From positions 1 to 51,922 of the forward strand of contig JAFDYG010000529.1 in the NCBI GenBank assembly GCA_018267545.1: a stretch of 51,922 bases of DNA. The letters run 5' to 3'. This DNA comes from Bacteroidota bacterium (GTDB lineage: Bacteria; Bacteroidota; Bacteroidia; Chitinophagales; Chitinophagaceae). The position numbers were made by a program, and so were the translations under genes. The notes beneath the pieces are model-generated. The model saw nothing but the letters and a program-made list of their open reading frames with translations, did no database searches and was not told the origin of the DNA. Positions 1-51,922 of this stretch are shown piece after piece (the stretch's first letter is position 1; the number at the start of each line of letters is the position of its first letter).

Positions 1-186
1 CAATAGTTTCCCCAATTGGTAATAAGAGCCGACCGCCCGGGGGTCATCCGTCAACACTTCCTCCAACAACCGGCGGGCCGTCACCTCATCCCCCAGCTTG
101 CTATATTCCAGCGCCAGGGCATGCTTGGAAAAAGAATCTTTGGGGTCCTTTTGCAGGAATTCCTTCAGTTTTTCAATCCTGTCCAT
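1..186 (-). CDS. TPR-repeat protein, partial (N-terminal 62 residues only)
   Basis: An open frame enters from the left edge on the minus strand and begins at the ATG whose complement is at 184-186. The 62 visible residues start MDRIEKLKEFLQKDPKDS and contain the pattern ALEYSKLGDEVTARRLLEEVL followed by DDPRAVGSYYQLGKLL (the A/L/Y/G/A spacing of tetratricopeptide repeats), so about one and a half TPR units are seen. TPR helices usually serve as protein-binding scaffolds; no partner or role can be read from this fragment. It has no signal peptide, so it is probably cytoplasmic. It is divergent from etfBA. The gene continues beyond the window and its full length is unknown. Confidence 0.7.
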   Translation of the reverse strand, partial: MDRIEKLKEFLQKDPKDSFSKHALALEYSKLGDEVTARRLLEEVLTDDPRAVGSYYQLGKLL

Positions 187-214
187 ACCCGCTATTTTTT
201 TTAATAATTTATTC

Positions 215-243
215 TTGATTTACCCCGCCAAGCCTTATCTTTG
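215..243 (+). promoter_or_regulatory. Predicted Bacteroidota-type promoter of etfBA
   Basis: A TTG at 215-217 is followed after 18 bases by TATCTTTG at 236-243, which fits the Bacteroidota sigma-ABfrB pattern TTG-N17-23-TAnnTTTG. Transcription would begin near 250, leaving a leader of roughly 65-70 bases before etfB at 318. It also lies in the gap divergent from the TPR gene. This is a motif match only. Confidence 0.5.
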
Positions 244-263
244 TTTTAGTTGCATAAACAACT

Positions 264-286
264 TTCGACGAGCCAAGGCCGTCGAA
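264..286 (+). other. Hairpin in the etfB leader
   Basis: TTCGACG (264-270) and CGTCGAA (280-286) are perfect inverted repeats, and inside them GCC-AA-GGC (272-279) extends the helix, leaving one bulged A at 271. The structure falls in the predicted 5' leader of etfBA, about 30 bases upstream of the start codon. It could stabilise the mRNA or bind a protein; it does not match a riboswitch that I recognise. Confidence 0.45.
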
Positions 287-317
287 TATTATATTAGTAA
301 CTTCAAAACGCGAGCCA

Positions 318-1061
318 ATGAAGATCTTAGTTTGCATCAGCAAGACTCCGGATACAACGGCGAAGATAGCCTTCACTCAGAACAATACAAAGTTTGCCAG
401 CGACGGAGTGCAGTGGATCATCAACCCCTATGATGAATGGTACGCCCTCGTCCGGGCCATCGAGCTAAAAGAAAAGGACGCCTCAACGACAGTAGATCTT
501 ATCACCGTAGGTGCAGCAGACACGGAGCCGATCATCCGCAAGGCCCTGGCCATCGGCGGAGACTCCGCCATCCGTGTCAATGCCGACAGCCACGACCCAT
601 TCTATATCGCCAGCCAGATCGCCGAAGTAGCCAAACAAGGCGGCTATGACCTCATCTTTACCGGCAAGGAAACCATCGACTACAACGGCTCCGCTATCGG
701 CGGCATGGTAGCCGAGCTCCTCGACCTACCCTACGTCTCCCTCGCCACGAAGTTCGACCTCGCAGGCTCCACGGCTACCATTGTCCGGGAAACCGAAGGC
801 GGCGAAGAGACCAACGAAGTCAGCCTGCCCCTCGTGGTCAGCTGCCAGAAAGGCGTCGCCGAACAACGCATCCCCAATATGAAAGGCATCATGAGCGCCC
901 GCACCAAACCCCTGAAGGTGGAGGAACCGGCAGCCGTCGAAGCCCTGACCAGCGTTGTCTCCTTCGAGCTGCCGCCCGCCAAGGCCGGCGTAAAGCTGGT
1001 CCCCGCAGACAACCCGGCTGAGCTGATCCGCCTCCTCCACGAAGAGGCCCGCGTATTTTAA
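318..1061 (+). CDS. etfB: Electron transfer flavoprotein beta subunit
   Basis: EtfB is the smaller ETF subunit; it holds AMP and forms the docking surface by which acyl-CoA and related dehydrogenases pass electrons to the FAD in EtfA. The 247 residues match the usual 250 or so. Visible family features are the start MKILVCISKTPDTTAKIAF, the segment DLIFTGKETIDYNGSAIGGMVAELLDLPYVS (around 110-140), and LPLVVSCQKGVAEQRIPN-KGIMSARTKPL (about 170-200). The ATG at 318 gives exactly the family N terminus. EtfA follows after 17 bases, so the two are one operon under the promoter near 215. No electron-transfer dehydrogenase or ETF:quinone oxidoreductase lies next to it, so its donors are encoded elsewhere. 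Confidence 0.95.
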   Translation: MKILVCISKTPDTTAKIAFTQNNTKFASDGVQWIINPYDEWYALVRAIELKEKDASTTVDLITVGAADTEPIIRKALAIGGDSAIRVNADSHDPFYIASQIAEVAKQGGYDLIFTGKETIDYNGSAIGGMVAELLDLPYVSLATKFDLAGSTATIVRETEGGEETNEVSLPLVVSCQKGVAEQRIPNMKGIMSARTKPLKVEEPAAVEALTSVVSFELPPAKAGVKLVPADNPAELIRLLHEEARVF

Positions 1062-1078
1062 TCCATTAAATCCAACTT

Positions 1079-2044
1079 ATGTCAGTATTAATCTTCATAG
1101 ATCATTCAGAAGGGCAAATAAAGAAATCATCCCTCGAAGCCCTCAGCTATGGTTCAGCGCTTGCCGCCCAGCTGGGGACCACGGCGGAAGGCATCCTCCT
1201 CGGCACGGTATCCGCCGACCTCCCTGCCCTAGGCAAATATGGCATCAAAAAAATCCACCAGGCCTCCCAGGACAGCCTGAATGCGCTCGATGCACAGGTA
1301 TATGCGAAGATCATCGCCGACGCCGCAACCGCTACCGGCGCCACCGTGCTCGTCTTCTCCAACAACTTTAGCGGCAAGGCCATCGCCCCCCGCGTTTCCG
1401 TCCGTCTAAAAGCCGGTTTGGTCACTGGAGCAGTCGCCCTGCCCGAAACTTCCAATGGATTTGTCGTAAAGAAAAACGTCTTTTCGGGTAAGGCTTTTGC
1501 CCACATCGGCCTAAGCAGCCCCATAAAGGTGATTGCCCTCAATCCTAACAGTTACGCCATAAAAGAAGGAGAAGGAACAGCCGAAATCGCCCCCCTCTCC
1601 GTCAGCGCACCCGCCTCCAGGGTAAAGGTCACCAACGCAACCGTCGCCTCCGGCGAAGTCCCCCTTACTGAAGCCGAGCTCGTCGTCAGCGGCGGCCGGG
1701 GTCTCAAGGGACCCGAAAACTGGGGATTGGTTGAAGACCTGGCGAAAGCGCTGGGCGCAGCCACCGCCTGCAGCCGCCCCGTCGCGGACGCCCACTGGCG
1801 CCCCCACCACGAGCACGTCGGTCAGACGGGCATAGCTATTGCACCAAATCTCTATATCGCCATCGGGATCTCCGGTGCCATCCAGCACCTTGCAGGAGTG
1901 AACCGTAGCAAGGTCATCGTTGTTATCAACAAGGACCCGGAAGCACCGTTCTTCAAAGCAGCCGATTATGGCATTGTGGGGGATGCGTTTGAAGTAGTGC
2001 CCAAAATGACGGAAGCCGTAAAGAAACTGAAAGGGATAGCTTAA
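1079..2044 (+). CDS. etfA: Electron transfer flavoprotein alpha subunit
   Basis: EtfA carries the redox FAD and passes electrons on towards the quinone pool. The 321-residue length is typical. The N-terminal domain (about 1-190) is EtfB-like. The C-terminal FAD domain is clear: VVSGGRGLKGPENW (about 203-216), a long AMP/flavin-binding stretch with SRPVADAHWRPHHEHVGQTG (about 235-255), LYIAIGISGAIQHLAG (about 260-275) and VVINKDPEAPFFKAADYGIVGD (about 283-304). The start at 1079 lies 17 bases after etfB; a strong hairpin follows the stop codon. The heterodimer would act in the cytoplasm in fatty-acid or amino-acid oxidation. Confidence 0.95.
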   Translation: MSVLIFIDHSEGQIKKSSLEALSYGSALAAQLGTTAEGILLGTVSADLPALGKYGIKKIHQASQDSLNALDAQVYAKIIADAATATGATVLVFSNNFSGKAIAPRVSVRLKAGLVTGAVALPETSNGFVVKKNVFSGKAFAHIGLSSPIKVIALNPNSYAIKEGEGTAEIAPLSVSAPASRVKVTNATVASGEVPLTEAELVVSGGRGLKGPENWGLVEDLAKALGAATACSRPVADAHWRPHHEHVGQTGIAIAPNLYIAIGISGAIQHLAGVNRSKVIVVINKDPEAPFFKAADYGIVGDAFEVVPKMTEAVKKLKGIA

Positions 2045-2069
2045 AAGCTGACACCTAGTACATTAAAAT

Positions 2070-2110
2070 AGACCCCGCTCGATTTTTTCATTCTGAGCGG
2101 GGTCTGTTTA
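2070..2110 (+). terminator. Hairpin terminator after etfBA
   Basis: AGACCCCGCTC (2070-2080) pairs perfectly with GAGCGGGGTCT (2095-2105) around a 14-base loop, starting 26 bases after the etfA stop. The T tract after it is short and mixed (GTTTATTT), so it may be a weak intrinsic terminator. Confidence 0.6.
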
Positions 2111-2144
2111 TTTAAAAAAATGCCTTAGTTTCGTGTATTATTTT

Positions 2145-2750
2145 ATGAAGAAGATAGAACTGGAAATAGTGGCTTTGTCACACAGTATAACGCAGACCCA
2201 TTCCTATGCGGTCGTACTGGGCGAAGTGAATGGCTTAAGACGCCTACCCATTGTGATCGGGGGATTTGAGGCTCAGGCAATTGCCGTGGCTCTCGAAAAA
2301 ATGCACCCCAGCCGTCCCCTGACGCACGATCTCATGAAGAACTTTATGAGCGCCTTTACCATCGACCTGCAGGAAATCATCATCTGTGACCTGCAAGAAG
2401 GTATTTTCTATTCCAAGCTGGTCTGTGTCAGTGAACATGACACAGTAGAAATCGACTCCCGGACTTCCGACGCGCTGGCCCTTGCCGTCCGCTTCGGCTG
2501 CCCCATCTTCACCTACGAACACATCCTCGATAGCGCCGGCATCCTCATGGAAGACAGCTCTTCCAAAAAGAAAAAGCCCAGCACAGCTACGGCTACCGTC
2601 TCCACCACCGAAGGCGGCTCGCGGGAAGACCTGAAGGCCCTTTCGATGGACGACCTTACCTCCCTGCTCAACGAAGTCCTCGAACAGGAAGACTACATTC
2701 GCGCTATTGCCATCCGGGATGAGATCAATAGCCGGCGTAAAACCCGGTGA
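2145..2750 (+). CDS. Bifunctional nuclease family protein with C-terminal UVR domain
   Basis: This is a DUF151 bifunctional nuclease-like protein. The core (about 1-135) has LPIVIGGFEAQAIAVALE (about 33-50), PLTHDLMKNFM, and IDSRTSDALALAVRFGCPIF (about 107-126), which are the conserved family blocks. After a Lys/Ser-rich linker, the end EDLKALSMDDLTSLLNEVLE with the following AIRDEINSRRK matches a UVR motif, the UvrB/UvrC-type interaction helix pair. The first reading-frame codon at 2133 is GTG, but the ATG at 2145 gives the usual MKKIELEIVAL start. In the family the protein is linked to DNA or RNA cleavage, but its physiological role is poorly known. The stop overlaps the ispE start (TGATG at 2748), so the two are translationally coupled. 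Confidence 0.88.
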   Translation: MKKIELEIVALSHSITQTHSYAVVLGEVNGLRRLPIVIGGFEAQAIAVALEKMHPSRPLTHDLMKNFMSAFTIDLQEIIICDLQEGIFYSKLVCVSEHDTVEIDSRTSDALALAVRFGCPIFTYEHILDSAGILMEDSSSKKKKPSTATATVSTTEGGSREDLKALSMDDLTSLLNEVLEQEDYIRAIAIRDEINSRRKTR

Positions 2751-3583
2751 TGATACTGTTCCCCAATTGCAAGATCAACCTGGGTCTCCGAATCCTCCGC
2801 AAACGCGAGGACGGCTATCACGACCTGGAAACCCTCTTCTTCCCCCTTGGCATCAAAGACGTCCTGGAAATCAACCGGAGCACGGAGCTGACTTTTACCG
2901 CTTACGGCGCCCCCATCCCGGGCGATGAGAGCACCAATCTTTGCCTGAAAGCCTACCACCTCCTAAAAAAAGATTTCCCTACCCTCCCTCCCATACACAT
3001 CCATCTGTATAAGCATATTCCCATCGGCGCCGGCCTCGGCGGCGGCTCCTCCGACGGTGCCTTCACGCTGGTCTCCCTTAACCAGCAGTTTCACCTGCAG
3101 CTGACTACCCCCCAGCTCCTCGACTACGCTGTACAGCTAGGCAGCGACTGCCCCTTCTTTATCCTCAACACCCCGCACCTCGGCAGCGGCCGCGGAGAAC
3201 AGTTAGAACCCATCGACCTGGACCTGAAAGGATCCAAAATCGTCCTCATCAACCCAAAAATTCACATCAGCACCGCCCGCGCCTTTTCCCTTTGTAAGCC
3301 CACTCCCACAGGCCCATCGATAAAAGACATTATCCGCCAGCCCATCCAATCCTGGCGTGACACGCTGATCAACGACTTCGAAGAACCCGTCTTCAGGATG
3401 CACCCCGAGCTCCGCACCATCAAAGAAACCCTCTACGCACAAGGTGCCCTTTACGCCGCCCTCACCGGCAGCGGCTCCAGCCTCTTCGGCATCTTCCGCG
3501 CCACCAGCAGCCCAGAGCTCCTTTCCCATCCCACCACCAGCGAGCTCCCTTCCCATTTTGAAAAATTTGAGTTATCTTGCTGA
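2750..3583 (+). CDS. ispE: 4-diphosphocytidyl-2-C-methyl-D-erythritol kinase
   Basis: IspE phosphorylates CDP-methylerythritol with ATP, the fourth step of the MEP isoprenoid pathway, in the cytoplasm. The GHMP-kinase ATP loop is clear as PIGAGLGGGSSDGAFTL (about residues 88-104), and the start region FPNCKINLGLRILRKREDGYHDLET (about 3-27) is the classical IspE substrate motif with the catalytic-lysine region. A C-terminal glycine-rich motif ALTGSGSSLFGIF (about 236-248) completes the fold. The 277 residues are normal. The ATG at 2750 shares a base with the TGA of the preceding nuclease gene. The end of the protein (after about 250) is Pro/Ser/His-rich and looks poorly conserved. Confidence 0.95.
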   Translation: MILFPNCKINLGLRILRKREDGYHDLETLFFPLGIKDVLEINRSTELTFTAYGAPIPGDESTNLCLKAYHLLKKDFPTLPPIHIHLYKHIPIGAGLGGGSSDGAFTLVSLNQQFHLQLTTPQLLDYAVQLGSDCPFFILNTPHLGSGRGEQLEPIDLDLKGSKIVLINPKIHISTARAFSLCKPTPTGPSIKDIIRQPIQSWRDTLINDFEEPVFRMHPELRTIKETLYAQGALYAALTGSGSSLFGIFRATSSPELLSHPTTSELPSHFEKFELSC

Positions 3584-3594
3584 AAATTTCAGCA
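3578..3594. promoter_or_regulatory. Perfect 17-bp palindrome at the end of ispE
   Basis: TGCTGAAAATTTCAGCA has two perfect 8-base arms around one central base. It overlaps the ispE stop codon and lies about 120 bases upstream of rocD. The tiny centre makes it more like a dimeric-protein operator than a terminator; no T tract follows. Which regulator binds is unknown. Confidence 0.35.
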
Positions 3595-3711
3595 CATCTT
3601 CTCTCACCCTTCCATATGCTTCCTGGGTCAAAATCTTGACTTCCTCGATCACCACTAGTGACGATATCGCCCCTGTTATCCCCGATTTTCTTACCCCAAA
3701 GCATTTCACTT

Positions 3712-4959
3712 ATGGCATCCACCGCAACACCAGCGTCATTGACGAATAAGTCCCGCGTTTACCTGGAACTGGAAGAAAAATACAACGCCCATAACTATCA
3801 CCCCCTCCCCGTCGTCCTCGAACGCGGGTCCGGCGTCTTCGTCTGGGACGTCGACGGCAAACGCTATTTCGATTGCCTCAGCGGCTATTCCGCAGTCAAC
3901 CAGGGCCACTGTCATCCCCGCATCATCGAAGCCCTGACCGAACAGGCCAGTCGCCTCACCCTGACCTCCCGCGCCTTTCACAGCAACCTGCTGGGAGAAT
4001 ACGGACAATATATCACCCACTACTTCGGCTACGAAAAGGTCCTTCCCATGAATACCGGCGTAGAAGCCGTAGAGACCGCCATCAAGCTCTGCCGCCGCTG
4101 GGGCTACCAGGTCAAGGGCATCCCCGAAAACCAGGCGAAGATCATCGTCTGTGCGGACAATTTCCACGGCCGTACCTCCACCGTCATCTCCTTTAGCACC
4201 GACGCCGAATCCAACCGGCAGTTCGGTCCCTATACACCCGGCTTTATCATCATTCCCTATAACGATAGCGCCGCCCTCGCCAAAGCCCTCCAGGACCCAC
4301 ACGTCGCAGGTTTCCTCGTCGAGCCCATCCAGGGCGAAGCCGGCGTAGTCGTCCCCAGCCCCGGCTACCTCCGCCAGGCCAGAGACGGCTGCACACAAGC
4401 GCGCGTCCTGTTCATCGGCGACGAGATCCAAACAGGCCTCGGCCGTACCGGCCGCATGCTGGCCTGTGACCACGAAGACGTCAGGCCCGACATTCTCATC
4501 CTGGGTAAAGCGCTAAGCGGTGGCGTATTACCGGTATCCGCCGTCCTCTCCGACGACGAGATCATGCTCACCATCCGCCCCGGAGAGCATGGCTCGACCT
4601 ACGGCGGCAATCCCCTCGCCTGCAAAGTGGCCATGACCGCCCTCCAGGTATTGAAGGACGAAAAACTGACCGAAAATGCAGCCGTGCTCGGCGAACTCTT
4701 CCGCCAGGAGCTCGACAACCTCCAGTCACCTTATATAAGCCTGGTCCGCGGAAAAGGCCTGCTCAACGCCATCGTCATCGACCACCCCAAGCCCGATGCA
4801 GCCTGGGACCTCTGCCTCGCGCTAAAAGACAACGGCCTGCTCGCCAAACCCACCCACGGCGACAAGATCCGCCTGGCGCCACCCCTGGTGATCACGCGGG
4901 ACCAAATCCATGAATGCATCGACATCCTGAAAGAAAGTTTAAAAGTGCTAGCTTTATAG
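3712..4959 (+). CDS. rocD: Ornithine-oxo-acid aminotransferase
   Basis: RocD transfers the delta-amino group of ornithine to 2-oxoglutarate, giving glutamate semialdehyde, a step in arginine and ornithine breakdown and in proline formation. It is a class-III PLP aminotransferase: the start [20 protein letters not shown] and [23 protein letters not shown] are diagnostic of ornithine aminotransferase rather than ArgD. Further blocks are [20 protein letters not shown] (about 108-127), [13 protein letters not shown] (about 231-243) and the PLP-lysine segment [15 protein letters not shown] (about 259-273). The ATG at 3712 is preferred over upstream in-frame starts because the earlier stretch is low-quality sequence. 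The 415-residue length is normal. A VIT-type transporter follows after one base, so co-transcription is likely. Confidence 0.93.
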
Positions 4960-4960
4960 A

Positions 4961-5689
4961 ATGAGCACCCCAATGAACACCCCGTCCCCCGCACATACGC
5001 ACGTCGAACAGCACATGCAGAGCTCGGCCATCCTGACCGACATCGTCATCGGCATGTCCGACGGGCTGACCGTCCCCTTCGCACTAGCAGCCGGCCTTAG
5101 CGGCGCCGTCCCCCAAAGCCAGCACCACCTCATCTGGATCGCCGGCCTGGCAGAAATAGCCGCCGGCTCCATCGCCATGGGCCTGGGAGGCTACCTGGCA
5201 GGCAGAACCGAAGTAGACCACTATAATTCCGAGCTGAAACGTGAATACGAAGAAGTCGCCAGCGTGCCCGACCGCGAACGCGAAGAAGTCCGGGAGTTCT
5301 TCTCCAACCTGGGCCTCAGCAAGGACCTACAGGAACAGGCCGTCGACGAAATGACAAAAGACAAGGACAAATGGGTCGACTTCATGATGAAATACGAGCT
5401 GGGCCTCGACAAGCCCGACCCACAGCGCGCCCGAAAAAGCGCGTTCAATATCGGAGTATCTTATATAATAGGCGGACTGATTCCCCTTAGCCCCTATTTC
5501 TTTACCAGCGACGGTATCACCGGCCTAAAGCTCTCGGCCGTCATCACCCTCTGCTGTCTCTTTGTATTTGGCTATTTCAAGAGTAAAATGACCGGCGTCC
5601 ACCCCCTGGGCGGCGCCATTCGCGTCATGGTCATCGGCGCACTGGCCGCAGGCTGCGCCTTCGCCGTCGCCCGCATGATCCAATTCTAG
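4961..5689 (+). CDS. VIT1/CCC1-family Fe/Mn transporter
   Basis: This integral membrane protein belongs to the VIT1/CCC1 family that exports or stores Fe2+ or Mn2+. SSAILTDIVIGMSDGLTVPFALAAGLSGAV (about 22-51) is the conserved first membrane helix with the substrate-binding Asp/Met pattern. A second helix (about 58-80) ends in GGYLAGRTEVDHY. A charged cytoplasmic segment (about 85-150, many Glu, with FFSNLGLSKDLQEQAVDEM) corresponds to the metal-collecting helices, and three more membrane helices fill 160-242. The 242 residues are typical. It begins one base after rocD. Its stop and that of the convergent downstream gene are interlocked on the palindrome CTAG (5686-5689). Confidence 0.88.
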   Translation: MSTPMNTPSPAHTHVEQHMQSSAILTDIVIGMSDGLTVPFALAAGLSGAVPQSQHHLIWIAGLAEIAAGSIAMGLGGYLAGRTEVDHYNSELKREYEEVASVPDREREEVREFFSNLGLSKDLQEQAVDEMTKDKDKWVDFMMKYELGLDKPDPQRARKSAFNIGVSYIIGGLIPLSPYFFTSDGITGLKLSAVITLCCLFVFGYFKSKMTGVHPLGGAIRVMVIGALAAGCAFAVARMIQF

Positions 5690-6087
5690 CCTTCCGCCTT
5701 ATCCTCCTTCACAGGTATGTTAGGCAGCCAGGAGGCCACCACGCCGATCACCGACAACACCAATACCAGCCAAAGGCCAATCCGCCGTTCGGGACAGATC
5801 CCCCTGTAGCAAGCGGCATAAAGAATAAACGACTTGATCGCAAACGCAACACACATAGCCGTTACGAAGATATTAGCCCTCTTAGCCCCAATCTTAGGAA
5901 TAAGAAAAAGCACGATCTCGATAACCGCAAAAAAGATCAAGATCTTCCCCGGCCGCCCATAGCGATTCAGCTCCGAGAAGAATCCCGTAAACTCCTTATT
6001 CAAATCCGGGTAATAAGCCCAGGGCATAAAACAAGCGCCAACCAGCAGCAAGGCCGCCGCAACGCCAATCCATTGCGAATACTTCAT
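5686..6087 (-). CDS. Four-helix membrane protein of unknown function
   Basis: The 133-residue protein has four hydrophobic stretches: about 5-25 (WIGVAAALLLVGACFMPWAY), 48-66, 72-92 and 103-123, with a short charged tail ending KEDKAEG. The region after helix 1 (YYPDLNKEFTGFFSELNRYG) is probably extracytoplasmic. A Cys-containing loop CYRGICPERR lies between helices 3 and 4. I do not recognise a named family, though small proteins of this layout are common in Bacteroidota. It is transcribed alone, 34 bases downstream of the pduO stop codon, and may be the last gene of the cobalamin operon. No function is proposed. Confidence 0.65.
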   Translation of the reverse strand: MKYSQWIGVAAALLLVGACFMPWAYYPDLNKEFTGFFSELNRYGRPGKILIFFAVIEIVLFLIPKIGAKRANIFVTAMCVAFAIKSFILYAACYRGICPERRIGLWLVLVLSVIGVVASWLPNIPVKEDKAEG

Positions 6088-6121
6088 ATATAGATTAGTT
6101 CCAGGGCGTAAAGATACACCC

Positions 6122-6694
6122 TCAGCTCTTAAAGCGCTTATACAAAAATAGCTGCCACTTCTCCTCCGCTACCCCCGCCTTGTCCATTTCAGCCCGGGCC
6201 AGGGTAAAGAACAGATCCGACAGCCGGTTGATATAGGCAGCGATATAATCATCTACCGCATCCTCCTTCATCAACGAAACCAATAACCGCTCGCCCCTCC
6301 GCATCTGCGTCCTTACCACATGACACAACGCCGAGATCTCGTTGCCTCCCGGCAACAGGAAATAATCCGAAGGCGAGGTCATAGCCCCTTCCAGCTCGTC
6401 GATCCACTGCTCGCAAAACTCCGCCCCATCGACAGGTCTCGCATTGGTATTCTCTTTCTTCGTATCGGACGGACGCGCTAAATGCGACATCATATCCATC
6501 ATGTCCTTCTGAATCCGGTGGAGACGAGCCTGCCACGGGTGCTCCGCCCCCAGCTTTACCCGCAGGAGCCCGATCGTAGAATTTACCTCGTCCAGCGTCC
6601 CGACACACTCGACCCGGGTATCATCCTTGTATACCCGCTTCCCGCCAAAAAGCCCCGTCATCCCTTTATCCCCTTTCTTAGTGTATATCTTCAT
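6122..6694 (-). CDS. pduO: Cob(I)yrinic acid a,c-diamide adenosyltransferase, PduO type
   Basis: This enzyme transfers the 5'-deoxyadenosyl group of ATP to Co(I) corrinoids, making the coenzyme form. The N-terminal ATP-binding block YTKKGDKGMTGLFGGKRVYK (about 4-23) with TRVECVGTLDEVNSTIGLLR (about 27-46) is diagnostic of the PduO family, as is the C-terminal Arg-rich helix CHVVRTQMRRGERLLV (about 127-142). The 190-residue length is normal. Its ATG overlaps the TGA of cbiB in an ATGA junction, so it is the fifth gene of a tightly coupled cobalamin operon. A stop at 6122 lies 34 bases before the next gene on the same strand. Confidence 0.95.
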   Translation of the reverse strand: MKIYTKKGDKGMTGLFGGKRVYKDDTRVECVGTLDEVNSTIGLLRVKLGAEHPWQARLHRIQKDMMDMMSHLARPSDTKKENTNARPVDGAEFCEQWIDELEGAMTSPSDYFLLPGGNEISALCHVVRTQMRRGERLLVSLMKEDAVDDYIAAYINRLSDLFFTLARAEMDKAGVAEEKWQLFLYKRFKS

Positions 6695-7623
6695 ATTAAA
6701 AATATTAAAGTTATCGCCGCAACGACGAGCGCCGTCACGGCATGATTGATGTATACAACATACGCAAATTGCTTATGCTCGATCATCCTATCCGTCTCGC
6801 CGATATAAGGCTTTTCGACCAATACCCCGCCATAGGTATTCGGTCCTCCAAACCGGCAATCCAAAATACCCGCAAGCGCCGCCTCCGGATAACCCGAGTT
6901 GGGTGAAGCGTGCTTCGCCCCATATCGCACGACAAACCGCCACCCTCGCCCACTCCCCGTAACCAGGACCATCAGCCAGGCCGTAATCCTGGCCGGGATC
7001 AGATTAGCTACGTCATCCAGCCTGGCCGCAAATCGACCAAACATCCGATACGGCTCCCGCTTGTACCCAATCATCGAATCCAGCGTATTTATCATCTTAT
7101 ACAGCATCATCGCCGGCACACCCCCGATCGCATAAAAAAATAGCGGAGCAATGACCCCGTCGCTCAAATTCTCCGACATCGACTCCAACACGGCTATCCG
7201 CACCTGCTGAGCCGAAAGAAACGCCGTATCCCTTCCCACAATCCAGGACAGCCGGCTTCGGCCGGCGTCGAGTCCTTCTCTTTGCAGCGTGTCGAAGACG
7301 GCCCACCCCTCCTGCAAGAGACTCCTGTTTGCCAGCGAAAAGAAGACTCCGATACTCGCAGCAATATAGTAAGCCGGCATCCAAAGCCGCTCCAATTCTC
7401 TCAATAAGAAAAAACACCCCGCATACGTCCCGCCGCAAAGCACCAGCGTCAACAGCATCCCTTTGACAAATCTCCCTCCTCCCCTGTTCAGTCCCTCCGT
7501 CCCCTTCCGTATCAGCCCTCCAAACAGCCGCACCGGATGCGGCCAGCTGCGCGGGTCGCCCAGCAACAGATCGGCGGCATAGCCGGCCAGTAACGGAATG
7601 ATTATAATCCAGTTTGGGTGCAT
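6691..7623 (-). CDS. cbiB: Adenosylcobinamide-phosphate synthase
   Basis: CbiB (also called CobD in the aerobic nomenclature) is an inner-membrane enzyme joining aminopropanol phosphate to adenosylcobyric acid. The 310 residues from the ATG at 7623 start with LLAGYAADLLLGDPRSWPHPVRLFGGLI (about 8-35), the signature of the family. Several membrane helices follow (about 50-75, 82-102, 185-200 and near the C terminus), and NTLDSMIGYKREPYRMFGRFAARLDDVANLIPARITA (about 173-210) and SPNSGYPEAALAGIL (about 235-250) are further conserved blocks. An in-frame codon 16 residues further upstream would add sequence not seen in the family. It overlaps cobD by 22 bases and pduO by 4. Confidence 0.95.
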   Translation of the reverse strand: MHPNWIIIIPLLAGYAADLLLGDPRSWPHPVRLFGGLIRKGTEGLNRGGGRFVKGMLLTLVLCGGTYAGCFFLLRELERLWMPAYYIAASIGVFFSLANRSLLQEGWAVFDTLQREGLDAGRSRLSWIVGRDTAFLSAQQVRIAVLESMSENLSDGVIAPLFFYAIGGVPAMMLYKMINTLDSMIGYKREPYRMFGRFAARLDDVANLIPARITAWLMVLVTGSGRGWRFVVRYGAKHASPNSGYPEAALAGILDCRFGGPNTYGGVLVEKPYIGETDRMIEHKQFAYVVYINHAVTALVVAAITLIFLI

Positions 7624-8618
7624 CGACGCAAAGCTTCGGTTAACAATCGATTTTCTTCCACACCCTGACAAGCCACCCTAAAATGCTGCGGCCCCAATCC
7701 TCTGAAATTGGATGCATCCCGGATCAGCAGCCCCTCTTGCTCTACCAGCCATTGTTTCAGCCTTGCAGCTCCCATCGGGGCCTCCGTCAAAAAATAATGC
7801 GTATCCGTATCATGGACTTTCCACCCCGTCGCCAGCCTCAGCTCCTCCTGCCAACGGGCCGTAGCGACCGACAAATCCACATGAGCGGTATTGCTGTGCT
7901 TGAAAATATACCGCGCCGCCTCGAGCGCCAGCCGATTGACCGACCAGGGCATCTTCAAACGCCGCAGCTGCTGAATCACACGCTCCTGCCCCACGGCAAA
8001 GCCCACTCGAAGTCCGGGTATTTTATAGCTCTTGGTCAGCGAACGCAAGACCAGGACATTAGGATATCGATCCAATAAAGGTATCATGCTCGAAGTCGCG
8101 AAGGTGAAATCGATATACGACTCATCCACCACCACCAACGCCCCCTCATTACTCCTCAGCATCTTCTCCAGTTTCTCCAACGGCAAAGCCCTGCCCGTGG
8201 GATTATTAGGATTGCAAATAAAAACCAAATCGGTCGAAAAAATCTCCCCTTCCATCACCTTCTCCCAGTCCAGCAACCGAACCTGCAAACCATGCAGCCG
8301 GCAGGCGTCTTCATATTCCGCAAACGAAGGCGTAAAAATAGTCGCCGATCCACCAAGCTTCGACTGCGCCACCAGGTAGATCGCCTCCGTAGCTCCATTC
8401 GTAACCAACACCTGCTCCGGCGATACTCCATAAGCCACAGCCGCCGCCGCCGCCACCGTCCGCGCATCCACTTCGGGATAGTGCGTCACCGTAGCCACCC
8501 GCTCCTGCAAATAAGCCGTCAGCCCCATATCCAAAGGCCCGTGCAAAACATTGCTGCTAAAGTCGGCACGAAAGGGCCGATCGTACTTCCAGCCGTCATC
8601 GCCATGTCCTTCGAGCAT
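7602..8618 (-). CDS. cobD: L-threonine-O-3-phosphate decarboxylase (CobD type)
   Basis: CobD is a PLP enzyme of the aminotransferase I/II fold that decarboxylates threonine phosphate to (R)-1-amino-2-propanol phosphate, the linker between corrin ring and nucleotide loop. Visible motifs: ADFSSNVLHGP (about 18-28), ATEAIYLVAQ (about 75-84), NPNNPTGRALP (about 136-146), VVDESYIDF (about 161-169) and the PLP-lysine segment SLTKSYKIPGLRVGF (about 192-206). The same fold is used by histidinol-phosphate aminotransferase, but the position between cobQ and cbiB with a PduX-type kinase in the operon favours CobD. The start lies one base after the cobQ stop codon (TGA-T-ATG). The 338-residue length suits the family. 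Confidence 0.88.
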   Translation of the reverse strand: MLEGHGDDGWKYDRPFRADFSSNVLHGPLDMGLTAYLQERVATVTHYPEVDARTVAAAAAVAYGVSPEQVLVTNGATEAIYLVAQSKLGGSATIFTPSFAEYEDACRLHGLQVRLLDWEKVMEGEIFSTDLVFICNPNNPTGRALPLEKLEKMLRSNEGALVVVDESYIDFTFATSSMIPLLDRYPNVLVLRSLTKSYKIPGLRVGFAVGQERVIQQLRRLKMPWSVNRLALEAARYIFKHSNTAHVDLSVATARWQEELRLATGWKVHDTDTHYFLTEAPMGAARLKQWLVEQEGLLIRDASNFRGLGPQHFRVACQGVEENRLLTEALRRCTQTGL

Positions 8619-8619
8619 A

Positions 8620-10089
8620 TCAATCTCTTTTTTGTAAATGCTTATAAATGGAATCCATGTCTACATTCGACCGAATCAACGATGCCAGCCGGTCATACTG
8701 CTCTTGCCTGAATACGGGATAGTCCGACCACCGTATCGACAACCCACCCGCGCCTGCCGCTTCCAGCAGTCTTTCCACCACAGCACGATTATCCAATATC
8801 CCATGCATATACGTCCCCCAGCAGCCAGCATCCCGATAATATCCATCCGGCGCTCCATCCAGCGGGTAACATAGCGGACTGTCCGTCCCCGTCTTACCCA
8901 TATGTATTTCATACCCCTCGCAAAGCGGCCCATCCGCCGAACCAAAATGAAACCGCCGCCTAACCGTCGTTTTCTCTTCCTTCAGCACCGTATCCACCGG
9001 CAGCAACCCCAACCCCTCCACCGTCCGAACTTCTCCCTCGACCCCATACGGATCGGCGATCGTCTTACCCATCATCTGATATCCCCCGCAAATCCCGACA
9101 ATCGGAACCGCCGAATCTGTCAATACCCGGTCGACCCCTCTGGAACGCAAATACAACAGATCGCCGATCGTATTCTTGCTCCCCGGCAGGATGATCAATT
9201 GAGCCCCGGCCAGCTGCGCCGGCTCATCCGTATAATAAACATGCAGCGGCTCCGTCTTCTCCAGCCAGAGAAAGTCGGTGTAATTGGACAAATGCGGCAG
9301 ACGCACCACCGCAATATTAAAAGCACCCGCCTTGGGCGCAGAGGCCTTCTGCACCAACGCCACCGAATCCTCCTCCTCGATATGAATGTCTTTAAAGAAA
9401 GGCAATACCCCGACAACCGGTACCCCCGTCAATTCCTCCAGCTGCCGCTTCCCATCCTCGAAGAGCCGCCCATCCCCTCTGAATTTATTGATCAATACCC
9501 CGCGAATCAACGCCTTTTCTTCCGGCGGCAGCAAGGCCAGCGTCCCATAAACGCTGCCAAACACGCCCCCCCGGTCGATATCCGAAATCAGGTAAACGTC
9601 GGCCCCGGCATGCAAAGCCATCCGCATATTGGTAATGTCCCTCTTCCACAAATTCATCTCGGAGATGCTTCCCGCCCCCTCCAGCACGACAGGGTCGAAC
9701 CGCGAAGCCAGCCGGTCATAGGCTTTCTTCACCTCCTCCCAAAGATGGGCCCGGTCCTTTCCCATAAAATAGTCGTAAGCGGACTGATTTCCGGCAGGCT
9801 TGCCGTGCAATACCAATTGAGCATGACGATCCCCCGTGGGCTTGAGCAGGACAGGATTCATATCGCTGTGACAAGCGATACCCGCCGCCTCGGCCTGCAC
9901 CGCCTGGGCTCGTCCGATTTCCAACCCTTCGGGCGTGACATAACTATTGAGGGACATATTCTGCGCCTTGAAGGGCGCAGGCCGGTAACCATCCTGGCGA
10001 AGTATGCGGCAGAAGCCAGCCGTAATAACGCTCTTACCTACATCGGAAGCCGTACCGACAAACATCAGCGGCCGGAGCAAACGAGTCAT
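8620..10089 (-). CDS. cobQ: Cobyric acid synthase
   Basis: CobQ (CbiP) amidates side chains b, d, e and g of (adenosyl)cobyrinate a,c-diamide using glutamine and ATP. The N-terminal synthetase half shows the P-loop MFVGTASDVGKSVITAGFCR (about 9-28) and KAQNMSLNSYVTPEGLEIGRAQAVQAEAAG (about 41-70). The glutaminase half has the nucleophile motif VGICGGYQMMG (about 335-345; Cys near 338) and the catalytic His in YMHGILDN (about 432-439). The 489 residues are typical. The start overlaps the pduX stop as ATGA (10086-10089), which implies coupled translation. A 400-residue antisense frame here is an artefact of base composition. Confidence 0.95.
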   Translation of the reverse strand: MTRLLRPLMFVGTASDVGKSVITAGFCRILRQDGYRPAPFKAQNMSLNSYVTPEGLEIGRAQAVQAEAAGIACHSDMNPVLLKPTGDRHAQLVLHGKPAGNQSAYDYFMGKDRAHLWEEVKKAYDRLASRFDPVVLEGAGSISEMNLWKRDITNMRMALHAGADVYLISDIDRGGVFGSVYGTLALLPPEEKALIRGVLINKFRGDGRLFEDGKRQLEELTGVPVVGVLPFFKDIHIEEEDSVALVQKASAPKAGAFNIAVVRLPHLSNYTDFLWLEKTEPLHVYYTDEPAQLAGAQLIILPGSKNTIGDLLYLRSRGVDRVLTDSAVPIVGICGGYQMMGKTIADPYGVEGEVRTVEGLGLLPVDTVLKEEKTTVRRRFHFGSADGPLCEGYEIHMGKTGTDSPLCYPLDGAPDGYYRDAGCWGTYMHGILDNRAVVERLLEAAGAGGLSIRWSDYPVFRQEQYDRLASLIRSNVDMDSIYKHLQKRD

Positions 10090-10904
10090 AGTTCGGGACT
10101 ATAATTTTCCATATAAATCGGTTCAGCCGTAACCTCATTCAGTCGTTCTCTCATCTCCGCTAGCCTTTCCGGCTTCGTGAGCAACCCTACGATGGTCCCC
10201 GAATGAGCGACCATTAAACCACATCCTTCCTCTCTGGCCAGCCGGGCATACCGGTCGAAACAAGGCAGCGGGACGATCGTCTGGTTATACTCGGCGCTAT
10301 ACGTAATACAATCGAAGATCGTTCCATAATCCCAGGCTTCCGCAGCCCAGATCAGCCGCTGCAGCAGCCAGTCATAGAACCGCCCCGTCCCTTCCGTCCA
10401 CTGCCGCTGAACATCCAGCGTCTCTACCTGTCGATCCGGCGCCCCATCGAAATACAAGATCCCCATCGGAGGCAGCTTGAGCCGCTCGCCAACCACACCA
10501 AGATTCTGCCGAAAAACGACAATGTCATCCGACAAACAAGGATCAGTCGGCTCCACCGCCGCCGCAATCCGATACAGCTCCTCATGCGTCGCACCCATCT
10601 GTAAATAATCATTGACCAAAAACAATACACTGAGAATATCCGTTGAGCTGGACGACAAACCCTTCCCCGGCGGAATGTTCGACTCGAGCCGAATGGTCCC
10701 ATCCAATTTTTTCTCCCCCAGAAAAAGCCTTAGCGCCTTCTGCGCCTTTGGTGGCAACACCGCCCCTTCGCCCTCTATCTCCAAAATCGCTTCCGTATAA
10801 AACAATTTCGACGGCAGCCCGCTCACCAAAAAGCCGCCCGAATCGGACAAAACGCCCTGCATAAGCTCCCCAATCCGGGCATATATTTTTACAGAATATT
10901 GCAT
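10086..10904 (-). CDS. pduX: GHMP-family kinase, probably L-threonine kinase PduX
   Basis: PduX phosphorylates L-threonine to L-threonine-O-3-phosphate, the substrate of CobD. The 272-residue protein has the GHMP ATP loop PPGKGLSSSSTDILSVLF (about 62-79) and the N-terminal GELMQGVLSDSGGFLVSGLPSK (about 12-33), which is very like the PduX start. A region with YFDGAPDRQVETLDV (about 150-165) and a C-terminal GLMVAHSGTIVGLL (about 228-241) are consistent with the fold. It is the promoter-proximal gene of the five-gene cobalamin operon and overlaps cobQ by four bases. Assignment rests on both motif and context; other GHMP kinases share the ATP loop, so substrate is inferred. Confidence 0.82.
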   Translation of the reverse strand: MQYSVKIYARIGELMQGVLSDSGGFLVSGLPSKLFYTEAILEIEGEGAVLPPKAQKALRLFLGEKKLDGTIRLESNIPPGKGLSSSSTDILSVLFLVNDYLQMGATHEELYRIAAAVEPTDPCLSDDIVVFRQNLGVVGERLKLPPMGILYFDGAPDRQVETLDVQRQWTEGTGRFYDWLLQRLIWAAEAWDYGTIFDCITYSAEYNQTIVPLPCFDRYARLAREEGCGLMVAHSGTIVGLLTKPERLAEMRERLNEVTAEPIYMENYSPEL

Positions 10905-10953
10905 GTCAGATTTGTAAAAGTAACTGATTTACAATAATCCGTACCTTTCTTCC
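10905..10953. promoter_or_regulatory. Divergent control region between pduX and cobB
   Basis: Only 49 bases separate the starts of pduX (minus) and cobB (plus). The stretch is AT-rich and must hold both promoters or a shared operator. TACCTTTC (10942-10949) towards cobB and TACTTTTA (complement of 10915-10922) towards pduX resemble TAnnTTTG boxes, but neither has a well-spaced TTG. There is no room for a cobalamin riboswitch, which needs about 200 bases. Confidence 0.4.
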
Positions 10954-12228
10954 ATGAATTCTCAGTTCCTCCTCGCAGCCCCCCACAGCGGAGCGGGCAA
11001 GACAACCGTCACCCTCGGCCTGCTGAGAGCCTTACTCCACAAGGGTTTCCGGGTCCAGCCCTTCAAGTGCGGCCCCGACTATATCGACCCCATCCACCAC
11101 CGCACCGCAGCGGGCCGCAACAGCATCAACCTGGACCGTTTCCTGATGAGCGACACGCATATCCATGCTCTTTATAACCATTACAGCAGCTGCGCCGATG
11201 TCAGCATAACGGAGGGGGTCATGGGCCTCTTCGACGGGGCAAAAAAAAGCGAGGGCAGCAGCGCCGACCTCGCCAAACAACTAGACCTTCCTGTTATCCT
11301 AATCCTAAACGCCAAAGCCATGGCCTACTCGGCCGCTGCTATTCTATATGGATTGAAAAATTTCGATAAAGACCTCCACATCGCCGGCGTTATTTTCAAC
11401 TTCGTCGATTCTCCCTCTCACTATAAGATCCTCAGCGCCGCCTGCGAAGACGTGGGACTTCAGCCCCTCGGCCACCTTCCCTCTAACAAAGACCTTCGTA
11501 TCCCCTCCCGCCACCTCGGACTGGACACGGCCGACGCCGATACAGCGATCGAAGCGGCAGCCCGGCACATCGAAGCGCACCTCGACCTGGAGAACCTATT
11601 GCAAATCACTCAAACCTCCCCGCGCCCAACAGCTCCCCTCCCCTACATTTCTTCCTCCTCCTGGCAAATCCTCGTCGCCCGCGATGCAGCCTTCCACTTC
11701 CTCTACCCCCAAAACATCCGTCAGCTGGAACAATGGGGAACCATCACGTACTTCAGCCCATTAAAAGACACAACCCTCCCCTTCCAGCCCGACCTGCTCT
11801 ACCTCCCCGGCGGCTACCCCGAGCTTTACCTCGAAGCCCTCTCGGACAACACCACCCTCCTGCGCCAAATCAAAACCTACAACGGCCGCATCATCGCCGA
11901 ATGCGGCGGTATGATGTACCTGGGCGAATCCATCACCGACTCCTCCGGCAAGGCCTGGCCCATGGCCGGCGTACTCGATATCGCCACCACCATGCAGTCT
12001 CCAAAATTATCGATAGGCTATCGTACGGTCCAGCTGAACGGCCAGACCCTTAAAGGGCATGAATTTCACTTCTCTCGTTCAGCCACTTCTTATCCTATCG
12101 CAGACGTCCGCAACGTCCAGAACGAACCAGTCTCCACTCCCCTCTTTTCCCGCCCCGGACTCCTCGCCTCCTATGCACACTTCTACTGGGGAGAAGACGG
12201 CCATCCCATCAAAACCCTATTGAGCTGA
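10954..12228 (+). CDS. cobB: Cobyrinic acid a,c-diamide synthase
   Basis: CobB (CbiA) amidates the a and c carboxylates of cobyrinic acid with glutamine and ATP, the step before CobQ. The P-loop FLLAAPHSGAGKTTVTLGLL (about 5-24), PFKCGPDYIDPIHH (about 36-49) and ITEGVMGLFDGAKKSEGSSADLAK (about 83-106) are diagnostic. The glutaminase half has LYLPGGYPELY (about 281-291), the nucleophile in AECGGMMYLGE (about 313-323) and a C-terminal His motif SYAHFYWGE (about 407-415). The 424 residues are normal. It is transcribed away from the pduX operon, and its last 20 bases overlap the 3' end of the convergent azoR. Confidence 0.95.
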   Translation: MNSQFLLAAPHSGAGKTTVTLGLLRALLHKGFRVQPFKCGPDYIDPIHHRTAAGRNSINLDRFLMSDTHIHALYNHYSSCADVSITEGVMGLFDGAKKSEGSSADLAKQLDLPVILILNAKAMAYSAAAILYGLKNFDKDLHIAGVIFNFVDSPSHYKILSAACEDVGLQPLGHLPSNKDLRIPSRHLGLDTADADTAIEAAARHIEAHLDLENLLQITQTSPRPTAPLPYISSSSWQILVARDAAFHFLYPQNIRQLEQWGTITYFSPLKDTTLPFQPDLLYLPGGYPELYLEALSDNTTLLRQIKTYNGRIIAECGGMMYLGESITDSSGKAWPMAGVLDIATTMQSPKLSIGYRTVQLNGQTLKGHEFHFSRSATSYPIADVRNVQNEPVSTPLFSRPGLLASYAHFYWGEDGHPIKTLLS

Positions 12229-12808
12229 CCGCTTTATCCCAAGCCTGCTCCTTCACACCCGGTACATCCGCTCCTTCCAGCCGCACCACCGATACATCGG
12301 TCATCCCCAAAAAAGCCAGCATATGCCGCAAATACGGCTCTACAAAATCGGGCGCCTTCGCCGGCCCTTCTGTAACCATCAAACCCGATGACAGCACCAG
12401 GTACACCTTCTTCCCCTGTACCAACCCCGCTACCCCTTTCTCGGAATAGCTAAAGGTCAAACCAGCCCGTACAATGTGATCGATCCAGGCCTTCAAGGAA
12501 GAATGGATGGAAAAGTTATACGTCGGCGCACCGATGACGATTATATCCGCGTCCAGCACTTCCCGTATCGATTCGTCCGAGAAAAGCAGCGCCTCCTTCT
12601 GCTGCTCCGAATGTTGAGCCGCCGGCGTAAAGAAAGCCGCAATCTGCTCCATCTTCAGATGCTCCGGTTCTTTTTTAACAAGATCGATCGTCTTGACCGT
12701 ACTACCCGGATAGGTCGCCAACAGCTTATCGATCAAAATACCCGCGAGCTTGATGCTCCTCGAAGCTTCGCCCTTGGGGCTCGAAATAATATGCAATATC
12801 TTTTTCAT
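12209..12808 (-). CDS. azoR: FMN-dependent NADH-azoreductase / NAD(P)H dehydrogenase
   Basis: AzoR-type enzymes are cytoplasmic flavodoxin-fold reductases that use NAD(P)H to reduce quinones and azo compounds. The start MKKILHIISSPKGEASRSIKL (about 1-21) is the FMN-phosphate loop, and VIGAPTYNFSIHSSLKAWIDHIVRAGLTF (about 90-118) is the diagnostic azoreductase block, followed by GKKVYLVLSSGL (about 131-142). The 199 residues are typical. It is divergent from an hxlR regulator with palindromic repeats in the gap, the usual arrangement for a quinone/electrophile-responsive reductase. The 3' end overlaps cobB tail to tail by 20 bases. Confidence 0.9.
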   Translation of the reverse strand: MKKILHIISSPKGEASRSIKLAGILIDKLLATYPGSTVKTIDLVKKEPEHLKMEQIAAFFTPAAQHSEQQKEALLFSDESIREVLDADIIVIGAPTYNFSIHSSLKAWIDHIVRAGLTFSYSEKGVAGLVQGKKVYLVLSSGLMVTEGPAKAPDFVEPYLRHMLAFLGMTDVSVVRLEGADVPGVKEQAWDKAVSSIGF

Positions 12809-12830
12809 GACCGCAAAACTATGTACCTTC

Positions 12831-12883
12831 GCTATCCAAAAGATACCAGTATCCTAAAAGAAACCGGTATCCAAAAGGATACC
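12831..12883. promoter_or_regulatory. Repeated GGTATCC-AAAA-GGATACC operators for HxlR
   Basis: The gap between azoR and hxlR contains a perfect palindrome GGTATCC-AAAA-GGATACC (12866-12883) and an upstream near copy GCTATCC-AAAA-GATACC (12831-12847), with a further half-site AGTATCC at 12848-12854. Centre-to-centre spacing of the two main sites is about 35 bases. Their placement over the divergent promoters fits binding of the adjacent HxlR dimer; that it binds here is inferred. Confidence 0.65.
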
Positions 12884-12900
12884 AACTTAAGAATCAAGCT

Positions 12901-13263
12901 ATGTCGGCAGAATGCATTGAAAAAATCAACTCCATCAAGGACACACTTTATGTCGTAGGCGGTAAATGGAAACTACCCATCATCTCCGCATTGCAGGATG
13001 GCCCTCGCCGGTTTAAAGAATTACAAAAAGCCCTGGAAGATATTACCCCAAAAATTCTCTCGAAGGAGCTGAAAGAGCTGGAATTGAACGAGCTGGTCAC
13101 CCGAACCGTCTACGCAACCTCACCCGTAACGGTCGAATACGAATTGACGGCCTATAGCAAAAGCCTGCATAAAGTCCTGATCGAGCTCAGCGACTGGGGT
13201 ATAAAACATCGGAAAAGACTGAAAGAATGCAGCAAGGCCCGCAGGGCCGTTGCGCAAAAATAA
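12901..13263 (+). CDS. HxlR-family transcriptional regulator
   Basis: This 120-residue winged-helix protein has the HxlR signature: CIEKINSIKDTLYVVGGKWKLPIISAL (about 4-30), GPRRFKELQKALEDITPKILSKELKEL (about 33-59) and VEYELTAYSKSL (about 79-90). The Cys near position 4 lies in the N-terminal helix, where redox-sensing family members (YodB, QorR) carry their reactive Cys. It is divergent from azoR and likely represses it until an electrophile or quinone is met; repeated palindromes lie in the gap. The stop codon is 20 bases from the convergent FAD oxidase gene. Confidence 0.92.
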   Translation: MSAECIEKINSIKDTLYVVGGKWKLPIISALQDGPRRFKELQKALEDITPKILSKELKELELNELVTRTVYATSPVTVEYELTAYSKSLHKVLIELSDWGIKHRKRLKECSKARRAVAQK

Positions 13264-13283
13264 TTAAGCGGCAAAGCGCCGTC

Positions 13284-14615
13284 CTATACTCCAAAAATTA
13301 CCTTGTCCAGGTACTCGTTCCTAAACTTCCCATGCGGGTCATAATGCTTCAGCATCTGCTGAAATTCATGCATCTTCGGATATAACGCCGCCAGCCGTGC
13401 ATGAGACATCGTAAACAGCTTCCCCCAATGCGGCTTGGCCCCAAACGGCGCCAGCGCCTCCTCGATCTGCGGCAACAGCTTCCTCACCGCTTCCCACTCT
13501 GGCTTCCACGTAAAATGGATCGCCGTGCTCGGCTGACCGAAGCAAGGACTCATCTTCAGCTGGTCCCCGTCGATACACCGGACCTCCGATATCAGCAAAT
13601 GCGGCGAAATTTTCTCATGCAGCTTCTCCACCGCCATGATCGCCTTATACGCATGTTCCCTCGGGATGAAAAACTCCGACTGCAATTCTTTCCCGCTGCT
13701 CGGCGTAAAGCCCATCTTGAAATGCGGCAGCCGCTCATGCCACGGTCCCGGTTTCCCCATCTGCTCCGTACAGTTTTCCGCCCCCAAATCCCGTATAGGA
13801 TGCAGGTTCTTCGTAGCCGCCTTCGCTCCTAAAAACTCAGGATGTCCGCCATGCGAAGACGTCTTACTCTTTATCCAAACCTCGTTGACATTCTTGTTGC
13901 GCCAGTCGGTAAATAGACTTACGCTATAACCCGCCCCCATGATCTCATCGAAATGCTTCTCCAATGCCGCCATCGGCAGATTCTCATAGACATACTGCCA
14001 GACTTGATAAGTAGGCTGAATCGCCAGCGTCACCTTCGTCATGGCCCCAATTCCCCCGAGATGTACCACGGCTAGTCCAAATTCACTACTATGCTTATCC
14101 AGGGTCACCAGCTCGCCACCAGCCGCGATAAACTCCATCCCCACCACCGCGCTGGAGAGATTGCCATTGTGTATCCCCGAACCATGCGTTGCCGTAGCAC
14201 AGCCGCCCGCTACCGAGATATGCGGCAGCGAAGCCAGGTTATGCAAGGCATATCCCTTATCGTTCAGGAAGACCGCCAGCTCGCCATAACGAACGCCGCC
14301 CTCGACCGTCACCGTATGCCCCTTCGTATCCAGCGCCACCATCTTATTCAGCTGGCTCAGCGACAGGAAATGATCCTTGGAGTCGGCAATATTGTTGAAG
14401 CAGTGTCTCGTTCCCAGCACCTTCAGCCTGGGATGCTTCTTGATAAGGTCCTGGGCCTCCTGCACCGAGCCTACCTTCCAAATCGAAGACGTGCTATAGG
14501 TATAGTTTCCCGCCCAATTGGTGATCTTATCGTTTTGTGCAAAACCCGCCAGGGGTGATAGAGCAGAACCAGCCATCATAACAGATGAGAGTTTTAAGAA
14601 TGTTCTTTTATTCAT
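13284..14615 (-). CDS. FAD-binding sugar-lactone oxidase (VAO/ALO family), exported
   Basis: The 443-residue protein is a vanillyl-alcohol-oxidase-fold flavoenzyme with a D-arabinono-lactone-oxidase-type C-terminal domain. The N terminus MNKRTFLKLSSVMMAGSALS is a twin-arginine-like signal (KR rather than RR) with cleavage near GFAQ-ND. The FAD domain has VLGTRHCFNNIADS (about 71-84), VEGGVRYGEL (about 104-113) and HISVAGGCATATHGSGIHNG (about 130-149). The C-terminal KPHWGKLFTM (about 400-409) is the HWxK motif of aldonolactone oxidoreductases. It probably oxidises a sugar lactone or sugar alcohol in the periplasm; substrate is unknown. It lies 16 bases downstream of chrA on the same strand. 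Confidence 0.82.
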   Translation of the reverse strand: MNKRTFLKLSSVMMAGSALSPLAGFAQNDKITNWAGNYTYSTSSIWKVGSVQEAQDLIKKHPRLKVLGTRHCFNNIADSKDHFLSLSQLNKMVALDTKGHTVTVEGGVRYGELAVFLNDKGYALHNLASLPHISVAGGCATATHGSGIHNGNLSSAVVGMEFIAAGGELVTLDKHSSEFGLAVVHLGGIGAMTKVTLAIQPTYQVWQYVYENLPMAALEKHFDEIMGAGYSVSLFTDWRNKNVNEVWIKSKTSSHGGHPEFLGAKAATKNLHPIRDLGAENCTEQMGKPGPWHERLPHFKMGFTPSSGKELQSEFFIPREHAYKAIMAVEKLHEKISPHLLISEVRCIDGDQLKMSPCFGQPSTAIHFTWKPEWEAVRKLLPQIEEALAPFGAKPHWGKLFTMSHARLAALYPKMHEFQQMLKHYDPHGKFRNEYLDKVIFGV

Positions 14616-14631
14616 ATGGCAGCAACTTGAG

Positions 14632-15711
14632 TTACCCCAAGTTACTGAATTTTAACAACGCATACCCTAACAAAGCACCCCCAACCACCACAAATACACT
14701 ATTCACCTTCTTAAATCCAAAAACCACGACCAGGCTCACTACCGCCACTACCACCCGTTTCCAATCCTGGACCGCCTCCCGGCCAAAAGCCACACAGACC
14801 CCCAAAATGATCGCCACCGAAGCCACATTCACCCCATCCAGAAACGCAGAAAAGCCACCCGACCGGCGCATCCACGGCACCATCGGATTCAATAACCACA
14901 CAAAAAGAAAGGAAGGTAGAAAGACCCCTACCGTCGCCAGCACCGCTCCCTGTAAGCCGCCAATCTGCCAGCCGATAAATGTCACCGAAGAAAACACCGG
15001 CCCCGGCGTAAACTGCCCCACCGCAATCGCATCCATCAGCTGCGCCCTCGTCAGCAGCCCCTTCGACACCAGCTCACTGTCCAAAAAGGCAAACAGTACA
15101 TATCCGCTGCCGTATAGAATAGCCCCGATCTTTAAAAAGGTAAAAAAGAGAAACCAGGGCCCGACACTCTGCACCGTCCCGCGCGACCGGCGGGCCAAAA
15201 ACAAACCAATCGCCGCCGCCCCAGCCGCAAACAAAGCTATAATCTCATTCACACCCATCAAGACCGCCGCCAATACCCCTATCCCGATCACCGCCATTTC
15301 CAGCGACTTGACCGCCTTTCTTGCCAACGGCCACACGGCCGATACAATAATCGCGAGAATCGCCGGCTTGATACCGTAGATGAAATCCTGAACCTCCGGC
15401 AGCTGCCCATAGTGTCGATATAACGCCGCTATCACCCCCGTAATCAGCACAGCCGGCCCGATAAAACAACAACCCGCTATCAAAAGTCCCTTCCATCCTC
15501 CCCGCTCATAGCCGATATGGATTGCCATCTCGGTGCTGTTAGGACCAGGAATGAGATTGGTCGCCCCGATCAGATCGAGAAAATGCTGATGGTCCATCCA
15601 ACGCAATCTATTCACCACCTCCTCCTGCATCATGGCGATATGGGCGGCCGGACCACCAAAAGCGGTAAAACCTAATTTGAGAAACAGCCGGGCAATAGCC
15701 TTCCAATTCAT
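14632..15711 (-). CDS. chrA: Chromate transporter, two-domain CHR type
   Basis: A 359-residue membrane protein with two homologous CHR domains. The N-terminal half has FLKLGFTAFGGPAAHIAMMQEEVV (about 9-32) and IGATNLIPGPNSTEMAIHIGY (about 46-66); the C-terminal half repeats it with FFTFLKIGAILYGSGYVLFAFLDSE and AIAVGQFTPGPVFSSVTFIGWQIGG (about 200-260). PGPxxT and the FGG motif are diagnostic. ChrA proteins expel chromate, though many homologues may move other oxyanions. The ATG at 15711 is chosen because it gives the usual MNWKAIARLFLKLG start, and the longer upstream frame would overlap the preceding gene. It is 19 bases downstream of the pectate lyase stop, with no obvious link in function. 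Confidence 0.9.
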   Translation of the reverse strand: MNWKAIARLFLKLGFTAFGGPAAHIAMMQEEVVNRLRWMDHQHFLDLIGATNLIPGPNSTEMAIHIGYERGGWKGLLIAGCCFIGPAVLITGVIAALYRHYGQLPEVQDFIYGIKPAILAIIVSAVWPLARKAVKSLEMAVIGIGVLAAVLMGVNEIIALFAAGAAAIGLFLARRSRGTVQSVGPWFLFFTFLKIGAILYGSGYVLFAFLDSELVSKGLLTRAQLMDAIAVGQFTPGPVFSSVTFIGWQIGGLQGAVLATVGVFLPSFLFVWLLNPMVPWMRRSGGFSAFLDGVNVASVAIILGVCVAFGREAVQDWKRVVVAVVSLVVVFGFKKVNSVFVVVGGALLGYALLKFSNLG

Positions 15712-15730
15712 CCCGGCAAGATACGCATTG

Positions 15731-17371
15731 TTACTTTTGCTTATTCGGCCGCACCTGGTCCAGATTGACCACACTATTCAAATAAATTTCAATATTACTG
15801 TACCCGCCGCCATTCCTTGCAATCATCCCCGCATCCGACGCATCCTTCGGATTCAATCCATGCACCTTCTCCCAGCTGTCAGGGATACCATCGTTATCCG
15901 AATCCACATAAGGCGTACCCTTGTACTCCGGATAACCACCCACCTGGCTGATATCGGAGATAATCCCCTGCTTGTAGGAATCGACGGGCAGCCGGCGCTT
16001 GATAAACTGACCGCCGGCAGGCGCCTGCGCGTTCTCACCATAAGTAATCTTGCCGGTCCTCACATCCTCCACAATCCGCTTGTCCACCGGGTCACGACGA
16101 GGCAGCGAGGCCCCTGCATTCAACAGGACATAGTCGTACGCTTCTTTCGTCGGTATCATCGTCAAGGCCGCAATCGGAAAAGGCTTGTCCACACGGATAC
16201 TATCCGTATACTTCCCCGCATCGGCCCATTCCTGGATCTGCACTCCTCCATTCCAGTTGTCCTTCGTCACGGCATCATTGCCTTCCATGATGTTGCCGCT
16301 CACATAGACCTTGCCATACTTGTCCTTCGTTCCCGGTGACCGACCCGCCTCCGGCTTCAGTATCCGGTGTCCGATCGGCTTGTCCAGCGGCGTTATCGGT
16401 CCCGGCTTGTAGTAATTATTGATAAAGTTGAAAAAGGATTTCTCATCCCCCCCATCGGCAGAGCGATTCCACCAGTTGAAGACGACATTATTGACAAAAC
16501 CGAAATCGCCATCCATACCGACGGAAGGATTGCGCGCTACGTTATTGGCCCAAAGGTTCCGCATAAACGTACTGTTGCGTCCCCCGATAGTGCTGCCGAA
16601 CGCGTGGTTATAGGTATCCAGCGCTTCCGAGAAGATCGAATTCTGAATCGTCACATTGACCGTAGGCAGCTTCTCCTGCCTGGCGCCACTGCGGTCGTAC
16701 ACGTGCCGGTAGATGGACATACATTCGTCCAATCCCCAGCTCGCCGAAACGTGGTCGATGATTATATTGCCGACCGGGTTACCGCCCAGGCCATCATCCC
16801 TCCGCAAGACATTCGTCTCTCCCCGGCGGAACCGCATATACCGAACCACCACATCATGCGTATCGATCCACACCGACTCCCCGGCGATACAAACGCCATC
16901 GCCCGGAGCTGTTTGTCCCTCGATAGAAATATAAGGAGCCCGGATACTAACCGGAGACTTCAATCGAATGATCCCCGACACATTGAAAACGATAATCCTC
17001 GCCCCGCCCTGCTCGCACGCCTCTCTGAAACTGCCCGGCCCGCTATCTTCCAGCGTCTTGACGACATACACCTTTCCTCCCCTGCCCCCGAACGAATAAG
17101 CACCGCCGCCTTCCGCACCCGGAAAGGCCGGAATCCTGGCCTGCGGCAGGTCGGAAGATTTAGCCGCCCAGGGAACATAAGGCTTCCCCTTCTTCTCATC
17201 GGCTTCCACGATCGGAAGCGCCTTCTCCCAGGCCTTATCGGAAAGTACCTTGTAAGTATTCATGACAGAGTCGCCCCTGGCTTCGAGATCGTGTGGAATG
17301 GTGGGATACTGAGCTTGTGCAGACAGAGCAAAAGAAGCTCCTACAATGGCAATAAATAATCGTTGATACAT
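15731..17371 (-). CDS. Secreted pectate lyase family 1 protein with EF-hand-like tail
   Basis: The 546-residue protein begins with a signal peptide (cleavage near ALSAQAQ-YP). Residues about 80-400 form a right-handed beta helix of the Pel/PL1 type: FPGAEGGGAYSFGGRGGKVYVV (about 84-105), VVVRYMRFRRGE (about 174-185), IIIDHVSASWGLDE (about 199-212), and ANNVARNPSVGMDG (about 262-275), where the Arg matches the catalytic base of PL1. The C-terminal block YVDSDNDGIPDSWEKVHGLNP (about 493-513) is a Ca2+-binding thrombospondin-3/dockerin-like loop. It should cleave polygalacturonate by beta-elimination. No other pectin genes are beside it. Confidence 0.9.
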   Translation of the reverse strand: MYQRLFIAIVGASFALSAQAQYPTIPHDLEARGDSVMNTYKVLSDKAWEKALPIVEADEKKGKPYVPWAAKSSDLPQARIPAFPGAEGGGAYSFGGRGGKVYVVKTLEDSGPGSFREACEQGGARIIVFNVSGIIRLKSPVSIRAPYISIEGQTAPGDGVCIAGESVWIDTHDVVVRYMRFRRGETNVLRRDDGLGGNPVGNIIIDHVSASWGLDECMSIYRHVYDRSGARQEKLPTVNVTIQNSIFSEALDTYNHAFGSTIGGRNSTFMRNLWANNVARNPSVGMDGDFGFVNNVVFNWWNRSADGGDEKSFFNFINNYYKPGPITPLDKPIGHRILKPEAGRSPGTKDKYGKVYVSGNIMEGNDAVTKDNWNGGVQIQEWADAGKYTDSIRVDKPFPIAALTMIPTKEAYDYVLLNAGASLPRRDPVDKRIVEDVRTGKITYGENAQAPAGGQFIKRRLPVDSYKQGIISDISQVGGYPEYKGTPYVDSDNDGIPDSWEKVHGLNPKDASDAGMIARNGGGYSNIEIYLNSVVNLDQVRPNKQK

Positions 17372-17388
17372 AATGTTAAACTATGCGC

Positions 17389-17418
17389 TAAAATTAAGAC
17401 ACCCCTATCCACGCACAA
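17389..17418 (-). promoter_or_regulatory. Candidate promoter of the pectate lyase gene
   Basis: On the minus strand a TTG (complement of 17416-17418) is followed after 19 bases by TAATTTTA (complement of 17389-17396), one base off TAnnTTTG. It would give a very short leader before the ATG at 17371. Motif match only. Confidence 0.3.
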
Positions 17419-17524
17419 TGTCTTATTTGCCTATTCGAATGGACTATTTAATCACATTTTAAACCAAAAAATTATGCCCTGCAAATAACCCTCCCTAACT
17501 TTAAACAAGCATTAACCCCATCGT

Positions 17525-18343
17525 ATGAAACCCTTACCCATACTGGCATTCCTATGCCTATTGCTGCACCATGCATCAGCGCAACGCCCAAATCTGAGCT
17601 ATGAATTATACGCCTTGAACGGAGGCATGCTGTATCCCCGCCATCCCGGCAAAGACGTCGCCCTGAGCTTTCCCTACACGATCATTCCCGATGCAGGCGG
17701 CGGCCCCTCTTCACAAACTTTCAACGGCTCGCTGGGACATTCATATGCGGGTCAATCTTATGTAGGAGACATCTTTAGTATCGAGATCGCCCGGAGGCAT
17801 CATAGCGTTGATCTGGGCATGGGCGTAAATCAGGAAGTAAACGGGGTATTCGGTTTTTATCTAAAGGAAGGTTACAGGTACTTGCTGCCCCTGAAAGGCG
17901 TCATGCTAAAGGCGGGCTTCGATCTCTACTGTATATTCGACAGCGGCAATAAGCTGGGCAGCATCGACAACAAGAACCAGGAGATCGACCTGTTCGGATT
18001 TCAGGCAATGTCGCAGTGGACGGAAACTTCTACCGACGATCAGGGCGTCAATACGACGGACACCTATTATGCCAATACGCTGGACGTCCTCTACCGGAGA
18101 AACAGTATCCTCGGAGAACCAAAAATAGCCCTTACAACCACCGGAAAGCACGTTGCCTTTGGGCTGGAAGCCGGCTGGAGGTTTCAGCTGGCCCAGGATG
18201 CCGTCATCAAGTTACGTCAGTCGGGTAGCAATGGCAACACGAATACCGTCGGCGGGTTTCCTATGAACAATAATGGTTCGCTGGGCGGTCCTTATATCGC
18301 CCTGACAATCGGTGGTTATATGTGGCATAAAAAAAGCCCCTAA
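17525..18343 (+). CDS. Secreted protein of unknown function, probable outer-membrane beta-barrel
   Basis: The 272 residues begin with a signal peptide (MKPLPILAFLCLLLHHASAQ, cleavage after SAQ). The rest is rich in alternating hydrophobic/aromatic strands with many Gly and Tyr: HSVDLGMGVNQEVNGVFGFYLKEGYRYLLP and VAFGLEAGWRFQLAQDAVIKLRQ, ending in ALTIGGYMWHKKSP. This suggests a small membrane-embedded or periplasmic beta protein. I do not recognise a named domain. It is divergent from the pectate lyase gene and convergent with the universal stress gene; its stop codon lies inside the terminator hairpin of the latter. Confidence 0.7.
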   Translation: MKPLPILAFLCLLLHHASAQRPNLSYELYALNGGMLYPRHPGKDVALSFPYTIIPDAGGGPSSQTFNGSLGHSYAGQSYVGDIFSIEIARRHHSVDLGMGVNQEVNGVFGFYLKEGYRYLLPLKGVMLKAGFDLYCIFDSGNKLGSIDNKNQEIDLFGFQAMSQWTETSTDDQGVNTTDTYYANTLDVLYRRNSILGEPKIALTTTGKHVAFGLEAGWRFQLAQDAVIKLRQSGSNGNTNTVGGFPMNNNGSLGGPYIALTIGGYMWHKKSP

Positions 18344-18349
18344 GGGCTT
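18329..18349 (-). terminator. Intrinsic terminator of the universal stress gene
   Basis: Read on the minus strand, AAGCCC-TTAG-GGGCTT is followed directly by a T tract (complement of the A run at 18329-18335). It begins five bases after the usp stop codon and overlaps the stop of the convergent gene. Read on the plus strand it lacks a T run, so it serves mainly the minus strand. Confidence 0.7.
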
Positions 18350-18353
18350 GATC

Positions 18354-19178
18354 TCAGCTGACCGGAATGGAAAGAAGCGGAATATCCAGTCCCGCAGCCA
18401 TCTTCCGGGTCTTGCTCTGGTGAATGACAGCATCCCAGAACCCATGTTTTTGAGGCGCCATGATCAACAGATTCGCTCCGGACTTTTCGACCTCATTCTT
18501 TATAGCCTCGATGACCGAATCGGATTTGATATTTTTATAATAATATACAATCCCTTCCAGCCCCTCGTCGATATCCTTTAGAGCATCCCTGCTTTCACCC
18601 TTTTGTTTTAATTCTTCCACCGTTTCATTGACCAGCAACACTTCAACTTCGGCCTGGTTGTCCACCGCAATGGTTTTGATGCGTTCCAGCAGCTGCGCCG
18701 AAACGCCATGTAACAAATCACAGGCAAAAAGCACTTTTTTTATCCCTTCAAAACGAGCTCCGGCTGGCACAGCCAAAACGGGCGAATGCAATTTCTTTAT
18801 CACAGAAGTCGTGGTATTGCCCCAAAGGTCCTGCTCGATCGTCTTCTCCGCCATTCCCATAACTACTACCAGGTTATCTTCATGCTCAGACAGCAGCAGC
18901 TTCAGTTCGTTGGCGACAAAAGAAAAGGTAGCTTTTGGGGATACCTCTATTCCATAACGAGCCGAGAGGGAAGATGCCTTTTCCGCAAGGCGGGTAGCAT
19001 TTTCATCGATCAGCTCCTGGATTCGGTGTGCAGGCAGCTGACTATTGGACGTACTGACGGTAAGGGTGAGGTCATTTAATAAAACAAGCTTTGCTTTTAC
19101 AAATTTTGCAACGGCAGCGGCATATTCCACTGCATTTTCGGCTATTTCCGAATAATCCGTTGCGGCGATGATCGTCAT
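18354..19178 (-). CDS. Universal stress protein with two UspA domains
   Basis: The 274-residue cytoplasmic protein is a tandem of two UspA folds. Domain 1 (about 1-145) starts MTIIAATDYSEIAENAVEYA and ends LHSPVLAVPAGARFEG; domain 2 (about 150-274) starts IKKVLFACDLLHGVSAQLLERI and ends in the usual DIPLLSIPV strand. The typical ATP loop G-2x-G-9x-G(S/T) is not well preserved: domain 1 has VVVMGMAEKTIEQDLWGNTT and domain 2 has LLIMAPQKHGFWDAVIHQ, so nucleotide binding is doubtful or altered. Such proteins support survival under stress. It is monocistronic with its own terminator. Confidence 0.88.
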   Translation of the reverse strand: MTIIAATDYSEIAENAVEYAAAVAKFVKAKLVLLNDLTLTVSTSNSQLPAHRIQELIDENATRLAEKASSLSARYGIEVSPKATFSFVANELKLLLSEHEDNLVVVMGMAEKTIEQDLWGNTTTSVIKKLHSPVLAVPAGARFEGIKKVLFACDLLHGVSAQLLERIKTIAVDNQAEVEVLLVNETVEELKQKGESRDALKDIDEGLEGIVYYYKNIKSDSVIEAIKNEVEKSGANLLIMAPQKHGFWDAVIHQSKTRKMAAGLDIPLLSIPVS

Positions 19179-19265
19179 AGTTGTACTTTTAATAATGATT
19201 GACTTTTAGTCGTACGATTATAACAATATGCCGATCAATTGGTTCGAATTCGTCCTGACAATAGA

Positions 19266-21491
19266 TCAACCATTCTGGACCCGCTCCTTTTCCTCCGTCG
19301 CCCCATCCTGATGCCTCGTCGTTTTATAAGACTTCCCAAATCTATACGTAAACGACAACGAAAGCACCCGGCTATCCCGTTTCAGTTTGAAATACTCTGT
19401 CGCATCCGGAAACGAGGTCAGCCCCTCCATCGCCACCGTATATAAAATATCCCGATATGTCAGCTTTACCGTCCCTTTCTTATTCAGGACACTCTTGCTA
19501 ATCCCCGCTGAAAGCTGTCCCGTCGGATACAATAGCTCCTGCACGTCATTGCGCGCCCGGGTCGTATAGTTTCCCGAGATCTCCCCCGTATACCCCTTCC
19601 CTAACATAAACTGGTTGTTGAGATTCATATTCAGCTGGCTGATCTCTGATGTAAAAGTATTCCCATTAAAGCCGCGAAGCTGCTTATGATTGAAGACCGC
19701 CGTAAAATCCATCGTCCACCAATTGACCGGCGCCAGGCTCAACGTAGCCGTCACACCAAGATTATAGACATGCCCCACATTCCCCTGCGTATAAAAGAGA
19801 ATGGTCTTGGAGGTATCCGAAAGGAAGATCTGCGAGAAGTAGTTCGATATATCGCTGTACGACACCGACGTCGTCAGCAAGTCCTTGAACTGATGACTCA
19901 GCTCGAAGCTCCAGCTATACTGCGGCAACAGGTAGGGATTCCCCGTCTGATAGGTATACTTGTTGATGATGTAAAGAAAAGGATTCAAATTTTGAAACGG
20001 CGGACGATCGATCCTCCGGCTCACCGTCAGCGTCAGACTATTGATGCTATCCAGCTTATACGCAACATATCCGCTCGGGAAGAAGCTGCCGTAATTGCGA
20101 ACCACGCTCGAGTCCTTCTGCTGAATATTCCCCTCCTGATGCGCCGTATACGACGTATGCTCGTAACGTACCCCCGCCTGAAACGAAAGCTTGTTGAATT
20201 TTTGCTCCCAGGACGCATAGCCCGCCCGGATATTCTCCTGGTAGAGAAACCGGTTACTCCGGCCATAGTCGATGGTCCATTGCTGATTGACCCAATTCTC
20301 GTAGGTCGCAGCATTATCCGTATGACTCGAAGACGCCTTCACCCCGGCCTGAAGACTGGCATCGGGCAATGGCTTGAACGACGCATCCACCTTGCCGCTC
20401 CAAATCCGGATCGTCGTCGGTATATCGCTCCTATATACCTCGCTATATCCGCCCGGAGCCTGCAGCTGATTGTCGAAGTTTTGTTTCCCCTCCATATTAT
20501 AGTGGAGATAGTCGAAGTCGGCGCTCAGCTCCGAATTCTTCGACAACGTATGCCGGGCGTTCAGATTGACGCCGCCGTTTTTGAATTTATTGTCGGGCGT
20601 GCTTTTTGTAAGAATGGCCGAATCGACACTCCCATCCTGCTTCTCCCAGCTGGCCGTAGCCGTATTGTTCCCCTTCCGCCGGATTGAGACACCGGTCAGC
20701 GCCAGTCCGACCGTCGTCCGTGGCGTCACCGAATAGTCAAGCCCGGTCTTCAACGTATTATTGAAAACCGTTCCGGTGAAATAGGCCGGCTGTTCCAGGA
20801 TCGCAGTAACATTCTTATTGTCGTCATAGTACTTCCGATAGGCATATAGATCGGTCAGGTACTTCGACGCATTCATATTGTAATTCAGGAAGGTATTGAA
20901 CTTACCGGAACGATAGTTCAACGTCAGGCTATTGACATTCTTCGGATATACCCCCTGCCCATAGGTCGAAGTGGCTACCCCGTTGAAACCCCTGTTCTTA
21001 TTCTTCTTGGTTTTGATATTGATGATCCCCGCATTGCCCGCCGCATCGTATTTGGCCGTAGGATTGGCGATCAGCTCTATCTGCGAGACCTGTGAAGAGC
21101 TCATGCTGCTGAGCAGGTTGTTGAGGTCTTCCCCGGAGAGATAGGTCGGCTTGTCGTCGATCATGACCAGGACGCCGGGCCTTCCATTTAAAGAGATGCC
21201 CCCATTTCGATCGACCGTCACCCCCGGCGACTTTTCCAGCACCTCCAGTACCGTGGTCCCGGTATTGGTCACCGAAGCCTCGACATTGACGATCGCCTTC
21301 CCCTGCTTGTGCTCGACAACCGGCGGCTTTCCCGTCACCGTCACGTCCTTTAAGGTTTTGGCCTTGAGCGTATCGCTCACCGGCAGCTTCACCGTATCCT
21401 TCCGCACGATGGGCTGACACCACGCACAAAAGGAGCCGGTTAGACAAAAAATAAAAAGACAGATAGGTCGATAGATAGTAGTCTTGGTCAT
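19266..21491 (-). CDS. TonB-dependent receptor-like outer membrane beta-barrel protein
   Basis: A 741-residue outer membrane protein of the OMP_b-brl_3 type. The signal peptide (about 1-24) ends GSFCAWCQ. A plug domain (about 55-150) shows VLEVLEKSPGVTVDRNGGI and GRPGVLVMIDDKPTYLSGEDL, with QIELIANPTAKYDAAGNAGIINI; the barrel fills the remainder and ends in SFTYRF-like strands. It lacks the N-terminal carboxypeptidase-like domain of SusC proteins and has no SusD partner, so ligand and even transport activity are unknown. The ATG at 21491 places a proper signal peptide at the N terminus; the longer upstream frame is unlikely. It is transcribed downstream of the glycosylase gene, after a 153-base gap. 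Confidence 0.88.
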   Translation of the reverse strand: MTKTTIYRPICLFIFCLTGSFCAWCQPIVRKDTVKLPVSDTLKAKTLKDVTVTGKPPVVEHKQGKAIVNVEASVTNTGTTVLEVLEKSPGVTVDRNGGISLNGRPGVLVMIDDKPTYLSGEDLNNLLSSMSSSQVSQIELIANPTAKYDAAGNAGIINIKTKKNKNRGFNGVATSTYGQGVYPKNVNSLTLNYRSGKFNTFLNYNMNASKYLTDLYAYRKYYDDNKNVTAILEQPAYFTGTVFNNTLKTGLDYSVTPRTTVGLALTGVSIRRKGNNTATASWEKQDGSVDSAILTKSTPDNKFKNGGVNLNARHTLSKNSELSADFDYLHYNMEGKQNFDNQLQAPGGYSEVYRSDIPTTIRIWSGKVDASFKPLPDASLQAGVKASSSHTDNAATYENWVNQQWTIDYGRSNRFLYQENIRAGYASWEQKFNKLSFQAGVRYEHTSYTAHQEGNIQQKDSSVVRNYGSFFPSGYVAYKLDSINSLTLTVSRRIDRPPFQNLNPFLYIINKYTYQTGNPYLLPQYSWSFELSHQFKDLLTTSVSYSDISNYFSQIFLSDTSKTILFYTQGNVGHVYNLGVTATLSLAPVNWWTMDFTAVFNHKQLRGFNGNTFTSEISQLNMNLNNQFMLGKGYTGEISGNYTTRARNDVQELLYPTGQLSAGISKSVLNKKGTVKLTYRDILYTVAMEGLTSFPDATEYFKLKRDSRVLSLSFTYRFGKSYKTTRHQDGATEEKERVQNG

Positions 21492-21614
21492 GACAATAAA
21501 GTTAGTCACACAAGGCCCCAACTTCGTGTCCGCTAAACACGGCCCGCCGCCGCCGGTCCTAATCCCCACTGACCCTAATACCGTTTATCCGCCCTCTGCC
21601 CCCTCTCCACCCCG

Positions 21615-21654
21615 CCGCAATCCTACCCCCTCTTAACCGCAGCCCTACCCCCTC
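21615..21654. repeat. 18-bp direct repeat at the 3' end of the glycosylase gene
   Basis: CCGCAATCCTACCCCCTC (21615-21632) and CCGCAGCCCTACCCCCTC (21637-21654) match at 16 of 18 positions. The second copy includes the stop codon of the DNA glycosylase gene on the minus strand; the first lies just downstream. The stretch is pyrimidine-rich, so replication slippage is a simple explanation. Confidence 0.6.
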
Positions 21655-22277
21655 CTCACCGGCGCCGACAAGTACAAATGCCACAACATCATCGTCGCCA
21701 CCGACCGGTATGGCTGCCACCCCGCCACTACCTCCAACAACCGCTCCTTCGGCACCTCCTTCCCCAACCCCTTCACCCTCCGCAGCGCATTCAACGCTGC
21801 CAGATCCCCGATCGGAAAAATATCCGTCCTGTTCAATACAAACATCAGATAAACATCGATCGTCCAATGCCCAATCCCCTTCAGCACAATCAGTCTCGCC
21901 CTCACCTCCTCATCCGTCAACACTTCCAATGCCGGTAAATCCAACGCCCCCTCCACCAACGCACTCGCCAGTCCCCTCGCATAAACCGTCTTCTGCCGGC
22001 TAAAATAACAAGCCTTCAGCTCCTCATCGCTCAGCTCCAAAAAAGCGGCCGGCGTCACCGTCCCCAACCGCTCCCTCAGCTTATTCAGCGCCGCCAGCGC
22101 CGAAGCAAGCGACACCTGCTGCTCCAGAATAATATGCACCAGCGTCTCGAACGTATTCGGCCTCGTCCACATCGGCGGATACTTATGCGCCCCGATAATC
22201 ATAGCCAGGTCGCTATCCCCAGCCGCCAGCTCGTCACAAATTTTTTTAAAATTTCGCTTGTTGAATTGTCGAATCAT
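21645..22277 (-). CDS. DNA-3-methyladenine glycosylase II-like protein
   Basis: The 210-residue protein is an HhH-GPD base-excision glycosylase of the AlkA type without the N-terminal AlkA domain, as in many bacteria. FETLVHIILEQQVSLASALAALNKL (about 43-67) is the conserved entry helix; LIVLKGIGHWTIDVYLMFVL (about 128-147) is the helix-hairpin-helix with the Trp of the GIGxWT motif; and FPIGDLAALNAL (about 153-164) supplies the catalytic Asp. It removes alkylated bases from DNA. The start at 22277 gives MIRQFNKRNFKKIC. DUF2911 lies 27 bases upstream on the same strand, suggesting co-transcription. Confidence 0.92.
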   Translation of the reverse strand: MIRQFNKRNFKKICDELAAGDSDLAMIIGAHKYPPMWTRPNTFETLVHIILEQQVSLASALAALNKLRERLGTVTPAAFLELSDEELKACYFSRQKTVYARGLASALVEGALDLPALEVLTDEEVRARLIVLKGIGHWTIDVYLMFVLNRTDIFPIGDLAALNALRRVKGLGKEVPKERLLEVVAGWQPYRSVATMMLWHLYLSAPVRRG

Positions 22278-22304
22278 CGATTGAATTTCGAACCGGCAAA
22301 ATAC

Positions 22305-23408
22305 TCAAAAATACCCTGCAATATCCTTCCCTGCCGCAATATCCTGCTTCATCTTCGCGATATAATCCTTCGTTCCCTTATCCTGCACCAGCGCTATACT
22401 CACATCCGCATACTTCAACGCCCCAGCCTTATCCCCCATAACCGCACACCCCTTCGCCATCCCCAAATTCGCCAGCCAGTCCTTTGGCGACTTCTCATAA
22501 TTGGTCTTATAGATTTCTACCGCCTCCTTCACCCTCTTCATCCGCAGCAGCTTGCTGCCATAGACATAGATATCCTGCGCATTCCCCTTTGGCAGCGCCA
22601 CCTTCATCACCGAATCCGCCTCCCGCTTTCTCCCCACCTTCTCCAACAAACCCGCATAAGTACTGAGCGTCCGAAAATTCGCCTCTCCAAAATAGGTATT
22701 GATGGAACGATCCGCCCAGGAAAGCCCCTCCTCTATATTCACATCATTGACCAGGCAAAAATCCGCCGCCTGCTGCATATTCTGCCAATAGGCGTAAAAC
22801 GCGCCGCTGTTGAAAGCATGCCGGTAGGCATCCACCTGCGTCTTCTTCAAATCGACCGAAACCGTAAACGGAATCCTCACCTTCTCCCACAAAAGCGAAA
22901 CGACAGCACTGCTATCCGTCTCCTCCGCAAATTCATATTTCAGCCGCTCGACACTCTCCGTAGTTCTTACCACCGGCACTTCCACCCGCAGCACATCCTG
23001 AGCCGGATTATAATAAAAGGAACCCCAGGCATTATTATCTTTCGAAAAAACAAGCGTTGCCTTTTCAGGTCCCATAGCGACAAAAAATCCATATTTCCCC
23101 GCCGGCAGCAGCTTCCCCCCGACCGCCACATCCGTGGAAACATCGATAGTCGTATTCTCATTGGCCCCAGCCCGCCATGGAGCCGCCTTACTCGTCCCAT
23201 AGTGATAATCGACAAATCCATAAGGGACCAAATCCCCCCAGATCTTCCCTTCCCGCCCGCCGACACCCGGCCGGCTATAGCTAATGGTGACATCCGTGAC
23301 GCCAACCTGCTCCGAAACGGCAGCCATTTTACTTCCCCTGGGCGTTTTGACCTGCCCCATTACGGCCAGCGACATACACAATAAGATCGGCAAAACAATG
23401 TTTCTCAT
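22305..23408 (-). CDS. Secreted DUF2911 protein with TPR-like C-terminal half
   Basis: The 367 residues start with a signal peptide (cleavage after SLAVMGQ). Residues about 20-185 form a DUF2911 domain: VTISYSRPGVGGREGKIWGDLVPYG (about 40-64), WRAGANENTTIDVSTDV (about 78-94) and LLPAGKYGFFVAMG (about 100-113) are the characteristic blocks. The C-terminal half (about 200-350) has helical pairs with A/G/Y spacing resembling TPR repeats, such as NFRTLSTYAGLLEKVGRKREAD and DWLANLGMAKGCAVMGDKAGAL. It is common in Bacteroidota, and its function is unknown. It is presumably periplasmic. Confidence 0.88.
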   Translation of the reverse strand: MRNIVLPILLCMSLAVMGQVKTPRGSKMAAVSEQVGVTDVTISYSRPGVGGREGKIWGDLVPYGFVDYHYGTSKAAPWRAGANENTTIDVSTDVAVGGKLLPAGKYGFFVAMGPEKATLVFSKDNNAWGSFYYNPAQDVLRVEVPVVRTTESVERLKYEFAEETDSSAVVSLLWEKVRIPFTVSVDLKKTQVDAYRHAFNSGAFYAYWQNMQQAADFCLVNDVNIEEGLSWADRSINTYFGEANFRTLSTYAGLLEKVGRKREADSVMKVALPKGNAQDIYVYGSKLLRMKRVKEAVEIYKTNYEKSPKDWLANLGMAKGCAVMGDKAGALKYADVSIALVQDKGTKDYIAKMKQDIAAGKDIAGYF

Positions 23409-23499
23409 CTTTTTTTACCGCAAAGTCTCCCCTCCCCCAAAAAACCACAAAAGATTTCGACCAACCCCCTAAAATCTTCGCCGAACAATCACGAACTGA

Positions 23500-23697
23500 T
23501 CACTTCACTTTCTGGAATTTATACTGTCCCTTAATTTTTGTGTTGAGAAAAGTCCCTTTAGAACCGGAGGTCTTCATCGCGTCGTATACGGAAGGAGGCA
23601 CGTCTAGATAATCATACACATTCCCCGAAACGTAGACAATCCTCAAGCGCCGGAGATCGGCGTCGTAGCTCATATGTAGGACAACCGAAGAAGGCAT
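23500..23697 (-). CDS. KTSC domain protein
   Basis: A 65-residue single-domain protein matching the KTSC family: MPSSVVLHMSYDADLRRLRI, then YVSGNVYDYLDVPPSVYDAM (about 21-40) and GSKGTFLNTKIKGQYKFQKV. KTSC domains are about 60 residues, found near lysyl-tRNA synthetase in some proteins and thought to bind nucleic acid or protein; the role is not established. The ATG at 23697 is chosen because the family begins there; an upstream codon at 23730 would overlap the preceding gene by 14 bases. It follows the TPR-YciI gene after 19 bases on the same strand. Confidence 0.85.
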   Translation of the reverse strand: MPSSVVLHMSYDADLRRLRIVYVSGNVYDYLDVPPSVYDAMKTSGSKGTFLNTKIKGQYKFQKVK

Positions 23698-23716
23698 GTC
23701 ATATCGACAGAAAAAA

Positions 23717-24649
23717 TCATGCCTTTGCAACCTTCATACCATCTGCAACCCTGCTTCCTTTAAATTCCACAATATCCACACTCGCCAGTCCTCCCTTTAC
23801 AAACGGGTCGGTCCTGGTAATCCGCTCTATTGCAGCCAGGTTCTTCCCCCTTGCGATAATAATTCCCCCGGTCCTCGGCTCCTGCCGTCCCGCCATCAAA
23901 AAATCCCCGGCAGCTATATGCTTATCCAGATACACGGTATGCTTTTCTAACATCGCGTCAATTCTCTTCAAAGAAACCAGGTATCGCAACGAGATCACAA
24001 AAAACGACGGAACCGCTGCCGCAGCCTTTTCCTGCGCCGCCACTCTCTTCGCCTCCTGTTTCTCCCTTTTCTTCTCCTCCGCAGCCGCCCTCTTTGCTTC
24101 CTCCGCCGCCCGCCGCTCCTGCAGTCTTTGCTCCGCTGCCTGCCGCTTCGCTATTGCAACCTGCCGCTTCTCCTCCTGCATCGCCTTCTTCCGGGCGGCA
24201 GCGGCAGACGCCTCCGTCTTTCCCCGACGCACCGCCCTCTTCCTCGCCGGCGCAGCCCTTCCCCCCATCTTCCTCTCCACTATGTCCTTCCTCTTCAACA
24301 GCTGCCCTACAAAAAGGTCTGTCCCATATCCCGAGGCTTCCACCCCTCCCATCGAAAGCAGCACGGCCTTCCCGACCTTAGCCGCCCCCGGATGCATCGC
24401 AAGCCACTTTTCCTGCGCCGCCCTATCCCGCTGAGAAACCGCCCCCAACGACGCCTCGATGACCGCCAGTTCCCTCTTATAGTCCTTCAGCCGCCGGTAT
24501 ATCATCAATAGCCTCCTCACCGCATCCTTGTTTTCCGGGTCCTGATCCACCACCTTCTGATACAAGACCGCAGCCGCCCCCGGCTGACCGGCCTGCTCTT
24601 TTTCCCTCGCCCCTGCCATTAACTCCTTTGCATTTCCAATCGGTTTCAT
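23717..24649 (-). CDS. TPR - charged helix - YciI fusion protein
   Basis: A continuous 310-residue frame from the ATG at 24649. Residues about 1-70 look like one or two TPR units (KELMAGAREKEQAGQPGAAAVLYQKVV, then DPENKDAVRRLLMIYRRLKDYKREL). Residues about 75-130 are of unknown fold. Residues about 132-215 are a long Ala/Lys/Arg/Glu-rich stretch, probably a single charged helix or coiled coil (for example QRLQERRAAEEAKRAAAEEK). Residues about 218-300 form a complete YciI domain: FVISLRYLVSLKRIDAMLEK, HTVYLDKHIAAGDFLMAGRQ, EPRTGGIIIARGKNLAAIER, and a final TDPFVKGGLASVDIVEF, with the His and Asp typical of the YciI active pocket. YciI proteins usually stand alone at about 95 residues; the fusion is unusual. 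No signal peptide is seen. Confidence 0.8.
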   Translation of the reverse strand: MKPIGNAKELMAGAREKEQAGQPGAAAVLYQKVVDQDPENKDAVRRLLMIYRRLKDYKRELAVIEASLGAVSQRDRAAQEKWLAMHPGAAKVGKAVLLSMGGVEASGYGTDLFVGQLLKRKDIVERKMGGRAAPARKRAVRRGKTEASAAAARKKAMQEEKRQVAIAKRQAAEQRLQERRAAEEAKRAAAEEKKREKQEAKRVAAQEKAAAAVPSFFVISLRYLVSLKRIDAMLEKHTVYLDKHIAAGDFLMAGRQEPRTGGIIIARGKNLAAIERITRTDPFVKGGLASVDIVEFKGSRVADGMKVAKA

Positions 24650-24823
24650 AATCAAAACACAGCACACCAATCGTGCCAACCCCTCCGAAAAATTGTCAGA
24701 GCCGGAACCCGGACAAAAATGAAAAATTTCAGTAACTAGACGTCCCTTGCCCCTGCCCTGTCAATTTTTCACTTCTACCGCGATCGGCATCTACTTTGAT
24801 CGGCGTTTAAAAAACCCCGAATC

Positions 24824-25090
24824 ATGATCACCGCAAACTTCAAAATCCGGTTCGACTTCCTGGTAGACTCGGCGCGGTTGAGCATCACCCTCGAAGCCGA
24901 CGTCCAGGAACATCATTCCGAAACTTATTTTGTCGTCTCCAATTTCCACCTCCCCGGCAAGACCGACAGCACCGTCCTTCCCCCCATTTACATCCGGAAG
25001 GAAAACGGCCGTTGGGTGCACACCGACAGCGGCAAAGAAACCGACCTCAGCACCGCCGCCGGCCATGCTATCGACAAACAAGGGGCATGA
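24824..25090 (+). CDS. Small conserved-looking protein of unknown function
   Basis: The 88-residue protein begins MITANFKIRFDFLVDSARL and contains repeated beta-like strands (SITLEADVQEHHSETYFVVSN, then PPIYIRKENGRWVHTDSGKETDLS), ending AAGHAIDKQGA. No membrane segment, signal or cysteine. The gene is free-standing on the plus strand between a minus-strand gene start and the pseudogene scar; its stop codon lies in the left arm of a perfect hairpin. Composition matches its neighbours. The function is unknown. Confidence 0.65.
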   Translation: MITANFKIRFDFLVDSARLSITLEADVQEHHSETYFVVSNFHLPGKTDSTVLPPIYIRKENGRWVHTDSGKETDLSTAAGHAIDKQGA

Positions 25091-25104
25091 TTTCATGCCC
25101 CTTG
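25079..25104. terminator. Perfect 12-bp hairpin over the stop of the 88-residue gene
   Basis: CAAGGGGCATGA (25079-25090) pairs perfectly with TCATGCCCCTTG (25093-25104) around two T bases. The left arm includes the TGA stop codon. There is no T tract afterwards, so it may be a Rho-independent-like barrier, a mRNA 3' end stabiliser, or a terminator for the convergent hydrolase remnant that stops at 25112. Confidence 0.55.
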
Positions 25105-25111
25105 CTGATAA

Positions 25112-25216
25112 TTATCGCCCTCCGTTCAAAAACAGCCGTACCTGTTCGACAAAGTGCTCCGGGAACTGATACATCGCCCCATGATTGGAATCCGGGTACA
25201 GCAACAATTGCGCATG
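25112..25216 (-). pseudogene. Alpha/beta hydrolase remnant, last ~34 residues
   Basis: On the minus strand a frame ending at the TAA (complement of 25112-25114) reads AQLLLYPDSNHGAMYQFPEH then FVEQVRLFLNGGR. This is the C-terminal catalytic-His segment (the His in SNHG) and last helix of alpha/beta hydrolases. Upstream of about 25216 the homology stops, and the sequence turns into the coding strand of a TetR tail in the other direction. All the N-terminal hydrolase is therefore missing. Exact break position is uncertain by about 10 bases. It cannot make an enzyme. Confidence 0.72.
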
Positions 25217-25570
25217 TTGAACCCTCCCATCCAGGGCGGCTGCCCGATGATGAACTTCGGCATGGAAGCTGACGACACCAATCCCGAAATCCGGGAAATG
25301 GTCAACCAAACCATCTGCACCGTCCAGCAAGGTATGATCGACGTCCTGGCCCGCGGCGTCAAAGACGGAGAATTTAAAAAAGACTGGAATTACCGCGCGT
25401 TCGCCCTCAAGGCATACGCCATGGTAGAAGGAGGAATCCTGGTATCACGGGTATCCCGGGACATCTCGCAAATGAAGATGCTGGTAAAGATGCTGAAAAA
25501 CGAAATCGAAACGGAAGCCGTCGCAGCCCCCAAAAAATCCGCACCCAAAAAGGCGACAAAACGCAAATAG
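25217..25570 (+). pseudogene. TetR-family regulator remnant, C-terminal ligand domain only
   Basis: The plus-strand frame reads NPPIQGGCPMMNFGMEADDT (from about 25220), NPEIREMVNQTICTVQQGMI and KAYAMVEGGILVSRVSRDIS, ending in a Lys-rich tail KKSAPKKATKRK. GGCPxxN followed by the helices and VEGGILxSR is the C-terminal domain of a common TetR subfamily (TetR_C). The whole N-terminal DNA-binding domain is absent: immediately upstream lies the tail of a hydrolase gene on the other strand. An in-frame GTG at 25154 would allow translation of a 138-residue product, but its first 22 residues are read through hydrolase DNA. I regard it as a decayed gene left by a deletion. Confidence 0.72.
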
Positions 25571-25575
25571 TCCGC

Positions 25576-26934
25576 TCATTTAAACATCTCCGGGTACAGC
25601 TTCCCATCCATCCTCCCAAACTCCAACCCCGCCAGCCGCACAATCACCGGACACACATCTACAATATTCATCTCCTGCACCACCACTCCCCGACGCAGTC
25701 CCGGCCCCGCAGCGACAAATCCCGTCCGTATCTCCCCATGATCCGGATAAAACCCATGATTCCCCTTCACCGCCGGCAGCACATCCATCAACGCGCCCTC
25801 CTGCTTGCTCCCAAACGCCGTCCCCCTGAGACCCGTAAGCGCCAGCACCGCACCCGGAAAAGCGCCGATACGCCCCAGCTCATCTTTGTCGATAATCTTA
25901 AAATACTGCTTTACCGAATCAGGCAACCCGCTCAGCATCGACCGAACGGCAGACAATGCCTCCCGGTCGCTAGGGTCCTTCAGCACCAAAAAAGTACATC
26001 CCCCCTGCTGGTACCACTGCGCCCTCCACTCGTCCTTGCGGACATCCGTCAACAACCCATTACGCTTAAGCAGCACGTTCGGCTGAAATACCCTATATAC
26101 ATTCTCGAACCCATGATCCCCCGTAACGATAATCGCCGTACTATCCCGGATATCCGCCCTGCGAACGGCCTCCAAAATAGACTTTATTCCCCTGTCGATG
26201 CCGGCCACCGCCGCCCTGACGGCATAACCGTCGCGGCCATACTCGTGCTGATAGTGGTCAGCCGCGGCAAAGTGAATAGCCGTCAATCCCGGCTTGTGCT
26301 TCCTGATCAGATAAGTCCCAATCCTCCCGATGTTCTCATCCATAACCAGCTCGTCATCGAACATATTCCAATCCGCCGCATCCAGCCGTCCCAAAACCTG
26401 AGCCTGCAGCGTATCCCACAAACCAGGTGGATTCACATTCGCTGCCGTAATCCCCCTCCGGTCCTTAGAACCCGGCTGGGCGATATCCGGCACATTAAAG
26501 TCGATCGGAGCATGCACCGTCACAGGCCAGATAACATCCGCCGTCGTCCGGCCGGCCCGATGCATAGCATCGAATAATGTCGGTACCCGGATAGAATCGT
26601 AGTAAACATAAGACTGCCCGGCTTCCCCACGCGGACGGAAAGGAGCATTGAAGTAAATACCATGCTTCGCCGGTGTCACTCCTGTAATGATCGCTGTATG
26701 GTCGGGATAGGTGACGGAGGGGAAAACGGGATTTACTCCCCTTGCCGCCACACCATCCTCCATAAGATGTCTCAGATTCACCATCCCCCACGAAGGGTCG
26801 AGATAAAACTCCGGCCTCAGCCCATCGATGGTGATGAGCACAATATATTTCGCAGCCGCGGGTACCCGCCCCGCCCCAGGCTGCGCCAGCGAAAGCACCG
26901 GGCACAACAAAAAAATCAATACTCGTTTGATCAT
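25576..26934 (-). CDS. Ectonucleotide pyrophosphatase/phosphodiesterase (NPP) family enzyme, exported
   Basis: A 452-residue alkaline-phosphatase-superfamily phosphodiesterase with a signal peptide (cleavage near SLAQ-PG). The metal and nucleophile sites can all be placed: VLITIDGLRPEFY (about 32-44, Asp), FPSVTYPDHTAIITGV (about 71-86, nucleophile Thr), AADHYQHEYG (about 225-234, Asp/His), IVTGDHGFE (about 266-274, Asp/His) and KGNHGFYPDH (about 391-400, His). NPP enzymes hydrolyse phosphodiester or pyrophosphate bonds in nucleotides, lipids or polymers; substrate cannot be read here. The ATG overlaps the SusD stop (ATGA, 26931-26934), so it is translationally coupled to the SusCD transporter, implying it works on the imported or captured ligand. 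Confidence 0.9.
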   Translation of the reverse strand: MIKRVLIFLLCPVLSLAQPGAGRVPAAAKYIVLITIDGLRPEFYLDPSWGMVNLRHLMEDGVAARGVNPVFPSVTYPDHTAIITGVTPAKHGIYFNAPFRPRGEAGQSYVYYDSIRVPTLFDAMHRAGRTTADVIWPVTVHAPIDFNVPDIAQPGSKDRRGITAANVNPPGLWDTLQAQVLGRLDAADWNMFDDELVMDENIGRIGTYLIRKHKPGLTAIHFAAADHYQHEYGRDGYAVRAAVAGIDRGIKSILEAVRRADIRDSTAIIVTGDHGFENVYRVFQPNVLLKRNGLLTDVRKDEWRAQWYQQGGCTFLVLKDPSDREALSAVRSMLSGLPDSVKQYFKIIDKDELGRIGAFPGAVLALTGLRGTAFGSKQEGALMDVLPAVKGNHGFYPDHGEIRTGFVAAGPGLRRGVVVQEMNIVDVCPVIVRLAGLEFGRMDGKLYPEMFK

Positions 26935-28466
26935 GGGTTCGGTGTTAACAAAGGATTCAAGTCAATATTATCCTGCGGTATCGGAAACAAAAGGTTATGC
27001 GCAGTCACCACGTGCGAGTCCGTAGGAACATAGCTCAGCTCCTGCCGAATCTTCACGCCAAAGGCATTGATCACGTCTAAAGCCTTCCCCGAACGCAGCA
27101 AATCCTCCCACCGGTGATTCTCGAACGCCAGCTCCACCCGGCGCTCATGCCAGATGATATCCCGGACCTGAGCCGCATCGGTAGTCGTAGTGGCGACAAG
27201 CCCCGCCCGCGCCCTTACCCTATTCAATGGGATCAGCGCGCTCGCCGTCTTCCCCTGCTCATTCAACGCTTCCGCGAGCAATAACAAGGCTTCCGAATAA
27301 CGGTAGACAGGAAAGTCGTCACTCGAGCCCGTAGTAGCCGGTAACGGCGAATGAACGTATTTCTTGATATAAGGAATGCCGATCTTTCCCGCAGCAGGCG
27401 TGTAGCCGATCACGCTCTTGGCCGCCGAATAGGTCATATAATAGCTGCCGTCATAAGTACCTTCGATGATACCCACAGACGCATCCAGCCGCTTATCTCC
27501 CGCCTCATAGCTCGCAATCATGTCGCTCGAAGGCGTATTCCATCCACCGACGCCCGTATTGTCCACCGTAATCCCCGTCAGCAGCTTCGTGTCCTTGCTA
27601 CGCGGGATGAAGTGCAGGGTCGTCGCATTAGGCGTGGTACCCGTCGTCGTACCACCCAGGTATTGTATCTCGAAAAGAGATTCGAAGCTATTCTTATTGC
27701 CAGGCGTAAAGGCGTCGGCATAATTGGCATTCAAGTTATACCCCATCGCAGGAAGGGTATTCAGCAACCCCTCCACATCACTCCACTTCTTTTGAATAGC
27801 ATAAACATCCGCCAGAAGCATAGTTGCAGCGCCCTTCGTCGCAATACCCGTCTGGGGAAACTTTGCCGGAGGAGCCAGCTCATTTATGGCATCCTGTGCA
27901 TCGGCAACGATCTGCCGGTAAATGGAATCTACCCCCGTCCTCGGAATAAAAGCATCATCCGCCTTCTCGATAACCTTTAAAAACAAAGGCAGCGCCCCAT
28001 ACAACCTAGCCAGCCTGAAATAGTTGAGCGCACGCAGGAATTTTGCCTGACCATCGACGACCTTCCGTAGAGAATCGGAGATATCGGCCTTCTTCAGACT
28101 TTCGATGATGATGTTGCACCGGCTGATACCCGTATAGCTGTGCTGCCAGGTAGCATTGGCATAGGCATTGGTAGAGGTATTGGTAAAGTCGGAGATATTC
28201 CTTCGCTGCATGTAGGCCGTCCCCTGATCCGCATAGGGTTGATAGATCGTATTATCCGAGTGCATTTCCGAAGTAAAATAGTCGTTCAGCAGCACGTCCC
28301 GCAGCGGGGCATACGCCGCCACGACAGCCGACTGAAACTGAGCCTCTGTCTTATAGAAATTATTGGCCGTATAGGAATCCGGAGGAGTCAGCTGTATAAA
28401 ATCTTTCTTACAGGCTGTCGTGCTCATCAGCAATAAAACCGCAATAACAAACTCAATCTTTTTCAT
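26931..28466 (-). CDS. susD: SusD/RagB-family outer-membrane nutrient-binding lipoprotein
   Basis: SusD proteins sit on SusC as a hinged lid and capture the ligand at the cell surface. The N terminus MKKIEFVIAVLLLMSTTACK is a lipoprotein signal with lipobox STTAC. Features of the family: the TPR-like N-terminal helices (TPPDSYTANNFYKTEAQFQSAVVAAYAPLRD), LNYFRLARLYGALPL (about 145-160), and the C-terminal RVRARAGL and WHERRVELAFENHRWEDLLRSGKA (about 445-470). The 511-residue length is normal. Two start codons are possible (28472 or 28466); the second gives the standard MKK signal. It starts 9 bases after susC and overlaps the phosphodiesterase gene. Confidence 0.95.
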   Translation of the reverse strand: MKKIEFVIAVLLLMSTTACKKDFIQLTPPDSYTANNFYKTEAQFQSAVVAAYAPLRDVLLNDYFTSEMHSDNTIYQPYADQGTAYMQRRNISDFTNTSTNAYANATWQHSYTGISRCNIIIESLKKADISDSLRKVVDGQAKFLRALNYFRLARLYGALPLFLKVIEKADDAFIPRTGVDSIYRQIVADAQDAINELAPPAKFPQTGIATKGAATMLLADVYAIQKKWSDVEGLLNTLPAMGYNLNANYADAFTPGNKNSFESLFEIQYLGGTTTGTTPNATTLHFIPRSKDTKLLTGITVDNTGVGGWNTPSSDMIASYEAGDKRLDASVGIIEGTYDGSYYMTYSAAKSVIGYTPAAGKIGIPYIKKYVHSPLPATTGSSDDFPVYRYSEALLLLAEALNEQGKTASALIPLNRVRARAGLVATTTTDAAQVRDIIWHERRVELAFENHRWEDLLRSGKALDVINAFGVKIRQELSYVPTDSHVVTAHNLLFPIPQDNIDLNPLLTPNP

Positions 28467-28475
28467 GTGCATAAG

Positions 28476-31400
28476 TTATTTGAAAGAGACATTAAAGCCC
28501 AGGGAAAACGTTCTGGGAATCGGGTAGGCGTTTTCATCGATGCCTACACCCGAAGTCTGGTCGGAAGCTCCCACATTCACTTCCGGGTTCATTCCCGTGT
28601 ACTTGGTGAAAATATAGGCCTGCTGCACCGAAGCATACACCCTGCAGCTATTCATCCAGGCCACCCTCTTCACCGGAAGAGTATAACCCAATGCAATATT
28701 CTTTATAGCCAGGAACGAACCACTCTCGATCCATTGAGAATTCACGCTCCGCCCCAGTGCCGTCGTTCCGGTCTTGGTACGCGGATAGACACCCGAGCCC
28801 GGATTTTCCGGAGACCGCCAGTAATCCAGCGCCGCCGCCAGGGGAACACGGCTTCCATCCATATTGGTTTGATAGGCCCACTTGGCCGCATTCAGGATCT
28901 TGCCGCCGACCGAATAGGTCATGTCGATGTTCAGGTCGAAGTTGCCATAGGAGAACTTGTTGACCAGACCACCGGTAAATTTAGGAGTCGGGTCCCCAAT
29001 GAAAGTACGATCGTTGACGTCGTCGATAGTCCCATCCCCATTGACGTCCTTTACCTTTATCGTACCTACGTCGGAAAGCCCATTGGGATTAGCCGCCGTA
29101 CTCTGATACTTGGCCGATTTGGCCAGGTCATCCGCGTTCTTGTACAATCCTTGAAAGACAAATCCATAAAATTCGCCCAGGTGATGCCCGACCTGCTGCC
29201 GGTAATAGTCGGACGACACGGTATTGTTCCGGCGGATAAATCCCGGCGACACGAGGTTGGTGATGAGATTCCTGTCCATAGAGAAAATAAGGCTGGTATT
29301 CCACCTGAGCTTTCCACTCTGAAGATTGGTAGAGTTGATCGTTACTTCATGCCCCCACATTTTCAACGCACCCACATTCGAGATAATCTGTGTAAAACCG
29401 GTAGAGGTCGGCAGCGCCCGCTGTTGTATCAGCCCGTCGGTGACTTTGTGATAATAGTCATAAGTCAGACTGATGCGGTTGTTGAAGAGATATACGTCGA
29501 AACCCAGGTCGAGCTGTTTATTCCGCTCCCATGCCAGATCGGCATTGCCTACATTGGCAATCGTCTGCCCCTGCGTGACCGTATTGTTGAAGTCATAGTA
29601 ATAGTTGCCGATGGTGCTCTGAGCATCGTAGTTGTTGGGGAAGAAGTTGTTGCCCGTCAACCCATAGCTGCCCCTGATCTTAAGGAAGCTGATCGCCGGA
29701 ATACTCTTCATAAAAGACTCGCTGCTGACCACCCAGCCGGCCGACACCGAGGGAAAATTACCCCACTGCTTGTTGGTGCCGAACCTCGATGACCCGTCAC
29801 GCCGCATCGCCACAGAGAGCAGATACTTCTTCTTGTAGTTGTAGTTCAAGCGGCCAATGGTAGACAATAAAGAGTAGGCCGTTCCATTGCTGCCACCCGT
29901 AAGGCTGGTAGCCGCATTGAGATAGGTTATGTCGTCACTGGTAAAGCCCAGTCCCGTGATGTTGTTGCTGTATTGGCTGAACTTTTGTACCGAATAACCC
30001 GCCAGCGCTTCGATGTTATGATCCCGGGCGATGGTCTTGTTGTATAAGAGATTCGCCTCCGTTGTCCACGAGCCATTGTCCACCGAGGAGCTAGTTCCCG
30101 TCGACTGCCCCTGGGTAGACGTCACCAGCCCGCCCTGAAAGTACTTCCTCGTCTCAGCCCCCTTATCCACCCCTACACTGGTCTTGACAAACAATCCATC
30201 CAAAACCTCCAGGTTCAGATAAGCATTACCCAATATACGGGTAGTATAGTAGTTGTCATTGGTCAGGTTATAGGTAGCCAGCGGGTTGATATAGGCGACC
30301 ATGCCCGGCGACGCAACGCTGCGCGCATAGGTGCCGTCTGGATTATAGGGTGAGAGCAAAGGACTCGCCTCGAAGAATCGCTCGAAGTATCCCCCTACCC
30401 CGTCGGTGCTGAACCGGTTGTTATGATCCACCCGGTAGCTGGGAGCCAGGTTAACCCCCATTTTCAATTTATTGTTGATAGCCGAAACCTCGTGATTGAA
30501 GCGCGCCGTAAACAGCTTCGTTCCGTTGTTGATCAAAACACCCTGCTGCTCCTGGTATCCCGCCATGAACAAAGACGAAGAATGCTCATGAGCCGATTGC
30601 ATGACCACGTCGATATTGCTCATCGGTGCCGTTCTCGTCAGCAGGTTGAACCAGTTGGTGCCTTCCCCGTACTGATCGGGGTTGTCATAAGCTGCATGAT
30701 AATCCGCCGCTATCTTATAACCGGGCTCGTACTTCACCCCATCCTCTCCCCGCTGTTTCATAAAAGTGGCGAACTGCCTTGCATTCATCATTTTTGGCAC
30801 TCGCTCACCCGGGATTTTCTGAACGGCATAGTACGAGGAAACCTCCACACTGGAATTTCCCGCTTTCGCATGTCTTGTCGTGACCAACACCACCCCATTG
30901 GCAGCCCTCGAACCGTACAAAGAGGTAGCAGCGGCATCCTTCAGAAAGCTAAAGCTTTCGATCTCCGCCGGATTGATATTATTGATGCTCCCGGTCACCG
31001 GAACACCATCCACTACAAATAACGGCTGATTCTGGGAGTAAAAAGAGGCCGAACCCCTTACGACAAATCCAATACCCCGCCCCGGCTGACCGCTGTACTG
31101 ATTCACGACGACACCCGCCACCTTTCCCTGCAGCTGCTGCGCGAACTGGGTGACCGGCATGTCTTGTAAAGGCGCCGTATTAACCTGCGCAACGGACCCC
31201 GACACCAACGACCTCGTCTGCCGGCCATAGGAGACCACCACCTGCTCGAGAAGATTCGAGCTGGGCGACAGCCGCACGAAGAGGCTATTGTTGTCGCTCG
31301 CATTCACCGGAAATGCCCTCTTGACAAAATCTTTGTACCCTAAGCTTTTCACCAGAACGTCGTACTTGATTCCGGCTTTCAAATTCTGGATGACGAAGCT

Positions 31401-31607
31401 TCCCTTGACGTCCGCAAAGGCACGTGCCGTATCCCCCTTTCCGGCCTGGTATACCGAAATCGTAGAACCAGGTACCGGATCTCCGCTTTCATCCAGGACA
31501 ACGCCCGTTATCCTGGCGGATTGTTGAGCCGAAGCAGAACTTGCCAGGACCACAAGCCCTATGCACATAGTTAATTTCCATTTCAACCATTGCTTTCTTG
31601 CTTTCAT
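28476..31607 (-). CDS. susC: SusC/RagA-family TonB-dependent outer membrane transporter
   Basis: A 1043-residue TonB-dependent porin. After a signal peptide (cleavage near ASSASAQ) it has a carboxypeptidase-regulatory-like beta domain (ARITGVVLDESGDPVPGSTI, about 33-52), then the plug with LLEQVVVSYGRQTRSLVSGSV, FVVRGSASFYSQNQPLFVVD and DAAATSLYGSRAANGVVLVT, and a 22-strand barrel ending FSLGFNVSFK. Together with SusD it imports a ligand using the proton-motive force through TonB. No STN domain is seen between signal and beta domain even though a sigma/anti-sigma pair lies upstream. The ATG at 31607 yields a proper signal peptide. Confidence 0.95.
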   Translation of the reverse strand: MKARKQWLKWKLTMCIGLVVLASSASAQQSARITGVVLDESGDPVPGSTISVYQAGKGDTARAFADVKGSFVIQNLKAGIKYDVLVKSLGYKDFVKRAFPVNASDNNSLFVRLSPSSNLLEQVVVSYGRQTRSLVSGSVAQVNTAPLQDMPVTQFAQQLQGKVAGVVVNQYSGQPGRGIGFVVRGSASFYSQNQPLFVVDGVPVTGSINNINPAEIESFSFLKDAAATSLYGSRAANGVVLVTTRHAKAGNSSVEVSSYYAVQKIPGERVPKMMNARQFATFMKQRGEDGVKYEPGYKIAADYHAAYDNPDQYGEGTNWFNLLTRTAPMSNIDVVMQSAHEHSSSLFMAGYQEQQGVLINNGTKLFTARFNHEVSAINNKLKMGVNLAPSYRVDHNNRFSTDGVGGYFERFFEASPLLSPYNPDGTYARSVASPGMVAYINPLATYNLTNDNYYTTRILGNAYLNLEVLDGLFVKTSVGVDKGAETRKYFQGGLVTSTQGQSTGTSSSVDNGSWTTEANLLYNKTIARDHNIEALAGYSVQKFSQYSNNITGLGFTSDDITYLNAATSLTGGSNGTAYSLLSTIGRLNYNYKKKYLLSVAMRRDGSSRFGTNKQWGNFPSVSAGWVVSSESFMKSIPAISFLKIRGSYGLTGNNFFPNNYDAQSTIGNYYYDFNNTVTQGQTIANVGNADLAWERNKQLDLGFDVYLFNNRISLTYDYYHKVTDGLIQQRALPTSTGFTQIISNVGALKMWGHEVTINSTNLQSGKLRWNTSLIFSMDRNLITNLVSPGFIRRNNTVSSDYYRQQVGHHLGEFYGFVFQGLYKNADDLAKSAKYQSTAANPNGLSDVGTIKVKDVNGDGTIDDVNDRTFIGDPTPKFTGGLVNKFSYGNFDLNIDMTYSVGGKILNAAKWAYQTNMDGSRVPLAAALDYWRSPENPGSGVYPRTKTGTTALGRSVNSQWIESGSFLAIKNIALGYTLPVKRVAWMNSCRVYASVQQAYIFTKYTGMNPEVNVGASDQTSGVGIDENAYPIPRTFSLGFNVSFK

Positions 31608-31686
31608 TGTAGATTGTCTTTTTTGTGCAATAGGCTTCCTGCTACCCCATGAGGTAGTGCTTGCCATAATGATAACTATTGGGTTA

Positions 31687-32745
31687 TTAGTGTTTACTTA
31701 TTACGATATGATCGCTCTCTTTGATAAATGCCAGCTGGTTCACATTGCAAATCACTTTAAGCGCCAGCTCCAGTTCATCGGATGGTTTGAAATCTCCAGT
31801 GAACGACAAGCCTTGTACTTCGGTTTTGTCATATAGGATAGGAGTTTTATAATATGCACTCAATCGTTGAAATACCGCAGCCAGATTCGTTCTTTCAAAA
31901 GATAATGACACGACATTCTCGCTTGCGGCAGTCTTGCTATTAGAAGGCTTACTATCTGGATTGACTCTTGCAAACTGTTTGGTAGAAGTATTGATTCGCA
32001 GCTCCTGCCCCGGAATTAAATACATTCTTTGCAGGGCAACGACGGCGTCGGCCGTAGCATTCACCACAACTTTACCCTTCAATAAACGGATAGATACGAT
32101 CGGCTTGGTAGCATCCACGATAAATCGGGTCCCCAGCGCAGTGGTCGCAAAGCCATGAGCGATTACCGTAAAAGGCCTTACAGAGTCTTTTGCAACCTCG
32201 AAAAGCGCCCGCCCCTCCAATTGTATATTACGCGCGCGAGCCTCGAAGTTTTCCAAATAGCTGATACTGCTTCCCGGCGCCAGGACTACCTGTGACTGAT
32301 CGGGCAGCGTCAGACTTTCCTCCCCTTCACCTTTATTCTTCTTTACGATCGTCTTCACCACCATCTGCTCCGATCGCCTCATCTCCTGCGTCGTCCGGGG
32401 AACCGGCCTTCCCCACTGAAACATGGAAAGACCGGCCACAATCACCAACACACAAGCCGCCGCAGCCCATGGAAGCCAAACCGAACGCCTGCGCAGCTCC
32501 ACCACCTTCGCCGCAGCCAGGTCCGCACCAAGGTGCTGCTCCTTCAATCGCTGCCAAACCCTGCTCTTCTGTTCATCATTCAAACCACCGGCCCTTTCTC
32601 CCGCAAGCACCTTATTATAATATTGCTGCATAAATTCCTTCCACTCCATGCCGGATTTCTCCAGCTCCCGCAATATCTCGTGACGCTGTTCGGGTGAAGT
32701 CCGATTCTCCCAAAAATCTTGAATTTGCTTTTCCAGGTTATCCAT
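31687..32745 (-). CDS. FecR-family anti-sigma factor
   Basis: A 352-residue inner-membrane protein that holds or activates the partner sigma factor. The cytoplasmic N-terminal part (about 1-80) includes EQRHEILRELEKSGMEWKEF; one membrane helix follows (SVWLPWAAAACVLVIVAGLS, about 88-107). The periplasmic FecR domain (about 140-240) contains LTLPDQSQVVLAPGSSISYL and LEGRALFEVAKDSVRPFTVI, VIAHGFATTALGTRFIVDA. The C-terminal DUF4974-like domain (about 285-352) includes LAAVFQRLSAYYKTPILYDK. It begins 48 bases after the sigma gene and is followed by susC after 79 bases. Confidence 0.93.
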   Translation of the reverse strand: MDNLEKQIQDFWENRTSPEQRHEILRELEKSGMEWKEFMQQYYNKVLAGERAGGLNDEQKSRVWQRLKEQHLGADLAAAKVVELRRRSVWLPWAAAACVLVIVAGLSMFQWGRPVPRTTQEMRRSEQMVVKTIVKKNKGEGEESLTLPDQSQVVLAPGSSISYLENFEARARNIQLEGRALFEVAKDSVRPFTVIAHGFATTALGTRFIVDATKPIVSIRLLKGKVVVNATADAVVALQRMYLIPGQELRINTSTKQFARVNPDSKPSNSKTAASENVVSLSFERTNLAAVFQRLSAYYKTPILYDKTEVQGLSFTGDFKPSDELELALKVICNVNQLAFIKESDHIVISKH

Positions 32746-32793
32746 TCACCAATGAATACACCAAAGCGGTAAAAAGGGGAATATGATTCCAGG

Positions 32794-33381
32794 TTAAGGA
32801 ATTGTTACCAACACAAGCAGAGACAGACCGACGGCCTGGGGGAAATGGCCGCCTACGTATTGGCGGATAAACGACCTGGATTGCTTCAAATAGAATTTTA
32901 CCGAGCCCACGGACAGGTTTAGCTCCTGCGCGATCTCGTCAAAAGTCTTATTCTCAAAATGATATAAACGAAATACCCTTTGTTTATGCAAGGGAAGGTG
33001 TTCGACGGCGGTATTCAAAATATCGATCTGTGCGCCATAATATTTTTCATCCATCTCCGGCTCCTCCGCAATATCCGCAAGAATAAGCTCAGCAGCCGGA
33101 ACGATATTTTCGCGCAATTTTTTCTTCAGACAGGAAAGCGAACGATGATAGCTTACCACAAACAGCCAGTTGCCGACAGACTGAGCCGGGTCGATCTTCT
33201 CCCTGTTCGCCCACAAAACCGTAAAAACGTCCTGTAAAATATCCTCAGCAAGCTCCTGAACCCTCACCATCTTATAGATGTTGGCATATACCGCAGCGCT
33301 GTATTGGTTATAAAGTTGTTCAAAAGCACTATGACTACCAGCCATGAACTCCTTGATGATCTGTTGCTCGTCCGTGATCAT
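32794..33381 (-). CDS. RNA polymerase sigma-70 factor, ECF type
   Basis: A 195-residue ECF sigma factor. Region 2 (about 15-80) is AFEQLYNQYSAAVYANIYKMV, ELAEDILQDVFTVLWANREK and the NWLFVVSYHRSL segment; region 4 (about 120-175) is AVEHLPLHKQRVFRLYHFEN, KTFDEIAQELNLSVGSVKFY and the helix LKQSRSFIRQYV. The C-terminal end AVGLSLLVLVTIP is hydrophobic and may be a membrane-facing tail. It should direct polymerase to the susC promoter when the FecR protein senses ligand uptake. It is the first gene of the locus. Confidence 0.94.
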   Translation of the reverse strand: MITDEQQIIKEFMAGSHSAFEQLYNQYSAAVYANIYKMVRVQELAEDILQDVFTVLWANREKIDPAQSVGNWLFVVSYHRSLSCLKKKLRENIVPAAELILADIAEEPEMDEKYYGAQIDILNTAVEHLPLHKQRVFRLYHFENKTFDEIAQELNLSVGSVKFYLKQSRSFIRQYVGGHFPQAVGLSLLVLVTIP

Positions 33382-33480
33382 GGGGTAAAAATAGAATATA
33401 CCCGCCAGTTGCGAATGTTAGCAAATTATTAACTGCCCCGCCGATGGCACAGCCATTGCTATTCTTATCGAAAAGAAATT

Positions 33481-33627
33481 ATGTCAAAGCAGAAGAACAA
33501 ATTGGGCGTGAAAAACTCCCTTGTAAACAATATTAATACCCGCAAAAGAAAGGGAATCTCCCGCCCAAAGAAAAAATCCACCGTATCCAAGGAGTCTTAT
33601 AACAAGATGGAACAGGACTGGAAATAA
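33481..33627 (+). CDS. 48-residue basic protein of unknown function
   Basis: Too short for ordinary gene finders but well formed: the ATG at 33481 lies after GAAAAGAAATT, and the product runs MSKQKNKLGVKNSLVNNINT, then RKRKGISRPKKKSTVSKESY, ending NKMEQDWK at the TAA 33625-33627. It is strongly basic, with no signal or membrane segment, and similar small proteins with KKKSTVS are familiar in Chitinophagaceae as hypothetical proteins. It is divergent from the sigma factor gene and upstream of the permease gene. A nucleic-acid or ribosome-binding role is possible but unsupported. Confidence 0.6.
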   Translation: MSKQKNKLGVKNSLVNNINTRKRKGISRPKKKSTVSKESYNKMEQDWK

Positions 33628-33756
33628 AATTCGTACAGCAAGTGTAACAAAACCGGACACCTCCTGCACCCCAAAAACCTTACAATCATTTGAATATCAT
33701 AAAAATAAGCAACGGGTATTGCTTTTGTTTGATAAAAACAACAACGATACCCCCAT

Positions 33757-36384
33757 ATGAATGTCAAACAGCGAGTCTGGCAACTGATCAGCAGAAAGAT
33801 GGCTGGAGAAGCGTCTGCGGAAGAACTACAGGAGCTCCAAACCCTGATGAAGGAGAACCCCGACCTGCGACATTTCGTAAATACCCTCGAAGGGCTATGG
33901 AAACCCGCAGAAGACCAAAACGAATCGGAAATCGAGGGTATCTATGCCCGTCATATGCAACGCCTCGAACGAAAAATTCGCTACAAGACAAAACAAGAAA
34001 AACAACCCCGCTCCATCTTCAACATCGCCCTCTTCAACAGCTACCTCAAAGTCATCGTTAGAAACCTCTCCCGATTCAAAGGATTCTCATTTATAAACAT
34101 CTCCGGACTATCCATCGGCATGGCAAGCGCCATCCTCATCCTGCTGTGGATCCAAAACCAACTCACCTTCGACGGCTTTCATGAAAAGAAAGACCGGATT
34201 TTCGTCCTCTATACCCGCGGCATGATCGAAAACAAACTCGAATGCTGGCCTGCGGTGCCGACCCTCCTGACCCCCATCTTGCAGACAAGCTATCCCCAGG
34301 TGGAAGAAGTTACCCGGTTGAATGGAATCGGCGGCATCGTACTGCACGCAGGCGACCGAAGCTTTATAGGCAATGGAATAATGGTCGATCCCGGGTTTCT
34401 GAAGATCTTCACCTTTCCCCTGGTGAAAGGAAACGTACAGCAGGCGCTGGCCTCCCCCCGTTCGATGGTGATCACGGAGAAGTTTGCAAAAAAGCTCTTC
34501 CCCGACCGCGACGCCATGGGGCAAACAATCCGCATAGACAGCAACGCCAATTTCAAGGTGGAAGGGATCGTAAAAGACATCCCCAATAATTCGGAATTCA
34601 ATTTCGAATACCTGCTTCCCTACAGCTATATGCACGAAATCAACTGGTACAGACCCATCTGGACAGACGGCACACGGACCTTTGCACTGCTAAAAACCGG
34701 TAGTGCACAGGCTGCAGTCGATAACCTTCTACGAAACGTGATAAAAGCACATGCACCCAATGTGAACAACGAAGTCTTTCTACATCCGTTTGCCATATGG
34801 CACCTCTATTCGAGGTTCGAAAACGGAAAGCTGGTCGGCGGGGGCATCGAGACCGTACGCCTGTTCGCCGCCATCGCCATCTTTATCCTGCTCATCGCCT
34901 GTATCAACTACATGAACCTGAGCACGGCGAAAAGCGTGAAAAAAGCCAAAGAGATCGGCATCCGGAAAGTAGTCGGAGCAGGAAAGGCCTCGATCGTCTT
35001 CCGATTCCTGGGCGAGTCCATCTTCATCTCCCTCATCGCAGGCATCATCGCGGTAGGCATCGCCCAGCTATCTATACAGGGCTTCAACTGGCTCACCTAT
35101 CAAAGCCTGGATATCCCCTACGCCAAACCCTATTTCTGGTTTGCCCTCGTTGGCTTCGTCCTGCTCACGGGTTTGATCGCCGGAAGCTACCCCGCATTCT
35201 ATCTGTCCACCTACAAGCCGATCAGCGTGCTAAAAGGAGTGTTCAAAACGAGCTATAATTTAGTCAGTGTAAGAAAAGTCCTTGTCGTCTTTCAATTTTG
35301 CTTTGCTATCGTCTTTATAATCTGTACGGCCGTCATCTACCGGCAGATAAATTACGTGAGCAAACGGGACCCCGGCTACAACCGGGACCACCTGGCCTTC
35401 GCCTATGTCAACGGAGAGATAAACAATAAATACCAGGTGATCCGGCAGGACCTTCTAAACAGCGGAGCCGTTACCTCCGTCACCCGGTCCAATTCACCCA
35501 TCACCTATATATGGACTTCAAACAATAATTATTCATGGCGCGGCTCAGACCCCAATAAGAAAATCTACTTCAACGAATTTTACACCGATAACGATTTCAT
35601 AGAAACGGTCGGACTCAAACTCGTAGCAGGCCGCACGATCAACACCAATATTTATCCGACAGACACTACCGCCGTCTTACTGACCGAATCCTCCGTAGCC
35701 GCCATGGGCCTCAAAGACCCCATCGGTCAGATCATTACCAACCCGCAAAGCAGCTGGACCGTCGTAGGTGTCGTAAAAGACTTTGTCCCTGGTTCACCTT
35801 TCTATTCCGTCACCCCAATGATCATCCAGGGACCCAGGAACTGGTTCGGCGCCGTGACCTTCCGGCTGAACCCCCGACACGACATCGCCGACAATATGAG
35901 CAAGATCGAATCGATCTTCAAGCGCTACAACCCCGAATACCCCTTCACCTACCGGTTCGTTGACGAAGCCGACGCCGAAAAAGCCGAAGAAGAACGCCGC
36001 ACAGGCATCCAATCCGCCCTCTTCGGCGGCCTGGCCATCCTCATCTCCTGCCTCGGCCTCTTCGCCCTCTCCGCCTATATGGCCGAAAACCGCACCAAAG
36101 AAATCGGCGTCCGCAAAGTCCTTGGCGCAAACACCTTCAGCGTCTGGAAACTCCTCTCGAAGGATTTCCTCCTATTGGTCATCATCGCCTTTGTCATCGC
36201 TTCTCCCGTCGCCTGGTACTTCATGCACAGCTGGCTCCAAAACTACTCCTACCGAACCTCCATCTCCTGGTGGATCTTCGCCATAGCCGGCGCCGGCGCC
36301 CTAACCATCACCCTGCTGACCGTTAGCTTCCAGGCCATCAAAGCCGCCCTCGCTAACCCAGTAAATAGCCTCCGGTCCGAGTAA
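33757..36384 (+). CDS. MacB-like ABC transporter permease with N-terminal anti-sigma-like extension
   Basis: An 875-residue protein with eight expected membrane helices. The N-terminal 75 residues (VWQLISRKMAGEASAEELQE and LQTLMKENPDLRHFVNTLEG) resemble the cytoplasmic start of FecR-type anti-sigma proteins. Then follow helix 1 (about 115-135, FINISGLSIGMASAILILLW), a MacB_PCD periplasmic domain, an FtsX block with CINYMNLSTAKSVKKAKEIG (about 375-394) and KVVGAGKASIVFRFLGESIF, and a second copy ending LSAYMAENRTKEIGVRKVLG and NPVNSLRSE. No ATPase gene is beside it. Such permeases are typical orphan genes of Chitinophagaceae. They may export peptides or lipoproteins, but the cargo is unknown. 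Confidence 0.9.
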   Translation: MNVKQRVWQLISRKMAGEASAEELQELQTLMKENPDLRHFVNTLEGLWKPAEDQNESEIEGIYARHMQRLERKIRYKTKQEKQPRSIFNIALFNSYLKVIVRNLSRFKGFSFINISGLSIGMASAILILLWIQNQLTFDGFHEKKDRIFVLYTRGMIENKLECWPAVPTLLTPILQTSYPQVEEVTRLNGIGGIVLHAGDRSFIGNGIMVDPGFLKIFTFPLVKGNVQQALASPRSMVITEKFAKKLFPDRDAMGQTIRIDSNANFKVEGIVKDIPNNSEFNFEYLLPYSYMHEINWYRPIWTDGTRTFALLKTGSAQAAVDNLLRNVIKAHAPNVNNEVFLHPFAIWHLYSRFENGKLVGGGIETVRLFAAIAIFILLIACINYMNLSTAKSVKKAKEIGIRKVVGAGKASIVFRFLGESIFISLIAGIIAVGIAQLSIQGFNWLTYQSLDIPYAKPYFWFALVGFVLLTGLIAGSYPAFYLSTYKPISVLKGVFKTSYNLVSVRKVLVVFQFCFAIVFIICTAVIYRQINYVSKRDPGYNRDHLAFAYVNGEINNKYQVIRQDLLNSGAVTSVTRSNSPITYIWTSNNNYSWRGSDPNKKIYFNEFYTDNDFIETVGLKLVAGRTINTNIYPTDTTAVLLTESSVAAMGLKDPIGQIITNPQSSWTVVGVVKDFVPGSPFYSVTPMIIQGPRNWFGAVTFRLNPRHDIADNMSKIESIFKRYNPEYPFTYRFVDEADAEKAEEERRTGIQSALFGGLAILISCLGLFALSAYMAENRTKEIGVRKVLGANTFSVWKLLSKDFLLLVIIAFVIASPVAWYFMHSWLQNYSYRTSISWWIFAIAGAGALTITLLTVSFQAIKAALANPVNSLRSE

Positions 36385-36447
36385 TCATGAAACTCGTCCC
36401 ATACCAAATCATAGCCATCTTCCCCTCATAACTTATTGTATATTCGT

Positions 36448-36741
36448 ATGGTGAGAAATCTTTCTACCATACAAAATAAACTTCGCCAGGTAAAATCTCA
36501 ATTATCTGAAAAATACCATGTCAATTCAATCGGCCTCTTCGGCTCTGTAGTCAGACCCGACTTCAATCCCGATAGCGACATCGACATCATGGTTGATTTT
36601 AGTCAACCCATTGGCGTCGAGTTTATCGACCTGGCCGATGAGCTGGAAAGATTGCTTGACAGGAAAGTAGATCTCGTATCTAAAGCAGGCATAAAACCTC
36701 AATATTATCAGGCAATAGAGCCCGAAATCCTTTATGTCTAA
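36448..36741 (+). CDS. MNT-type nucleotidyltransferase (minimal NTase)
   Basis: A 97-residue protein of the minimal nucleotidyltransferase fold. The signature GLFGSVVRPDFNPDSDIDIM (about 32-51) is GS-x-ARG-like with the DxD metal pair, followed by VDFSQPIGVEFIDLADELER and LLDRKVDLVSKAGIKP. In MntA-HepT (HEPN) pairs such an enzyme AMPylates and neutralises the HEPN RNase toxin. Here the ATG at 36448 is preferred to an upstream TTG. No intact HEPN gene follows; the stop codon overlaps an ATG that opens only a 26-residue frame. The surrounding DNA is AT-richer than the window average. Confidence 0.85.
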   Translation: MVRNLSTIQNKLRQVKSQLSEKYHVNSIGLFGSVVRPDFNPDSDIDIMVDFSQPIGVEFIDLADELERLLDRKVDLVSKAGIKPQYYQAIEPEILYV

Positions 36742-36765
36742 AAGATCTAACGCAAAAAAATTCTA

Positions 36766-37320
36766 TTATCCTACATCAACTGTCAGACATTTTCCGAATG
36801 GATTATTTCTATAAACTAAACGCAATGCATTTTCAAAAAAAGACTGATGTTCCTCTATTTCCTCAACTATAACTTTTCCCTCTGAGCTCAACGATATAAA
36901 AGAAACATTTACTCTAACCCGTTGGCCATCTATCGTCACGTATCGCAGCCAACCGTTCATTGGTCCAAAGAATTCATATCCCTCTTCTTCCGCCCAGTCA
37001 ATCAAATCTTCATCTGACGGGTCATTATTCAGAAAACTGACAATAGGCTTACAATACTTTTCAAACGCCTCACTATCCTTACCATAAAAATCCGAATAAT
37101 AACGCTTCAGAAATGGAACTAAATACTTTCGTCTGGCTTCGCGCTTCCAGTTCCAGCTATAAAAACTCTCCTTACCCTCACAGGTAAAGCTATTTAGGTC
37201 CCCCACAACAGCTTTCGCAACTTTGGTTTTTAATCTATCCAAAGAAGTTTTTTTTGCGCTTTTTTCAGATAAATCAAAGCAAAATCGATTGATTATGCCT
37301 GTGTACAGAAACGTCCCCAT
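36766..37320 (-). CDS. Protein of unknown function, 184 residues
   Basis: The gene starts MGTFLYTGIINRFCFDLSEK and ends NPFGKCLTVDVG. It is rich in Lys, Glu, Tyr and Phe: WNWKREARRKYLVPFLKRYY (about 56-75), LIDWAEEEGYEFFGPMNGWL (about 104-123), GQRVRVNVSFISLSSEGKVI. There is no signal peptide or membrane helix, so it should be cytoplasmic. I do not recognise a family. Base composition is clearly more AT-rich than the neighbouring genes, as for the MNT gene beside it, suggesting recent arrival. It is convergent with the MNT gene, 24 bases away. Confidence 0.6.
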   Translation of the reverse strand: MGTFLYTGIINRFCFDLSEKSAKKTSLDRLKTKVAKAVVGDLNSFTCEGKESFYSWNWKREARRKYLVPFLKRYYSDFYGKDSEAFEKYCKPIVSFLNNDPSDEDLIDWAEEEGYEFFGPMNGWLRYVTIDGQRVRVNVSFISLSSEGKVIVEEIEEHQSFFENALRLVYRNNPFGKCLTVDVG

Positions 37321-37439
37321 ACTATAAAAGTTTAAGTTTTAAAATATGTGGCTGGAAAACAGATTGACTACAATTACATGGAAGGAACTCCGCAAAGAAG
37401 AGAGAACAAATCTATGCAAAATTCAATACATAAAAAATT

Positions 37440-38648
37440 ATGCCTCCATTAACTGCTAACTTTTTCCCAACGGATATCCTTAACTTGCTCCAAAGACAAA
37501 CAGGAGCAATGCGAGCCAAGATTCCCAATCCATTCGAGATCAAAATCAGAAAACGCCCCAAACACGGCGAAGTCGGCGCCTCCCCCGGCACCATTCGCAT
37601 AAGCCCCGACGCCCTAAAACCCCAGATCACCCTCTTCTCCTACAACAAAGGATTCCTAAAAGAAGAGCAAAGTGACGACATCGACTACATGCTCAGCTGC
37701 GGCAAAGAACGCCCCGAATACATCCACTGGGTCCAGATCAAAGGCATCGGCGACGCCGAGCTCGTAAAAAAAATAGGCTCCAGCCTCGGTCTCAATTCCC
37801 TCGTCCTCGAAGACATCACAGACACGACCCAGCGCCCCAAATACGACGAATACGACGACTTTATCCTGGCCATCAGCCGCCTCCTGCTCCTCGACGGCAC
37901 CAACCAGGTCATCAACACCCAATTTTCCATCCTGATCAAGGGCAATACCCTCATCAGCTTCCAGGAAACCTACGACGAACCCTTCGAAGGGCTCAAATCC
38001 CGCCTGCGCGGCTCCAAAGGCATCCTCCGCGAGGAAGGAACCGGCTATCTCCTGTTCGCTCTGATGGATACCCTGTTCGATCGCTACTTCGTCTGGCTGG
38101 ATAAGATAGAAGAGCACCTGGAAAACCTGGAGAACGACATCAACTTCAAACCCAAAAAGAAAAATCTCGCCGAGACCCAGCGCATCCGCCACATGCTCAT
38201 CATGCTCCAGCGAGCCACCAGCCCGGAACGCGACAAGATGAACGAAATCCTCCGCTCCGACAACCCGCTCATCACCCCTAAGGTGAAGGTTTTTTTCCGC
38301 GACGCCTACGATCACTGTATCGACATCATCGAAACCATCGGCAGCTTCAAGGAACTATCAACCAATCTCACCGAGATCTATCTATCGACCGTCAGCAATC
38401 AGATGAACGACGTCATGAAGATCCTGACCATCATCTCCTCGATTTTCATCCCCCTTACCTTTATAGCTGGAATCTACGGCATGAACTTTTCGGCGACCGA
38501 CCCCCTCACCAATAAGGTCCTCCCTAATAATATGCCCGAATTACGCCAGCCCCATGGTTATCTTTACACCCTCATTGTCATGGCAATCATCGCCATCATT
38601 CAATTGGTCATCTTCTGGAAAAAAGGTTGGTTCGACAAAATGAAATAA
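37440..38648 (+). CDS. corA: Magnesium/cobalt transporter CorA, first copy
   Basis: A 402-residue CorA-type Mg2+ channel. The cytoplasmic N-terminal domain (about 30-270) has EYIHWVQIKGIGDAELVKKI, LVLEDITDTTQRPKYDEYDD, and the long helix YFVWLDKIEEHLENLENDIN; the end has helix 1 with MKILTIISSIFIPLTFIAGI and the diagnostic YGMNF pore motif (about 346-350), then helix 2 (LIVMAIIAIIQLVIFWKKGW). A start at the ATG 37509 (MRAKIPNPFEIKIRKRPKH) is a reasonable alternative because the first 23 residues look unlike the family. NamZ follows after 7 bases. A second, shorter CorA is at 48381. Confidence 0.9.
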   Translation: MPPLTANFFPTDILNLLQRQTGAMRAKIPNPFEIKIRKRPKHGEVGASPGTIRISPDALKPQITLFSYNKGFLKEEQSDDIDYMLSCGKERPEYIHWVQIKGIGDAELVKKIGSSLGLNSLVLEDITDTTQRPKYDEYDDFILAISRLLLLDGTNQVINTQFSILIKGNTLISFQETYDEPFEGLKSRLRGSKGILREEGTGYLLFALMDTLFDRYFVWLDKIEEHLENLENDINFKPKKKNLAETQRIRHMLIMLQRATSPERDKMNEILRSDNPLITPKVKVFFRDAYDHCIDIIETIGSFKELSTNLTEIYLSTVSNQMNDVMKILTIISSIFIPLTFIAGIYGMNFSATDPLTNKVLPNNMPELRQPHGYLYTLIVMAIIAIIQLVIFWKKGWFDKMK

Positions 38649-38655
38649 AATAAAC

Positions 38656-39846
38656 ATGCATACAAAAACATACGTCCTTATTATAATCTCAGCTCTCTTC
38701 ATATCCGCAAGCTACAAGCAGCCCCCCATCATCACCGGCGCCGACCAAACCAGCGCATACCTTCCCTTATTAAAAGGCAAAAGAGTCGGAATCCTCGGCA
38801 ACCCCACCTCCATCATCGGCCGCCGCTCCCTCGTCGACAGCCTGCACGACCTGAAAGTCAACATCAAAGAAATCTTCGGCCCCGAGCACGGTTTCCGCGG
38901 CCGGGCCAGCAACGGCGCAAAGGTCGCCGACGAGGTCGACTCCGCCACCGGCATACCCATTATTTCCCTCTATGGCACCAAACGCAAGCCGTCAAAAGAA
39001 GACATGGACGCCATCGACATCATGATCTTCGACCTCCAGGACGTTGGCTGCCGCTTCTATACCAATATAAACGTCTTGCGAAACATCATGGAAAGCTGCG
39101 CCGAGTCCGGTAAGGAACTACTCATCCTCGATCGGCCCAATCCCAACGGCTACGTCGACGGCCCCATCCTGGACATGACCTATAAATCCGGTATCGGACA
39201 ATTCCCCGTCCCGATCACACACGGAATGACCATCGGCGAATTCGCCCGTATGATCAATGGCGAAGGATGGATGACCGACAAGAAGCCTTGTAAGCTCAAG
39301 GTCATACCTGTAAAGAACTATACCCACGACATGTACTACGAGCTCCCTGTCAGCCCTTCCCCTAATCTCAACACCCAACAGTCGGTCCTGCTCTACCCTT
39401 CCCTATGTCTATTCGAAGGAACAATCATCAGCCAGGGCCGCGGCACCCATATGCCTTTTACCGTCCTCGGCAACCCCGACCTTAAAGGCGCCTATTCCTT
39501 CTCTTTTACCCCCGTCAGCATTCCCGGCATGTCCGAAACACCCCTGCACCAGGACCAGGCCTGCTATGGTCTCGACCTGCGAACCATCAACGCCGATAGC
39601 CTTCGCCGCACAGGAAAGGTCAACATCAAATGGATGCAGCAACTCTATAAGGCCTACCCCTCCAAAGAAAAATTCTTCGACTTCCACCTCAGCAAACAGA
39701 TGGGAGACATCAACAAGCTCGCAGGCACCGCCGACTTCAAACAGCAGATCGTCAGCGGCATGAGCGAAGAAGACATCCGCAAGAGCTGGGAACCCGGCCT
39801 CAGCAACTATAAGAAAATGCGGAAAAAATATCTCCTGTACCCATAA
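38656..39846 (+). CDS. namZ: Exo-beta-N-acetylmuramidase NamZ-like (DUF1343) protein
   Basis: DUF1343/NamZ proteins release N-acetylmuramic acid from the ends of peptidoglycan fragments, part of cell-wall recycling. The 396-residue protein has a short hydrophobic N terminus (TYVLIIISALFISASY) that should be a signal peptide. Family blocks: KGKRVGILGNPTSIIGRRSL (about 36-55), IFGPEHGFRGRASNGAKVAD (about 70-89), GIPIISLYGTKRKPSKEDMD, FDLQDVGCRFYTNINVLRNI (about 118-137), LDRPNPNGYVDGPILD (about 152-167) and PSPNLNTQQSVLLYPSLCLFEGT (about 235-257). It is seven bases after corA. Confidence 0.88.
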   Translation: MHTKTYVLIIISALFISASYKQPPIITGADQTSAYLPLLKGKRVGILGNPTSIIGRRSLVDSLHDLKVNIKEIFGPEHGFRGRASNGAKVADEVDSATGIPIISLYGTKRKPSKEDMDAIDIMIFDLQDVGCRFYTNINVLRNIMESCAESGKELLILDRPNPNGYVDGPILDMTYKSGIGQFPVPITHGMTIGEFARMINGEGWMTDKKPCKLKVIPVKNYTHDMYYELPVSPSPNLNTQQSVLLYPSLCLFEGTIISQGRGTHMPFTVLGNPDLKGAYSFSFTPVSIPGMSETPLHQDQACYGLDLRTINADSLRRTGKVNIKWMQQLYKAYPSKEKFFDFHLSKQMGDINKLAGTADFKQQIVSGMSEEDIRKSWEPGLSNYKKMRKKYLLYP

Positions 39847-39923
39847 TCAAAATACTTGACTCATTTAGCTAAACGAAGTCCTTAGCCAATCCCGATTTTT
39901 ATGTCGTATCAAAACAACATAAA

Positions 39924-40367
39924 ATGAAAATCATCTGGCCGGCCATCGTATTCACCTGCGGCGCTTTACTCCCCTTCCAGGCAGGCTTTAACGCAAAACT
40001 CGGCAAGTCTATCGGAAGCCCTATCTACGCCTCATTCTTCACATTTATCGTCGGAGCAATAGCCCTGGCCGTTTACCTTCCTTTCGCACGCGAATCACTC
40101 AGTCTCGCCGCAGCCCGGTCTGCATCACCTTCCTCCTGGCTGGGAGGCGGTCTTGTCGGGGCCTTTTTCATCACCCTCTCGATGCTTGCCCTGCCCAGGC
40201 TGGGAATGGCCCTAACCTTCAGCCTGGTAGTCGCCGGCCAGATGATCGCTGCAGTCGCCCTCGATCACTTTGGTATCCTGACCGACCAGGCCCATGCCTT
40301 CAACGGTTGGCGACTGCTCGGGATCGTCCTTATTATTGCTGGAGTAGTGCTGGTTCGCCGCTTTTAA
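39924..40367 (+). CDS. DMT-family transporter, YdcZ/DUF606 type
   Basis: A 147-residue protein with five hydrophobic helices: IIWPAIVFTCGALLPFQAGF, NAKLGKSIGSPIYASFFTFI and a GWRLLGIVLIIAGVVLVRRF end. The small half-size form and the motif QAGFNAKLG are typical of DUF606/YdcZ transporters, which work as dimers in the inner membrane; substrates are poorly known. It is free-standing after namZ, and its 3' end overlaps the convergent hydrolase gene by 35 bases. Confidence 0.85.
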   Translation: MKIIWPAIVFTCGALLPFQAGFNAKLGKSIGSPIYASFFTFIVGAIALAVYLPFARESLSLAAARSASPSSWLGGGLVGAFFITLSMLALPRLGMALTFSLVVAGQMIAAVALDHFGILTDQAHAFNGWRLLGIVLIIAGVVLVRRF

Positions 40368-41241
40368 CCGAACCACAAACCTTCCTCTCCAGAAAATCCC
40401 GGATAACCGCCGCCATCTCCTCACCTACGCTTTCCAGTGCAAAGTGGCCCGTAGTATAGAGGTGGTATTCGAGATTCTTCACATCCCGCTTGTACGCCTC
40501 TGCTCCCGCCACAGGGAATATATAGTCGTCCTTCCCATATACGATCAGCATCTCGGGATTATACTCCCGTAGATAAGCCTGCCACTTCGGATATTGCTTG
40601 ACATTGTTCCGGTAGTCGTAGAAAAGAGCAATCTGAATGTCATCGTTTTCGGGCCGGACCAGGTGCCGGAGGTCTATCTCCCAATTGTCCGGCGAGACTA
40701 CGCTGGGATCCGGCACGCCATGAGTGTACTGCCATTTCAAACCATCCGGGCTATGGAACGACTGGCATTTCTTTATCGCTTCCTTGTCGTTCTTGTTCTT
40801 CCACAGCGCCTTGATCGGATCCCAAAAGGTCTCCAGCCCCTCTTCATAACAGCAGCCGTTCTGTACGATAAGCGATTCTACCCTTTCCGGATGTTTGTAG
40901 GCAATGGTCCAGCCGATAGGCGCACCATAATCCATCAGGTAAAGGCTATACTTTTTTATCTGCAGGTGTTCCAGCAGCCCGTCCACGATCGATGCGATAT
41001 TTTCGAAGGTATACGCAAAATCCTTCATAGGCGGCTGCTCGCTTCTGCCATATCCCGGAAAGTCGGGAGCAATGAGATGAAACCGGTCGGAGAGCCCGGC
41101 TATCAGATTCCTGAACATGTGAGAAGAAGTCGGATAGCCATGTAGCAATAGAAGAGTCGGAGCATCCACGGGTCCGGCTTCCCGGTAGAAAATATCCACG
41201 CCTTTGATCTTGACGACATGATAATGTGTCTTGTACTTCAT
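40333..41241 (-). CDS. Alpha/beta hydrolase, epoxide-hydrolase/haloalkane-dehalogenase-like
   Basis: A 302-residue cytoplasmic hydrolase from the ATG at 41241. It shows LLLLHGYPTSSHMFRNLIAG (about 29-48, oxyanion loop), APDFPGYGRSEQP (about 57-69), the nucleophile elbow LYLMDYGAPIGW (about 97-108) with Asp rather than Ser, the acid near LIVYGKDDYIFPVAG (about 237-251) and the His in TTGHFALES (about 265-273). An Asp nucleophile means an ester-intermediate mechanism as in epoxide hydrolases and dehalogenases. Divergent from an AraC regulator with a palindrome in the gap, so likely controlled by it. Longer upstream frames were rejected because the family starts about here. Confidence 0.85.
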   Translation of the reverse strand: MKYKTHYHVVKIKGVDIFYREAGPVDAPTLLLLHGYPTSSHMFRNLIAGLSDRFHLIAPDFPGYGRSEQPPMKDFAYTFENIASIVDGLLEHLQIKKYSLYLMDYGAPIGWTIAYKHPERVESLIVQNGCCYEEGLETFWDPIKALWKNKNDKEAIKKCQSFHSPDGLKWQYTHGVPDPSVVSPDNWEIDLRHLVRPENDDIQIALFYDYRNNVKQYPKWQAYLREYNPEMLIVYGKDDYIFPVAGAEAYKRDVKNLEYHLYTTGHFALESVGEEMAAVIRDFLERKVCGSVKSGEPALLQQ

Positions 41242-41442
41242 ACAGTGATTATTTATGGGTGAAAAATGTTCGCGCGTTCGTCTTTTACAAAGATCAACCG
41301 CTTTCATTTCCAGCCTTTGAGCGATTACTTCAACTTTTTTGATACTATCGCCCAAAAACCAGGACCTGTGAAATATCACCGTTTGTTCGTCAATTCGGGA
41401 AATCCTGTTTCTTTATCCGCCGGCTCGCCCCCATCAAATAAC

Positions 41443-41462
41443 TGATAATAAATCGATTATCA
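41443..41462. promoter_or_regulatory. Perfect TGATAAT-N6-ATTATCA inverted repeat
   Basis: TGATAAT (41443-41449) and ATTATCA (41456-41462) are perfect inverted repeats with a 6-base spacer, lying in the 263-base gap between the hydrolase and AraC genes and ending 42 bases before the AraC start. It is likely a dimeric-regulator site, perhaps for the adjacent AraC protein. It looks somewhat like an E. coli Fur box but has the wrong spacing. Confidence 0.4.
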
Positions 41463-41504
41463 TATGGCATAGCCTTTGAAAAAAAGGCACCTAAACAAAA
41501 AGCC

Positions 41505-42314
41505 ATGTTCGAAACCGACCTAATCCTGGACGGCAATTCCGTTATCAGATACTGCACCCTAACAAGTCCTGCCGGCTCATTCTATACGGAAGACATACAG
41601 ATGATCTTCGTACAATCCGGCTCGGTGAAGCTTTCCTGTGGCAGAGAAAGCTACGACCTGCAGCCCAACCAGATAGCATTGCTAAAAAAGAATAGTTGGA
41701 TAGAATACAGCGCCATCGAATCGAAACAGCTGCGCTACCTGCTTTTTACCATTAAGCCGTCCCTGATTAAGGAGTTTCTCAAGCTGACAGACCTGCCAGG
41801 CTCTATACAGGAAGAAGAGGCTCCCATCACAACGATGACAGCCGAGGGAGGATGGCCCGCATACATACTCTCCCTGGAGCCCTTTCTGCAGGGGGCTTAC
41901 AAACCTCAGCCCGGCCTAATAAAAATAAAATTGCTGGAATTGCTCTTCCAATTCTCCACTGCCAATCATCACTTCCTATCGCAGCTGATGCACTTGCGTG
42001 CGTCATTCCGACCCAATATCACCGAAACGGTAGAGGAAAATATCCTCTCGACGATGACTATCGAACAGCTAGCCACCCTGTCCGGGCGTAGCCTGTCCAG
42101 CTTCCGGCGTGACTTTACCGCCATCTACCACATGTCGCCATCGGAATGGATCAAGCTGAAACGCCTGGAAAAGGCCCGGGAAATGCTATCCGGCACGACC
42201 TTAACGGTAACCGAAATCTGCTATTCCATCGGCTTTGCCCACATTGCCCATTTTTCGAGGGTTTTCAAATCCCATTTCGGCTTTCCCCCATCCTACCTCA
42301 GGCAGCATCTTTAG
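41505..42314 (+). CDS. AraC-family transcriptional regulator
   Basis: The 269-residue protein has a cupin-like N-terminal sensing domain (about 1-150, including MIFVQSGSVKLSCGRESYDL and LQPNQIALLKKNSWIEYSAI) and two C-terminal helix-turn-helix motifs (about 175-269): MTIEQLATLSGRSLSSFRRD and LTVTEICYSIGFAHIAHFSR, ending VFKSHFGFPPSYLRQHL. The last segment is the AraC signature. It is divergent from the alpha/beta hydrolase gene, its probable target. The downstream membrane-anchored gene starts 38 bases after its stop. Confidence 0.93.
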   Translation: MFETDLILDGNSVIRYCTLTSPAGSFYTEDIQMIFVQSGSVKLSCGRESYDLQPNQIALLKKNSWIEYSAIESKQLRYLLFTIKPSLIKEFLKLTDLPGSIQEEEAPITTMTAEGGWPAYILSLEPFLQGAYKPQPGLIKIKLLELLFQFSTANHHFLSQLMHLRASFRPNITETVEENILSTMTIEQLATLSGRSLSSFRRDFTAIYHMSPSEWIKLKRLEKAREMLSGTTLTVTEICYSIGFAHIAHFSRVFKSHFGFPPSYLRQHL

Positions 42315-42351
42315 AAAAAAGTCGGTACTTTTAGCCTACCAAAACCTCCGA

Positions 42352-43089
42352 ATGGTCATAGCTATAATTATCGTCGTTGTTCTCATCATCGTTTTCATTT
42401 CGATTTATAATAAAAAAAACCAAGCACCCGCATCGTCTAACCTGCCCCCCAAACCGCCGGTCCCTAAAGAATCCACCATTCCCGATACGCCGGTTACTTT
42501 TGGCTATAAATGCAACTGGCTGGCAGTATATACCGAAGACACACAACGTCTCGCTAATCATATCGGGCTAAAAGATAGCGCACCCTGCAATTGGCAAAGC
42601 GGAGTCGACTACGCCTACGAAAACAGGGTTTTTATCTCCCCTCCGGTAGACGGGTGGTCGTTTGTCATCAGCGCCCGACAGCTGCCATTTGCAGAAAGTC
42701 AGGAAACAGTCGACCTTCTCAAAAACATGCTCACCGACCTAAGCAAAACATTTACCAGGGCGCAATATTTTGGCACTTATCGTGTAATCAGCTACGACTG
42801 TTGGATAAAAGCGGAAAATGGCAAGATAGAAAGAGCCTACGGTTTTGTCGACGGCGTAAACACCATCGTTGAAGGCCAGCCATCTCCCTTTGAAAAAAAC
42901 CTCAACCTCATCAATACCCTTTCTGAAGAATATAAAAACGACCCCAACTATTTCGACCGTGAAGGCATGGAATATCCTGACGAATCTCTGACCATGGAAA
43001 TGGCAGGCGACTGGAGCATAGACCCACAGTCTCTCGACAAAAGAAAAGATTGTCCCCCAGCCTTAGGCTTAGTTGGCGTACTTAATTGA
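42352..43089 (+). CDS. Membrane-anchored protein of unknown function
   Basis: The 245-residue protein has one N-terminal membrane helix (MVIAIIIVVVLIIVFISIYN), then a Pro/Lys-rich linker (APASSNLPPKPPVPKESTIP), then a soluble domain facing the cytoplasm or periplasm (YKCNWLAVYTEDTQRLANHI; NRVFISPPVDGWSFVISARQ; TYRVISYDCWIKAENGKIER). The pattern WLAVYTED...I-G-WSFV is that of small domains found in many unannotated genes, and I cannot name it. The earlier frame start at 42235 overlaps AraC and is rejected. Its stop is 44 bases before the serine hydrolase gene. Confidence 0.6.
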   Translation: MVIAIIIVVVLIIVFISIYNKKNQAPASSNLPPKPPVPKESTIPDTPVTFGYKCNWLAVYTEDTQRLANHIGLKDSAPCNWQSGVDYAYENRVFISPPVDGWSFVISARQLPFAESQETVDLLKNMLTDLSKTFTRAQYFGTYRVISYDCWIKAENGKIERAYGFVDGVNTIVEGQPSPFEKNLNLINTLSEEYKNDPNYFDREGMEYPDESLTMEMAGDWSIDPQSLDKRKDCPPALGLVGVLN

Positions 43090-43133
43090 AATGTTGCCTA
43101 TCTTGGACATATGACACTGTAAAAAAACAACAA

Positions 43134-44267
43134 ATGAAGAAAATCGGCATCCTGCTCCTGATCATCGCATCCACTCTTCAAACCTTTTCCCAAAACAAAA
43201 AACAAATAGCGGAAGACCTCAAAGCCGTAATGGCAAAATATGAAGCCATCGGCGCTTCCTTCGCCGTCCTGAAAGGCAATAAAATAGTATACCACAACGA
43301 GCTCGGGTTCAAAGACAGAGAAAACAACATCCCCCTTTCAAAAAAAGATATCTTTCGAATCGCTTCCATTTCCAAATCCTTTACCACCACCTCCCTGCTC
43401 CAGCTGGTGGAAGCCGGCAAAATCTCCCTCGACGATGACATCAGCAGCCTGGTCGGCTTTCCGATCCGCAACCCCAACTTCCCGGACCGAAAGATAACCC
43501 TCCAGATGCTCCTTTCCCACCGTTCCAGCCTGAACGACAGTAACGGTTATACCACGCTCGACGTGCTGGACAGCGTTAAAACTCCTACCTGGGCCAACAG
43601 CTTCAACAAATACGCCCCGGGCGAAGGCTATATGTACTGCAACCTGAATTATAATCTTGCCGGCACCATTTTAGAACGGATTTCAGGAGAACGCTTCGAC
43701 CGCTACGTCCAGAACCATATCCTAAAACCCCTAAAACTGTACGGCGGCTACTGGGTCGACGGACTGGACAGCAGCCGCTTCGTCCACCTCTACGCTTTTG
43801 ATGCAAAAAATCACCAGCTCGAGCTATCCCCCGACGCCTACGCGCCAAGAAGACAAGAGATCGCCAATTATCGCATGGGGTACAGCACCCCCATCCTTTC
43901 CCCGACAGGAGGTATGAAAATTTCCGCGATCGACCTGGCCCGTTATATGGGAATGCACATGAACTACGGCACTTTCAAAAATAAAAAGATCATCTCTGAA
44001 GAAAGTTCGCAAAAAATGCAAACCATCCTTACTCCCGAAAGCAGCTACGGGATGGCCATGGAACACAGCACTACATTCATCCCCGGTATCGACATGACCG
44101 GACACACCGGCGTTGCATACGGACTTTTCAGCGCCATGTTTTTCAATCCAAAAGAAAAATATGGCTTCGTCGTCATTACCAATGGCCTGGATGACAGTAA
44201 AGGAAAAGATAAATTCTTAAGTGAATGTATGCAGATCCTATACAAAGCATATGTCAACAGTCATTAA
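43134..44267 (+). CDS. Exported serine hydrolase of the beta-lactamase (class C/PBP) fold
   Basis: A 377-residue protein with a signal peptide (KKIGILLLIIASTLQTFSQ). The catalytic SxxK is in FRIASISKSFTTTSLLQLVE (about 74-93), the Tyr of YxN in GYMYCNLNYNLAG (about 163-175, YCN), and the third box is the HTG in DMTGHTGVAYG (about 320-330). The fold includes D-alanyl-D-alanine peptidases, esterases and beta-lactamases, and the actual substrate is not known. The ATG at 43134 is chosen over the frame start because it opens a signal peptide. A 77-residue gene follows after 40 bases. Confidence 0.9.
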   Translation: MKKIGILLLIIASTLQTFSQNKKQIAEDLKAVMAKYEAIGASFAVLKGNKIVYHNELGFKDRENNIPLSKKDIFRIASISKSFTTTSLLQLVEAGKISLDDDISSLVGFPIRNPNFPDRKITLQMLLSHRSSLNDSNGYTTLDVLDSVKTPTWANSFNKYAPGEGYMYCNLNYNLAGTILERISGERFDRYVQNHILKPLKLYGGYWVDGLDSSRFVHLYAFDAKNHQLELSPDAYAPRRQEIANYRMGYSTPILSPTGGMKISAIDLARYMGMHMNYGTFKNKKIISEESSQKMQTILTPESSYGMAMEHSTTFIPGIDMTGHTGVAYGLFSAMFFNPKEKYGFVVITNGLDDSKGKDKFLSECMQILYKAYVNSH

Positions 44268-44307
44268 TCCCCTGCAAAGCTTATATTTACATAAAATCTA
44301 CCTGGTT

Positions 44308-44541
44308 ATGAACGGCTCAAAAGAAATCGTCACCATATCTGTCCCAAAGGGTGACCTGGACAATGATTATACCTTTTTCGAAGACGGCAAAATCCGTTAC
44401 AACTATGATCAAAATGATAACAAAAGAGGCCTTGAAACCTGGATTTCGGCCAGCCGGATAACCGATAGCGAGAAAGACAAAATTCTAAAGGCCTGTCCCC
44501 TTCAGTTCAAAGCAAAAATCAGCGCCCTCCTGAAGAAATAA
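44308..44541 (+). CDS. Small protein of unknown function, 77 residues
   Basis: The gene starts MNGSKEIVTISVPKGDLDND and contains YTFFEDGKIRYNYDQNDNKR and ITDSEKDKILKACPLQFKAK, ending KISALLKK. Short, charged, no signal or membrane helix; presumably cytoplasmic. The ATG at 44308 is preferred over an upstream codon that overlaps the serine hydrolase gene. A bidirectional terminator follows directly at the stop codon. No family recognised. Confidence 0.6.
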   Translation: MNGSKEIVTISVPKGDLDNDYTFFEDGKIRYNYDQNDNKRGLETWISASRITDSEKDKILKACPLQFKAKISALLKK

Positions 44542-44570
44542 AAAAAAGCCGCCTAATGGCGGTTTTTTTG
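44541..44570. terminator. Bidirectional intrinsic terminator
   Basis: An A run (44541-44547), stem CCGCC/GGCGG around TAAT (44549-44562) and a T run (44563-44569) form a symmetrical terminator between the 77-residue gene (plus) and the S41 protease gene (minus). It works in either direction, and the protease stop codon at 44553 lies inside it. Confidence 0.8.
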
Positions 44571-46010
44571 TTCGATCAGTTTTAAAGCGAAGTCCAATTC
44601 GGTATCCACGCCACGAAGCAAATCTTCAACAGTAGGCTCCACCCAATAATCAGGGATTACCCCCCTTCCCTTTATATAAGTAACCGCATTGACCGTTTTG
44701 GTCAAAGGCACGGTAATGCTGATATGACTATTCGGCAATATCAATTTTGCAGAAGACCTTGAAGTGGGGCCTTCCATTGCTCCCCCCGTTTCTTCGCCGA
44801 CAAAGACAGCACGCTGGTTCGATTTAAGGAAACTGCAGACGACGGCAGCCATCGACCCCGAAGCCCCGTTGGCTAGTACGGTTAATCGTCCATCGAAATG
44901 ATTGTCCCTGGGCTGCTGCTCCAGCAGAAGTGGCGCCCAGCTCTGATAGTATTCTTTCTTGACCTGATAATTGCCGGCCTCGTTTCTATAAAACATCGAA
45001 TCGGCCAGATAGAGGTCCTTTCCATTTTCCAAATAATTACTTATCGCAGGCAAACCGACATACCTCTTCTCGAGACGATCAAAGTGCCGATAGGGCTTTT
45101 GTAATAAATAAGCAAGCAACTTCTCCCCTGTATTGTCTCCTCCCTCATTGTTTCTCAAGTCTAAAATAAGATGAGGTATTTTTTTGACCTTGAGTTCGTT
45201 AAAAATGACCGAATACAAGGAATCGAAGTTTTGCTTAAAAATCCGCCGATGCCATCCCAGAAAAGAACGAATCCTTAAATACGCCACGCCCGGCTTTAAA
45301 TACGTAAACGTAAGCGGTGTGTCAAGAGCCAGCCTTTCCTTATAAAATTTTTTATACGCCGCCCTCGCCAATCCATCGACCACCACGGTTTGTTTGATGG
45401 ATGGCTCATCCACAGGGATATACTCCAGGCGAAACGAACCTGCCTGTTCCACAAAAGAAGGATATAGCATATCAAACAAACTCTGCTCTTGCGTAGTCGA
45501 GTAATCTTCCAGGTGACGAAGCCTGAACGTTTGAATATAGCCATCGGCAGGGATGGCCGGGAGCAACAGATTTAAAATTTCTTCCATCGACCGGCCATTG
45601 ATCGAAATAAGCTCCGAACCCGGTTTAATGATAGAAGGATTGAAAGCGCTCTTTAAAATATAAAACCGGCGATTGATGATCTTGAACGTAAACGGGAAAG
45701 CCTTGACCTTGTCGAAATACTGCTCCGTAAAATAGCCCGGCGAAGGTTTGGCTATCAGGTGTTCATCCCTTAGGCGGGCACAAGTGAGTGCAATGATTTT
45801 ATAAAATTCAGTTTCATCCACCGGCCTGCTGAGCCCTTCAAATTGCTTGTCTAAATAAGCACTGATATTGACCGAATCGGAATAGCGATACAGGCTCGGA
45901 TAGATAGTTTCCAACGTCTTTCTGAAAATCGAAAAATCTTCTTGCTGAGCCGTTTGCGCCAGTGCGCCGATTGACAAGGTCAAGGAAACGAGCAGGTGGA
46001 TAAGTTTCAT
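44553..46010 (-). CDS. S41-family (C-terminal processing) peptidase, exported
   Basis: A 485-residue protein with a signal peptide (cleavage near SIGALAQ-TA). The C-terminal half carries the S41 domain: LRIRSFLGWHRRIFKQNFDS (about 249-268), LILDLRNNEGGDNTGEKLLA (about 284-303), the nucleophile Ser in LANGASGSMAAVVCSFLKSN (about 381-400) and FVGEETGGAMEGPTSR (about 404-419). The N-terminal half has a PDZ-like segment around PGSELISINGRSMEEIL (about 129-145). Such proteases cut C-terminal tails of periplasmic proteins or signalling partners. The ATG at 46010 gives the proper signal peptide. It follows the tRNA-Cys repeat cluster on the same strand. Confidence 0.88.
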   Translation of the reverse strand: MKLIHLLVSLTLSIGALAQTAQQEDFSIFRKTLETIYPSLYRYSDSVNISAYLDKQFEGLSRPVDETEFYKIIALTCARLRDEHLIAKPSPGYFTEQYFDKVKAFPFTFKIINRRFYILKSAFNPSIIKPGSELISINGRSMEEILNLLLPAIPADGYIQTFRLRHLEDYSTTQEQSLFDMLYPSFVEQAGSFRLEYIPVDEPSIKQTVVVDGLARAAYKKFYKERLALDTPLTFTYLKPGVAYLRIRSFLGWHRRIFKQNFDSLYSVIFNELKVKKIPHLILDLRNNEGGDNTGEKLLAYLLQKPYRHFDRLEKRYVGLPAISNYLENGKDLYLADSMFYRNEAGNYQVKKEYYQSWAPLLLEQQPRDNHFDGRLTVLANGASGSMAAVVCSFLKSNQRAVFVGEETGGAMEGPTSRSSAKLILPNSHISITVPLTKTVNAVTYIKGRGVIPDYWVEPTVEDLLRGVDTELDFALKLIEQKNRH

Positions 46011-46040
46011 GTGGCTAAATATATCGACTCTCAGCCCAAT

Positions 46041-46065
46041 AAAAAAACCGCCATTCGGCGGTTTT
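46041..46065 (-). terminator. Second copy of the tRNA-Cys terminator
   Basis: On the minus strand AAAACCGCC-GAAT-GGCGGTTTT is followed by a T run (complement of 46041-46047). It is the extra copy within the 46023-46103 repeat and lies 30 bases upstream of the protease start codon; it would stop read-through from the tRNA region into the protease gene. Confidence 0.7.
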
Positions 46066-46249
46066 CCTGACAAACGATGTCGTTTCGAGGTTTCGAGCGG
46101 ATTACCTCCGGCGCTACCGCGCCTCCGGTGATCCGCCGTTTGGGGGGCCTAAAGAACATCATCGTTCGGGATAGGCCGGGCTTCGCCCAGCCTATTTTTA
46201 TTGGGAGTTTCGTCGATCGCGAGCAAGCTCGCATCGACTTCACCCCCAA

Positions 46250-46275
46250 TAAAAAAAACCGCCTTCCGGCGGTTT
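46250..46275 (-). terminator. Intrinsic terminator of tRNA-Cys
   Basis: On the minus strand AAACCGCC-GGAA-GGCGGTTT (complement of 46256-46275) is followed by a T run (complement of 46251-46258), starting 19 bases beyond the CCA end of tRNA-Cys. Confidence 0.85.
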
Positions 46276-46294
46276 CCCAAACAATGATGTTCTT

Positions 46295-46368
46295 TGGAGG
46301 TTTCGAGCGGATTCGAACCGCTGTAGAAGGTTTTGCAGACCTCTGCCTAGCCACTCGGCCACGAAACC
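46295..46368 (-). tRNA. tRNA-Cys (GCA)
   Basis: The minus strand folds as a cloverleaf: acceptor GGTTTCG/CGAAACC, D arm GCCG-AGTGGCTA-GGC, anticodon stem GAGGT/ACCTT with loop CTGCAAA (anticodon GCA, Cys), T arm AGCGG-TTCGAAT-CCGCT, discriminator T as expected for tRNA-Cys, and the CCA end encoded (46295-46297). A terminator follows. The last 16 or so bases are duplicated downstream (see repeat at 46023-46313). Confidence 0.95.
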
Positions 46369-46472
46369 ATTTATAAACTTCCCCGAAGATATAGTTCTTT
46401 TGCCTCCTACACCCCCAGTGAAGCCGCCCTGAAAAAACAAACCGACAAAGCAGCCGTATTTTTTTGGGCAGG

Positions 46473-46495
46473 TGCGAAATTACAATAATTTCGCA
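46473..46495. promoter_or_regulatory. Perfect 9-bp inverted repeat upstream of the nucleoside phosphorylase gene
   Basis: TGCGAAATT (46473-46481) and AATTTCGCA (46487-46495) are perfect inverted repeats around ACAAT, ending 26 bases before the start codon at 46522. It may be an operator of a dimeric regulator or a small leader hairpin. Confidence 0.4.
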
Positions 46496-46521
46496 GAACG
46501 CGAAAAAAAAACCAGTATTTT

Positions 46522-47397
46522 ATGCAATCAATCGCTGAATCTGAACTTATTATAAATAACCGCGGCGCCGTCTACCACCTCGACCTCCGCCCCGAGGAAC
46601 TTGCCCCCATCGTTCTGACTGTCGGTGACCCCGACCGGGTATCCATGGTAAGCCAGTACTTTGACCAGATCGAGCACCGCGCCAGCCATCGCGAATTCGT
46701 CTCTCATACCGGCTACATCGGCCAAAAACGCCTGACCGTCGTCTCCACCGGCATCGGCACAGATAACATCGACATCGTCCTTAACGAGCTCGACGCCCTG
46801 GCAAACATCGACTTTTCCACCCGCACCATCAAACTCGAGCTGACCGCACTCACGATCATCCGCATGGGCACTTCCGGTTCCCTGCAGGAAAACATCCCCG
46901 TAGACAGCTGGGTCGCCTCCACCCATGGCCTTGGCATCGACAATCTCCTCAATTTCTACCGTCACGACCAAAACGACGAGGAACAACAGCTGCTGCAGTC
47001 CTTTACTACCCAAACGCAGCTCCACCACCGCCTGACGCAGCCCTATATCACCGGCGCAAGCGCCTCCCTGCTCCGTCATTTTACCGAAGGATTCCACCAC
47101 GGCATCACCGTCACCTGCCCCGGCTTCTACGGTCCCCAGGGACGCGTCCTCCGCCTGGGCCTCAGCCAGCCCGAGCTGATCAATCGCCTGACCGACTTTT
47201 CCTTCGGCCCCCACCGCATCACCAATTTCGAAATGGAGACCGCAGGAATTTATGGACTGGGCAAGATGCTCGGCCACTCCTGCCTCAGCCTCAGCGCCAT
47301 CGTCGCCAACAGGGTAAAAAAACAAGTTTCCAAAGACGGGAATGCCGCCGTCAGATCACTAATCGAAAAAACCCTGGAAATCGTCGGCGGCCTCTAA
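46522..47397 (+). CDS. Nucleoside phosphorylase, uridine phosphorylase type
   Basis: The 291-residue protein belongs to the PNP/UDP family: PIVLTVGDPDRVSMVSQYFD (about 29-48), TGIGTDNIDIVLNEL (about 76-90), IIRMGTSGSLQENIPVDSWV (about 111-130) and NFEMETAGIYGLGKMLGHSC (about 234-253) with the Glu-Met-Glu motif for ribose. It phosphorolyses a nucleoside to ribose-1-phosphate and base in the cytoplasm; the motif pattern and length favour pyrimidine (uridine) substrates, but purine cannot be excluded. A perfect inverted repeat lies upstream. About 150 bases separate it from dapF. Confidence 0.88.
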   Translation: MQSIAESELIINNRGAVYHLDLRPEELAPIVLTVGDPDRVSMVSQYFDQIEHRASHREFVSHTGYIGQKRLTVVSTGIGTDNIDIVLNELDALANIDFSTRTIKLELTALTIIRMGTSGSLQENIPVDSWVASTHGLGIDNLLNFYRHDQNDEEQQLLQSFTTQTQLHHRLTQPYITGASASLLRHFTEGFHHGITVTCPGFYGPQGRVLRLGLSQPELINRLTDFSFGPHRITNFEMETAGIYGLGKMLGHSCLSLSAIVANRVKKQVSKDGNAAVRSLIEKTLEIVGGL

Positions 47398-47528
47398 ACC
47401 CGCCCCAGCCGCCCAAACCACCCACCGCTGGCCTCCCGGCGCACCCCCGCATACCCCATTGTCGCCCAGCCGCCGCCCCCTGCGATCAACTGTCCCCTAC
47501 CCGACTAGGCAAATCCACGATTTACCGC

Positions 47529-47536
47529 TAATTTTG
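47529..47536 (+). promoter_or_regulatory. Candidate TAnnTTTG box of dapF
   Basis: TAATTTTG fits TAnnTTTG exactly and lies 9 bases before the dapF start codon, so the message would be nearly leaderless. No well-spaced TTG is seen upstream, so this is weak. Confidence 0.3.
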
Positions 47537-47545
47537 CCGCCAAGT

Positions 47546-48331
47546 ATGAACAAGATCAATTTTTTCAAATATCAAGGCACCGGAAACGACTTTATCATCC
47601 TGGACAATCGCAACTGGTCTTATACCGCCCTCACCATGGAGAAAGTCCGCTTCCTCTGCGACCGCCGCTTCGGCATCGGCGCCGACGGCCTCATGCTCCT
47701 CAACCCCAACCCAGCCTACGACTTCGAAATGAAATATTATAACTCCGACGGCCGCGAATCCACCATGTGCGGGAACGGAGGCCGCTGCCTGGTCAAGTTC
47801 GCCTACGACATGGGCATCCGCAAAGAAACCTACAATTTCCTCGCCGTCGACGGCCCCCACCAGGCCGAAATCGACGTCGACGGCACCGTCAGCCTCAAGA
47901 TGAAGGACGTCGCCGACATCAACGAATACCACGGAGACTTCACACTCGATACCGGCTCCCCCCACTATGTCAAGATGGTCACCGACGTGATGGACCTCGA
48001 CGTCTTCCACAAAGGCATGGACATCCGCTATAGCAGCCAATTCGCAAAAGACGGCATCAACGTCAACTTTGTCGAGCAGAAACGCCCCGACGAAATCATC
48101 GTCCGCACCTACGAACGCGGCGTCGAAGACGAAACCCTGTCCTGTGGCACCGGCGTCACCGCCAGCGCCCTGGCCTGCTATCACAATGAAGTGGGCTATA
48201 ATTATGTAAAGGTCATCACCAAAGGAGGCAAGCTGACCGTCCGATTCGACCGCACCATCGACGACAAATATGAAAATATCTGGCTCTGCGGTCCGGCGGT
48301 TAAAGTATTCGAGGGCACCATCGAAGGCTAA
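47546..48331 (+). CDS. dapF: Diaminopimelate epimerase
   Basis: DapF converts LL- to meso-diaminopimelate, for lysine and peptidoglycan. The 261 residues carry FFKYQGTGNDFIILDNRN (about 5-22), NSDGRESTMCGNGGRCLVKF (about 61-80, first catalytic Cys) and YERGVEDETLSCGTGVTASA (about 191-210, second catalytic Cys). The ATG at 47546 gives the standard MNKINFFKYQG start; a longer frame from 47459 covers non-conserved Pro-rich sequence. It is followed by a second corA after about 50 bases. Confidence 0.95.
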   Translation: MNKINFFKYQGTGNDFIILDNRNWSYTALTMEKVRFLCDRRFGIGADGLMLLNPNPAYDFEMKYYNSDGRESTMCGNGGRCLVKFAYDMGIRKETYNFLAVDGPHQAEIDVDGTVSLKMKDVADINEYHGDFTLDTGSPHYVKMVTDVMDLDVFHKGMDIRYSSQFAKDGINVNFVEQKRPDEIIVRTYERGVEDETLSCGTGVTASALACYHNEVGYNYVKVITKGGKLTVRFDRTIDDKYENIWLCGPAVKVFEGTIEG

Positions 48332-48380
48332 TGCCCAAAATCCCTACCCGCGCTAAAACCAAAACCACCCACTTGCCCAC

Positions 48381-49319
48381 ATGATTCAATTTTTTAAAAA
48401 CGTCAACCACCAAACCGTAGAAGTCGACCATCCCGAAGACGGAGCCTGGGTCAATATCCTCCCGCCCCTCAAACAGCAGGAGTTCACGAACCTCTCCGAC
48501 GAGCTAAGCATACCCCTCGACTACCTCACCGACTCCCTCGACATCGACGAACGTGCCCGCTTCGACGAAGAAGACAATGTCAAGCTCATCGTCATCAAGA
48601 CCCCCACCGAAAACAACTCCTTCAACGAAAGCGACGCATATTATATAACCATCCCGATCTGTATCATTCTCACCCACAACCAGATCGTCACCGTCAACTC
48701 CTTCGAAAACGGCGCCATCAAGAAATTCCTGAACACCTTCCAAAACCGCCACCCGGATAAAAAGAATATGATGGTCCTGAAGATCTTCGAAAAGATCACC
48801 CAGACCTACATGGAATACCTCAAGGAAATCAACCAGCGCCGGAATCTCATGGAACAAAAGCTCTACGCATCCAATCGCAACGAAGAGCTCCTCGAGCTCA
48901 TGAAGATCCAAAAAAGCATGGTCTACTTCGTCACCGCCCTCCGTTCCAACGAAATGCTCCTGCTAAAGCTCGCCCGGACCAATTTCCTCGGCCTCATCGA
49001 CGAAGAAAAAGAATTCCTCGATGACCTCGCCGTCGACATGTCCCAGGCCCTTGAAATGGCCAATATCTATACGAACATCCTCAGCAGCACCCTCGACGCC
49101 TTCGCCAGCATCATCAATAACAACATGAACAACGTGCTGAAACGCCTTACCTCCATCACGATCATCTTATCCCTACCCGCCCTCGTATCCGGCATCTACG
49201 GGATGAACGTCCCCATCCCCGGCTCGAACTCACACTACGCATTCTATATACCAATTGTACTGTCAATCGGTATCTCGATTATCATCAGCTGGTATTTCAT
49301 GAAGAAAAAGTGGTTCTAA
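48381..49319 (+). CDS. corA: Magnesium/cobalt transporter CorA, second copy
   Basis: A 312-residue CorA-family channel, shorter than the first copy because it lacks an N-terminal extension. FKNVNHQTVEVDHPEDGAWV and DYLTDSLDIDERARFDEEDN open the cytoplasmic funnel; KIFEKITQTYMEYLKEINQR begins the long helix; LTSITIILSLPALVSGIYGM gives helix 1 with the YGMN pore motif (about 275-278), and the end has helix 2 with ISWYFMKKKWF. Its last 36 bases, including the TAA, are repeated at 49423-49458 on the far side of a hairpin element. It follows dapF on the same strand. Confidence 0.9.
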   Translation: MIQFFKNVNHQTVEVDHPEDGAWVNILPPLKQQEFTNLSDELSIPLDYLTDSLDIDERARFDEEDNVKLIVIKTPTENNSFNESDAYYITIPICIILTHNQIVTVNSFENGAIKKFLNTFQNRHPDKKNMMVLKIFEKITQTYMEYLKEINQRRNLMEQKLYASNRNEELLELMKIQKSMVYFVTALRSNEMLLLKLARTNFLGLIDEEKEFLDDLAVDMSQALEMANIYTNILSSTLDAFASIINNNMNNVLKRLTSITIILSLPALVSGIYGMNVPIPGSNSHYAFYIPIVLSIGISIIISWYFMKKKWF

Positions 49320-49458
49320 TTTATTAATTTGCATCCCTGCTACGCCCTCGCACGCGAGGGCTATACCGGGGCCATTTTTCTGCACCGCCTTCGCGGTGCG
49401 AACCTCCCTCCGGTCGGTTCAGATCAGCTGGTATTTCATGAAGAAAAAATGGTTCTAA
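49284..49458 (+). repeat. Hairpin element copy 1, flanked by duplicated 3' end of corA
   Basis: The last 36 bases of corA, from ATCAGCTGG to the TAA (49284-49319), recur at 49423-49458 with one change (AAG to AAA, synonymous in the original frame). Between them, after a ~20-base non-repeated stretch, sits an 87-base core (49339-49425) beginning GCTACGCCCTCGC and ending GGTTCAGATC, with hairpins GCCCTCGC-AC-GCGAGGGC and GCACCGC-CTTC-GCGGTGC. A related copy of the core is at 49955-50040. The right copy of the corA tail lies 4 bases from the next start codon (49463). Confidence 0.8.
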
Positions 49459-49462
49459 AACT

Positions 49463-49936
49463 ATGTCTTCCCTTCCAACATTCAACCTCCGCGTCTACGG
49501 CCTACTCATAAACGACAACAAACAAGTCCTCGTCTCCGACGAATACATCCGCGGCCACTACTACACCAAATTCCCCGGCGGCGGCCTCGAATTCGGCGAA
49601 GGCACCCGAGACTGCCTGAAACGCGAATTCAAAGAAGAAATGGACCTCGACGTCGAAGTCACCGATCATCTCTATACGACCGACTTCTTCCAAATGTCCG
49701 CCTTCACCCCCGAACACCAGATCATCTCCATCTATTATTTCGTAAAAGCCCTCGAACCCATCAAGGCCCCCCTGCGCGACAAACCCTTCGCCTTCGACGA
49801 ACGCGAGCTAAAAATCTATGCTGAAACAAAGGAATGCGAAACCTTCCGCTTCATCCCCTGGGAAGATTTCAATGAAACGGCCGTCACCCTGCCCATCGAC
49901 AAGGTCGTCGCCAAACTAGTAAAGGAAAATTACTAA
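49463..49936 (+). CDS. NUDIX hydrolase
   Basis: A 157-residue NUDIX phosphohydrolase. The Nudix box is GGLEFGEGTRDCLKREFKEE followed by MDL (about 40-62): the G-x5-E-x7-REUxEE core is complete, but the usual Gly after EEx is Asp. NUDIX enzymes cleave nucleoside diphosphates linked to another group; the substrate is unknown. The gene starts 4 bases after the right copy of the corA tail. Its last 32 bases are themselves repeated at 50039-50070. The Trp/Glu-rich C terminus (ETFRFIPWEDFNE) is normal for the family. Confidence 0.92.
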   Translation: MSSLPTFNLRVYGLLINDNKQVLVSDEYIRGHYYTKFPGGGLEFGEGTRDCLKREFKEEMDLDVEVTDHLYTTDFFQMSAFTPEHQIISIYYFVKALEPIKAPLRDKPFAFDERELKIYAETKECETFRFIPWEDFNETAVTLPIDKVVAKLVKENY

Positions 49937-50070
49937 CCAAACAGCTCTTTCTCCGCTACGCCCTCGCAAGCGAGGGCTATACCGGGGCCAATATCTGCGC
50001 CGCTGCGCCGGCGCCAACCTCCCTCCGGTCGGTTGAGATCGTCGCCAAACTAGTAAAGGAAAAATATTAA
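49905..50070 (+). repeat. Hairpin element copy 2, flanked by duplicated 3' end of the NUDIX gene
   Basis: The last 32 bases of the NUDIX gene (49905-49936), from TCGTCGCCAAACTAG to the TAA, recur at 50039-50070 with two changes (AATTAC to AAATAT just before the stop). Between them, after ~18 non-repeated bases, is an 86-base core (49955-50040) beginning GCTACGCCCTCGC and ending GGTTGAGATC, with hairpin GCCCTCGC-AA-GCGAGGGC and a second hairpin GCGCCG-CTGCGC-CGGCGC. The repeated TAA overlaps the stop codon of the convergent GNAT gene (50067-50069). Confidence 0.8.
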
Positions 50071-50585
50071 CCCTCAACGGGCTGAACCGGAGTATCCAGC
50101 ACCAACTCCATAAACTTCAAATCCAACCACCGACCAAACTTATACCCGACCTCCTTAAACAATCCCACCTCCTTGAAACCAAACGAAGCGTGCAACGCCA
50201 CACTCGCATCATTTGCCGCATCAATCCCCGCAATAATCGCATGCATCCCCGCCCCCCGCGCCGAATCGATCAACGGCTGAATCAGCATCTTCCCAATCCC
50301 CTTCCCCCTCTGCCCATCTGCCACATAGACCGAATTCTCCACCGTATACTTATATGCCGCCCAAGCCCTGAAAGGCCCATAGGAACTAAACCCAACCACC
50401 ACGCCATTATCTTCCGCGACAAAAACCGGATACCCGTCCTTCATCTTCCCCTCATACCAGGCCTGACGCATCTCCAGCGTCTGCTCCTCATACGAATAAA
50501 CCGCCGTCGTATTTAAAATGACATGATTGTAAATGGCAGAAAGCGCAGGAATGTCGGCGTCCGTGGCCGAACGAATACTAACCAT
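50067..50585 (-). CDS. GNAT-family N-acetyltransferase, phosphinothricin-acetyltransferase-like
   Basis: A 172-residue GNAT protein: VSIRSATDADIPALSAIYNH (about 2-21), the central VVVGFSSYGPFRAWAAYKYT and the acetyl-CoA pyrophosphate loop VADGQRGKGIGKMLIQPLID (about 93-112, QxxGxG/A type), then GIDAANDASVALHASFGFKE (about 123-142). The start SIRxATxxDxPAxxAIYN and the FGFKEVG motif are those of the PAT/YncA subgroup, which acetylates small amines or amino-acid-like compounds. The stop codon lies in the duplicated NUDIX tail. It is three bases downstream of the small gene on the same strand. Confidence 0.9.
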   Translation of the reverse strand: MVSIRSATDADIPALSAIYNHVILNTTAVYSYEEQTLEMRQAWYEGKMKDGYPVFVAEDNGVVVGFSSYGPFRAWAAYKYTVENSVYVADGQRGKGIGKMLIQPLIDSARGAGMHAIIAGIDAANDASVALHASFGFKEVGLFKEVGYKFGRWLDLKFMELVLDTPVQPVEG

Positions 50586-50588
50586 CTA

Positions 50589-50891
50589 TTAATGTTTAAC
50601 CGTAAGCTTCTCGATCATCTCCTCCGCAACCCCCTCCGCACTAATCCCAAACCCCGTCACCAGCAAGCCCTTCTCCCCCTTCTTCGATTCTATCGCATAT
50701 ACCACCGCCTCATCCGCCGGGTCGCTCGGGCCTTCAAACCGATAAAATTCCGTAATCTCGAAATCGTCCGCCTTCAACGACAAAGGCGTCTTATCACAAA
50801 AGATCCGATCGGCCTCCAGATTGAAATCGATCGAGTACCCTCTTTGCTTGAGCCCATTGACAGCCTCTGAAACAGTATCGTAGTTGAACAT
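50589..50891 (-). CDS. Small conserved Bacteroidota protein, 100 residues
   Basis: The protein starts MFNYDTVSEAVNGLKQRGYS and has DFNLEADRIFCDKTPLSLKA and DDFEITEFYRFEGPSDPADE, then AVVYAIESKKGEKGLLVTGF, ending EEMIEKLTVKH. I recognise this as a small Bacteroidota family of unknown function that is sometimes mislabelled as a phosphoribosylpyrophosphate synthetase. The ATG at 50891 is preferred over an upstream codon at 50945 that would overlap the Lrp gene. No signal or membrane helix. Confidence 0.75.
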   Translation of the reverse strand: MFNYDTVSEAVNGLKQRGYSIDFNLEADRIFCDKTPLSLKADDFEITEFYRFEGPSDPADEAVVYAIESKKGEKGLLVTGFGISAEGVAEEMIEKLTVKH

Positions 50892-50938
50892 ACCAGGAGT
50901 TTCGCCAAAGTTACGAATTACCATCCAATTGCCCGGTC

Positions 50939-51430
50939 CTACCAAACCAATTGATGCGCCTGCTTTACCACCCCCATCACAAACGTACTCTGCACATGCC
51001 CTATATTCTCCACCTGCCCCAGCTTATTGACGTGAAAATCATAATAAGCATCCATATTCTCCACCGCCACTTTCAACAGGAAATCGAATTCCCCCGAAAT
51101 GATATAGCACTCCATGATCTCCGGAATCTCATGAATCGTCTTGATAAACTTCGCTCCCGACTTCTTATTATGCTCCTTCAATGACACATAACAAATCGCC
51201 AGCAGCCCCTTCTTCACCTTCGAATGATCCAGCAAAGTTGCATATTGCCGGATAACCCCCGTCTCCTCCAGCCGCCGTATCCGCTCATGCACCGGCGTCG
51301 TGCTCAAATGCACCTGCGCCGCTATCTCCCTCACCGTCATCTTCGCATTTTCCTGCAGCAGACGAAGGATTGCCTTGTCTTTCTCATCCAGCTCGACCGG
51401 GGTATTTTCTTTTTGACCCTCTTTTTCCAT
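50939..51430 (-). CDS. Lrp/AsnC-family transcriptional regulator
   Basis: A 163-residue Lrp-type regulator. The N-terminal helix-turn-helix: LDEKDKAILRLLQENAKMTV (about 14-33), REIAAQVHLSTTPVHERIRR and LEETGVIRQYATLLD; the C-terminal ligand (RAM) domain (about 75-160) has LAICYVSLKEHNKKSGAKFI, IHEIPEIMECYIISGEFDFL and GHVQSTFVMGVVKQ. These proteins form octamers and sense amino acids, so it may regulate ahcY, from which it is divergent with a repeated ATTTTGTTCTA in the gap. Confidence 0.93.
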   Translation of the reverse strand: MEKEGQKENTPVELDEKDKAILRLLQENAKMTVREIAAQVHLSTTPVHERIRRLEETGVIRQYATLLDHSKVKKGLLAICYVSLKEHNKKSGAKFIKTIHEIPEIMECYIISGEFDFLLKVAVENMDAYYDFHVNKLGQVENIGHVQSTFVMGVVKQAHQLVW

Positions 51431-51441
51431 GGCTAAAACCT

Positions 51442-51515
51442 ATTTTGTTCTAAAAATTACCCCCAAACTACACTTTTATTCCAAACTTTGACAATATATC
51501 TATAATTTTGTTCTA
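51442..51515. promoter_or_regulatory. ATTTTGTTCTA direct repeat between lrp and ahcY
   Basis: ATTTTGTTCTA occurs at 51442-51452 and 51505-51515, 63 bases apart, or six turns of B-DNA, in the AT-rich divergent gap. Phased repeats of this sort fit Lrp-type wrapping. TAATTTTG (51503-51510) and TACCTTTG (51522-51529) are candidate -7 boxes towards ahcY, without well-spaced TTG. Confidence 0.5.
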
Positions 51516-51554
51516 CAGATATACCTTTGCAAAAAACTAATAAAATCAGAAACC

Positions 51555-51922
51555 ATGTCAACTAAAACACAGAGCATCGACCTGAAGCTCCCTTACAAGG
51601 TGAAAGATATGAGCCTGGCAGAATGGGGCCGTAAAGAGATTCGTCTGGCAGAAGCCGAAATGCCCGGTCTGATGGCTATCCGCGCCGAGTATGGAAAGCA
51701 GCAGCCCCTGAAAGGAGCCCGTATCGCAGGATGCCTGCATATGACCATCCAGACGGCTGTGCTGATCGAGACCCTGGTTGCACTGGGCGCCGAAGTAAAA
51801 TGGAGCAGCTGTAACATCTTTTCTACCCAGGACCAGGCCGCTGCCGCTATCGCCGCTGCCGGTATCGGTGTATATGCATGGAAAGGACAGACCCAGGAAG
51901 AAGCTGACTGGTGCATCGAACA
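51555..51922 (+). CDS. ahcY: Adenosylhomocysteinase, partial (N-terminal ~122 residues)
   Basis: AhcY reversibly splits S-adenosyl-L-homocysteine to adenosine and homocysteine, relieving inhibition of methyltransferases. The visible N terminus shows [60 protein letters not shown] and [20 protein letters not shown], followed by [16 protein letters not shown], all conserved. The ATG at 51555 gives the usual [10 protein letters not shown] start. The frame runs off the right edge, so about three quarters of the enzyme is missing. It is divergent from the Lrp regulator. Confidence 0.95.

Follow-up and report, generated by a model that had tools for sequence, protein, structure and literature searches.

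What kind of element can lodge between neighbouring genes and come to stand between two copies of a gene's end? The question is raised by a stretch of DNA of 51,922 nucleotides (the window in what follows), in which two elements of about 86 bp lie in parallel orientation, 616 bases apart, each flanked on both sides by near-identical copies of a gene tail (Table 1). An earlier note on this DNA had described the two cores, a second hairpin in each and both tail duplications, and all of these are present as described. The tail of the upstream gene, which we take from its protein sequence to encode a CorA-like transporter, recurs at 35 of 36 bases; that of the following gene, presumably a NUDIX hydrolase gene, recurs at 32 of 34 bases, or at 34 of 37 when three bases more are included. 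In a direct-repeat scan of the whole window, with exact 14-base seeds and partners at most 1 kb apart, the cores and the gene tails, two pairs of each kind counted together as four, take the top places (scores 21-32; the next pair scores 17). The third gene, which we assume to encode a GNAT-type acetyltransferase, is convergent, and its stop codon overlaps the second NUDIX tail copy; thus, the duplication leaves both convergent genes whole.

Table 1. Genes, gene-tail copies and parts of the two elements, numbered from the first letter of the window
Feature	Position	Strand	Basis
CorA-like transporter gene, 312 aa, 5' neighbour of element copy 1	48381..49319	+	ORF
CorA tail copy 1, stop codon included	49284..49319	+	repeat comparison
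Spacer, CorA stop codon to element copy 1, 15 nt, unduplicated	49320..49334	.	alignment
Element copy 1	49335..49422	-	covariance model, 86.0 bits
Copy 1 hairpin C	49344-49351/49354-49361	-	within element copy 1
Copy 1 linker TATACCGGGGCC	49362-49373	-	within element copy 1
Copy 1 hairpin B	49382-49388/49393-49399	-	within element copy 1
Copy 1 hairpin A	49400-49404/49416-49420	-	within element copy 1
Copy 1 terminal CT (minus strand)	49421-49422	-	within element copy 1
CorA tail copy 2, runs on into the junction type of relatives (TTCTAA aact ATG)	49423..49458	+	repeat + relatives
NUDIX hydrolase gene, 157 aa	49463..49936	+	ORF
NUDIX tail copy 1, stop codon included	49905..49938	+	repeat comparison
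Element copy 2	49951..50037	-	covariance model, 96.8 bits
Copy 2 hairpin C	49960-49967/49970-49977	-	within element copy 2
Copy 2 linker	49978-49989	-	within element copy 2
Copy 2 hairpin B	49997-50002/50009-50014	-	within element copy 2
Copy 2 hairpin A	50015-50019/50031-50035	-	within element copy 2
Copy 2 terminal CT (minus strand)	50036-50037	-	within element copy 2
NUDIX tail copy 2; stop codon overlaps that of the convergent gene	50039..50072	+	repeat + ORF
Convergent GNAT-type acetyltransferase gene, 172 aa, 3' end preserved by NUDIX tail copy 2	50067..50585	-	ORF

A family of three-hairpin repeats

The element is best read on the minus strand, where three hairpins follow one another in the order A, B, linker, C. 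From gene to element the unit runs C(T/G)-hairpin A-hairpin B-linker AGACATTGGCCCCGGTTAG-hairpin C-G(T/C)AGCGGAG and mostly spans 70-90 bp. The earlier note had seen a double hairpin; both of its hairpins are there, but there is also a third stem, whose loop side is the ACCTCCCTCCGGTCGGTT box. This stem is GAACC/GGTTC in copy 1 and CAACC/GGTTG in copy 2, a compensatory change between the window copies. Hairpin B, usually GCG...CGC and formerly called hairpin 2, pairs GCACCGC with GCGGTGC in copy 1 and GCGCCG with CGGCGC in copy 2. Hairpin A mostly has 8-9 bp, and in the window copies 4-5 bp around tandem GA mismatches. Of the 42 best copies, 28 passed a simple test for a clear hairpin A; at the foot of the hairpin, these have C at position -2 in 71%, T or G at -1 in 89% and A at +2 in 79%.

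The exact core has one further site in the window's own genome (G000), at the end of a gene that we take to be uxaC-like. Covariance models were built from four copies (R1) and from 31 matches in 29 distinct rows (R2). With at most 138 first-look candidates scored per genome, R2 gave 74 matches at E<=0.1 in nine of the 33 genomes of the genus: 22 in G032, 15 in G029, 14 in G021, 11 in G031, six in G000, two each in G004 and G009, and one each in G014 and G023, these last two being weak (E 0.03 and 0.097, respectively). Under stricter filtering, and with scoring limited to 15 candidates in each genome, R2 matched none of 297 other genomes sampled from the order; these settings still recover all six G000 matches. 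Contigs picked partly because they already contained matches were also scanned, 402 kb with the G000 loci and the window and 367 kb of G032, and gave nothing new above 15 bits. Re-searching the flanks produced an alignment (A4) of 74 matches, comprising 71 of the 74 R2 genus matches and three more. The 74 matches in the genus and the empty sites in relatives (see below) support the earlier suggestion of a copied or mobile element.

The exact core, as a 20-mer or 17-mer, occurs at four loci in wider genome and viral contigs, all judged on reading them to be chance matches inside unrelated coding sequence, and a G018 locus with one mismatch to the core (L010) is apparently a chance match as well. 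Against Rfam, a tRNA is the sole match in the whole window at the gathering score; a lenient search of 49200-50120 returned three chance-level matches only (E 2.9-4.8), one of them, to Ysr197 (12 bits of 167), sharing positions with the end of element copy 2, and the loci of six relatives gave a single match (E 0.43), away from the element. In the literature, mostly that outside subscription journals, we found no description of the element family or its duplications.

The predicted stems covary, pairing being kept while the letters change, and the suggestion that the structure is selected is supported. In alignment A3, 93.9% of cells are paired, compared with 69.4% when shuffled and at most 46.2% when slid, and 118 cells are changed on both stem sides vs 28 in shuffles. 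As A3 was fitted to a model that has the same structure, two further tests were applied. First, the folding z on the element strand averages -3.34 and is below -2 in 34 of 42 copies, vs one of 39 control windows; on the opposite strand it averages -2.42 and is below -2 in 25 of 42. Folded singly, window copy 1 has z values of -3.51 and -2.93 on its two strands, and copy 2 is unexceptional (-0.90 and -1.93). Second, the arms of hairpin A match their own partner at seven or more of eight bases in 22 of 42 copies, vs 68 of 1722 comparisons with the partners of other copies.

Placement at gene ends

Stop codons are the preferred sites of the element, hairpin A being the side that adjoins the gene, as the earlier note's idea of landing at gene ends would have it. 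The placement test took the 42 best of the 74 matches, 41 of them testable, with open frames of at least 100 codons and random positions in the same loci for comparison. On the hairpin A side, the last base of the stop codon falls 0-4 nt inside the element in 13 of the 41 copies vs 0.75% of random positions, and between -10 and +4 in 18 of 41 vs 2.3%; on the hairpin C side, the counts are one of 39 and five of 39. Copies outside the window often simply overlap the stop codon, which in seven of the 41 consists of T and the element's first two bases, and the plsC-like and uxaC-like frames extend into the element and terminate inside it. Hairpin A of the window copies points away from the gene with the duplicated tail, opposite to most copies. 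As a side observation, the last codons of the plsC-like genes at L018 (G004) and L031 (G032) come from the element, the C-terminus of the protein being changed by the repeat.

BLAST with upstream flanks finds the element at the end of the same gene across species: at plsC (L018 and L031, with L116 about 40 nt farther), nuoH (L035, L044, L121), nuoF (L036, L134, L106) and others, these gene names being our presumption from the proteins. For nuoH, 19 of 30 loci were inspected. The native stop bears an element in G021, G029, G031 and G032; the stems of G021, G031 and G032 have almost wholly different letters and alike folds, and G029 resembles G032. A degenerate element at the nuoH end of G000, missed by the model, was recognised by eye. 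The other 14 inspected loci mostly end in NHWHF-stop or a close variant and have no element match; nuoH ends differently in G009 and G030, and in G007 about 60 nt of additional, GC-rich sequence is present.

Two further observations concern the surroundings of the copies. In the nuo operons (L182, L199-L202, L164), several elements separate successive nuo genes, and G032:C353 has three of them in a stretch of 4.5 kb; in G012 and G021, inspection by eye also shows other hairpins in the interval between nuoB and nuoC. Many element copies in G004, G029, G031 and G032 (L018, L126, L128, L136, L142, L143) are abutted by a second repeat, GAAGGTTACGA(A/C)CGAGAAGGA...TCGAAGCAGG, which may be a separate or an extended family.

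Empty sites, flanking duplications and their origin

The NUDIX gene has a match in 30 of the 33 genomes of the genus. Seventeen of the 30 loci were printed for comparison, 16 of them from relatives, and seven of these 16 (G031, G021, G009, G032, G029, G023 and G012) share the gene order of the window, with a CorA-type gene 0-11 nt before the NUDIX gene and neither element nor duplication; the remaining printed relatives have different sequence upstream of NUDIX. In the NUDIX loci of 29 relatives, R2 finds nothing above 16.0 bits (E 0.19). Of the two CorA tail copies in the window, it is the downstream one (TTCTAAaactATG) that runs on into the ancestral-type junction. As the junction in relatives has neither element nor duplication, the CorA-NUDIX element would most simply be a recent insertion.

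Tail duplication is not a general trait of the element family. The earlier note had the element rebuilding gene tails, and both window copies are as it said, but in the family at large only four of 72 testable copies have an accepted flanking duplication (about 20, 36, 34-37 and 102 bp). Its further expectation, that copies elsewhere would be flanked by duplicated gene tails, largely does not hold: L130, at the nuoB-nuoC junction of another G000 contig, has a 20-bp duplication of the nuoC gene start, and L030, in G031, has one of about 102 bp where no gene end was recognised. At a score threshold of 14, five of the 72 copies have a direct repeat in their flanks vs three of 856 control pairs. 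The window copies score 33.5 and 29.5, L030 79.5 and L130 15.0, a score that two of the 856 control pairs reach or pass; L130 is counted mainly because its duplication touches both ends of the element. The second match of L121 (15.5) was set aside as a GAACGA(A/C)CGAGG-type repeat that recurs beside several copies. All four accepted cases have a common layout, with one duplicate at the hairpin A end (0-3 nt away; overlapping by 4 in L130) and the other after hairpin C, across a gap of 1, 12, 15 or 32 nt. In the other 68 copies, a duplication may have decayed with age, or none may have arisen at insertion; since these copies lack an accepted one, duplication may be incidental. With the L030 duplicate as query, no empty site was found in another genome.

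We think it reasonably probable that the elements belong to a small family of REP/BIME-like, non-autonomous structured repeats, seen in nine species of one genus, and that the duplications come from fill-in of an offset at insertion. The incoming copy, which most likely takes the form of single-stranded hairpin DNA, would be joined into a staggered break or gap, or would enter by template switching, and fill-in of the offset would duplicate the target. Insertions that spare both neighbouring genes would survive; duplications in tight junctions would then span a gene end or start because only harmless insertions survive. Later, the duplicate would decay, and the hairpins would persist as 3'-end or intercistronic RNA structures. 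Single-strand joining with fill-in would explain all four duplications with one event each. Against this reading stand the 68 copies with no accepted duplication, the score of L130, the orientation of hairpin A in the window copies, the unexceptional fold of copy 2 by itself, the division of the assembly into 553 contigs and the HUH genes described below, none of those examined being flanked by the element. The element at a junction that is empty in relatives and the flanking duplication of variable length are seen directly, and from them we infer the step that makes the duplication. In a bolder reading, to which we give limited weight, the family would spread by an undescribed route in which a folded single strand enters a wide stagger of 20-100 nt and the insertion itself duplicates the ends of the neighbours. 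If this were true, landing in the tightest operon junctions would be harmless, and recombination between the duplicates could restore the site.

The same layout could have come from horizontal exchange, in which a slightly different donor tail and an element entered by homologous recombination on one side and illegitimate recombination on the other, leaving the resident tail in place. The tail copies differ by one of 36 and two of 34 bases, as strain-level divergence would have it, and a G031 copy (L012/L015) equals window copy 2 almost letter for letter, so that a recent interspecies exchange is possible. We nevertheless find this origin unlikely: one layout recurs in four cases, two of them without a gene tail (L030, and L130 with a gene start), and none of the relatives examined has the element at the CorA or NUDIX junction. 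Tandem amplification of a flank with its element, followed by loss of the second element, would likewise leave flank-element-flank; REPIN clusters that include flanking sequence are described (PMC3116915), and L135 has two elements back to back. This we hold to be quite unlikely, since a second, near-exact deletion would be required in each of four independent cases, and no intermediate with an element but without a duplication was seen at the window sites in the relatives examined.

Retroposons of the LINE type have one precise end, one variable end and target duplications of variable length. Target-primed reverse transcription of a folded RNA would give the sharp hairpin A end (C at -2 in 71% of 28 copies), the variable spacer at hairpin C and duplications varying from 20 to 102 bp. 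However, the distribution of reverse transcriptase genes does not follow that of the element: RVT_1 matches occur in four of the nine element genomes (G000, G014, G021 and G023), and at E<=1e-10 none was found in G031, G032, G029, G004 or G009, several of these assemblies being incomplete. Inspection of the copies revealed no poly-A or other shared tail, and this origin seems very improbable. An assembly artefact, by which mixed strains in the source sample gave false tail duplications, is scarcely credible: the assembly has 553 contigs and both window copies lie within 2.6 kb of a contig end, but the tail copies are non-identical, the reading frames are intact on both sides, and the same layout is found in another genome (L030) and on another G000 contig (L130). 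Two further candidates were dropped, namely a diversity-generating retroelement, with a template and a variable repeat beside a hairpin, as the tail-copy differences are few and not adenine-specific, and a Cas1-like integrase with a fixed duplication of about 36 bp, which both window cases approach, as the other two are about 20 and 102 bp.

Relation to known repeats and candidate enzymes

The earlier note knew of no described family with this behaviour. We found no paper on the family itself, but REP elements come close: most REPs are known to be no more than 20 bp from the 3' end of a gene, and they often supply stop codons (PMC3733652). GTAG- and CGTC-tagged REP/BIME are found near the 3' ends of genes whose neighbours are unidirectional or convergent, with some inside coding ends, and it is often the terminus of a GTAG REP that supplies the stop codon (PMC3733652). 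Lowered translation is reported for REPs no more than 15 nt away from a stop codon (PMC12306157). Like REP/BIME, the element consists of short hairpins, mostly extragenic, at many sites near gene 3' ends. Unlike them, it has three different hairpins per unit, some copies have 20-102-bp flanking duplications, and hairpin A, in the 28 copies where it is clear, has for the most part the foot motif C(T/G)|(G/A)A rather than GT[AG]G; a G(T/C)AG lies 3' of hairpin C, which on the other strand is CTAC or CTGC 5' of the stem. More than 100 copies are usual for REPs (PMC2817692), whereas the element has 1-22 matches per genome, with at most 138 candidates scored. REPINs are multi-hairpin units proposed as the replicating entity, with GI doublet ends 71 bp apart (PMC3116915). 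The element is a similar-sized multi-hairpin unit, and REPIN flanks can be repeated along in clusters (PMC3116915), but its two ends are not inverted copies of one REP. What was known already is that REPs lie at stop codons; the three-hairpin design and the long duplications are new.

Bacterial MITEs are small and non-autonomous, with terminal inverted repeats and a target duplication of fixed length. The element resembles such MITEs as Correia and RUP (both mentioned in PMC2817692) in being small, non-autonomous and mostly intergenic, with target duplications in some copies. In contrast to DDE-type MITEs, its duplication length is not fixed (about 20, 36, 34-37 and 102 bp), and inspection of 28 copies found no terminal inverted repeats, C(T/G)(G/A)A... 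and ...G(T/C)AGCGGAG not being mutually inverted. Genes of the HUH tyrosine transposase superfamily, that of IS200/IS605 and RAYT, are present, each of two kinds in eight of the nine element genomes. Unlike RAYT-mobilised REPs, the element has no RAYT gene beside it in the loci examined. IS200/IS605 members are reported without larger target site duplications (PMC2817692, PMC6006769); four element copies have duplications of 20-102 bp, and the other 68 of 72 are compatible with none. In further contrast to IS200/IS605, these HUH genes occur in one copy per genome or close to it, and in one kind His replaces the Tyr of the family motif.

The first kind is a Y1 gene of 141 aa (length varies), found with PF01797 between DAHP synthase and aroB in at least 15 genomes of the genus; two further strong PF01797 matches, in G010 and G020, stand outside this count. 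The IS200-like Y1 gene (L051-L063, L070, L071; for example L061, G000:C458:4659-5000) is tightly packed in G000 and G031, placed as if domesticated. Its motifs in G000, DHVH and YIGKQEEHHK, resemble the low-copy Bacteroidetes/Cyanobacteria subclass 1.2, for which PMC6006769 reports no typical terminal structures, and the G000 protein scores below the NCBIfam cut-offs for IS200 (50 of 55) and RAYT (30.7 of 80). The second kind encodes a RAYT-like protein of about 198 aa, which is conserved in the 11 genomes where it was read (L188-L198; for example L188, G000:C290, 2316-2912, minus). It has the WQ motif of subclass 2.6, HIHENP where that subclass has YIH[QN]NP, and an HLH preceded by S, C or H in place of the subclass's N (PMC6006769). 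Judged by these motifs, it may have lost the catalytic tyrosine and is possibly a non-cleaving relative that has been kept.

No transposase is convincingly linked to the element. The earlier note had looked to a RAYT or other nuclease gene tracking with it, and no such gene flanked by the element was found: the surroundings of 13 aro-locus Y1 genes (about 1.5 kb; R1, best 12.6 bits) and of 11 RAYT-like genes (about 2 kb; R2, best 15.3 bits, E 0.42) contain no match. The element occurs in eight of 15 genomes with the aro-locus Y1 gene vs one of 18 others (p 0.004), and in eight of 13 with the RAYT-like gene, G011 and G018 being counted by their PF01797 match, vs one of 20 others (p 0.0007). Both HUH genes look vertical within one clade; thus, clade membership equally explains the co-occurrence.

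As we read the literature, the way in which REP-like repeats are copied is still an open question, one reason being that new insertions are seldom seen. The insertions that empty sites in relatives place here come with long flanking duplications, which the single-strand route of IS200/IS605 does not predict. The nuoH series of G021, G031 and G032, in which nearly all stem bases have been replaced and the fold kept, is direct evidence of structural upkeep. The insertions in the window look like recent ones that copied about 35 letters of a gene end, so that no neighbouring gene was damaged.
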